In this document: in pieces, positions 1-35,327 of the stretch
Numbering within the stretch: the stretch's first letter is position 1
Layout: the number at the start of each line of letters is the position of its first letter
The notes under the pieces: model-generated
The model's database searches: none
Seen by the model: only the letters and a program-made list of their open reading frames with translations
What the model was told of the DNA's origin: nothing
DNA from: Rubrivivax sp.
Lineage (GTDB): Bacteria > Pseudomonadota > Gammaproteobacteria > Burkholderiales > Burkholderiaceae_C
Assembly: GCA_020848515.1 (NCBI GenBank)
Contig: JADLIA010000024.1
Location: 1 to 35,327 of the forward strand
Length of the DNA: 35,327 nt
Direction: 5' to 3'
Position numbers and translations under genes: made by a program

Positions 1-24
1 CAGGGCCGCCCGCAGGCGGCCCTG
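1..24 (-). terminator. Hairpin downstream of hemerythrin gene
   Basis: Perfect inverted repeat with arms CAGGGCCGCC and GGCGGCCCTG around a 4-nt loop, 21 bases past the stop codon of the hemerythrin gene. It would form a 10-bp GC stem in that gene's 3' end. No U-tract can be seen because the window ends here. Terminator function is inferred from position and stem strength. Confidence 0.5.
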
Positions 25-45
25 GCAGGTGCAGCGGCCGGGCCT

Positions 46-630
46 TCAGCTGCCGCCCAGGCCGATCGGCGCCGGCGCATCGCGCACGATGCGGGTGAAC
101 AGCTTTTCGTACACCGGGTCGGGTTTGTACTTGCCGGTCAGCGGGTCGCAGTTCTTCTCGAACTCGGCGTCCAGCTCGCGCCAGTCGGCCTCGGTCAGGT
201 GCTTTTCGGCGGCTGGCAGCACTTCCTGCTCTTCCAGCCGCATGTGCTCCAGGTACAGGTTGACGTAACGGTGGAAGGCGTCGATGAAGCGCTGACGGCG
301 CGACTCGCCCAGCAGTTCCCAGCCCAGCAGCAGGTGCTGGATGTCGCGCACCGCCTTTTCGGTGTATTCGTGGTCGTGGTCCAGGCGGGCCACCGCCATG
401 CCGACCTCGGGCGCGGCGGCCGCCACGCGCGGAAACAGCAGCTCGGTTTCCTTGGGATGGTGCAGGCGCTCGGGGAATTCGTCGATGTAGAACAGCATGG
501 CGCGCAGCACGTCGAAGAAGTTGCGCGGATCGTCCTGCGGCCCGCGATCGACCATCAGGCGCATGGACTGCAGCATGGCCGCCAGCGACGAGTGTTCGTC
601 GCGGATGATTTCCAGGCTTCGGTGCTTCAC
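46..630 (-). CDS. Hemerythrin-like (HHE) domain protein
   Basis: A 194-residue cytosolic protein of the hemerythrin HHE family, four-helix bundles that bind a di-iron centre and take part in O2, NO or iron handling. Likely ligands visible in order are His13 (RDEH), His57-His58 (LHHPKE), the HDHE segment near residue 84 and the HMRLEE segment near residue 128. Start: the open frame continues upstream, but the GTG at 630 has AAGGAGA eight bases before it, so it is preferred; the first codons read VKHRSLEII. The upstream region carries an FNR-type site placed for activation, which suits a protein induced under low oxygen or nitrosative stress. It stands alone, convergent to nothing and separated from copA by 140 bases. 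The exact ligand or reaction cannot be read from sequence. Confidence 0.88.
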   Translation of the reverse strand: MKHRSLEIIRDEHSSLAAMLQSMRLMVDRGPQDDPRNFFDVLRAMLFYIDEFPERLHHPKETELLFPRVAAAAPEVGMAVARLDHDHEYTEKAVRDIQHLLLGWELLGESRRQRFIDAFHRYVNLYLEHMRLEEQEVLPAAEKHLTEADWRELDAEFEKNCDPLTGKYKPDPVYEKLFTRIVRDAPAPIGLGGS

Positions 631-664
631 GGCGAATGTCTCCTTGCTATGGACTTGGCCCCCG

Positions 665-670
665 AGTGTA
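665..670 (-). promoter_or_regulatory. Predicted -10 element of hemerythrin gene
   Basis: TACACT on the minus strand, four of six matches to TATAAT. The expected transcription start is near 658, giving a leader of about 27 nt that contains the AAGGAGA ribosome site. The same start point is predicted independently from the FNR-type box. Confidence 0.5.
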
Positions 671-692
671 GTGGCCACCCGGCGCGCCAGAC

Positions 693-706
693 GTGATCGG
701 CGTCAA
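693..706 (-). promoter_or_regulatory. FNR/Anr/Dnr-type box upstream of hemerythrin gene
   Basis: Minus strand reads TTGACGCCGATCAC, matching eight of the ten conserved positions of TTGAT-N4-ATCAA. Its centre (699.5) lies 41.5 bases upstream of the transcription start predicted from the TACACT -10 element, the standard class II activator position for FNR/CRP-family proteins. Spacing is seen in the sequence; binding is inferred. Confidence 0.55.
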
Positions 707-770
707 GTTGCGCCGTCGGGGCCGGGCCACCCGCCACCGTCCGTCCAGACCGCCGCCGGCGCAGGCCCGG

Positions 771-3050
771 TCAGCCCGGCGTGCCGACACCGCCCTGGCT
801 GGCCGGGCGCCAGCGGCGCAGCAGCAGGGCGTTGCTCATCACGCTGACCGACGACAGCGCCATGGCGGCGCCGGCGAGCACCGGGCTCAGGTAGCCCAGC
901 GCCGCCAGCGGGATGCCGGCGGCGTTGTAGAAGAAGGCCCAGAACAGGTTCTGCCGGATCTTGGCCACGGTGCGCTGCGAAATGTCCAGCGCCGCCGGCA
1001 CCAGGCCGACGTCGCCACGCATCAGGGTGATGCCGGCCGCGTGCATGGCCACGTCGGTGCCGCTGCCCATGGCCATGCCCACATCGGCCGCCGCCAGCGC
1101 CGGCGCGTCGTTGACTCCGTCGCCCACCATGCCGACCACGGCACCACCGGCGCGCAGCTGCCGCACCGCCTGCGCCTTGTCGCCGGGCAGCACCTCGGCC
1201 AGCACCTCGCCGTCCTCGGGTTTCAGACCCAGGCGGCGCGCCATGGCCTCGGCGGCGCCGCGGTTGTCGCCCGAAATCATGACGGCGCGGATGCCGCGCG
1301 CGTGCAGCTCGGCCAGCGCGGCGGCGGCGCCGGGCTTGGGCTCGTCGCCAAAGGCCAGCAGCGCCACGGCCCGCGGCGGGGTGCCTTCAGGGGCCTCGGC
1401 CGGCTGCGTGGCCAGTATCGAAACAGTAGCGCCTTGCGCTTGCTGCGCCTGCGCCAGGGCCTCGAAAACCTGCAAATCCACGCCCAGCTCGGCCATCCAG
1501 CGGGCGCTGCCGATGCGCACCCGCTGCTCCCCCACCCGGCCTTCGGTGCCGCGGCCGGGCACGGCGCGCAGCTCGGCCAGCTCGGCCGCCGTGCCCTCGG
1601 CCGGTGGCCACAGGCCGCGCGCGCCCGCCTGCGCCAGCACGGCGCGCGCCAGCGGGTGTTCGCTGCCGCTTTGCAGGCCGGCGGCCAGCCGCAGGGCGGC
1701 CGCCTCGTCCACCCCCGGCGCCGGCAGCAGCGCCAGCAGGCGCGGCTGACCCACGGTCAGGGTGCCGGTCTTGTCGAAGGCCACGGTGCGCACGCGGTGG
1801 GCGATCTCCAGCGCCTCAGCGTCCTTGATCAGGATGCCGAATTTCGCCGCCACCCCGGTGCCGGCCATGATGGCGGTGGGCGTGGCCAGGCCCAGCGCGC
1901 AGGGGCAGGCGATCACCAGCACCGCCACCGCGCGCATGATGGCCACCTCCAGCCCGGTGCCGCCCAGCAGCCACCAGCCCAGCAGGGTGGCCAGCGCGAT
2001 CAGCAGCACCACCGGCACGAACACCGCCGCCACCTGATCCACCAGGCGCTGCACCGGCGCCTTGACCGCCTGCGCGTCCTGCACCAGGCGGATGATGTGG
2101 GCCAGCACGCTTTCGGCACCGGCGGCGGTGACGCGCAGCACCACCCGGCCCTCGCCGTTGATGGAGCCGCCGGTCAGCGCGTCGCCCACCGCCTTGGCCA
2201 CCGGCAGCGGCTCGCCGGTCAGCATGGACTCGTCCACCTGCGTGGCGCCTTCGGCCAGCCGACCGTCGGCCGGCACACGCTCGCCCGGGCGCACCACCAG
2301 GCGGTCGCCGGCGCGCAGCTCGTCCACCGGGATGTCCTTTTCGCTGCCATCCCAGTCGATCAGGTGCGCCACCTCGGGCCGCAGCGCGTGCAGCGCGCGG
2401 ATGGCGGCCGTGGTCTGGCGCTTGGCGCGCTCTTCCAGCCACTTGCCCAGGCGCACCAGGGTGATGACCACCGCCGCACCCTCGAAATACAGGTGCGGCT
2501 CATGCCCCGGCGGGTGCGACTTGCCCAGCCACAGCCACATCGACAGCAGCCAGGCCGCCGTGGTGCCGATCGACACCAGCAGCTCCATGTTGCCGCTGCG
2601 CGCCTTCAGCGCGTGCCAGGCGGCGCGGTAAAAGCGCGCGCCCAGCCAGAACTGCACCGGCGTGGCCAGCAGAAACTGCACCCAGGGCGGCGGCATCCAG
2701 TGCCAGCCGAACGGCATGCCCAGCATGGGCAGCACCAGCGGCGCCGACAGCAGCAGGCCGATGCCGACCGGCAGAAAGCCGGCCCAGGGCCCGCCCTCGC
2801 GCTCGGCCAGCGCGGCCTCGGCGGCGCGCGGCTCGTAGCCGGCGTCGCGCACCGCGCGGCGCAGCAGCGGGCCCAGCTCGCCGGCGTCGCCGACGAAGTG
2901 CACGCGCGCCGATTCGGTGGCCAGGTTGACCGCGGCGCTGTCGACGCCGGGCACCTTCTGCAGCGCCTTTTCGACGCGCGCCACACAGCTGGCGCAGGTC
3001 ATGCCGCCGACACCCAGATCGACCGTGGAAGAAGCAGTGGTGGTGTTCAT
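771..3050 (-). CDS. copA: Copper-translocating P1B-type ATPase CopA
   Basis: Inner-membrane ATPase of about 759 residues that exports Cu(I) from the cytoplasm. Visible in order: one N-terminal HMA domain with MTCASC (Cys19, Cys22), the TGE actuator loop (MLTGEPLP), the CPC membrane metal site (IACPCALGL), the phosphorylation motif DKTGTLT, the SEHPLA motif, and [10 protein letters not shown]. The last helices carry [10 protein letters not shown] and [12 protein letters not shown], the YN and MxxSS signatures of Cu(I) pumps. Start: an ATG at 3074 lies inside the operator, so the ATG at 3050 is chosen; the mapped promoter would start the mRNA almost at this codon. Residues about 534-547 use unusual AT-ending codons and resemble the window's dispersed repeat. 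Divergent from copZ-cueR. Confidence 0.95.
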
Positions 3051-3057
3051 GCCCGCC

Positions 3058-3088
3058 AGTCTGAACCCTGCCATGATGGCAATGTCAA
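3058..3088 (-). promoter_or_regulatory. CueR-type promoter/operator for copA
   Basis: Minus strand has TTGACA at 3083-3088, a 19-bp spacer, and CAGACT at 3058-3063 as -10. The spacer contains the dyad TGCCAT-C-ATGGCA. Over-long 19-bp spacers with a dyad are the hallmark of MerR-family activated promoters. The predicted start is about 3051, next to the copA ATG. Confidence 0.75.
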
Positions 3089-3129
3089 GCGTCCTCTGCG
3101 TAGGGATGGTCGCGCCCTCCCGAAAGCCC

Positions 3130-3160
3130 TTGACATTACCATCATGGCAAGGTTCATCAT
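3130..3160 (+). promoter_or_regulatory. CueR-type promoter/operator for copZ-cueR
   Basis: TTGACA at 3130-3135, a 19-bp spacer, and CATCAT at 3155-3160 as -10. The spacer dyad has arms CATTACCAT and ATGGCAAGG around a central C. It is almost the same sequence as the copA-facing site on the other strand. The transcription start would be near 3167, leaving an 18-nt leader with GGAG before copZ. Because cueR is the second gene, the regulator would control its own synthesis. Confidence 0.78.
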
Positions 3161-3184
3161 GGCGTTTTTTGAACGGAGCATTCC

Positions 3185-3385
3185 ATGAACCAGACCTTCA
3201 CCGTCACCGGCATGACCTGCGGCCATTGCGAGGCCAGCGTCAAGCGCGCGCTGCTGCAGCTCGACCCCGGCGCCCAGGTGCAAATCGACCGCAGCCAGAA
3301 CAGGGTCGAAGTCAGCGGCAGCCAGCACTCGCGCGAGGCCCTGGCCGCCGCCATCCGCGAAGAAGGCTACGACGTGGCGGCATGA
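3185..3385 (+). CDS. copZ: Copper chaperone CopZ (HMA domain)
   Basis: A 66-residue cytosolic metallochaperone consisting of a single heavy-metal-associated domain with GMTCGHC (Cys12, Cys15), the Cu(I)-binding loop. It is expected to carry Cu(I) to CopA. GGAG lies six bases before the ATG. Its stop overlaps the start of cueR (ATGA), so the two are translationally coupled, and the CueR-type promoter lies directly upstream. Length and motif are normal for the family. Confidence 0.93.
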
Positions 3386-3804
3386 GCGCGACGCCCGCCA
3401 GCGGCCCGATCGGCATCGGCGAGGCGGCGCGCGCCTCGGGCGTGTCGGCCAAGATGGTGCGCCACTATGAATCGCTGGGCCTGCTGGGCCAGGTGGCGCG
3501 CACCGACAGCGGCTACCGCCAGTACGGCGCGGCCGACGTCCACACCCTGCGCTTCATCCGCCGCGCGCGCGATCTGGGCTTTTCCATGGCCGAAATCGCC
3601 GAGCTGGTCAGCCTCTGGCACGACCGCAGCCGCGCCAGCGCCGACGTCAAGCGCATCGCCCAGCGCCATCTGGCCGAGCTGGAGCAGCGCATCGCCGCCC
3701 TGCAGGACATGCGGCGCACGCTGGACCAGCTGGTGTGCCACTGCCACGGCGACGCGCGCCCCGACTGCCCGATCCTCGACGACCTGGCCGGCACCAGCGG
3801 CTGA
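3382..3804 (+). CDS. cueR: MerR-family copper-responsive regulator CueR
   Basis: A 140-residue DNA-binding regulator. The N-terminus holds the MerR winged helix-turn-helix (IGEAARASGVSAKMVRHYESLGLL), followed by the long dimerisation helix (about residues 80-115). The C-terminal metal loop is CHGDARPDCP, with Cys121-x7-Cys129, the spacing of the two Cu(I)-binding cysteines in E. coli CueR; an extra Cys119 precedes it. The ATG overlaps the copZ stop by four bases. Two matching operators in the copA-copZ gap fit it as activator of both transcripts. A hairpin follows the stop directly. Confidence 0.92.
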   Translation: MSATPASGPIGIGEAARASGVSAKMVRHYESLGLLGQVARTDSGYRQYGAADVHTLRFIRRARDLGFSMAEIAELVSLWHDRSRASADVKRIAQRHLAELEQRIAALQDMRRTLDQLVCHCHGDARPDCPILDDLAGTSG

Positions 3805-3805
3805 A

Positions 3806-3822
3806 CCGGCCGCCGGGGCCGG
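3806..3822 (+). terminator. Hairpin after cueR
   Basis: Arms CCGGCC and GGCCGG with a 5-nt loop, starting two bases after the cueR stop. GC-rich and without a clear U-tract, so intrinsic termination is only likely, not certain. Confidence 0.4.
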
Positions 3823-3971
3823 ACTTCGCACAGCTTTACAAACCGACATGCGCGGGCCAAGCGGCCGACACATGGGCGGCGCACACTGCCTGGCAACCGG
3901 AACGCCGCGGCATCCCGCCCCGGCTCGGCCCGACCCGCCCGCGCGGGTCCCGCAACCGAAAGGACCGTCGC

Positions 3972-4511
3972 ATGAAACCGCACCGCAAACACCTTCTGCT
4001 GGCCAGCCTGCTGGCAGCCACCGGCACCCTGGCCCTGGCCCAGGCACCCGCCGCCGGTGACGCCCCGGCCCGCCCCGGCTGGAGCGAGCGCCGCGCCGAA
4101 CGCATGGACCCGGCCCGCATGCAGCAGCGCATGGCCGAGCGCCACGCCCAGCGCATGGACAAGCTGAAGGCCGAACTCAAGCTCAACCCGACCCAGGAAG
4201 GCGCCTGGACGCAGTTCAGCACCGCCATGCAGCCGCCGGCGTTCGAGCCACGCGGCCCCGGCGCGCGCGCCGACTTCGCCAAGCTCAGCACGCCCGAGCG
4301 CATCGACCTGATGCAAAAGCGCGCCGACGAACGCCACGCCCGCATGAAGCAGCGCGGCGACGCCACCAAGGCCTTCTACGCCCAGCTCACGCCCGAGCAG
4401 CAGCAGAGTTTCGATCGCCTCGCCGCGCGCGGCCGCTACGGCGCCGGCTGGCACGCCGGCCACCGCGAGCACCGCGGCTGGGGCCCGGGCATGGGGCCGG
4501 GCCCGCGCTGA
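3972..4511 (+). CDS. Spy/CpxP-family periplasmic stress protein (LTxxQ motifs)
   Basis: A 179-residue secreted protein. The first 23 residues form a signal peptide (basic MKPHRKH, hydrophobic core, ALAQA cleavage region). The mature part is highly charged and helical, rich in Arg/Met/Glu, and contains two LTxxQ-like repeats, LNPTQEGAWTQF and LTPEQQQSFDRL, the signature of the Spy/CpxP family of periplasmic chaperones and metal-stress proteins. The C-terminal tail is His/Gly-rich (GWHAGHREHRGWG), which could bind metal. AAAGGA precedes the ATG. It sits just after the copper module, so a role in copper or envelope stress is plausible, but it has its own upstream gap of 167 bases and no CueR-type site was found there. 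Confidence 0.82.
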   Translation: MKPHRKHLLLASLLAATGTLALAQAPAAGDAPARPGWSERRAERMDPARMQQRMAERHAQRMDKLKAELKLNPTQEGAWTQFSTAMQPPAFEPRGPGARADFAKLSTPERIDLMQKRADERHARMKQRGDATKAFYAQLTPEQQQSFDRLAARGRYGAGWHAGHREHRGWGPGMGPGPR

Positions 4512-4524
4512 CGCCGGCGCACCG

Positions 4525-4546
4525 CCCGCCGGCGCCCGCCGGCGGG
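4525..4546 (+). terminator. Terminator hairpin after the Spy-like gene
   Basis: Arms CCCGCCGG and CCGGCGGG with a 6-nt loop, followed by TTCC. It lies 13 bases past the stop codon. Strong stem, short T-run. Confidence 0.55.
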
Positions 4547-4561
4547 TTCCGCCGTTCCACG

Positions 4562-4616
4562 TCTGAATGGCATTCAGCGCTTGTCCATCAAGCGCCAGCA
4601 GCTATACTTTTTGATG
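4562..4616 (+). repeat. Dispersed AGCTAT/AGCGCTTG repeat, copy A
   Basis: Contains AGCGCTTG-tccat-CAAGCGC, a hairpin, followed by CAGCAGCTATACTTTTTGAT. Same family as the copies at about 9823, 10704, 13891, 22872, 23799, 26406 and 28175. Lies in the gap before the DUF2189 gene. Confidence 0.75.
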
Positions 4617-4671
4617 TCGTCGCCCACCGCCAGGCTGGCGCGGGCGACCCACTGCCCTTAAGCTGCTGCGC

Positions 4672-5535
4672 GTGAACCATCCCCACCTCCCACCCCCCCT
4701 GCCGCCGCGCCCGGCGCGCGGCACCCTGACCCTGCCGGCCGTGCGCACGGTCGGCCTGGACGCACCGCTGCACTGGCTGGCCCTGGGCTGGCGCGACCTG
4801 TGGCGCGTCGGCCCGCTCAGCCTGCTGTACGGCGCCCTGCTGGCCGGCTTCGGTGGGCTGCTGCTGGCGCTGGCCGCCGACCAGTTCTGGCTGCTGGCCG
4901 GGGCTTTTTCCGGCTTTCTGGTGATCGCACCGGTGCTGGCCACCGGCTGGTACGCGCTGTCGCGCGCGCTCGAGCGCGGCGAGCCGGCCAACGCCGCCAC
5001 CGTGCGCAAGACCTGGATACGCTGGCAGTACTCGCGCTACGCCGTGCATGGCGGCTACTGGAGCCTGGTGCGCTTCGGCCTGCTGCTGGCGCTGGCCGGC
5101 AGCGGCTGGGTGCTGACCTCGGCCGCGCTCATCACCGCGCTGGCGCCGCAGCCGGTGCACACGCCGCTCGACTTTCTGCGCCACGTGGTGCTGGCGCCCG
5201 GCAGCCACCTGTTCGAGCTGTGGCTGATGCTGGGCGCCCTGATGGCGGCGCCACTGTTCGCCTCCAGCGTGGTCGCCATGCCGTTGCTGCTGGACCGGCG
5301 TGCCGACGTGCTGCAGGCGGTGCTGACCAGCTGGCAGGCGGTGCTGAACAACCCCGCGCCGCTGGCCCTGTGGGCCGCGCTCATCATGCTGCTGACCCTG
5401 CTGGGCATGGCCACCGTGCTGCTCGGTCTGGTGCTGGCCCTGCCCTGGCTGGGCCATGCCAGCTGGCACGCCTACCGCGCGCTGGTCGACGCCGACAGCC
5501 TGCCCGAGCGCCTGCCGCCCGAAGGAGGCGCCTGA
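4672..5535 (+). CDS. DUF2189-family integral membrane protein
   Basis: A 287-residue inner-membrane protein of unknown function. After a proline-rich N-terminus (PPLPPRPARG) it reads VGLDAPLHWLALGWRDLWRV, then a first hydrophobic pair (about residues 55-100), RALERGEP, and three or four more hydrophobic stretches (about 140-170, 180-205, 230-260). The WLALGWRDL and GFLVIAPVLATGWYALSRALERGE patterns are what I recognise as DUF2189. The start is a GTG; no better codon is available before the conserved part. The stop overlaps the next start (TGATG), so it is co-translated with the DUF2788 gene. The last 64 bases are also read antisense by the glycosyltransferase frame. Confidence 0.8.
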   Translation: MNHPHLPPPLPPRPARGTLTLPAVRTVGLDAPLHWLALGWRDLWRVGPLSLLYGALLAGFGGLLLALAADQFWLLAGAFSGFLVIAPVLATGWYALSRALERGEPANAATVRKTWIRWQYSRYAVHGGYWSLVRFGLLLALAGSGWVLTSAALITALAPQPVHTPLDFLRHVVLAPGSHLFELWLMLGALMAAPLFASSVVAMPLLLDRRADVLQAVLTSWQAVLNNPAPLALWAALIMLLTLLGMATVLLGLVLALPWLGHASWHAYRALVDADSLPERLPPEGGA

Positions 5536-7484
5536 TGTTCGGCTTCAACGAGGAGCAGATCGCCTGGTTCGGCCTGACCTTCGGCGTCAGCGCCTTCATC
5601 CTCTACATGCTGTTCATCATCGGCCAGCTGGCGTGGGAGTCCAAAGCCGGCAAGTTCGGCACCTTCGTGCTGTTTCTGGCGCTGGCCTTCGGCATGGTCG
5701 GCTTCATCGCCAAGGGCGTGATCCAGTGGATCATCGAGAAGTGAGCGCCCTGCGGTGGCACGCAGCGTCGGGCTGCCCACGGGCGTTGACCGTTCGAGCA
5801 TGGCCTGCAGATCGGCCGGCAGGGTACGACGGTCGTACCAGCGATCTTCGGTGATGGGCGCCAGTTCGAGTTCATCACCGGCTTCGGTCAGATAGTCGTA
5901 GCCCTCGGCCTGGAACCGGCCGTCCGGATCCAGCGACTTGTACAGATCACGCCGCCGGATCCGGTCGGCTTCGTGAATCATCTTCAGGTGATACATGTGG
6001 TAGTTGAGCACCGCGTGGCGGCGCGCCTGCCGGCTCGCCTCCAGCAACGCGTCCGGCACCCATGAGCCGTGCAACTGCGCCGTGCGCTCGAAGGCGATGA
6101 CCTCCGGCACCTTCAGCAGCCGGACATCGTTCTTGCTCAACCACCGGCCATCGATGCGGTACTGGTCCGGTCGATCCCACAGTTCGCGACGCGCCAGCGT
6201 CAGCATCTGAAAACCCAGCGCGTCGAGCGCCTTGCCGAGAGGGCGCAGCCCCTTGACGAACATCATCTCGTAGCGCTCGTCGGCATCGCACACCAGCACC
6301 CATTGCGCGCCGTGACGACGCGCGGCCTGCAGCAGCCGGCGCTTGTTGTCCCGCTCGTTCCAGACATGGGGCTGGGCCGGGGGGTTGTCGAGCAGCTCCA
6401 GCAAGGCGGGTTCGCGGCTGACAATCTCCCGCGTGCCGTCGGTCGAGCCATCGTCAAGCACGATGAAACCATCCACATACCCGCGCAGATGCTCGAAGCA
6501 GCCCGGCAGAACGCGCGCTTCATTGCGGACCTGCATGACGCACAGCAGGCGCGGCGCGTCCGACACCTGGTCGTGCGGCTGCGGCACACAGCGAAGGCAG
6601 AAGGACAGCGCCTGCTGCAACTGGGTGAAACGACCACAGACCGGGCAGCGCTGGCGGGACGGCACCGGAAAGGCTGGATTGCTGACCACGGGAACAGGCA
6701 CTGTCGCGGCAACCTCGGGGCAGCCGGCAGGCTGGCTGCCGATCGGCCAGGCCAGGCGGGAAAACGACCGCCCCCAGTCCCCATCGAGGTTGGCACGCGC
6801 CGTCGCCGGGGAGCATTTCCTCAGATCCGAGGCTGCATTGAATGCCGGACTGGGGCGGCGAGGTTCGTCCGCCAGGTGCAGCAGCTTCATCTGGGGGCAA
6901 CCCAGCAGGCGCGCACCGTTCATGGCCAGGCGAACGCGCACGTTGTCGTCGTCGGCACCCCAGCCGCGAAAGCTCTCGTCGTAGCCACCGATGAGCTCCA
7001 GTTCCTGCCGCGCCAGCGCGATCGAACCGTAGAGCTTGAACGGATCGCGGGCATCGGGAGCCACCGCGTCGAAAGCGGCCGACGCCCCCAGCTGATGCAG
7101 CTGCGCGTACTGTCCGAAGCCCACACGCCCCAGCGCCACCCCGCGTGGCACCGCCCGAACCGTGCCCAGCGCCTGTGCCGGCACATCGGTCACGAACATC
7201 GATTCTGGCGAACAGACCAGCACCACCTCGTGCGACGCGTGCCTCACCCCGACGTTGATCGCCTTGCAGGGCGGTTGCCATCCATGAGGCTGGTCGTTCA
7301 CCCTCACCTGCCAGCGAATGTCGGGGTATTGGCGTATCAGGTCGAGCACACCCGATTCCGACTCGTTCTCATCCATCACCACCACCACCTCGACCCAGGG
7401 CCGGGCGAAGTACGGTCGGTTGAGCGGCAACACCCTGCGAAAGTCCGCAAGTTTCCGGAAAAACGGCAATACGATGCTGATCAT
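5472..7484 (-). CDS. Two-domain glycosyltransferase (GT2-like) with overprinted C-terminal tail
   Basis: A 670-residue predicted cytosolic or membrane-peripheral glycosyltransferase. Residues 1-210 form a GT2/galactosyltransferase-like domain (ISIVLPFFR; VVVVMDENESESG; GWGADDDNVRVRLAMNG near 174-190, typical of the Glyco_transf_7C region). A four-cysteine linker follows (Cys280-x2-Cys283, Cys296-x2-Cys299), like a zinc ribbon. Residues 311-560 form a second GT2-like domain (VMQVRNEARVLPGC; VLDDGSTDGT; CDADERYE). From about residue 581 the frame runs antisense through the whole DUF2788 gene and into DUF2189, giving a 90-residue tail unlikely to belong to the family. The natural stop seems lost. 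Base composition is visibly lower in GC than the neighbours, which points to horizontal acquisition. Acceptor and sugar are unknown. ATG 7484 is the only plausible start; its ribosome site is weak. Confidence 0.75.
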   Translation of the reverse strand: MISIVLPFFRKLADFRRVLPLNRPYFARPWVEVVVVMDENESESGVLDLIRQYPDIRWQVRVNDQPHGWQPPCKAINVGVRHASHEVVLVCSPESMFVTDVPAQALGTVRAVPRGVALGRVGFGQYAQLHQLGASAAFDAVAPDARDPFKLYGSIALARQELELIGGYDESFRGWGADDDNVRVRLAMNGARLLGCPQMKLLHLADEPRRPSPAFNAASDLRKCSPATARANLDGDWGRSFSRLAWPIGSQPAGCPEVAATVPVPVVSNPAFPVPSRQRCPVCGRFTQLQQALSFCLRCVPQPHDQVSDAPRLLCVMQVRNEARVLPGCFEHLRGYVDGFIVLDDGSTDGTREIVSREPALLELLDNPPAQPHVWNERDNKRRLLQAARRHGAQWVLVCDADERYEMMFVKGLRPLGKALDALGFQMLTLARRELWDRPDQYRIDGRWLSKNDVRLLKVPEVIAFERTAQLHGSWVPDALLEASRQARRHAVLNYHMYHLKMIHEADRIRRRDLYKSLDPDGRFQAEGYDYLTEAGDELELAPITEDRWYDRRTLPADLQAMLERSTPVGSPTLRATAGRSLLDDPLDHALGDEADHAEGQRQKQHEGAELAGFGLPRQLADDEQHVEDEGADAEGQAEPGDLLLVEAEHQAPPSGGRRSGRLSASTSAR
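5535..5744 (+). CDS. DUF2788 small membrane protein
   Basis: A 69-residue protein with two transmembrane helices (about residues 10-32 and 41-63) around a polar loop ESKAGKFGT. The pattern FGLTFGVSAFILYMLFI and AGKFGTFVLFLALAFGM fits DUF2788, a short conserved proteobacterial membrane protein of unknown function. Its ATG overlaps the stop of the DUF2189 gene by one base, and GGAGG lies just upstream. Unusually, the entire gene is covered on the opposite strand by the open 3' end of the glycosyltransferase gene. Confidence 0.82.
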   Translation: MFGFNEEQIAWFGLTFGVSAFILYMLFIIGQLAWESKAGKFGTFVLFLALAFGMVGFIAKGVIQWIIEK

Positions 7485-7584
7485 GCCCCTGCCAGGGTCA
7501 TCCCAAAAGGAAAAGAGGGTTGGCCAAGTGCTTTCCTGGCCCGACGTGCAAAGATGAGCCAGCATCACACAGGATCGACTGGAG

Positions 7585-7804
7585 CAAGTCTGTGGATGTT
7601 TCTTGTAAAACCATCTGTTTATCCACAGGCGGCGACGACCCTGACCGCTTGTACCCACGGCCGCACCACGGCCGCGGCCGCTTGTGCACAGCCGCGCAGG
7701 CGCTGCAAGTGCGCACCAGGACTGGGGAAACCCGCGCTGTCCACAAAACGGCAGGGCACCTACTACGACTACTACGAATTCAAAAGACTCAAGAAAAACA
7801 AACC
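7585..7804 (+). other. Candidate replication origin (DnaA boxes, DnaA-trio-like tract, A-rich tract)
   Basis: The 434-base non-coding gap 7485-7918 holds an ordered set of origin-like elements. There is a perfect DnaA box TTATCCACA at 7619-7627; ACATCCACA on the minus strand at 7591-7599 (7/9); TTGTGCACA at 7682-7690; and CTGTCCACA at 7737-7745 (7/9). Fourteen bases after the last one comes CTACTACGACTACTACGA (7760-7777), six triplets matching the DnaA-trio pattern, and then an A-rich tract at 7778-7804. This order (box, GC spacer, trios, AT-rich unwinding region) is that of bacterial basal origins. dnaA and rpmH, the usual neighbours, are absent; the gap lies between the glycosyltransferase gene and minC. 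Confidence 0.5.
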
Positions 7805-7862
7805 GGCACAACTCCGCCCCGTCGATGCCCGGCCCGGCGCCGTTCACGCCGCTGGCGACTGT

Positions 7863-7868
7863 TAAGAT
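7863..7868 (+). promoter_or_regulatory. Possible -10 element for minCDE
   Basis: TAAGAT, four of six matches to TATAAT, about 50 bases before the minC ATG. No convincing -35 hexamer at 16-18 bases. A small hairpin (TCCCGC-CT-GCGGGA) follows in the leader. Weak prediction. Confidence 0.3.
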
Positions 7869-7918
7869 CGCCCCGCTTCCCTGCGTCCCGCCTGCGGGAA
7901 CGTTTTTGACCGCCCGCC

Positions 7919-8677
7919 ATGTCCGTTGCCGTCGCCGGCCGCAGCCCCACCACCTTCGACATCAAGAGCGCCAGCCTGCCGCTGCTGACGCTGCGCCTGA
8001 AGTCGCCCGATCTGGCGCGGCTGGCCGAGGAGCTGCTGGCGCAGTACGGCGACCGGCCCGACTTCTTCGAAGACGACGCCGTGGTGCTCGATCTGTCCAC
8101 CCTGCCGGCCGAGCAGGCGGGGGCCGAGATCGACTTCCAGCAGCTGGGCGAGCTGCTGCAGGCGCGCCGTCTGCGCCTGCTGGCGGTGCGTGGCGGCAGC
8201 GCCGCGCAGCATGAGGCGGCGCGCGCCATCGGCCTGCTGCAGGCGCCCGACCTGCGGGTGGCGCAGGCGGCGGCGCCCGATGCCGCGCCGGCGCGCCGTG
8301 CCGACAGCGCCGCCGTCGAGCCGCCGCCGCCCGGCGCGCTGGTGATCGAGCGGCCGCTGCGCTCGGGCCAGCAGGTGTACGCGCGCGGGCGCGACCTGGT
8401 GCTGCTGGCCATGGTCAACGCGGGGGCAGAGGTGATTGCCGACGGCCACATCCACGTCTATGCGCCGCTGCGCGGGCGCGCCATCGCCGGCGCGCGCGGC
8501 TGGGCCGAGGCGCGCGTGTTCGCGCTCGAGATGCGGCCCGACCTGGTGTCGATCGCCGGCGTCTACCGCACCGGCGACGAACCCCTGCCGCCTTCCGTGT
8601 GGGGCCAGCGCGCCAGCGTGCGCCTGGCCAGCGGCGAGGCCGGCGACAAGCTGATTTTCGAACCCGTGGCGGGCTGA
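7919..8677 (+). CDS. minC: Septum site-determining protein MinC
   Basis: A 252-residue inhibitor of FtsZ ring assembly that acts at the cell poles when recruited by MinD. The N-terminal domain (about 10-105) begins FDIKSASLPLLTLRL, and after a proline/alanine linker (about 120-140) comes the beta-helix C-terminal domain (about 143-250) with RSGQQVYARGRDLVLL, GAEVIADGHIHVYAPLRGRAIAG and RIFALEM-like AEARVFALEMRPDLVSIAG. These are textbook MinC features and the length is normal. First gene of minC-minD-minE. No clear ribosome site precedes the ATG. An origin-like region lies immediately upstream. Confidence 0.96.
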   Translation: MSVAVAGRSPTTFDIKSASLPLLTLRLKSPDLARLAEELLAQYGDRPDFFEDDAVVLDLSTLPAEQAGAEIDFQQLGELLQARRLRLLAVRGGSAAQHEAARAIGLLQAPDLRVAQAAAPDAAPARRADSAAVEPPPPGALVIERPLRSGQQVYARGRDLVLLAMVNAGAEVIADGHIHVYAPLRGRAIAGARGWAEARVFALEMRPDLVSIAGVYRTGDEPLPPSVWGQRASVRLASGEAGDKLIFEPVAG

Positions 8678-8721
8678 AGGCGCGCGGCGACGACGGTTTT
8701 CATTTTGCAAGCGAGATCGAC

Positions 8722-9537
8722 ATGGCAAGAATCGTGGTGGTGACTTCGGGCAAAGGTGGCGTGGGCAAGACCACCACCAGCGCCGCGTTCGCGTCCGGGC
8801 TGGCGCTCAAGGGGCACAAGACGGCGGTGATCGACTTCGACGTCGGCCTGCGCAACCTCGACCTCATCATGGGCTGCGAGCGGCGCGTGGTGTACGACCT
8901 CATCAACGTGATCCAGGGCGAGGCCAACCTGAACCAGGCCCTCATCAAGGACAAGCAGTGCGACAACCTGTTCGTGCTGGCCGCCAGCCAGACGCGCGAC
9001 AAGGACGCGCTGACCAAGGACGGCGTCGAGAAGGTGCTCAAGGACCTGGCGGCGATGGACTTCGACTACATCGTGTGCGACTCGCCCGCCGGCATCGAGA
9101 CCGGTGCGCTGCTGGCCATGCACTTTGCCGACGAGGCGCTGATCGTCACCAACCCCGAGGTCTCCAGCGTGCGCGACTCCGACCGCATCCTGGGCATGCT
9201 GGGCAGCAAGACGCAGCGTGCCATCGAGGGCAAGGAGCCGGTCAAGGAGCACCTGCTGATCACGCGCTACAACCCGAACCGCGTCGCCGACGGCCAGATG
9301 CTGAGCCTGGACGACATCCAGGAGATCCTGCGCGTCAAGCTGATCGGCGTCATTCCCGAGAGCGAAGCCGTGCTGCAGGCCTCCAACCAGGGCCTGCCGG
9401 CGGTGCACCTGAAGGGCAGCGACATTGCCGGTGCCTACATGGACGTGATCGAGCGCTTTCTGGGCGCCGAGGTGCCGATGCGCTACGTCGAGGCCGAGAA
9501 ACCCGGCTTCTTCAAGCGCCTGTTCGGGGGGCGCTGA
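8722..9537 (+). CDS. minD: Septum site-determining ATPase MinD
   Basis: A 271-residue ParA/MinD-type ATPase that binds the membrane in its ATP form, recruits MinC, and is displaced by MinE. The deviant Walker A box [10 protein letters not shown] (Lys11, Lys16), the switch region [11 protein letters not shown] and Walker B-like [12 protein letters not shown] are all visible. The final residues [11 protein letters not shown] are the amphipathic membrane-targeting helix. It starts 44 bases after minC and ends four bases before minE, an obvious operon. Confidence 0.97.
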
Positions 9538-9541
9538 AGCC

Positions 9542-9808
9542 ATGTCCTTCCTGTCATTCTTTCTGGGCGAGAAAAAGAAGACCGCCAGCGTCGCCAAGGA
9601 GCGGCTGCAGATCATCCTGGCGCACGAGCGCGCCGGCCGCAGTGCCGCCGAGCCGGATTACCTGCCCGACCTGCAGCGCGACCTGATTTCGGTCATCAGC
9701 AAATACGTCAGGATCGACCCCAAGGACATCAAGGTGCACCTGGAACGCCAGGACGACCTGGAGGTGCTGGAGGTCAAGATCGAACTGCCCGAGAAAAAGC
9801 CGGACTGA
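9542..9808 (+). CDS. minE: Cell division topological specificity factor MinE
   Basis: An 88-residue protein that stimulates the MinD ATPase and drives pole-to-pole oscillation, keeping the division site at midcell. The N-terminal membrane and anti-MinCD segment reads [23 protein letters not shown].. with the contact helix [11 protein letters not shown], followed by the dimerisation domain with [17 protein letters not shown] and [11 protein letters not shown]. Normal length. Followed by a hairpin and a dispersed repeat copy. Confidence 0.96.
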
Positions 9809-9872
9809 AGGCCTTTTCGGCCTCTGGCGCTTTTCCAATCAGCGCCAACAGCTATTAAAAGAATAGCTTTCA
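9808..9872 (+). repeat. Hairpins and dispersed repeat copy B after minE
   Basis: Directly after the stop is AGGCC-ttttc-GGCCT. Then GGCGC-N11-GCGCC and AGCTATT-aaaag-AATAGCT-TTC, the local copy of the AGCTAT repeat family. Two or three hairpins in tandem make this a good candidate for the minCDE terminator. Confidence 0.65.
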
Positions 9873-9970
9873 AGGGGTGGGCCAACGCCTGCGCGCGGCG
9901 CCCGCGCGACCCCGTGCCGGCTCCCGTATCATCCCTGGTCGCGCGGGCCGTCGCCCGCTCCTGCCGTGCC

Positions 9971-10696
9971 ATGACCGTGCCTGCCGATCCCGCCGAAGAA
10001 CCGTCCCTGCGGCCGCCCGAGGCCGAGCCGCAGCGCCTGGGCAGCTGGCTGCTGGCGGCCGTGCTGGTGCTGGTGATCGTCGGCGGCGCCTGGCGTGCCT
10101 ACCAGTGGCTGGTGACCGACGTCGAGCGTCGGCGTGCCGTGGCCGAGGCGCCGCCGCCAGCCTCCGCCGCGCCCGCGGTGGTGGCGGCATCGGCGGCACC
10201 GGCGCCCCTCGGTCGCACCGTCACCGCGCCGCAGGCCGGCGTGCCGCCCGAAGCTGCGGCACCGGCCGCGGTGGGCCAGGCCATTCATCGCTGCCGCATC
10301 GACGGTCAGCTGACCTACACCAACCTGCCCTGCGCGCCTGGCACCGAAGACCTGCCCGCGCCCGCGCTGGGGGCCGACCCCAACGGCGTGGTCGGGTTGG
10401 CCGGCGACAGCGTGCCGTCGGTCCAGCCGGCGGAGCTGAGCCTGGAAGGCGCCAGCCGCAGCCAGCGCGACGCCGCCTGCGCCTACCTGGCGGCTGAAAT
10501 CGCCCGGCTGGAGTTCGAGTTCCAGCAGCCGCTGCCACCGCCGGTGCTGGACCATCTGTCGACCCGGCTGAGCGGACTGCGCGCCCGCCAGCGCGCCGCC
10601 GAATGCGGCGCCCCCGCCGTGCCGGCAGCCGATCAGGCGAGCGCCACGCGCCGCCCGGCCAGCCCCCGAGCGGCGGACGCCAGGCGCGCCCCGTGA
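9971..10696 (+). CDS. Hypothetical membrane-anchored protein with DUF4124-like segment
   Basis: A 241-residue protein of unknown function. One transmembrane helix near residues 23-43 (LGSWLLAAVLVLVIVGGAW) follows a short acidic, proline-rich N-terminus, so the rest probably faces the periplasm. A long Ala/Pro linker (60-100) leads to HRCRIDGQLTYTNLPCAPGTE (106-126), a two-cysteine segment like the short DUF4124 repeat often found in periplasmic proteins. The C-terminal half has a helical stretch (about 145-205) and a basic tail. No strong ribosome site was seen before the ATG; an in-frame GTG at 9914 is the alternative. Codon use is normal for the window. Confidence 0.6.
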   Translation: MTVPADPAEEPSLRPPEAEPQRLGSWLLAAVLVLVIVGGAWRAYQWLVTDVERRRAVAEAPPPASAAPAVVAASAAPAPLGRTVTAPQAGVPPEAAAPAAVGQAIHRCRIDGQLTYTNLPCAPGTEDLPAPALGADPNGVVGLAGDSVPSVQPAELSLEGASRSQRDAACAYLAAEIARLEFEFQQPLPPPVLDHLSTRLSGLRARQRAAECGAPAVPAADQASATRRPASPRAADARRAP

Positions 10697-10703
10697 GGGC
10701 GCG

Positions 10704-10746
10704 ATTGCTACGTTTTGAATAGCGATCGGCGCTTGCCCCGATTCGC
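10704..10746 (-). repeat. Dispersed repeat copy C
   Basis: On the minus strand this reads GGGCAAGCGCCGATCGCTAT, then TCAAAACGTAG. This is nearly identical to copy H near 28198 (GGGCAAGCGCCGATAGCTAT, then AAAAAACGTAG). It lies in the convergent gap between two hypothetical genes. Confidence 0.75.
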
Positions 10747-10782
10747 GTCAACAACGGGTGCCGGTGGCCGGCGAGTGGGCCT

Positions 10783-11124
10783 TCAGGATTTGCCTGGCGC
10801 GTGGATGGCGGGCGGCGGCGGTACGTCTGCGCCCGTGGCCGGGCCTGAGGCGGGCGGGGTCGGCGCTGGCGCCACCGGGTCGGCGGCCGCCGAGGCCGCG
10901 CGGCCGCCGCCAAAGGTGCCGCCGCGTGCGCGCTCGCCCGGGCCTGGCTGGCCCGCCGCCGCCGCTGGCGGCACGCTCGCACGCGCAGCCTCGGGCGTGG
11001 ATGTGACGGCGGTGGCGCCGCCGTCGGAGGCCGGCGCGATCTGCGCCGCCGCCGGCAGGTTCCAGGCCAGGGCGGTGGTCATGAGCACGACGGCGGCGCC
11101 GCGCGAGAGTCTGCGTGGGGTCAT
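10783..11124 (-). CDS. Small secreted Ala/Pro/Gly-rich hypothetical protein
   Basis: A 113-residue predicted exported protein. MTPRRLSRGAAVVLMTTALA followed by WNLPAAAQ looks like a signal peptide cleaved after AAA. The remainder is low-complexity Ala/Pro/Gly with no recognisable domain. Support comes from the signal peptide and AAGG about eight bases before the ATG at 11124; an in-frame ATG at 11151 also exists. Function unknown. Because the composition is so biased, chance open frames are common here, so confidence is moderate. Confidence 0.5.
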   Translation of the reverse strand: MTPRRLSRGAAVVLMTTALAWNLPAAAQIAPASDGGATAVTSTPEAARASVPPAAAAGQPGPGERARGGTFGGGRAASAAADPVAPAPTPPASGPATGADVPPPPAIHAPGKS

Positions 11125-11609
11125 GGAAACAACCTTTCCGAACTTGAACACCCTGCCAGTCTGACGCCATCCAGGCTTACAAACATGGCTTCTGTGTTCG
11201 AGTTGTAAGGGTGTGAATGCACACTCACTTTACACCTGCCCGACACCTGGTGCGGCGCCACCGGTGGTCGCAGCACCACCCTGCGGCCGCCCGGGCGCGG
11301 CGTGCCACCGCAGAAAGCGCGGCAGAAAAACCCTGCGCCGGATACAATTGCCGGCTAACCCCAGGAGTTGCACGTGCGCGACCGGGTGGATGGCGCCCAA
11401 GCCGGGTCCTGTCGGCGCCATCTTCGGATCCTGGTCTTGCCAGCGCACCTGCACCCAGTGGCAACGGAACGGCTGATCAGGTGCCGCGTCCGAGCCCGCG
11501 CCTCACGGCCACTTTGACGCCCGGCGAACCTGAACCCTGCGCGCCGCGCGGCACGCCCATCGGGCATGCCCGGCGGTGCCCACACCGCATCATGTTTTAG
11601 GAGCAACGC
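11125..11609 (+). other. 485-base gap: divergent promoters and long infA leader
   Basis: No conserved gene was found. On the left, CTTACAA and TTGTAAG form a spaced inverted repeat around 11175-11208, possibly a regulator site. TACAAT at 11343-11348 is a good -10 candidate for infA, but its -35 is poor. If used, the infA leader would exceed 250 nt. In this leader, AGGAG precedes a GTG at 11374 that opens a short frame of no recognised family. A 9-bp stem GATGGCGCC/GGCGCCATC spans 11389-11422. Confidence 0.4.
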
Positions 11610-11876
11610 ATGGCCAAGGAAGAACTGATCGAGATGCAAGGCATCGTCAACGAAGTGCTGCCGGACACGCGCTTTCGCGTCACGCTGGACAACGGCCACG
11701 AGCTGGTGGCCTATTCCGCCGGCAAGATGAAGAAGAACCACATCCGCATCCTGGCGGGTGACCGGGTGTCGCTGGAGCTGTCGCCCTACGACCTCACCAA
11801 GGGCCGCATCAGCTTCCGTCACCTGGAGCGCCGCGGCCCCATGCCCACCGGCGGCGGTGGGCAGCGCCGCCGCTGA
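11610..11876 (+). CDS. infA: Translation initiation factor IF-1
   Basis: An 88-residue OB-fold protein that binds the ribosomal A site during initiation. [24 protein letters not shown], then [26 protein letters not shown] and [13 protein letters not shown] cover the whole IF-1 fold. Compared with the usual 72 residues it has a C-terminal extension ([18 protein letters not shown]), as in the stand-alone second IF-1 of many Burkholderiales that lies outside the ribosomal protein operon. AGGAG precedes the ATG with good spacing. The leader is unusually long. Confidence 0.95.
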
Positions 11877-11904
11877 GCCGGCAGCCGCCATCGACGCCGG
11901 GGCC

Positions 11905-12474
11905 ATGACGCCCGCGCCCGACCCGGTGGACGCCGCCTTCGCGGCCCAGCCGCGCGAGGGTTTTCTGCCGCTCGACCAGCGCCCCCTGGCCGCGCTGGAT
12001 CGCCCGCTGCCGATCGGCTGGGGCCAAACCAATTCCCAGCCCAGCACGGTGGCCAACATGCTGCGGCTGCTGCAGGTCGCACCCGGCATGCGGGTGTTGG
12101 ATGTGGGTGCCGGTTCCGGCTGGACCACGGCCCTGCTGGCGCACCTGGTCGGGCCCCAGGGCCAGGTGCATGGGGTGGAGCGGGTGCCCGAACTGGTGCG
12201 CTTTGGCGCCGACAACCTGGCCGCCACCGGCCAGCCCTGGGCCCGCATCGTGGCCGCCGAGCCGGGCCAGCTCGGCCTGCCGGCGCTGGCCCCGTTCGAT
12301 CGCATCCTGGTGTCGGCCGAGGCCGACCGCCTGCCGCAGGCGCTGGTCGATCAGCTGGCCGACCACGGCCTGATGGTGATCCCGGTGAACGGCAGCATGC
12401 ACAGCGTGCGGCGGCGCGGCGACGAGCTTGAGCTCGGCACGCACGGCGAGTACCGCTTCGTGCCGCTGCGGTGA
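11905..12474 (+). CDS. Protein-L-isoaspartate O-methyltransferase-like protein
   Basis: A 189-residue class I SAM-dependent methyltransferase of the PCMT family, which repairs isoaspartyl residues in damaged proteins. It shows the substrate-side motif IGWGQTNSQPSTVANML, SAM motif I VLDVGAGSGWTTALLA, the acidic loop GVERVPELV, and DRILVSAEADRLPQALVDQL. It is shorter than E. coli Pcm (about 208 residues), and the usual GQTIS reads GQTNS, so substrate range may differ. The frame is open upstream into infA; the ATG at 11905 is the first sensible start, 28 bases after infA, so both are likely on one transcript. Confidence 0.82.
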   Translation: MTPAPDPVDAAFAAQPREGFLPLDQRPLAALDRPLPIGWGQTNSQPSTVANMLRLLQVAPGMRVLDVGAGSGWTTALLAHLVGPQGQVHGVERVPELVRFGADNLAATGQPWARIVAAEPGQLGLPALAPFDRILVSAEADRLPQALVDQLADHGLMVIPVNGSMHSVRRRGDELELGTHGEYRFVPLR

Positions 12475-12498
12475 CGGCGGCAGGATGCATGACGAATG

Positions 12499-12512
12499 GC
12501 GCCCTTCGGCGC
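12499..12512. terminator. Short hairpin between convergent genes
   Basis: GCGCC-CTTC-GGCGC in the 72-base gap between the converging methyltransferase and SDR genes. Could end both transcripts; no T-run. Confidence 0.3.
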
Positions 12513-12546
12513 GTCGATCGCCACGCGGCTCATGGGTCATGCCGTT

Positions 12547-13218
12547 TCACCACGACGCCAGCCGCTGCCCGTCGTAGCGCAGGAAGGCGCCGCTGTCGGC
12601 CAGCGTGAGCGCCGCCAGCGTGCGGCGCAGACCGGCCACGCTGTCGGTCACCGTCACCGGTGCCTGGGCGCCGCCCATGTCGGTCTGCACCCAGCCGGGA
12701 TGAAACGCCGCCAGCACCGCCCGCGGGTAGCTGTGGCGCGCCGAGGCCACCACCATGTTCAGCGCCGCCTTGCTGACGCGGTACAGCCAGGCGTTGCTGG
12801 CCTCGACGTCGCCGATGCGGCCCATGGTGCTGGAGATGAAACCGAAGCGCCCGCCCGCCGCTTCCACCAGCGGCGCCACCTGCGGGATGACCTGCATCGC
12901 GCCCAGCACGTTGGTGTGCATCACGCGGTCGAACGCCGGTGCCGTGGGCGGCTGGCGCGCATCGGCGCGCGCGCACATCACGCCGGCCACGTACCAGGCG
13001 CCGTCGATCTGCTCGCCGTCGAGCTGCCACGCCAGGCCGCTGACGCTGGCCGGCTCCGCCACGTCCAGCCGCAGTGCCTGTGCCCCCAGCGCGCGCAAGG
13101 TTTGCAGGCCGGCGTCGGAGCGGGCGGTGGCGATCACGCGCTCGCCGGCGGCCAGCGACTGGCGTGCCAGCTCCAGGCCGATGCCGCGCGAGGCGCCAAG
13201 AATCAGGGTGGTGGGCAT
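12547..13218 (-). CDS. Short-chain dehydrogenase/reductase
   Basis: A 223-residue Rossmann-fold oxidoreductase. The nucleotide-binding motif GASRGIG is at residues 8-14 and TARS follows beta-2, suggesting NADP(H). The usual NNAG is replaced by YVAGVM. ISSTMG and YRVSKAALN supply the catalytic Ser and Tyr-x3-Lys, and FHPGWVQTDMGG follows. This is the pattern of SDRs related to the C-factor/sniffer type. Substrate unknown. Twelve bases separate it from the upstream PPOX gene, so they form an operon. Confidence 0.85.
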   Translation of the reverse strand: MPTTLILGASRGIGLELARQSLAAGERVIATARSDAGLQTLRALGAQALRLDVAEPASVSGLAWQLDGEQIDGAWYVAGVMCARADARQPPTAPAFDRVMHTNVLGAMQVIPQVAPLVEAAGGRFGFISSTMGRIGDVEASNAWLYRVSKAALNMVVASARHSYPRAVLAAFHPGWVQTDMGGAQAPVTVTDSVAGLRRTLAALTLADSGAFLRYDGQRLASW

Positions 13219-13230
13219 GGTGTTCGGCGG

Positions 13231-13869
13231 TCAGCGCACGTGGTGCGCCAGGCCTTCGTCGGCCAGCTGGGCGCGGTAGCGTTCGCGCGCCTGTTCGTCG
13301 GTTTCGGTGATCACCGCGCTGCCCAGCTGGGCGCGCAGCATGGCGTTCATGGAAGGGAAGGTGCCGGGCGCCGCGCGCACCTCAGGCGACCACAGGCGCG
13401 CCCGCAGCAGCGCCTTGGGGCAGTGCAGGTAGGCCTCGCGCACGGCGACTTCGATCACCAGCCGCGGCGCCTTCACGCCCTCGGCGGCAAAGCGCTGCGT
13501 GAAGACGTCTTCGTCGCGCAGGCGCGCCGTGCCGTTGACGCGCAGCACTTCGTCCACCCCCGGCACCAGAAACAGCAGGCCGATGCGCGGGTCGGCCAGC
13601 AGGTTCTCCAGCGTGTCCAGGCGGTTGTTGCCGGTGGCGTCGGGGATCCAGAGCGTGCGCGCATCCGGCACTCGCACGAAGCCTGGCAGACCACCGCGTG
13701 GCGACGCGTCGGCCAGTGCGCCGCCGACCCCCACGCTGGCCACCACGCACAGCGGCGCATGGGCGACGAAGCGGCACATGGCCTCGTCCAGCCGGTCGAG
13801 CTGCTTGGCCAGTGACCGGGCGCTGGCCTCCGGGTAGAGCGCACGCAGCGCGTCGAGCGAATCGATCAT
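13231..13869 (-). CDS. PPOX-class FMN-binding flavoprotein
   Basis: A 212-residue protein of the pyridoxamine 5'-phosphate oxidase-like split-barrel fold. FVAHAPLCVVASVG, SPRGGLPGFVRVPDARTLWIPDATGNNRLDTLENLLADPRIGLLFLVPG and VNGTARL are typical of the FMN-dependent PPOX family close to the MSMEG_1061 type. These proteins use flavin or F420 cofactors for redox reactions; FMN is expected here because the host is proteobacterial. Reaction and substrate cannot be stated. It lies upstream of the SDR in the same orientation. Confidence 0.8.
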   Translation of the reverse strand: MIDSLDALRALYPEASARSLAKQLDRLDEAMCRFVAHAPLCVVASVGVGGALADASPRGGLPGFVRVPDARTLWIPDATGNNRLDTLENLLADPRIGLLFLVPGVDEVLRVNGTARLRDEDVFTQRFAAEGVKAPRLVIEVAVREAYLHCPKALLRARLWSPEVRAAPGTFPSMNAMLRAQLGSAVITETDEQARERYRAQLADEGLAHHVR

Positions 13870-13890
13870 CGGGCGACTCCGATCGGAATA

Positions 13891-13956
13891 CAGATCAAAA
13901 GGCCATTGGCGCCCGTCCGTCGGGCGCCAACAGCTATGCTATTCATAGCATTTCGA
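13891..13956 (+). repeat. Dispersed repeat copy D, forming the 3' end of the thiolase gene
   Basis: GGCGCCCG-tccgt-CGGGCGCC followed by AACAGCTATG and GCTATG-ctatt-CATAGC. Two hairpins. The thiolase stop codon (13943-13945) lies within it, so the last residues (EML) are encoded by the repeat. It may serve as terminator of the leucine-degradation transcript. Confidence 0.7.
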
Positions 13957-15124
13957 GCGCCACGGCGGTCGCCTCGCCACCGCCGATGCACAGCGTGGCC
14001 AGGCCCTTCTTCAGGCCGCGCGCCTTCAGGGCGTGGATCAGCGTCACCATGATGCGTGCGCCGCTGGCGCCGATCGGGTGGCCCAGCGCGCAGGCGCCGC
14101 CGTTGACGTTGACTTTCTCGTGCGGCACCTTCAGATCGTGCATCAGCGCCATCGGCACCACGGCAAAGGCCTCGTTGATTTCCCACAGATCGACGTCGCC
14201 CACCTGCCAGCCGGCCTTGGCCAGCGCCTTTTCGGTGGCGCCGATCGGCGCGGTGGAAAACCACTCGGGCTCCTGTGCGTGCGTGGCGTGGCTGGCAATG
14301 CGCGCCAGCGGCCTGCAGCCGAGCCTCCTGGCGGTGGACTCGCGCATCAGCACCATGGCGGCAGCACCGTCGTTGATGCTGGAGCTGCTGGCCGCCGTCA
14401 CCGTGCCGTCTTTCTTGAAGGCGGGCTTGAGCTTGGGGATGTTGTCGAGCTTGATGCGGCCCGGCCCTTCGTCGGTGTCGACCACGCGCTCGCCCTTGCG
14501 CTCCTTGACCGTGACCGGCGTGATCTCGGCTTGGAAGGCACCGCTCTCGATGGCGGCCTGCGCGCGCCGCACGCTGGCGGTGGCAAAGGCGTCCTGCTGC
14601 TCGCGCGTGAAGTGGTACCTGGCGGCGCAGTCCTCGCCGAAGGTGCCCATGCTGCGGCCGGGCTCGTAGGCGTCCTCCAGGCCGTCGAGCATCATGTGGT
14701 CGTACACCTTGTCGTGCCCCATGCGATAGCCCCCGCGCCCTTTTTGCAGCAGATACGGGGCATTGGTCATGCTCTCCATGCCGCCGGCCACCAGCACATC
14801 GTGACTGCCGGCCACCAGCATGTCGTGCGCAAACATGGCCGCACGCATGCCCGAGCCGCACATCTTGGACAGCGTCACCGCCCCCGCGCTCTTGGGCAGC
14901 CCGCCCTTGAACGCGGCCTGGCGCGCCGGCGCCTGACCCTGGCCGGCCAGCAGGCAGTTGCCGAACAGCACCTCGGTGACGAGTTCCGGCTGGATGCCCG
15001 CACGCTCGATGGCGGCCCGGATGGCGGCGCCGCCCAGGTCGTGCGCGGCCAGCGACGAGAAATCGCCCTGAAAACTGCCCATGGGCGTGCGGGCGGCGGA
15101 AACGATGACGATGGGGTCGGACAT
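13943..15124 (-). CDS. Acetyl-CoA acetyltransferase (thiolase)
   Basis: A 393-residue thiolase. The catalytic nucleophile is Cys89 (LSKMCGSGMRA), with NEAFA, GGACALGHPIGASGAR (His349) and LCIGGGEATA (Cys379) completing the active site. Length and motifs fit a biosynthetic-type degradative acetoacetyl-CoA thiolase. Given its neighbours it would cleave acetoacetyl-CoA, the end product of leucine breakdown, into two acetyl-CoA. It is the last gene of a five-gene minus-strand series behind the LiuR operator, 51 bases after aceK. Confidence 0.93.
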   Translation of the reverse strand: MSDPIVIVSAARTPMGSFQGDFSSLAAHDLGGAAIRAAIERAGIQPELVTEVLFGNCLLAGQGQAPARQAAFKGGLPKSAGAVTLSKMCGSGMRAAMFAHDMLVAGSHDVLVAGGMESMTNAPYLLQKGRGGYRMGHDKVYDHMMLDGLEDAYEPGRSMGTFGEDCAARYHFTREQQDAFATASVRRAQAAIESGAFQAEITPVTVKERKGERVVDTDEGPGRIKLDNIPKLKPAFKKDGTVTAASSSSINDGAAAMVLMRESTARRLGCRPLARIASHATHAQEPEWFSTAPIGATEKALAKAGWQVGDVDLWEINEAFAVVPMALMHDLKVPHEKVNVNGGACALGHPIGASGARIMVTLIHALKARGLKKGLATLCIGGGEATAVALEML

Positions 15125-15175
15125 GGCTGTTTTCCTTTCAAGCAGAAACGGGATGGCAGGGCGCAGTTCAGGCGT

Positions 15176-17074
15176 TCATTCGGGCACCGGCGCCAGGGGT
15201 GCCAGGGCATCGGGCGGACCGGACGGGGTTTCGTGGTGCGCCGCCAGCGGGTCGGCCAGCTCGGGCGCGCCGGCGACGCCGCCGTTGCAGTCGAAGCGCC
15301 GGTGCGTGCCGTAGGGGAAGAAGTCGATCACCTCGCCGCGCTGGATGCGTTCCTTGTTCTGCTGCCAGAACTCGGGCGTCAGCAGGTCGGCGTGGTGGCG
15401 CAGGAAGACCTCGCGCACGCGCGGGTGGCCGAGCAGAAAGGGCGCGAAGGTTTCGGGAAACACGTCGTTGCGGGCCACCTGGTACCAGACCTCGCCGGAC
15501 AGCTCGTCTTCCTCGTGGCGCGGCGGCGGCACGCGGCGGAACTGGCAGTCGGTGACGTACTCGATCTCGTCGTAGTCGTAGAACACCACCTTGCCATGGC
15601 GGGTGACGCCGAAGTTCTTCCACAGCATGTCGCCGGGGAAGATGTTGGCCGCCACCAGGTCCTTGATGGCGTTGCCGTACTCGATGACGGCGTGCTCCAG
15701 TTGCGCGCTGGCGGCGGCATCGCCGGCGCCGGCGTCCAGCGCCTCCTGCAGGTACAGGTTGAGCGGGATCATGCGCCGCTCGATGTAGGCGTGCGCGATG
15801 ATGACTTCGGTCTCGCCGTCGCCGTCGCGGTCGGAGATTTCGAGCAGGCTGGCGGCATGCTGCTCCAGCTCGGCCACCAGCTCGTCGGTGAAACGCTGGC
15901 GCGGAAAGGCCAGCAGCGAGAACTCCATGGTGTCGGCCATGCGTCCCACGCGGTCGTGGCGCTTGACCAGCTGGTACTTGGCGCGCACCTGCTCGCGCGT
16001 GGTTTCCTTGGGTGCGGCAAAGCGGTCGCGAATGAGCTTGAACACGTAGGGAAAGCTGGGCAGGTCGAACACCAGCATCACCATGCCCTTGATGCCGGGC
16101 GCGATGCGGAACTGGTCGCTCGAGTGCCGCAGGTGCCACAGCAGGTCGCGGTAGAACAGGTTCTTGCCCTGCTTGGCCAGTCCGAGCGCGTTGTACAGCT
16201 CGGCGCGCGGCTTGCGCGGCATCAGGCTGCGCAGGAACTGCACGTAGGCCGAGGGAATCTCCATGTCCACCATGAAGTAGGCGCGCGAGAAGCTGAACAG
16301 GATGGCCAGGTCGTCCTCGCCGAACAGCGCGGCGTCGACGTGCAGCGTGCCGGGCTGGCGGTGCAGGATGGGCAGGGCGAACGGGATTTCCTGAAAGCCG
16401 TTGATCAGCTTGCCGACCAGGTAGGCCCCCTTGTTGCGATAGAACAGGCTGCTCAGCACCTGCAGCTGGAAGTTGGAGCGCGGCCTGGCGGTGCCCAGCT
16501 CGCGCTGCATGGCGCGCGCCACCAGGCCGGCGTCGCGTTCCATGTCGTCCCAACGGCAGCGCAGCTCGCAGGATTCGAGCATGGCGCGCACCGTGTGCGC
16601 CAGCGGGGCGTCGCCGGGGTAGAAGGCGCGGAAGGTGGGCGGCGCCTTGGGGTCGGTGGTCTCCATGTACTCGGTGCTGATGGCCGGGCGCACGAAGATG
16701 AAGTCGTTGTGGAAATAGCTCCGGTGCAGGATGCGCGTGGTGACCGAGTTGAAGAAGGTCTCGGCCAGTTCGGGCTGCGGGTGCGTCACCAGCAGGCCGA
16801 TGTACAGCAGCTTGACCTGATGCCACACGGCCATGGGCTGCTGATGGGCGCGGAACTCGCGCTCCAGCCGCTTCTGGCATTCGCGCACCCGCAGGTCATA
16901 GAACTCGATGCGCTCGCGCTGGGCGCGCTGCTGGCCGTGCCAGTCGCAGGTCTCGAAGCGGTGCTTGGCGCGCGCCGATTCGGTGCGAAACAGCCGGTAG
17001 TGGCGGTTGAAGCCGTCGATCATCGCCTGCGCGATGTCGCGCGCCAGGCCCGAATCGATGGCCGGCAGGCTCAC
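15176..17074 (-). CDS. aceK: Isocitrate dehydrogenase kinase/phosphatase AceK
   Basis: About 632 residues. AceK phosphorylates isocitrate dehydrogenase to divert carbon into the glyoxylate shunt, and removes the phosphate again. The regulatory N-half carries [10 protein letters not shown] and [22 protein letters not shown]; the kinase part carries the nucleotide loop [22 protein letters not shown], and [28 protein letters not shown]. The C-terminus is about 50 residues longer than in E. coli, ending in a Pro/Ala tail. The open frame extends into can, but GAGGAG just before two tandem GTG codons (17077, 17074) marks the start; 17074 has the better spacing. Only four bases separate it from can. 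Its link to leucine catabolism makes sense because acetyl-CoA from leucine needs the glyoxylate shunt. Confidence 0.94.
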
Positions 17075-17078
17075 CACC

Positions 17079-17753
17079 TCACTCCTCGGGGCCGGGGTCG
17101 GCGGCGGCGCGCGGGTAGCGCTTGATGGCCTGGCGGTAGACGTCCACCACTTCGCCGGCACCCGACATGGTGACGCCCAGATCCTTCACCAGCCCGTCTT
17201 TCAGGCCGTAGCACCAGCCGTGCACCGACACCTGCTGGCCGCGCGCCCAGGCGTCCTGCAGCACGGTGGTCTGGGCCACGTGGCCGACCTGCTCGATCAC
17301 GTTCATCTCGCACAGCACGTCTTCCTGATCGTGCGTGCACAAGTGCAGCAGGCGGCCGCGGTGGCGCATCTTGACGTCGTGCACGTGGCGCAGCCAGTTG
17401 TCGGCCAGGCCCACGCGGTCTTCGCGCAGCACCGCCAGCACGCCGCCGCAGCCGTAGTGGCCGACCACCATGATGTGCTCGACCTTCAGCACGTCGACCG
17501 CGAACTGGATCACCGAAAGGGCGTTGAGGTCGGAGTTGACCACCACGTTGGCCACGTTGCGGTGCACGAACACCTCGCCCGGCGCCAGGCCGGTGACCTG
17601 GTTGGCCGGCACGCGGCTGTCGGAGCAGCCGATCCACAGGTACTTGGGCGACTGCTGCTGCGCCAGGCTGCGGAAGAAGCCCGGGTGCTCGCGCTCCATG
17701 CGGGTGGCCCAGGCGTGGTTGGCGTCGATCAGGTGCTGCAGGGACGAGGGCAT
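17079..17753 (-). CDS. can: Beta-class carbonic anhydrase
   Basis: A 224-residue zinc enzyme interconverting CO2 and bicarbonate. Zinc ligands Cys43 (CSDSRVP, with Asp45 and Arg47), His99 and Cys102 (GHYGCGG) are all present; the beta-class dimer length is normal. In the leucine pathway, methylcrotonyl-CoA carboxylase consumes bicarbonate, so linkage to ivd is understandable, though the carboxylase is not in this window. A strong hairpin lies between it and ivd upstream, which may lower its expression relative to ivd. Confidence 0.95.
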
Positions 17754-17770
17754 GGCGCGCGGTCGGTGCG

Positions 17771-17803
17771 GTCACGGCTCCCGCCTGCGGCGGGCGCCGT
17801 GAC
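17771..17803 (-). terminator. Hairpin between ivd and can
   Basis: Outer arms GTCACGGC/GCCGTGAC and inner arms CCCGCC/GGCGGG around TGC, with one mismatch between. A 14-bp stem just after the ivd stop. No T-run on the minus strand, so it may be a partial terminator or mRNA-stabilising structure within the operon. Confidence 0.5.
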
Positions 17804-17809
17804 CTGGGG

Positions 17810-18985
17810 TCACAGGGTTTCGGCGAACAGCTCGCGCCCGATCAGCATGCGGCGGATCTCGCTGGTGCCGGCGCCGATCTCGTACAGCTTGGCGTCGCGC
17901 CACAGGCGCTCGACCGGAAAGTCCCGCGTGTAGCCGACGCCGCCCAGCGCCTGAATGGCTTCACCGGCCATCCAGGTGGCTTTCTCGGCCGAGTACAGGA
18001 TGGCGCCGGCGGCGTCCTTGCGAAAGCTGCGCGCGTGGTCGGCACTGTCGCAGGCCTTGCCCACGGCGTAGACGTAGGCGCGCGTGGCCTGCCAGGTGCT
18101 GTACATGTCGGCGATCTTGCCCTGCATGAGCTGGAACTCGCCGATGCTCTGGCCGAACTGCTTGCGCTCGTGCACGTAGGGCACGACGGCGTCCATGCAG
18201 GCGGCCATGATGCCCAGCGGCCCGCCCGACAGCACCGCGCGTTCGTAGTCCAGCCCGCTCATCAGCACCTTGGCGCCGTTGCCTTCGCCGCCCAGCACGT
18301 TTTCCTCGGGCACCTCGCAGTTGTCGAAATACAGCGGGAAGGTGTTGCTGCCGCGCATGCCCAGCTTGTCGAGCTTGGCGCCGGCCGAAAAGCCCTTGAA
18401 GCCCTTCTCGACGATGAAGGCCGTCATGCCGCGCGCGCCCAGTTCGGGCTCGGTCTTGGCGTAGATCACCAGGGTGTCGGCGTCGCCGCCGTTGGTGATC
18501 CACATCTTGCCGCCGTTCAGCACGTAGTAGCCGTTCTTCTTCTCGGCGCGCAGCTTCATGCTGACCACGTCGCTGCCGGCGTTCGGCTCGCTCATGGCCA
18601 GAGCCCCGACGTGCTCGCCGCTCACCAGCCTGGGCAGGTATTTCTTCTTCTGCGCTTCGCTGCCGTTGCGGTGGATCTGGTTGACGCACAGGTTGGAGTG
18701 CGCACCGTAGGACAGACCGACCGAGGCCGAGGCGCGCGAGACCTCTTCCATGGCCACGATGTGGGCCAGATAGCCCATCTCGGTGCCGCCGAACGCTTCC
18801 TTCACGGTCATGCCGTGCAGGCCCAGCGCACCCAGCTTGGGCCACAGGTCGGGCGGAAACTGGTTGTCGCGGTCGATCTGGGCGGCGCGCGGGGCGATTT
18901 CGGCCTGCGCGAAGTCGCGCACGGCGTCGCGCAGCGCGTCGATGTCGTCACCAAGCTGAAAGTTCAGGCCGGGCAGGTTGCTCAT
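17810..18985 (-). CDS. ivd: Isovaleryl-CoA dehydrogenase
   Basis: A 391-residue acyl-CoA dehydrogenase that oxidises isovaleryl-CoA to 3-methylcrotonyl-CoA with FAD, step three of leucine degradation. The family signature [16 protein letters not shown] and the FAD/substrate segment [17 protein letters not shown] are present. The catalytic base is Glu248 in [20 protein letters not shown], the position that distinguishes isovaleryl-CoA dehydrogenases from other family members. C-terminal [22 protein letters not shown] and [11 protein letters not shown] complete it. It lies downstream of the thioesterase gene, behind the LiuR-type operator. Confidence 0.95.
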
Positions 18986-19012
18986 GGGGTCTCCTTGACA
19001 AGATGGATGGGT

Positions 19013-19456
19013 TCAGTACTGCTTGGGCACGGGCACCAGGGTCTGCTGCATCAGGGCGCAGGGGCCTTCCTGGCCGGCGTCGTCGATGTGTGTGACTTCG
19101 GCGCTGGTGACGATCAGGCGCCGGCCGGGTTTGACCACGCGCCCGATGGCGCGCAACGCGCCGCCCCGGTAGCTGCCGAGAAAGTTGATCTTGTATTCGG
19201 CCGTGACCACTTCCATGCCCTCCGGCGCCAGCGTCAGGCCGGCGTAGCCGCCGGCGATGTCGGCCACCGCGCCCATGGCGCCGCCGTGAAAGCCGTCCTG
19301 CTGCTGCGTCACGCGGTCGGAATACGGCAGCCAGATCTCGACCCGCCCGGCCTCGACCCGGCGCAGCTCGGCACCCAGGTGGCGCATCATGCCCTGACGG
19401 GCAAAGCTCTCGGCCACGCGCTGGAAGATGGCGGAAGGGTCGGCGGCGTCGGTCAT
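19013..19456 (-). CDS. PaaI-like hotdog-fold thioesterase
   Basis: A 147-residue hotdog-fold acyl-CoA thioesterase. The signature QQQDGFHGGAMGAVADIAGGYAGLTLAP matches the PaaI-type core, with His-Gly-Gly and the helix Asp. It probably hydrolyses acyl-CoA intermediates that build up during leucine catabolism. It is the first gene after the LiuR operator, 27 bases ahead of ivd. The ATG has no Shine-Dalgarno, and the predicted transcription start is only about five bases upstream. Confidence 0.85.
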   Translation of the reverse strand: MTDAADPSAIFQRVAESFARQGMMRHLGAELRRVEAGRVEIWLPYSDRVTQQQDGFHGGAMGAVADIAGGYAGLTLAPEGMEVVTAEYKINFLGSYRGGALRAIGRVVKPGRRLIVTSAEVTHIDDAGQEGPCALMQQTLVPVPKQY

Positions 19457-19467
19457 GGCAAAGCTCG

Positions 19468-19499
19468 ATTGTGATTGACGTTTACGTAAACGTCAATCA
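19468..19499 (-). promoter_or_regulatory. LiuR-type operator and promoter (perfect 28-bp palindrome)
   Basis: Positions 19472-19499 form a perfect palindrome; each half reads TGATTGACGTTTAC. On the minus strand TTGACG (19491-19496) and CACAAT (19468-19473) are -35 and -10 with 17 bp between, so the palindrome covers the promoter core. The TTGACGTTTACGTAAACGTCAA core matches the published LiuR motif type as I remember it. It overlaps the last codon of liuR and drives the thioesterase-ivd series. Confidence 0.8.
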
Positions 19500-19918
19500 G
19501 CGGCGTCTCGGCGCGGCCTGCGGTTGCCCTGCCCCGGCAGACGCGCCAGCAGCGCGCGCGCCTCCTGCTCCTGCTCGGCCACCTCGGCCAGCGTGGCCTG
19601 CAACTCGGCCAGCCGTGCCTCCAGCTGGGCGCGGTGCTGGCCCAGCACCTGCAGGTACCGGCTCAGCTGCGGGCCGGTGTCGCGCGGGCTGTCGTACATG
19701 TCGATCAGCTCACGCGCCTCGGTCAGCGACAGCCCCAGGCGCTTGGCGCGCAGCGTCAGCTTCAGGCGTGTGCGGTCGCGGCTGGAATAGACGCGCTGAC
19801 GGCCGCCGGGGCCGGTGCGCTCGGGCCGCAGCAGACCCAGGTCCTCGTAGAAGCGCATCGCGCGCGGCGTCAGATCGAACTCGCGTGCCAGATCGCTGAT
19901 GCGGTAGGTGGTGGCCAT
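19493..19918 (-). CDS. liuR: MerR-family regulator LiuR
   Basis: A 141-residue MerR-family protein with the winged helix-turn-helix YRISDLAREFDLTPRAMRFYEDLGLL, RQRVYSSRDRTRLKLTLRAKRLGLSL, and a long C-terminal coiled helix (about residues 85-125) ending in a basic tail. It lacks the cysteine metal loop of CueR. LiuR proteins control leucine/isovalerate catabolism genes, and the perfect palindrome directly downstream plus the ivd gene support that name. Same strand as the genes it controls. Confidence 0.9.
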   Translation of the reverse strand: MATTYRISDLAREFDLTPRAMRFYEDLGLLRPERTGPGGRQRVYSSRDRTRLKLTLRAKRLGLSLTEARELIDMYDSPRDTGPQLSRYLQVLGQHRAQLEARLAELQATLAEVAEQEQEARALLARLPGQGNRRPRRDAAD

Positions 19919-20041
19919 GGGTGTCGGGGGCTGTCGCGCAGGCGCCGCGTGCGGCGCGACTCCTTCATAGAATGGTCCGGCCGGTTGACGTGCGCGTCGG
20001 TCGTGCCCGTCATCCTAACGCAGCCGCCTGCTCCCCAGCCC

Positions 20042-21121
20042 ATGTCACTTGCCGCCGAACTCGAACGTGCCCTGCACTACCCGCTGGGTGACCAGCTGCC
20101 CGCGCCTGGGTGCGCCGTCGAACTGAGGCCGGGCGTCAAATGGCTGCGCATGGGCCTGCCGTTCGCGCTCGACCACATCAACCTTTGGCTGCTGCGCGAC
20201 CGCTTTCAGGGCCGCGAAGGCTGGACCGTGGTGGACTGCTGCATCGACCGGCCCGAATCGCGCGCGCTGTGGCAGCAGGTGTTCGAGCAGGAGCTGGAGG
20301 GCCTGCCGGTGCTGCGCGTGTTGGTCACCCACATGCATCCCGACCACATCGGGCTGGCGCACTGGTTGTGCGAGCGCTGGAGCACGCCCGAACACGACTG
20401 CCGCCTGTGGATCAGCGGCGCCGACTACCAGGCCGCGCGCTACGGCTGCGAGGTGGTCAACAGCTTTGGCGGCGAGCGTCTGGCCGACTACTTCCGCAGC
20501 CACGGCATGACCGACCCGGGCGACCTGGAGCAGGTGCGCCACCGCAAGAGCTACTACCGCGGCCTGGTGCCGGCGGTGCCGCCGCAGTACGCGCGCCTGC
20601 GCGACGGCCAGCCGCTGGTCATCGGCGGCCACGCCTGGCGCTGCATCGCCGGCTGGGGCCACGCGCCCGAACACATGGCGCTGCACTGCGAGGCGCTGGG
20701 CATCCTGATCAGCGGCGACATGGTGCTGCCACGCATCTCGACCAACGTCAGCGTCTATGAAATGGAGCCCGAGGCCGATGCGCTGACGCTGTTTCTGGAC
20801 TCCATCGACCGTTTCATGCCGCTGCCCGAGGACACGCTGGTGCTGCCCTCGCACGGCAAGCCCTTCCAGGGCCTGCACACGCGCATCCAGCAGCTGCACG
20901 ACCACCACCGCGAGCGCCTGGTCGAGGTGATGCAGGCGGCGCGCGAGCGGCCCGTGAGCGCCTACGACGTGCTGCCGGTGCTGTTCAGGCGCCCGCTGGA
21001 CCTGCACCAGACCACCTTTGCCCTGGGCGAGTCGGTGGCGCACCTGCACCGTCTGTGGCACGGTGGCCAGCTGGCGCGCACACGCGACGCCGAGGGCATC
21101 TGGCGCTTTGCGCCGGTGTGA
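20042..21121 (+). CDS. Metallo-beta-lactamase-fold hydrolase
   Basis: A 359-residue zinc hydrolase. The MBL signature THMHPDHIG gives His97, His99, Asp101 and His102; GHAPEHM and the bridging aspartate in ILISGDMVLPRIS follow, then LPSHGKPFQGL supplies the last His. The C-terminal domain (about 275-355) has YDVLPVLFRRPLD and GESVAHLHRL, typical of the larger MBL proteins with a winged-helix-like tail seen near acyl-CoA genes. Substrate unknown. The frame is open far upstream; the ATG at 20042 starts the conserved part. It is followed 97 bases later by an SDR. Confidence 0.88.
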   Translation: MSLAAELERALHYPLGDQLPAPGCAVELRPGVKWLRMGLPFALDHINLWLLRDRFQGREGWTVVDCCIDRPESRALWQQVFEQELEGLPVLRVLVTHMHPDHIGLAHWLCERWSTPEHDCRLWISGADYQAARYGCEVVNSFGGERLADYFRSHGMTDPGDLEQVRHRKSYYRGLVPAVPPQYARLRDGQPLVIGGHAWRCIAGWGHAPEHMALHCEALGILISGDMVLPRISTNVSVYEMEPEADALTLFLDSIDRFMPLPEDTLVLPSHGKPFQGLHTRIQQLHDHHRERLVEVMQAARERPVSAYDVLPVLFRRPLDLHQTTFALGESVAHLHRLWHGGQLARTRDAEGIWRFAPV

Positions 21122-21148
21122 GACTCGGTACGCCGAACCACCACCACC

Positions 21149-21186
21149 GGAGGCGAAGGACTCGAACTCAAAGTCCGACAGCCTCC
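21149..21186 (+). other. Nested hairpin between hydrolase and SDR genes
   Basis: Outer arms GGAGGC/GCCTCC enclose inner arms GGACT/AGTCC. It lies 27 bases after the hydrolase stop and 32 before the SDR start. Could be a terminator or leader structure for the SDR gene. Confidence 0.4.
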
Positions 21187-21218
21187 CAGACGCAGCCCTA
21201 CCGTATGGAGAACCCGGC

Positions 21219-21992
21219 ATGATGAACACACAGCAGCTCTTTTCCCTGGAGGGCCGCAGCGCCCTGGTCACCGGCGGCTCGCGCGGCATTGGGCGCATGA
21301 TCGCCGAGGGTTTCTTGCGCGCGGGCGCACGGGTCTACATTTCGGCGCGCAAGGCCGAGGCGTGCGATGCCACGGCGCGCGAGCTATCGGCCATCGGGCC
21401 CTGCGTGTCGCTGCCGGCCGACGTGTCCACGCTGGCGGGCATCCAGCAATTGGTCGCGGCGTACCAACAGCACGAGCCCAGCCTGGACATCCTGGTCAAC
21501 AACGCTGGTGCGGCCTGGGGCGCGCCGTATGCCGAGTTCCCGGAAAGCGGCTGGGACAAGGTGGCCGACCTGAACATGAAGACGCCGTTCTTTCTCACGC
21601 AAGCGCTCACCCCCATGCTCAAGGCCGCCGCCACCGACCACCTGGCCAAGGTGATCCACATCGCCTCGATCGACGGCATCAGCGTCAACCCCTGGGAGAC
21701 GTATTCCTATGCCGCCAGCAAGGCCGGCCTGATCCACCTAACCAAGCGCATGGCGCTCAAGCTGGCGCCCGAGCGCATCATCGTCAGCGCCATCGCGCCC
21801 GGCCCGTTCGCGTCGGAGATGAACCAGAGCGCGCGCGACCATGCCGACGAGGTGGCGGCACGCACCCCGGCCGGGCGCATAGGCACGCCGGAAGACATGG
21901 CCGGCGCCGCCATCTATCTCGCCTCGCGCGCCGGCGACTACGTGGTCGGCTCGACCCTGGTGGTCGATGGCGGGGTGGCCTGGGCGAGGTGA
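21219..21992 (+). CDS. RhlG-like short-chain dehydrogenase/reductase
   Basis: A 257-residue SDR. It has the NADP-type motif TGGSRGIG, DILVNNAG, catalytic Ser in HIASIDG, YSYAASKAG (Tyr-x3-Lys), IAPGPF and a C-terminal VVDGGVAW. The start FSLEGRSALVTGGSRGIGRM and the segment SLDILVNNAGAAWGAPYAEFPESGWDKV resemble P. aeruginosa RhlG, an NADPH-dependent beta-ketoacyl reductase; RhlG itself is known by memory, not by alignment here. GGAG precedes tandem ATGs. No catabolic partner besides the hydrolase is nearby. Confidence 0.87.
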   Translation: MMNTQQLFSLEGRSALVTGGSRGIGRMIAEGFLRAGARVYISARKAEACDATARELSAIGPCVSLPADVSTLAGIQQLVAAYQQHEPSLDILVNNAGAAWGAPYAEFPESGWDKVADLNMKTPFFLTQALTPMLKAAATDHLAKVIHIASIDGISVNPWETYSYAASKAGLIHLTKRMALKLAPERIIVSAIAPGPFASEMNQSARDHADEVAARTPAGRIGTPEDMAGAAIYLASRAGDYVVGSTLVVDGGVAWAR

Positions 21993-22080
21993 TGAGGCGG
22001 GGTCGCGCTCGGCACGATCACCGATGACAAATGCCTTCGCCGCGCTTCGATGACCCAGGCGGGGAGCGCCCGCGGACCCG

Positions 22081-22998
22081 TCAGGCGGTGGGCACCACGC
22101 TGCGCTTGAGCGCCACGCGCCGCTCGTGGCAGTCGGGCAACACGCGCCCCACGTGCTGCCAGAAGCGCGGGCTGTGGTTCATCTCGTGCAGGTGCGCCAG
22201 CTCGTGCACCACCACGTAGTCGATCAGCGCCGCGTCCAGGTGGATCAGGCGCCAGTTCAGGCGGATCGAGCCGTCGGCGCTGGCCGAGCCCCAGCGCGTG
22301 CCGGCCGATGACAGCGTCAGCCGCTGCCAGCGCACGCCCATCAGCGGCGCAAAGTGATCGAGCCGCGCCGCAAACAGCCGCCGCGCCTGCCCCAGCAGCC
22401 AGGCCTGGGCGACGTCCTGCACCTGCTGCGCGCTGGCGCTGGCGGGCAGGCCCAGCCACAGGATGGGGCCTTCGGGCAGTGCGCTCTGCAGCACGGCGCC
22501 GGCGCGGCCATGCTGCTGACGCGGGTCCAGCCGCAGCGTGAGCGGCGCGCCCAGGTACGGCAGCGCCGCGCCATCGCGCCAGTCGATGCGCGCGCCCTGC
22601 TGCGCGGCCTGGCGCTGGCGGGCCTCGGCCAGCTTGGCCAGCACCCAGCGCGCCTTGTCGTGCAGGGCGGCTTCGATCTCGGTCAGCGGCGTCCAGCGCG
22701 GGGCGCTGACCTGCAGGCCCTCGGCGCCGATGGACAAACCGATGGTGCGCCGCTTGCCGCGCCGAAACAGATAGGCCACCGGCGTGCCACCCAGCACGAT
22801 GCGGCGATTGGCCTGGGGGTGCTGAAAGCCGGTGACGGTGGGCCTCGCGAGCGCCGTTGCGTCGCCGCCATGAACTATATTATTGATAGCTGTCTGCGCT
22901 TGCCCATCAAGCGCTGGAGCCTGATTTGACGTGGAATGTGGCGGCTGCGGCGACGGCTCGGCGCCCTGGCCGAACAGATCGAGCAGCAACTGGCGCAT
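22081..22998 (-). CDS. YgjP-like zinc metalloprotease (DUF45/SprT-type)
   Basis: A 305-residue predicted peptidase. The zinc site HELAHLHEMNHSPRFW (His265, Glu266, His269, His275) and the RRTIGLSI, LSSAGTRWGSASADGSIRLNWRLIHL segments are diagnostic of the YgjP/DUF45 family. The N-terminal 60 residues are a low-complexity linker; residues about 23-42 ([20 protein letters not shown]) are encoded by a copy of the dispersed repeat, in frame. It starts 11 bases after plsC stops, as the last gene of a minus-strand series. Substrate unknown. Confidence 0.88.
   Translation of the reverse strand: MRQLLLDLFGQGAEPSPQPPHSTSNQAPALDGQAQTAINNIVHGGDATALARPTVTGFQHPQANRRIVLGGTPVAYLFRRGKRRTIGLSIGAEGLQVSAPRWTPLTEIEAALHDKARWVLAKLAEARQRQAAQQGARIDWRDGAALPYLGAPLTLRLDPRQQHGRAGAVLQSALPEGPILWLGLPASASAQQVQDVAQAWLLGQARRLFAARLDHFAPLMGVRWQRLTLSSAGTRWGSASADGSIRLNWRLIHLDAALIDYVVVHELAHLHEMNHSPRFWQHVGRVLPDCHERRVALKRSVVPTA
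22872..22930 (-). repeat. Dispersed repeat copy E, within metalloprotease gene
   Basis: Minus strand reads CCAGCGCTTGATGGGCAAGCGC then AGACAGCTATCAATAATATAG, matching intergenic copy H over CCAGCGCTTGATGGGCAAGCGC. It is read in frame as residues 23-42 of the metalloprotease and is locally AT-rich. Confidence 0.8.
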
Positions 22999-23009
22999 GG
23001 GCTGTCGCG

Positions 23010-23783
23010 CTAGGCGCTGGGGCGCACGCTGGAGCGCACGGCGGCGCCGCCGGGATAGGCCTCGGGGTCCAGGCGCAGCATTTCGGCCTCGATCCAGGAC
23101 TCGACCTCGCGCATCAGCTCGTGCGGCTTGCGGCCGCGGGTGTCGATGGGCGGGCCGATGGAGATGTCGACGACGCCCGGTCGCTTGACGAAGGCCTTGC
23201 GCGGCCAGCAGCGCGCCGAAGTGACGGCGACCGGGATGATGGGCACGCCGCATTCGACCGCCAGGCGCGCGCCGCTGCTCTGGTAGCTGCCCTTTTCGCC
23301 GCGCGGGATGCGCGTGCCCTCGGGGAACATGATCACCCACACGCCCTGACCCAGCAGGCGCCGGCCCTGCTCGACCACCTTGTGAAAGGCTTCGATGCGC
23401 TGGCCGCGGTCGATGTGGATCATGTCCAGCCGACCGATGGCCCAGCCGAAGAACGGGATCGACAGCAGTTCGCGCTTGAACACATAGGCCAGCGGATGCG
23501 GCATCAGCGGCGGCATGCAGAACGTTTCCCAGGCCGACTGGTGTTTGACCAGCAGCACGGCGCCGGCGGCCGGGTCCGGCGGCAGGTGCTGCAGCCCGCT
23601 GACGCGGTTCTCGATGCCCAGGATCCAGCGGCCGGCGCGCACCGTCAGATCGAGCCAGGCGCGGCAGATGCGGTACAGGCGCGGCTTGCCGACGAAGGGC
23701 GCCAGCAGCACCACCAGCGTGGCCCAGGGGATGACGGTGACGACCATCCACAGCAGGTGCAGCACGGAGCGGATCAGGTTCAT
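23010..23783 (-). CDS. plsC: 1-acylglycerol-3-phosphate O-acyltransferase PlsC
   Basis: A 257-residue inner-membrane acyltransferase that makes phosphatidic acid. One or two N-terminal hydrophobic helices (residues 5-35) precede the acyltransferase box KHQSAWETF (His81, Glu86; the usual Asp is Glu, as I recall for beta-proteobacterial members) and the phosphate-binding FPEGTR (153-158), then GVPIIPVAV. The ATG at 23783 starts the hydrophobic part; no ribosome site is apparent. A repeat copy separates it from gmhB upstream. Confidence 0.92.
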   Translation of the reverse strand: MNLIRSVLHLLWMVVTVIPWATLVVLLAPFVGKPRLYRICRAWLDLTVRAGRWILGIENRVSGLQHLPPDPAAGAVLLVKHQSAWETFCMPPLMPHPLAYVFKRELLSIPFFGWAIGRLDMIHIDRGQRIEAFHKVVEQGRRLLGQGVWVIMFPEGTRIPRGEKGSYQSSGARLAVECGVPIIPVAVTSARCWPRKAFVKRPGVVDISIGPPIDTRGRKPHELMREVESWIEAEMLRLDPEAYPGGAAVRSSVRPSA

Positions 23784-23798
23784 GAACGATCGGAGGTT

Positions 23799-23844
23799 GG
23801 CGCCCGTCGGGTATGCGCGAGCAGCTATGAATAACGGAGCAAAC
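23799..23844 (+). repeat. Dispersed repeat copy F
   Basis: GGCGCCCGTCGGG followed by GCAGCTATGAATAACGGAGC. The front half matches copy D (GGCGCCCGTC) and the back half matches copy H (AGCTAT then AACGtAGtAAAC). Lies between gmhB and plsC. Confidence 0.7.
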
Positions 23845-23850
23845 GAGGCC

Positions 23851-24420
23851 TCAGGCGGGGCCTGGCGCGGCATCGGGCGCGCCGACCAGGGCGCTGGCGA
23901 AGGCCGCCAGGTCGGCGTGCACGCGCGTGCCGGGCGGATAGGCCGGCGGCAGCGGGTCGGTGTGGCTGGGGGCGTGCAGGCCCGTCAGCACCAGGTGCGG
24001 CACGCAGCCGGCCGCGTGGGCGGCCTGCATGTCGCGTTCGCTGTCGCCCACCGCATGCACCTGGCGCAGATCGACCCGGTAGCGCTCGCCGATCTGCTGG
24101 AACAGCCCGGGCAGCGGCTTGCGGCAGCTGCACGCCTCGTCGGCCGTGTGCGGGCAGAAGAACATGGCGTCCACCTTGCCGCCCACGGCCGCCAGCTGCT
24201 TGTGCATGCGCGCCTGGATGGCGTTGAGCGCTGCCATGTCGAACAGCCCGCGACCCAGGCCCGGCATGTTGGCGGCGATCACCACCTGCCAGCCCGCCTG
24301 GTTGAGCTGGGCGATGGCTTCCAGTGCGCCCGGCAGCGGCTCCCAGTCGGCGGGCGACTGCAGGTAGCCTTCGCGTTCGACGCAGATGGTGCCGTCGCGG
24401 TCCAGGATGACGAGCTTCAT
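23851..24420 (-). CDS. gmhB: D-glycero-D-manno-heptose 1,7-bisphosphate 7-phosphatase GmhB
   Basis: A 189-residue HAD phosphatase of lipopolysaccharide heptose synthesis. Motif I is ILDRDGTI (Asp nucleophile and acid/base), the zinc site is CPHTADEACSCRKP (Cys, His, Cys, Cys) and motif IV GDSERDMQAAHAAG is present. In motif II, however, the usual Thr/Ser-Asn-Gln reads Ala-Ala-Asn-Met (VIAANMPGLGRG), so the hydroxyl residue expected there is missing. The C-terminal tail after residue 150 is longer than in E. coli and low complexity. Start is the ATG eight bases from the upstream gene's stop. Confidence 0.9.
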   Translation of the reverse strand: MKLVILDRDGTICVEREGYLQSPADWEPLPGALEAIAQLNQAGWQVVIAANMPGLGRGLFDMAALNAIQARMHKQLAAVGGKVDAMFFCPHTADEACSCRKPLPGLFQQIGERYRVDLRQVHAVGDSERDMQAAHAAGCVPHLVLTGLHAPSHTDPLPPAYPPGTRVHADLAAFASALVGAPDAAPGPA

Positions 24421-24428
24421 GGCGGCGA

Positions 24429-25052
24429 TTATCCGCCGCCGCCCGGCGTCAGCCGGCCCCAGCGGCCCCACCAGCGCCCGGCCTGCCAGTCCAGCCGGGC
24501 CGGACGGCCGGGCGCAAACGCGGTCGGCGGCTGGCCCTCGGCCAGCAGGCGCTGAGGCGCGCCGGCCGGGGCCAGCTCGAAATACACCTCGGTGCCGCCC
24601 GGGCCGCGTGCGCTGGCCGGCACGTCGCGCAGCAGCAGCACGCGCACCTCCTGCGCCGGCAGCGGCCGACGGCCGGCGCGGTTCAGCTGGCTGGCCACCA
24701 GCCCGGCGCCGACCCCCAGCCAGAGCAGCAGCCACAGCGCCAGCGCCCACGGCCGCAGGCGCGCCCAGCCGTGGCGGCGCAGCGCCGCGCGGCCGGCCAG
24801 GCGCAGCCCCAGCACCGCGCCCAGCAGCCCCAGCCCGGTGAACACCGCCGGCCGCGCCGCCGCCCACAGCGCCTGCGCCGGGTCGGACACCAGGGTGGCC
24901 GGGTGCAGCGCCTGCAGGCCGTCGGCATCGGCTTCGGCCAGCGCCTGCAGCAGCGCGCGCAGCAGCAGCACCGCCAGCGGCGGTGCCAGCAGCCAGGTCA
25001 GGCCGCGCCAGCCGAGGCCGGTGGTGGCGGCGGCCGCAGGCCCCGGGCTCAC
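24429..25052 (-). CDS. Hypothetical membrane protein between glyS and gmhB
   Basis: A 207-residue protein with three or four predicted transmembrane helices (about residues 18-38, 65-88, 97-122), then a soluble Pro/Arg/Gly-rich C-terminal part with LPAQEVRVLLLRD and GGTEVYFELAPAG. I recognise no family. The start is a GTG overlapping the glyS stop (GTGA), and the stop is eight bases before gmhB, so it is embedded in the operon. Coding is supported by this tight fit and by hydrophobic segments; no motif gives a function. Confidence 0.65.
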   Translation of the reverse strand: MSPGPAAAATTGLGWRGLTWLLAPPLAVLLLRALLQALAEADADGLQALHPATLVSDPAQALWAAARPAVFTGLGLLGAVLGLRLAGRAALRRHGWARLRPWALALWLLLWLGVGAGLVASQLNRAGRRPLPAQEVRVLLLRDVPASARGPGGTEVYFELAPAGAPQRLLAEGQPPTAFAPGRPARLDWQAGRWWGRWGRLTPGGGG

Positions 25053-27208
25053 GCCGCCAGCCGCGCCAGCTCGGCCACGCGGTTCATGGCCTGGTGCAGG
25101 GTCTTGAGCAGGCCCTGGCGGTTCAGCCGCAGGTCGGCCTGCTCGGCGTTGACCATGACGTGGTCGAAGAAGGCGTCCACCGGCGCACGCAGCGCCGCCA
25201 GGGACTGCAGGCTGGCGGTGTAGTCGCCGCGCGCCAACTGCGCGTCGGCCTGCGGCAGCACCTGCTGCATGGCGGCGTACAGCGCCTGCTCGGCCGGCTC
25301 CTGCAGCAGCAGCTCGCTGACATGGGGGTGCACCGGGCTTTCGGCCTCGGCCTTCTTCAGGATGTTGCCGATGCGCTTGTTGGCCGCCGCCAGGGCGGGT
25401 GCTTCGGGCAGGGCGGCAAAGGCGCGCACCGCCTGCAAGTGCGGATGCACGTCGGCCAGGCGCGGCGGGCGCAGGGCCAGCACGGCGTCGACTTCCTGCG
25501 CGCTGAAGCCCTGCTCGCGCAGGCTGCCGGCCAGGCGGTCGTAGATGAACTTGCCGGCCAGCTCGTCCTTCACGCGCGACGGGTTGAAGTCGGCCTTGCC
25601 GGCAAAGGTCTGCGCCGCCAGCTCGATCAGCTCGGGCAGCGCCAGCGGCAACGCCTGCTCGATCAGCATGCGGATTACGCCCAGCGCATGGCGGCGCAGC
25701 GCGAACGGGTCGCGGTCGCCGGTGGGCAGGTTGCCGATGCCGAACATGCCGACCAGGGTTTCCAGCTTGTCGGCCAGCGCCACCACCGTGCCGACCTGGC
25801 CGCGCGGCAGCTCGTCGCCGGCAAAGCGCGGCTTGTAGTGGTCTTCGATGGCCAGCGCGATGTCCTCGCTCAGGCCGTCGTGGCGCGCGTAGTAGCCGCC
25901 CATCACGCCCTGCAGTTCGGGGAACTCGCCCACCATGTCGGTCAGCAGATCGGCCTTGGCCAGGCGCGCGGCGGTGTCGGCCGCCTGCGCCAGCGCGGCG
26001 CCGCCCAGCTGCTGGCCGATCTGGCGCGCGATGGCGCGCACGCGCTCGACCCGCTCGCCCTGCGTGCCCAGCTGGTTGTGGTAGACCACCTGCGCCAGCT
26101 GCGGCACACGGCTTTCCAGCGTCTTCTTGCGGTCCTGGTCGAAGAAGAACTTGGCGTCGGCCAGGCGCGGGCGCACCACGCGCTCGTTGCCGGCGATCAC
26201 GGCGCTCGGGTCGTCCGGCGTGATGTTGCTGACCACCAGGAAGCGGTGCGTCAGCCGGCCCTGTGCGTCCAGCAGCGGAAAGTACTTCTGGTTGGCCTTC
26301 ATGGTCAGGATCAGGCATTCCTGCGGCACCTGCAGGAATTCGGGCTCGAACGCGCAGACCAGCACGTTGGGGCGCTCGACCAGGGCCGTCACCTCGTCCA
26401 GCAATGCTTCATCTTTGATAGCTGTCAGCGCAGTCCCTGCCTGTGTTGCAGCCGCTTTGATCTGTGCTTCGAGGGTGGCGCGGCGCTCCTCGAAGCTGGC
26501 GATCACCGCGCCCTGCTGGCGCAGGTCGAGGGAGTAGTCGTCGGCGCTGGCCAGCTCCACCGGGTCGCTGGCGGCCTCGAAGCGGTGGCCGTGCGTGGCG
26601 CGGCCGGCGCGCAGGCCCAGCGCCGTGACCGGCACCACGGTTTCGCCGTGCAGCGCCACCAGGCCGTGCGCCGGGCGCACGAACTGCACGCTGTCCCAGC
26701 CCGGGCGGGCACAGCCGGCCTGCAGCTGGTAGGTCATGACCTTGGGGATCGGCAGGCGCGCGATGGCTTCGTCCAGCGCCTTCTGCAAGCCGCTGTCCAG
26801 CGTGGCGCCGGTGACCACGCTGTCCAGGAACAGCGCCTCGGCCTTGCCGTCCGGCTGGCGCTTGAGCTGCGGCACCACCGTGGGCTCGGCGCCCAGCGCC
26901 TGCAGCTTCTTGAGCAGCGCCGGCGTGGCCTGACCCTGGGCGTCCAGGCCGACGCTGACCGGCATCAGCTTGAGCTGCACCGCGCGGTCGGCCGCCTTGG
27001 CCGCCACATGCGTGATGTGCGCCGCCAGGCGGCGCGGGCTGGCGTAGGGCGTGACGCGCGAGTCCGCCGCCGTCAGGCCCTGCGCCTGCAGCTGCGCCGC
27101 CAGGGTGGTGGCAAAGGCCTCGCCCAGCTGCCGCAGGGCCTTGGGGGGAAGCTCCTCGACGAACAGCTCGACAAGCAGGTTCTGCGTGGTCATATCGGTC
27201 ATGCTCAT
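25049..27208 (-). CDS. glyS: Glycyl-tRNA synthetase beta subunit
   Basis: A 719-residue beta chain of the alpha2-beta2 bacterial glycyl-tRNA synthetase, involved in tRNA binding. [15 protein letters not shown] at the N-terminus, [60 protein letters not shown] and the C-terminal [21 protein letters not shown] match the family throughout. Residues about 250-269 ([20 protein letters not shown]) use many AT-ending codons and match the dispersed repeat. Its ATG overlaps the glyQ stop (ATGA). Confidence 0.97.
26406..26462 (-). repeat. Dispersed repeat copy G, within glyS
   Basis: Minus strand contains GCGCTGACAGCTATCAAAGAT, close to copy E (GCGCAGACAGCTATCAATAAT). Codons here are GCT, GCA, ACA, ACT, GAT, GAA and AAA, unlike the surrounding G/C-ending codons. 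It is read in frame. Confidence 0.6.
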
Positions 27209-28125
27209 GCGGCGGGTTTTTCGATCTGCTCGACCCACGCGCGCGGTGCCAGCGGAAAGCCCAGGCGCTGGCGGCTGTCGTAATAGCTCTGCGCCACGGC
27301 GCGCGCCAGGGTGCGGATGCGGCCGATGTAGGCGGCGCGCTCGGTCACGGAAATGGCGCCGCGCGCGTCCAGCAGGTTGAAGGTGTGGGCGGCCTTGAGC
27401 ACCTGCTCATAGGCCGGCAGCGCCAGCTGCTGGCCGATCAGGTGCAGCGCCTGCCGCTCGTGCGCGGCAAAGGCGGTGAACAGGAAGTCGGCGTCGCTGT
27501 GCTCGAAGTTGTAGGTGGACTGCTCGACCTCGTTCTGGTGATAGACGTCGCCATAGGTCAGCTTGCTGCCGTCCGGCCCTTCGGTCCAGACCAGGTTGTA
27601 GACGTTGTCCACCCCCTGCAGGTACATGGCCAGGCGCTCCAGGCCGTAGGTGATCTCGCCGGTGGCGGGCCGGCAGTCGATTCCGCCGACCTGCTGGAAG
27701 TAGGTGAACTGGGTCACTTCCATGCCGTTGAGCCACACCTCCCAGCCCAGGCCCCAGGCGCCCAGCGTGGGGTTCTCCCAGTCGTCCTCGACGAAGCGGA
27801 TGTCGTTCTTCTTCAGGTCGAACCCCAGCGCCTGCAGGCTGCCCAGGTACAGCTCCAGGATGTTGGCCGGCGCCGGCTTGAGCACCACCTGGTACTGGTA
27901 GTAGTGCTGCAGGCGGTTGGGGTTGTCGCCGTAGCGGCCGTCCTTGGGGCGGCGGCTGGGCTGCACGTAGGCGGCGCGCCAGGGCTCGGGGCCGATGGCG
28001 CGCAAAAAAGTGGCGGTGTGGCTGGTGCCGGCGCCCACTTCCATGTCGTACGGCTGCAGCAGCGCGCAGCCCTGATCGGCCCAGTACTGCTGTAGCGACA
28101 GGATGATTTGCTGAAAAGTGAGCAT
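27205..28125 (-). CDS. glyQ: Glycyl-tRNA synthetase alpha subunit
   Basis: A 306-residue class II aminoacyl-tRNA synthetase chain that binds glycine and [52 protein letters not shown] is the class II motif region; [31 protein letters not shown] and the [10 protein letters not shown] and [13 protein letters not shown] segments follow. Normal length. An earlier ATG (28149) is possible, but MLTFQQ is where the family begins. Confidence 0.97.
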
Positions 28126-28174
28126 GGCGGTGCGTACCGGAGCGGGCAAACCCGGTATTTTAGTGTTCTGAATG

Positions 28175-28233
28175 AAATGTGGCCCCAGCGCTTGATGGGC
28201 AAGCGCCGATAGCTATAAAAAACGTAGTAAACT
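28175..28233 (+). repeat. Dispersed repeat copy H
   Basis: CCAGCGCTTGATGGGCAAGCGC, then CGATAGCTATAAAAAACGTAG. AGCGCTTG-atggg-CAAGCGC forms a hairpin. Located between the fabB stop and the glyQ start; probably ends the fabA-fabB mRNA. Confidence 0.8.
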
Positions 28234-29452
28234 AGGGCCAGCGCCGCAGCACCAGGCTGGCGTTGGTGCCGCCGAAGCCGAAGCTGTTGGACAGCACGGT
28301 GCTCAGCCGGGCGTCGCGCGTGGCGGTCACCAGCGGCATGGCGCCGAGCTCGGGGTCGGGCGTCTCGACGTTCACCGAGCCGGCGATGAAGCCCTTTTGC
28401 AGCATGATGAGGCAGTAGATCGCCTCCTGCACGCCGGTGGCGCCCAGCGAATGGCCGGTGAGCGACTTGGTGCTGGAAAACGGCGGCACGGCGTCGCCGA
28501 ACACCGCGCGCATGGCGCGCACTTCCTGCATGTCGCCCACGGGCGTGGAGGTGCCGTGGGTGTTGATGTAGTCGATCGGCGCATCCAGCCCGTCGATCGC
28601 CTGGCGCATGCAGGCAATCGCCCCGTCGCCCGAGGGCGCCACCATGTCCTCGCCGTCGCTGGTGGCCCCGAAGCCCACGACTTCGGCCAGGATGGTGGCA
28701 CCGCGCGCCTGGGCGTGCTCCAGGCTTTCCAGCACCACGGCGCCGCCGCCGCCGGCGATCACGAAGCCGTCGCGGTGGGCGTCGTAGGCGCGCGAGGCCT
28801 TGTCGGGCGTGGCGTTGTATTTGCTGGACATGGCGCCCATGCCGTCGAACAGCATGGCCATGCCCCAGGAAAGCTCTTCGCCGCCGCCGGCGAACATCAC
28901 GTCCTGCATGCCCCAGGCGATCTGCTGCGCCGCCGCGCCGATGCAGTGCGCCGAGGTGGAACAGGCCGAGGTGATGGAGTAGTTGATGCCCTTGACCTTG
29001 AAGTTGGTGGCCAGGCAGGCCGACACGGTGGAGCTCATGCAGCGCGTCACCTGATACGGCCCGACGCGGCGGATGCCCTTTTCGCGCAGCGTGTCGGCGG
29101 CCTCGATCTGGTTGGCCGGCGAGCCGCCGCCCGAGCCCATGATGAGCCCGGTGCGCGGGTGGCTGACCTGCGCGGGGGTGAGGCCCGCCTGGGCGATGGC
29201 GTCCGCGAGCGCGATCTGCGCGTAGGCGGCGGCGTCGCCCATGAAGCGCAGCTCCTTGCGGTCGATGCGCGCTTCCAGGTCGATCTCGGGCACGCCGGCC
29301 ACCTGGCTGCGCAGGCCCATCTCGGTGAATCTGGGCACCGCCCGGATGCCCGAGCGCCCGGCGCGCAGTGAGGCTTCCACCGTGTCCAGATCGTTGCCGA
29401 TGCACGAGACGATGCCCGCGCCGGTGATCACGACGCGCCGCTGGGTGCTCAT
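28232..29452 (-). CDS. fabB: 3-oxoacyl-ACP synthase I FabB
   Basis: A 406-residue condensing enzyme that elongates unsaturated acyl-ACPs. The catalytic triad is Cys164 ([12 protein letters not shown]), His299 ([11 protein letters not shown]) and His334 ([13 protein letters not shown]). [14 protein letters not shown] is the C-terminal signature. Its neighbour FabA supports FabB rather than FabF. The start overlaps the fabA stop (ATGA), so they are co-translated. Confidence 0.96.
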
Positions 29453-29961
29453 GACGCTTGCCCCTCCCGCGTGAACAGACCCACGCGCAGGTCGTTGGCG
29501 ACGTAGATTTCCTTGCCGTCGGCCAGCAGGCGGGCGTCGCCGATGGCCATGTTGAGCTTGCGCTTGATGACGCGCTTGATGTCGATTTCGTAGCGCACCA
29601 GCTTGACGTCGGGGCCGACCTCGCCGGTGAACTTGACCTCGCCGGCGCCCAGGGCGCGCCCGCGCCCCGGCAGGCGCAACCAGGTCAGGTAAAAGCCGAT
29701 CAGCTGCCACATGGCATCGAGCCCCAGGCAGCCGGGCATCACCGGGTCGCCCTGAAAGTGGCAGGCGAAGAACCACAGGCCCGGCTTGACGTCCAGCTCG
29801 GCTTCGATGCGTCCCAGCCCATGCGCGCCACCGTCGTCGTCGATGTGCGTGATGCGATCGAACATCAGCATCGGCGGCAGCGGCAGGCGACCGGCCTCGG
29901 GCCCGAACAGGCGGCCCTCCCCCGAGGCAATCAACTGGTCGTAGGAAAAAGAATCAGCCAT
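29449..29961 (-). CDS. fabA: 3-hydroxydecanoyl-ACP dehydratase/isomerase FabA
   Basis: A 170-residue enzyme that dehydrates and isomerises 3-hydroxydecanoyl-ACP, the branch point to unsaturated fatty acids. [30 protein letters not shown] has the active-site His68 and Asp82; [13 protein letters not shown] and [27 protein letters not shown] complete the match. The start is [10 protein letters not shown] at 29961; an ATG at 29970 is the alternative. First gene of fabA-fabB. Confidence 0.96.
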
Positions 29962-30016
29962 GCCGCGCATTGTGCCTGAGGGCTGCGGCCGCGCCCGGCG
30001 CCGCGCCGCTCGCGCC

Positions 30017-31612
30017 TCAGCCGCGGCGTTGCCGGGCCAGGGCGGCCACCACCAGCGCCGCGCAGCCCAGCCACAGCGGCCACAGCCCCAGACGCGCGGC
30101 CCAGGCGGCGTAGGGCGTGAGGTGGCTGCGGCCTTCGAACTGTCCGCGCAGCACGCCGCGCGTGGCGCGCGCCAGCCGGTGCGTCACCTGGCCGCGGTGG
30201 TCGATGATGGCGGTGGCGCCGGTGTTGGTGGCGCGCAGCATGGGGCGCTCGAACTCCAGCGCGCGCATGCGGCCGATGGCCAGGTGCTGGTCGATCGCCA
30301 CGCCGTCGCCGAACCAGGCGATGTTGCTCAGGTTGACGAAGGCCGTGGGGGCCGTGGCCGGGTCGATGAAGCGCGCCGCCAGCTCCTCGCCGAACAGATC
30401 CTCATAGCAGATGTTGGGCGCCAGCCGCTGGCCCTGCCACACGAACGACAGTTGGCCGACGGCGCCGCGCGAGAAATCGCCCAGCGGGATCCGCATCAGC
30501 TCGGTGAACCAGCGAAACAGCGGCGGAATGAACTCGCCGAACGGCACCAGATGGTGCTTGTCGTAGCGGTAGGGCGCCGCCTGCCCCGGCGCCAGCCCGA
30601 CCACCGAGTTGGTGTAGCCATGCTCCAGATCGCCCAGCGGCACGCCCAGCAGCGCCGCCTGCGGCCCCTGGGCGTAGCGCGCCCGCAGCGCCTCCCAGTA
30701 GCCCTCGGGCAACTGGCGCGGCAGCAGCGGAATGGCGGTTTCCGGCGCCACCACCAGCGGTGCCGTGCTGGCTTGCAACTGCGCGCCGTACCAGCGCAGC
30801 GCATCGGCCATGCCGGTGCCGGGGATGAACTTCTGATCCTGCGGGATGTTGCCCTGCAGCAGCTCGACCGCGCTGGTCAGCGCCGGCGCGCCGGGCGTGT
30901 CCAGCGCCATCTGGCGCCCGCCCCACAGGCTGCCGGCCAGCGCCAGCAGCGCAGCGGTGCCCGCCAGGGTGCGCGGCTGGCGCCAGCGCACCTGGGGCGC
31001 CAGCGCCAGCAGGGCGGCCAGCGCCGCGCCGACGAAGCCGACCCCGTACACCCCCACGTAGCGCGCCAGAAACGCCAGCGGCCCGTCCACCTGGGCGTAG
31101 CCGCCCGCGCCCCAGGGAAAGCCGGTCAGCCAGCGGCCGCGCGCCAGCTCGGCCAGGGTCCACAGCGCGGCGAACAGCAGCGCCGCGCGCACCGGCCGGC
31201 GCGTCGGCGCCAGCGCCACGAAGGCGGCGCCCGCCACGACGTAGTACAGCGCCAGAAAGCCCGCCAGCGCCAGCACCGCCGCCGCCGCCAGCAGCGGGTG
31301 CAGGCCGCCATAGGTGTGCATGGAGGTGAACAGCCACCAGAAGCTGCCGGCCAGCCAGCCCAGGGCGAACAGGCCGGCCAGCGCCAGCGCGCGGCGCCAG
31401 GCCGGGGCGGTCTGCGGGCGCTCCCAGGTGCTGGCGCTCCAGGAGCTCTGGCGCTCGGCCTGATGCACCAGCTGCCACACCAGCCAGGCCAGGCTGAAGG
31501 TCTGCAGCCACCAGCGCGGCGCGCCCTGCCAGGGGTCGGCGATCGACAGCGCCTGCAGCACGCCGGCCAGCAGCGCCGCCACCGGCGAGGCCAGGGCGTG
31601 CACCCGGCGCAT
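30017..31612 (-). CDS. lnt: Apolipoprotein N-acyltransferase Lnt
   Basis: A 531-residue inner-membrane enzyme that N-acylates the terminal cysteine of lipoproteins. Six or more hydrophobic helices occupy residues 8-230, and the periplasmic nitrilase-like domain follows with the catalytic triad Glu291 ([12 protein letters not shown]), Lys352 ([14 protein letters not shown]) and Cys402 ([15 protein letters not shown]). A final helix near 505-525 ends the protein. Its ATG shares one base with the corC stop (TGATG), which indicates coupled translation. Confidence 0.96.
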
Positions 31613-32541
31613 CAGGCTTCGGTCGGCGGCACGCGCACCACCTTGAACCAGCGCACCGCGCCGCCGCGCGTGTGCAGCACGTGAAAGTCCAGCGTGCCCA
31701 TGCGGTGGTGCTCGCCGCGCTTGGGCACATGGCCCATTTCGTGCGCGATCAGGCCGCCGACGGTGTCGAACTCGGCCTCCAGGTCGCCCTGCGGGTCGGC
31801 GCCCAGGCGCACGCCGAAGGCTTCGTTGACGCGCTCCAGCGGCGTGTCGCCGGCCACGCGCCAGCTGTGGTCGGCCAGGGCGAAGATGTCGCCCTCGTCG
31901 GCGTCGATGTCGAACTCGTCCTCGATCTCGCCGACGATCTGCTCCAGCACGTCCTCGATGGTGATCAGGCCGGCCGTGCGGCCGAACTCGTCGACCACCA
32001 TGGCCAGGTGGTTGCGGCTGATGCGAAACGCGCGCAGCAGGTCGCTCAGGCCCTTGCTTTCGGGGATGAACATGGCCGGCCGCAGCAGTGTGCGCAGGTT
32101 CAGCTCGGGCGCGCGCTGGAGCTTGAGCAGGTCCTTGGCCAGCAGGATGCCGATGATGTTCTCGCGCTCGCCCTGGTAGACCGGAAAGCGCGAATGCGCG
32201 GTGGTGATGACGTCGCGCAGCAGCTGCTCATAGGGCGCGTCGATGTCCAGCAGGTCCATGCGCGGGGCGGCCACCATGGCGTCGCCGGCGGTCATGTCGG
32301 ACAGGCGCAGCACGCCTTCCAGCATGACGCGGCTTTCGGCGTTGATGACCTCCTTGTCCTCGGCGTCGGCCAGCGTCTCGATCAGCTCGTGCGTCGAGTC
32401 GGGGCCGGGACGGATGAACTCGATCAGCTTCTGAAACAGGCTGCGCTTGTCCTCGCGCTCGTTCGAGCGTTCGGGGTTGCGCGCGGAAGGGGGGTCGGCC
32501 ACGGTCGGGTGCAGGGCGTGCTCAAGTTGTGACAAGGGCAA
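31612..32541 (-). CDS. corC: CorC/YbeX-type CBS-domain protein
   Basis: A soluble CNNM-related protein of about 309 residues, linked in E. coli to magnesium/cobalt efflux and ribosome health. Two CBS domains (about 80-145 and 150-210; GDAMVAAPRMDLLDIDAP, HSRFPVYQGERENIIGILLAKDLL, HLAMVVDEFGRTAGLITIEDVLEQIVGEIEDE) precede the CorC_HlyC domain (about 225-305). No transmembrane helices, as expected for YbeX. The start is unclear: TTG at 32541 gives the full frame and GTG at 32502 is an alternative; neither has a good ribosome site. Gene order corC-lnt is conserved. Confidence 0.92.
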   Translation of the reverse strand: MPLSQLEHALHPTVADPPSARNPERSNEREDKRSLFQKLIEFIRPGPDSTHELIETLADAEDKEVINAESRVMLEGVLRLSDMTAGDAMVAAPRMDLLDIDAPYEQLLRDVITTAHSRFPVYQGERENIIGILLAKDLLKLQRAPELNLRTLLRPAMFIPESKGLSDLLRAFRISRNHLAMVVDEFGRTAGLITIEDVLEQIVGEIEDEFDIDADEGDIFALADHSWRVAGDTPLERVNEAFGVRLGADPQGDLEAEFDTVGGLIAHEMGHVPKRGEHHRMGTLDFHVLHTRGGAVRWFKVVRVPPTEA

Positions 32542-32601
32542 GGATAGCCCATGTGCCCCGCCGCGCCGGTCTTCACGGTACGCGCTGAACGCGCACCCAC
32601 G

Positions 32602-33297
32602 TCACACGTCCGACCGATGCTGGCCGTCGCGCACCGCCGCGCGCACCTCCTGCACCGTGGCCAGCAGCTGGCGCGCCTGCGAGGCGGCGGTCTTCAGACC
32701 GAAATCGACCTGACCGACCTGATCGGCCAGCAGCTCGCTGACGCGGCTGGCGAAGGTGGCCGGCGGCAGGCTCAGGTGGGCCTGGCTTTCGCTGCCGGCA
32801 TGTTCGACCACCGCACCGGCCTGGCGCGCGATGCGCAGCATGGCGGTGTTCTCGCTCAGGGCGTGGATGTACAGGGTCTGCACGCCGTCGTTGACGGCGT
32901 GGATAGCGGCGCGCTCGAACAGGCGCTTGCCGTAGCCGCGCCCGCGGGCGTGCTTGGCCACCGAGACGCCGAACTCGGCAAAGCCGGCCGACGCGAAATC
33001 GTTCGGGTAGGCCAGGTGTGCCATGGCGATCAGCGTCAGGCGGCGGTTGAAGATGCCGAACACGTGGTCGCGCTCGAAGTTCAGTCCGTCCACGTACTGG
33101 CGGATCTGGGCGTCGCCCGCAGCGTAACCGAAGCGCAGGTAGCGGTCGTGCTCGTCCAGCGCCAGCAGATGGCGTGCAATGCGTTCCCGGTGCTCGGGCC
33201 CGACCTCGCGGATCGGCACCACGGCGCTCCGTCGGGACGGGCGGCGCGGGGCCGGGTCGATCGGGGTGTCGATGACGGGTGGGTGAAGCTGGTTCAT
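32602..33297 (-). CDS. GNAT-family N-acetyltransferase
   Basis: A 231-residue acetyltransferase. The acetyl-CoA-binding motif A is VSVAKHARGRGYGKRLFERAAIHA (around residue 115), preceded by RYLRFGYAAGDAQIRQYVDGL and AEFGVSVA strands, and followed by LYIHALSENTAMLRIARQAGAVVE. After the fold (about residue 185) is a helical tail. The Q/R/RF segments resemble the GNAT modules of protein lysine acetyltransferases, but substrate is unknown. Likely monocistronic; the gap to corC is 60 bases. Confidence 0.85.
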   Translation of the reverse strand: MNQLHPPVIDTPIDPAPRRPSRRSAVVPIREVGPEHRERIARHLLALDEHDRYLRFGYAAGDAQIRQYVDGLNFERDHVFGIFNRRLTLIAMAHLAYPNDFASAGFAEFGVSVAKHARGRGYGKRLFERAAIHAVNDGVQTLYIHALSENTAMLRIARQAGAVVEHAGSESQAHLSLPPATFASRVSELLADQVGQVDFGLKTAASQARQLLATVQEVRAAVRDGQHRSDV

Positions 33298-33430
33298 GCA
33301 CCCAATGGTAGGGACGCGGCTCTAGAGAGAAAACTCCAATCGTCACCCTGACGCGCCGACTGTGTAACCGATCACGCCGCAGCGCTGCGAGACGCAAGAA
33401 TGTGCGGCTTCTGGTGCACCGCCGTTCATC

Positions 33431-33462
33431 CTGAACCTGTCGAAGGGCTTCGACAGGTTCAG
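33431..33462. repeat. REP-like palindrome
   Basis: CTGAACCTGTCGAAG and CTTCGACAGGTTCAG with GG at the centre, a perfect 15-bp inverted repeat. The flanks GTTCATC and CCCGAAC make a less perfect outer pair. This short palindrome type is common between genes in many Proteobacteria. Here it lies in the 188-base gap between the GNAT and Lrp genes; nothing else was seen in that gap. Confidence 0.8.
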
Positions 33463-33485
33463 CCCGAACGGCGTTCGACAGCCTC

Positions 33486-33962
33486 CTAGATCGGCAGCGC
33501 CGTGGTGGTCTTGACACGGTCCATCACGAAGCTGGTCTTGCAGTCCTGCACCGAGGGGTGACGCAGCAGCGTGTCCATCATGAAGCGCGAGTACGCCCCC
33601 ATGTCCTGCACCACCAGGTGCAACAGAAAGTCCATCTCGCCGGTCAGGGCCACGCACTCCACCACCTCGGGCCAGCCCTGCACGCTGGCGCGGAATTCGT
33701 CCATCGGGTTGCGCTTGGCGTGCTCGGCGCGTTTTTCCAGCCGTACGTTGACGTAGGCGCTCAGCCCCAGCCCGAGCGATTCCGGCCGCAGCAGGGCCAC
33801 GTAGCGGTCGATCACCCCGGCCTCTTCCAGCCGCCGGATGCGCCGCAGCACGGCGCTGGCCGACAACCCGACCTGCTGGCCGATGGCCTCGTGCGTTTCG
33901 CGCCCGTCGGTCTGCAGGCGTGCCAGGATGGCGCGGTCGAGGCGGTCGAGGGCGGCGGTCAT
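33486..33962 (-). CDS. Lrp/AsnC-family regulator
   Basis: A 158-residue transcription factor. The N-terminal helix-turn-helix LDRLDRAILARLQTDGRETHEAIGQQVGLSASAVLRRIRRLEEAGVI is followed by a RAM/AsnC ligand-binding domain (about 65-150; YVNVRLEK, VVECVALTGEMDFLLHLVVQD, KTSFVMDRVKTTTALP). The frame is open upstream, but MTAALDRLD is the usual start. It is divergent from hppD with about 200 bases between, so it probably controls hppD and senses an aromatic amino acid or related ligand; this is inference. Confidence 0.92.
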   Translation of the reverse strand: MTAALDRLDRAILARLQTDGRETHEAIGQQVGLSASAVLRRIRRLEEAGVIDRYVALLRPESLGLGLSAYVNVRLEKRAEHAKRNPMDEFRASVQGWPEVVECVALTGEMDFLLHLVVQDMGAYSRFMMDTLLRHPSVQDCKTSFVMDRVKTTTALPI

Positions 33963-34036
33963 GGCTGCGGTGGGCTCAGGGTGGAAGGACGATATCGGGC
34001 GTGACGGGAGGATTCTTGCATCAATCCGGCGCGAAA

Positions 34037-34048
34037 TGACCTTGGTCA
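34037..34048. promoter_or_regulatory. Possible regulator site between lrp-like gene and hppD
   Basis: TGACC-TT-GGTCA inverted repeat in the 201-base divergent gap 33963-34163. It could be bound by the Lrp-type regulator. A possible -10 TACAGT for hppD sits at 34117-34122, with a poor -35. Both are weak predictions. Confidence 0.3.
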
Positions 34049-34163
34049 AGCATTTTCCTTGCGCAACGGCGGGAATGGCCGGTGCAACTGGCTGGAATTC
34101 GCGCAGGCGGGCGCTCTACAGTTCATGATTTGCCTGCCCACCACTTCTTTCAGGAGACAAGCC

Positions 34164-35291
34164 ATGCCCCCCGCCAGCCCCGCCGCCACGACCTGGGACA
34201 ACCCCATGGGTACCGATGGCTTCGAGTTCATCGAATACGCCGCTCCCGATCCTCAGGCCATGGGCGCGCTGTTCGAGCGCATGGGTTTTGCCGCCGTGGC
34301 GCGCCACCGCCACAAGAACGTCACCCTGTACCGCCAGGGCGAGATCAACTTCATCATCAACGCCGAGCCCGACAGCTTTGCGCAGCGCTTTGCGCGCCTG
34401 CACGGACCCAGCATCTGCGCCATCGCCTTTCGCGTGCAGGACGCCAAGGCGGCCTACGAGCGCGCCATCAGCCTGGGCGCCTGGGGCTACGCTGGCCAGG
34501 CCGGCCCGGGTGAGCTGAACATCCCGGCCATCAAGGGCATCGGCGACTCCATCATCTACCTGATCGACCGCTGGCGCGGCAAGAACGGTGCCCGGGAGGG
34601 CGATCTCGGCAACATCGGCTTCTATGACGTCGATTTCTACCCGCTGCCGGGCGTGCAGGGCGGCGCCGCAGTCAACCCCGAGGGCTACGGCATGACGGTG
34701 ATCGATCACCTCACGCACAACGTGCACAAGGGCCGCATGGACGAATGGGCCAGCTTCTACGAGCGCCTGTTCAACTTCCGCGAGATCCGCTACTTCGACA
34801 TCGAGGGCCAGGCCACCGGCGTCAAGAGCAAGGCCATGACCAGCCCCTGCGGCAAGATCCGCATCCCGATCAACGAAGAAGGCAACGAGCAGAAGGGCCA
34901 GATCCAGGAGTACCTCGATCTCTACAAGGGCGAGGGTGTGCAGCACATCGCGCTGGGCTGCAAGGACATCTACCACGCGGTCGACCAGCTCGGCCTGGCC
35001 GGCGTCAAGCTGCTGAACACCAGCGACACCTACTACGAGCTGCTGCCGGGGCGCATCCCGGACCTGAAGGAGCCGATCGCCGAGCTGCAGGCGCGCAACA
35101 TCCTGGTCGACGGCCACGACGGCGAGCTGCTGCTGCAGATCTTCAGCGAAAACCAGCTTGGCCCGATCTTCTTCGAGTTCATCCAGCGCAAGGGCAACGA
35201 AGGCTTTGGCGAGGGCAACTTCAAGGCCCTGTTCGAGACCATGGAGCTCGACCAGATGCGCCGCGGCGTGCTGACCCAGAAGCCCGCCTGA
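34164..35291 (+). CDS. hppD: 4-hydroxyphenylpyruvate dioxygenase
   Basis: A 375-residue non-haem iron enzyme converting 4-hydroxyphenylpyruvate to homogentisate in tyrosine breakdown. Iron ligands are His182 (DHLTHNV), His261 (GVQHIAL) and Glu338 (FFEFIQRKG), with the spacing of the Pseudomonas enzyme. NPMGTDGFEFIEYAAPD is the typical N-terminus, and RGVLTQ occurs near the C-terminus. AGGAGA lies before the ATG. Divergent from the Lrp-type regulator gene. Later steps of the homogentisate pathway are not in the window. Confidence 0.96.
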   Translation: MPPASPAATTWDNPMGTDGFEFIEYAAPDPQAMGALFERMGFAAVARHRHKNVTLYRQGEINFIINAEPDSFAQRFARLHGPSICAIAFRVQDAKAAYERAISLGAWGYAGQAGPGELNIPAIKGIGDSIIYLIDRWRGKNGAREGDLGNIGFYDVDFYPLPGVQGGAAVNPEGYGMTVIDHLTHNVHKGRMDEWASFYERLFNFREIRYFDIEGQATGVKSKAMTSPCGKIRIPINEEGNEQKGQIQEYLDLYKGEGVQHIALGCKDIYHAVDQLGLAGVKLLNTSDTYYELLPGRIPDLKEPIAELQARNILVDGHDGELLLQIFSENQLGPIFFEFIQRKGNEGFGEGNFKALFETMELDQMRRGVLTQKPA

Positions 35292-35294
35292 GGC

Positions 35295-35311
35295 CGGCGC
35301 CGGCGGCGCCG
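35295..35311 (+). terminator. Hairpin after hppD
   Basis: CGGCGCC-GGC-GGCGCCG begins four bases after the stop. No T-run follows before the window ends. Confidence 0.35.
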
Positions 35312-35327
35312 CCGCGACAACCCCTGG

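Follow-up and report, generated by a model that had tools for sequence, protein, structure and literature searches.

The window analysed here is the whole of contig C24 (35,327 nucleotides) of a draft Rubrivivax sp. genome, an assembly of 2,475,248 bases in 186 contigs that is 77% complete. Judged by minC, the closest named relatives of this organism are Ottowia-type Comamonadaceae. Within the window, an intergenic region lies between a glycosyltransferase gene on the reverse strand and the genes of the Min division system, and this region holds an ordered set of DnaA boxes, a spacer, DnaA-trios and an A-rich tract (Table 1). A sequence-only reading had described an oriC-like region in the gap between a glycosyltransferase gene and minC, and the Pfam matches of the flanking genes agree with the neighbours that it named.

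Table 1. Genes and putative origin elements around the gap upstream of minC (window coordinates; offsets are counted from the trios).
Feature	Position	Strand	Remarks
Family-2 glycosyltransferase gene, upstream neighbour	5472..7484	-	Pfam PF13704/PF00535; ATG at 7484
Intergenic region, proposed oriC, 434 bp	7485..7918	+	Holds the conserved element
Reverse DnaA box TGTGGATGT, 7/9	7591..7599	-	Offset -169
Perfect DnaA box TTATCCACA	7619..7627	+	Offset -141
Weak box TTGTACCCA, 6/9	7649..7657	+	Offset -111; several relatives have better boxes there
DnaA box TTGTGCACA, 7/9	7682..7690	+	Offset -78
Trio-proximal DnaA box CTGTCCACA, 7/9	7737..7745	+	Offset -23
14-nt spacer, last box to trios	7746..7759	+	Read from the sequence
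DnaA-trios CTACTACGACTACTACGA (CTA CTA CGA CTA CTA CGA)	7760..7777	+	Lower strand 3'-GAT-5' type
A-rich tract, likely duplex-unwinding element	7778..7804	+	A/T-rich in 25 aligned copies
minC	7919..8677	+	Pfam MinC_N and MinC_C
minD-like ORF (true start probably inside)	8599..9537	+	Pfam CbiA/ParA-type ATPase; between minC and minE
minE	9542..9808	+	Pfam MinE

The box cluster comprises one perfect and three 7/9 boxes within 155 bp, in an order that is kept in relatives. The coordinates first given for the perfect box at 7619 and for the trios at 7760-7777, 14 bases beyond the last box, proved exact. As the accompanying caution said, only one box is perfect, the remaining boxes of the gap scoring 6/9 or 7/9. 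For the E. coli box consensus, as for the DnaA signature, the dnaN start motif, the KOPS motif and the parS consensus, the form used here is the one which we take to be standard. Boxes with no more than one mismatch number five in the window, compared with a mean of 1.10 in shuffled sequences, none of which (0/100) reaches five; the other four lie far from the gap, at 18-23 kb. The 15-base trio core, with up to two mismatches allowed, has a single occurrence in the window and none in 100 shuffles.

The general design of a bacterial oriC as a DnaA-box, a spacer and DnaA-trios (the basal unwinding system, BUS) is established, and the program written to find it allows spacers of up to 16, with 13 being the commonest (PMC8287927). 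Set against that account, the gap offers a DnaA box, a 14-nt spacer, more than three trios of the 3'-GAT-5' type and an A/T-rich tract, and differs from it in adjoining minC and in the long fixed array at -169/-141/-111/-78/-23 that is seen in the family. At least three trios carry the conserved middle A on the lower strand, and a box (CTGTCCACA, 7/9) lies within 16 bp of them. Four trios are standard and two are CGA, which have no middle A on the lower strand, so that no three standard trios stand in a row. Beyond the trios the A+T content is 60% at 7781-7810 against about 30% in the window (about 70% G+C), a modest rise which supplies the A/T-rich part of the design and bears out the A-rich tract that had been described at this place.

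The trio string alone was dropped as a marker of origins. It was found in 196 of 299 family genomes, and CTACTACGACTACTA corresponds to the YYDYY codons of a UvrB-like gene in the five copies read (L224, L228, L240, L220, L232), one of which was run against Pfam and matches the UvrB interaction domain; because it recurs in this manner, the string by itself proves nothing. An exact box-plus-trio pattern, matching 4 genomes across the 299, was set aside as too strict. Over 80 stretches of 20 kb from three genomes, a strict ordered detector returned 3 sites, each of them upstream of minC, and the ordered combination of box, spacer and trios is, unlike the bare trio string, specific.

Conservation is evident at the minC loci of relatives. 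A DNA match to the gap is present in 15 of 60 relatives, with most of the strong matches covering 7738-7775, and wherever the position of the matching element was placed (Ottowia and other genera), it lies upstream of minC. This comparison, which had been proposed as a check on the sequence-only reading, finds the element kept with near base-exact spacing. Applied to 80 minC loci of named genomes, the strict box-spacer-trio detector matches 28 and leaves 52 unmatched. At the Ottowia loci so matched the module runs in the same direction as minC; at several Hydrogenophaga loci it is reversed, and in some of them it stands 1-2 kb from minC. Two modules per locus occur in three Hydrogenophaga loci (L044, L050, L054) and in a MAG labelled Gammaproteobacteria (L053).

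A sequence-only model of 66 nt, reaching from the last box to the A-rich tract, was built from 25 copies, all at minC loci except L012, the site of which was not checked. Among minC loci it matches 0 of 16 in Polaromonas and 0 of 10 in Ramlibacter; the dnaA loci that match it belong to one Polaromonas (L258), two Ramlibacter (L253, L255) and G116 (L260). The window's module resembles the dnaA-side origins of the family (such as Polaromonas G355, Ramlibacter G354 and G357) in being found by the same model, and a -142/-143 box is also present in G355 and G354. It differs from them in its site at minC and in a slightly different trio register.

The upstream boxes and their offsets lie outside the model. 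Among 30 loci chosen by the model, being those returned for its best matches rather than a random draw, a forward box of at least 8/9 stands at -141, -142 or -143 from the trios in 29, with a 7/9 box in the last, and a reverse box of at least 8/9 stands at -169 to -171 or at -181/-182 in 19, the box background being 0.0066 matches per offset over all 30 loci. The spacing was first noticed in a set that included nine of the 30 genomes; among the remaining 21, 20 show the -141 to -143 box. Since modules at minC, at dnaA and at other sites all share this box spacing, sequence comparison argues for one homologous element occupying different chromosomal sites.

The addresses of this element were surveyed in 80 family genomes (56 genera by code), hand-chosen with a weighting towards complete ones and one per genus. 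A module is present at E 0.01 or better in 66 of them, weak matches included, and no module was found in 14, the congener G005 among them, under strict filters and with a model whose training copies came from minC loci. Of the 66 best copies, 20 are no more than 2.5 kb from the dnaA domain, 19 are equally close to minC and 27 are elsewhere, the last class including G184 by virtue of a 21.9-bit match, its second match of 19.5 bits being at dnaA. Best copies of at least 30 bits make up 7/20 at dnaA, 15/19 at minC and 14/27 elsewhere, those below 25 bits 7/20, 2/19 and 7/27, respectively, and weak matches may be chance resemblance. Three more genomes (G012, G064, G348) have a copy at or near minC. 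At minC the module is oriented opposite to the gene in 3 of 19 genomes. Some of the copies classed as elsewhere have as neighbours genes for a Gate-domain protein and DUF3297, PagL, EAL and RdgC, and further ones a dicarboxylate symporter gene or an endonuclease-family gene.

The model gives a single match in 45 of the 66 genomes and one module in the window's own genome, as far as its 77% complete assembly extends; two or more modules within about 30 kb of one contig are found in 19/66, and 16 of these 19 fall in the elsewhere class. In G031, G032, G171, G240, G311 and G012 two or three modules stand 0.3-30 kb apart, and in G209 two modules of opposite orientation lie about 440 bp apart beside dnaA. 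A third shared address, flanked by a Gate-domain nucleoside-recognition gene on one side and a DUF3297 gene on the other, recurs in G032, G123, G305 and G332 (loci L320, L330, L333 and L337, identified by Pfam in L320 and by like sequence in the others).

The genome's own dnaA lies on a different contig from minC, and the linkage of oriC to dnaA is not seen here; in Ottowia (G003, G011, G014, G023) the two genes are 78-300 kb apart. On the own dnaA contig neither the detector nor the model finds a trio element, and the dnaA-dnaN gap measures 118 bp and has no box of at least 8/9. A search of the dnaA locus and of other box clusters had likewise been suggested at the outset, and it yields an own dnaA with two perfect boxes upstream of it and no module. 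These two boxes face each other in the dnaA-rpmH gap (L002:4000-4058, G000:C113), with 41 bp between them, and perhaps serve dnaA control.

In the family, the dnaA-dnaN gap differs with the address of the module. The dnaA-type genomes (n = 8 measured) have gaps of 231-411 bp with one to three boxes of at least 8/9, as expected by class. Gaps are 118-156 bp in the minC-type genomes (n = 10 measured), nine of which have no such box, and 58-305 bp, with a box in one, in the module-less genomes (n = 5 measured). Here and in the DnaA tree, the minC label covers G012 and G064 (best copies 4.4 and 2.6 kb away) as well as G349 and G352 (labelled from their minC loci without a model search of their genomes), and the label of none covers G348 despite three matches on three contigs. 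The elsewhere genomes (n = 9 measured) have gaps of 62-253 bp and no box of at least 8/9; 11 of the 43 dnaA loci were left unmeasured because dnaN was not recognised. Where the module is away from dnaA, the gap is about half as long and mostly box-free. The dnaA-dnaN gap is likely the ancestral site of the module. On a DnaA gene tree of the 43 genomes the site labels are clustered (15 changes, compared with 23.4 in shuffles, none of 200 giving so low a count). The tree does not fix the number of moves, its well-supported branches forcing only one change for the minC label.

Chromosome-wide marks were considered in relatives. In G335, a single-contig genome of another genus, the cumulative GC skew over 1760-1860 kb (500-bp steps) has its minimum at 1,809,000, no more than 0.5 kb from the minC module, the trios of which are at 1,808,556; dnaA, at 1,774,773, is 34 kb off, and the skew is negative between dnaA and the module. 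Sampled windows of this genome are negative between 600 and 1800 kb and positive from 1810 kb through to 200 kb, apart from a single slight exception on either side. In Ottowia G011, G014 and G023 the skew is weak, shallow near the modules and does not single out minC: the minima of contiguous stretches fall at 818, 179 and 180 kb with modules at 673, 139 and 86 kb, and those of sparse genome-wide samples at about 3770, 4300 and 660 kb, of which that in G014 is about 20 kb from dnaA and about 160 kb from the module. The polarity of KOPS-like GGGNAGGG suggests a flip near 160-180 kb in G014 and has the wrong direction just left of the module in G011. For placing the origin in these three genomes, GC skew, third-codon skew and KOPS-like polarity were rejected as too weak or inconsistent. 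In the window itself the skew is -0.058 to the left and +0.006 to the right of 7760, which is small but compatible with an origin. The skew comparison put forward with the sequence-only reading is thus clean in G335 and indecisive in Ottowia, where G014 has its sampled minimum near dnaA. That reading had also named a skew minimum and a dense box cluster next to dnaA, together with a tract not conserved in relatives, as evidence against itself; the tract is conserved.

Exact parS matches occur in 14 of 15 genomes searched, and in all nine where parS, module and dnaA share a contig (G003, G011, G014, G023, G335, G351, G031, G032, G035) parS is nearer to the module than to dnaA, the distances being 4-44 kb to the nearest module and 37-324 kb to dnaA. 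G035 keeps its module and parS together, although minC is 1.78 Mb away. The window's own draft genome, 77% complete, has no exact parS match. In the module-less congener G005, parS is separated from minC by 18 kb and from dnaA by 515 kb. Malikia (G348:C49) has seven parS sites within 17 kb, the other 13 parS-bearing genomes having two or three.

From the sequence features described above, we consider the gap upstream of minC to be probably (at a probability of about 0.86) the functional oriC of this organism, an Ottowia-like bacterium of the Comamonadaceae group, and to have moved there from the dnaA-dnaN gap. Among the three readings offered at the start, a true origin that has moved, a duplicate or a relic, the first is the best supported, by the conserved spacing, the one own module and the absence of a module at the own dnaA. 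Against it, an assembly that is 77% complete and split into 186 contigs could hide another origin. At such an origin DnaA would load on the R/F box pair at -169/-141 and spread across the weaker -111 and -78 boxes as far as the one at -23. DnaA-ATP would then pass over the 14-nt spacer onto the single-stranded DnaA-trios (lower strand 3'-GAT-5' type), and the A-rich tract at 7778-7804 would melt and admit the helicase. We infer DnaA binding, unwinding and firing, as well as the direction of the move and the carrying over of the behaviour of G335 to the window's organism.

The boxes could instead belong to a DnaA-regulated promoter which times minCDE expression and has no origin function. In general, genes often have DnaA boxes upstream, and 19 of the 66 module-bearing genomes have their best copy within 2.5 kb of minC, as a promoter would suggest. 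The same layout, however, is found at sites that have no minC (Gate/DUF3297, PagL, EAL, RdgC) and beside dnaA, it has trios and an A/T-rich tract as well, it runs against the direction of minC in 3/19, and in G335 the skew flips at the module, all of which render this explanation very unlikely. A duplicate or relic origin, with the active one at dnaA or in unassembled sequence, would be in keeping with the 19/66 genomes that hold two or more modules within about 30 kb, with the 77% completeness of the own genome, with the two perfect boxes upstream of its dnaA and with the sampled skew minimum of G014, which is nearer dnaA. A decaying relic would not be expected to keep its spacing almost base for base, however, and the own dnaA has neither a module nor more than a short, box-free gap towards dnaN, so that this alternative is judged slightly less probable still.

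A resemblance due to chance, or to a coding stretch such as the one for YYDYY in UvrB, can draw on the 196/299 genomes with the trio string and on the five copies of the UvrB-like gene, but is already contradicted by the ordered array, by a trio core that appears in 0/100 shuffles, and by conservation in relatives together with the independent -141 box; its probability is negligible. The relocated origin itself may form part of a wider pattern, which we propose tentatively and at somewhat less than even odds. The oriC of the Comamonadaceae group would be a moving cassette, a module of about 220 bp in which the DnaA-box spacing is fixed and which has been copied out of the dnaA-dnaN gap to several other places, minC among them; some lineages would keep two or three modules side by side until one disappears.

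That oriC can lie away from dnaA is already established (PMC2275245, PMC6323995, PMC2864759, PMC10225481). In these sources, oriC lies at dnaA and near the skew switch in 342 of 568 chromosomes (PMC2275245), the skew switch of Cupriavidus metallidurans CHR1 is some 90 kb away from dnaA and has three perfect boxes (PMC2864759), and Synechococcus lividus PCC 6715 has an origin away from dnaA (PMC6323995). The present oriC resembles those of CHR1 and PCC 6715, as they are described there, in being unlinked from dnaA, and differs in its site at minC and in that one module can be traced over several alternative sites within a family. Among the literature matches listed for an origin at minC or for Comamonadaceae origins, a scope outside of which lie subscription papers and the DoriC tables, there is no report of such an origin.

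What the gap seems to house is thus an oriC of ordinary mechanism whose address is unusual, and within this family the origin seems to have moved. Genomes are often numbered from dnaA with the origin assumed to be there, and in much of this family that assumption may be wrong by tens to hundreds of kb. A module that keeps its internal spacing at changing sites provides natural replicates with which to ask what parts of oriC matter and how origins relocate without killing the cell. An oriC placed before minCDE raises the question of whether initiation is coupled to division; if the moving-cassette reading is true, the minC site would link the Min division system directly to initiation, to the dosage of genes near the origin and to DnaA occupancy.
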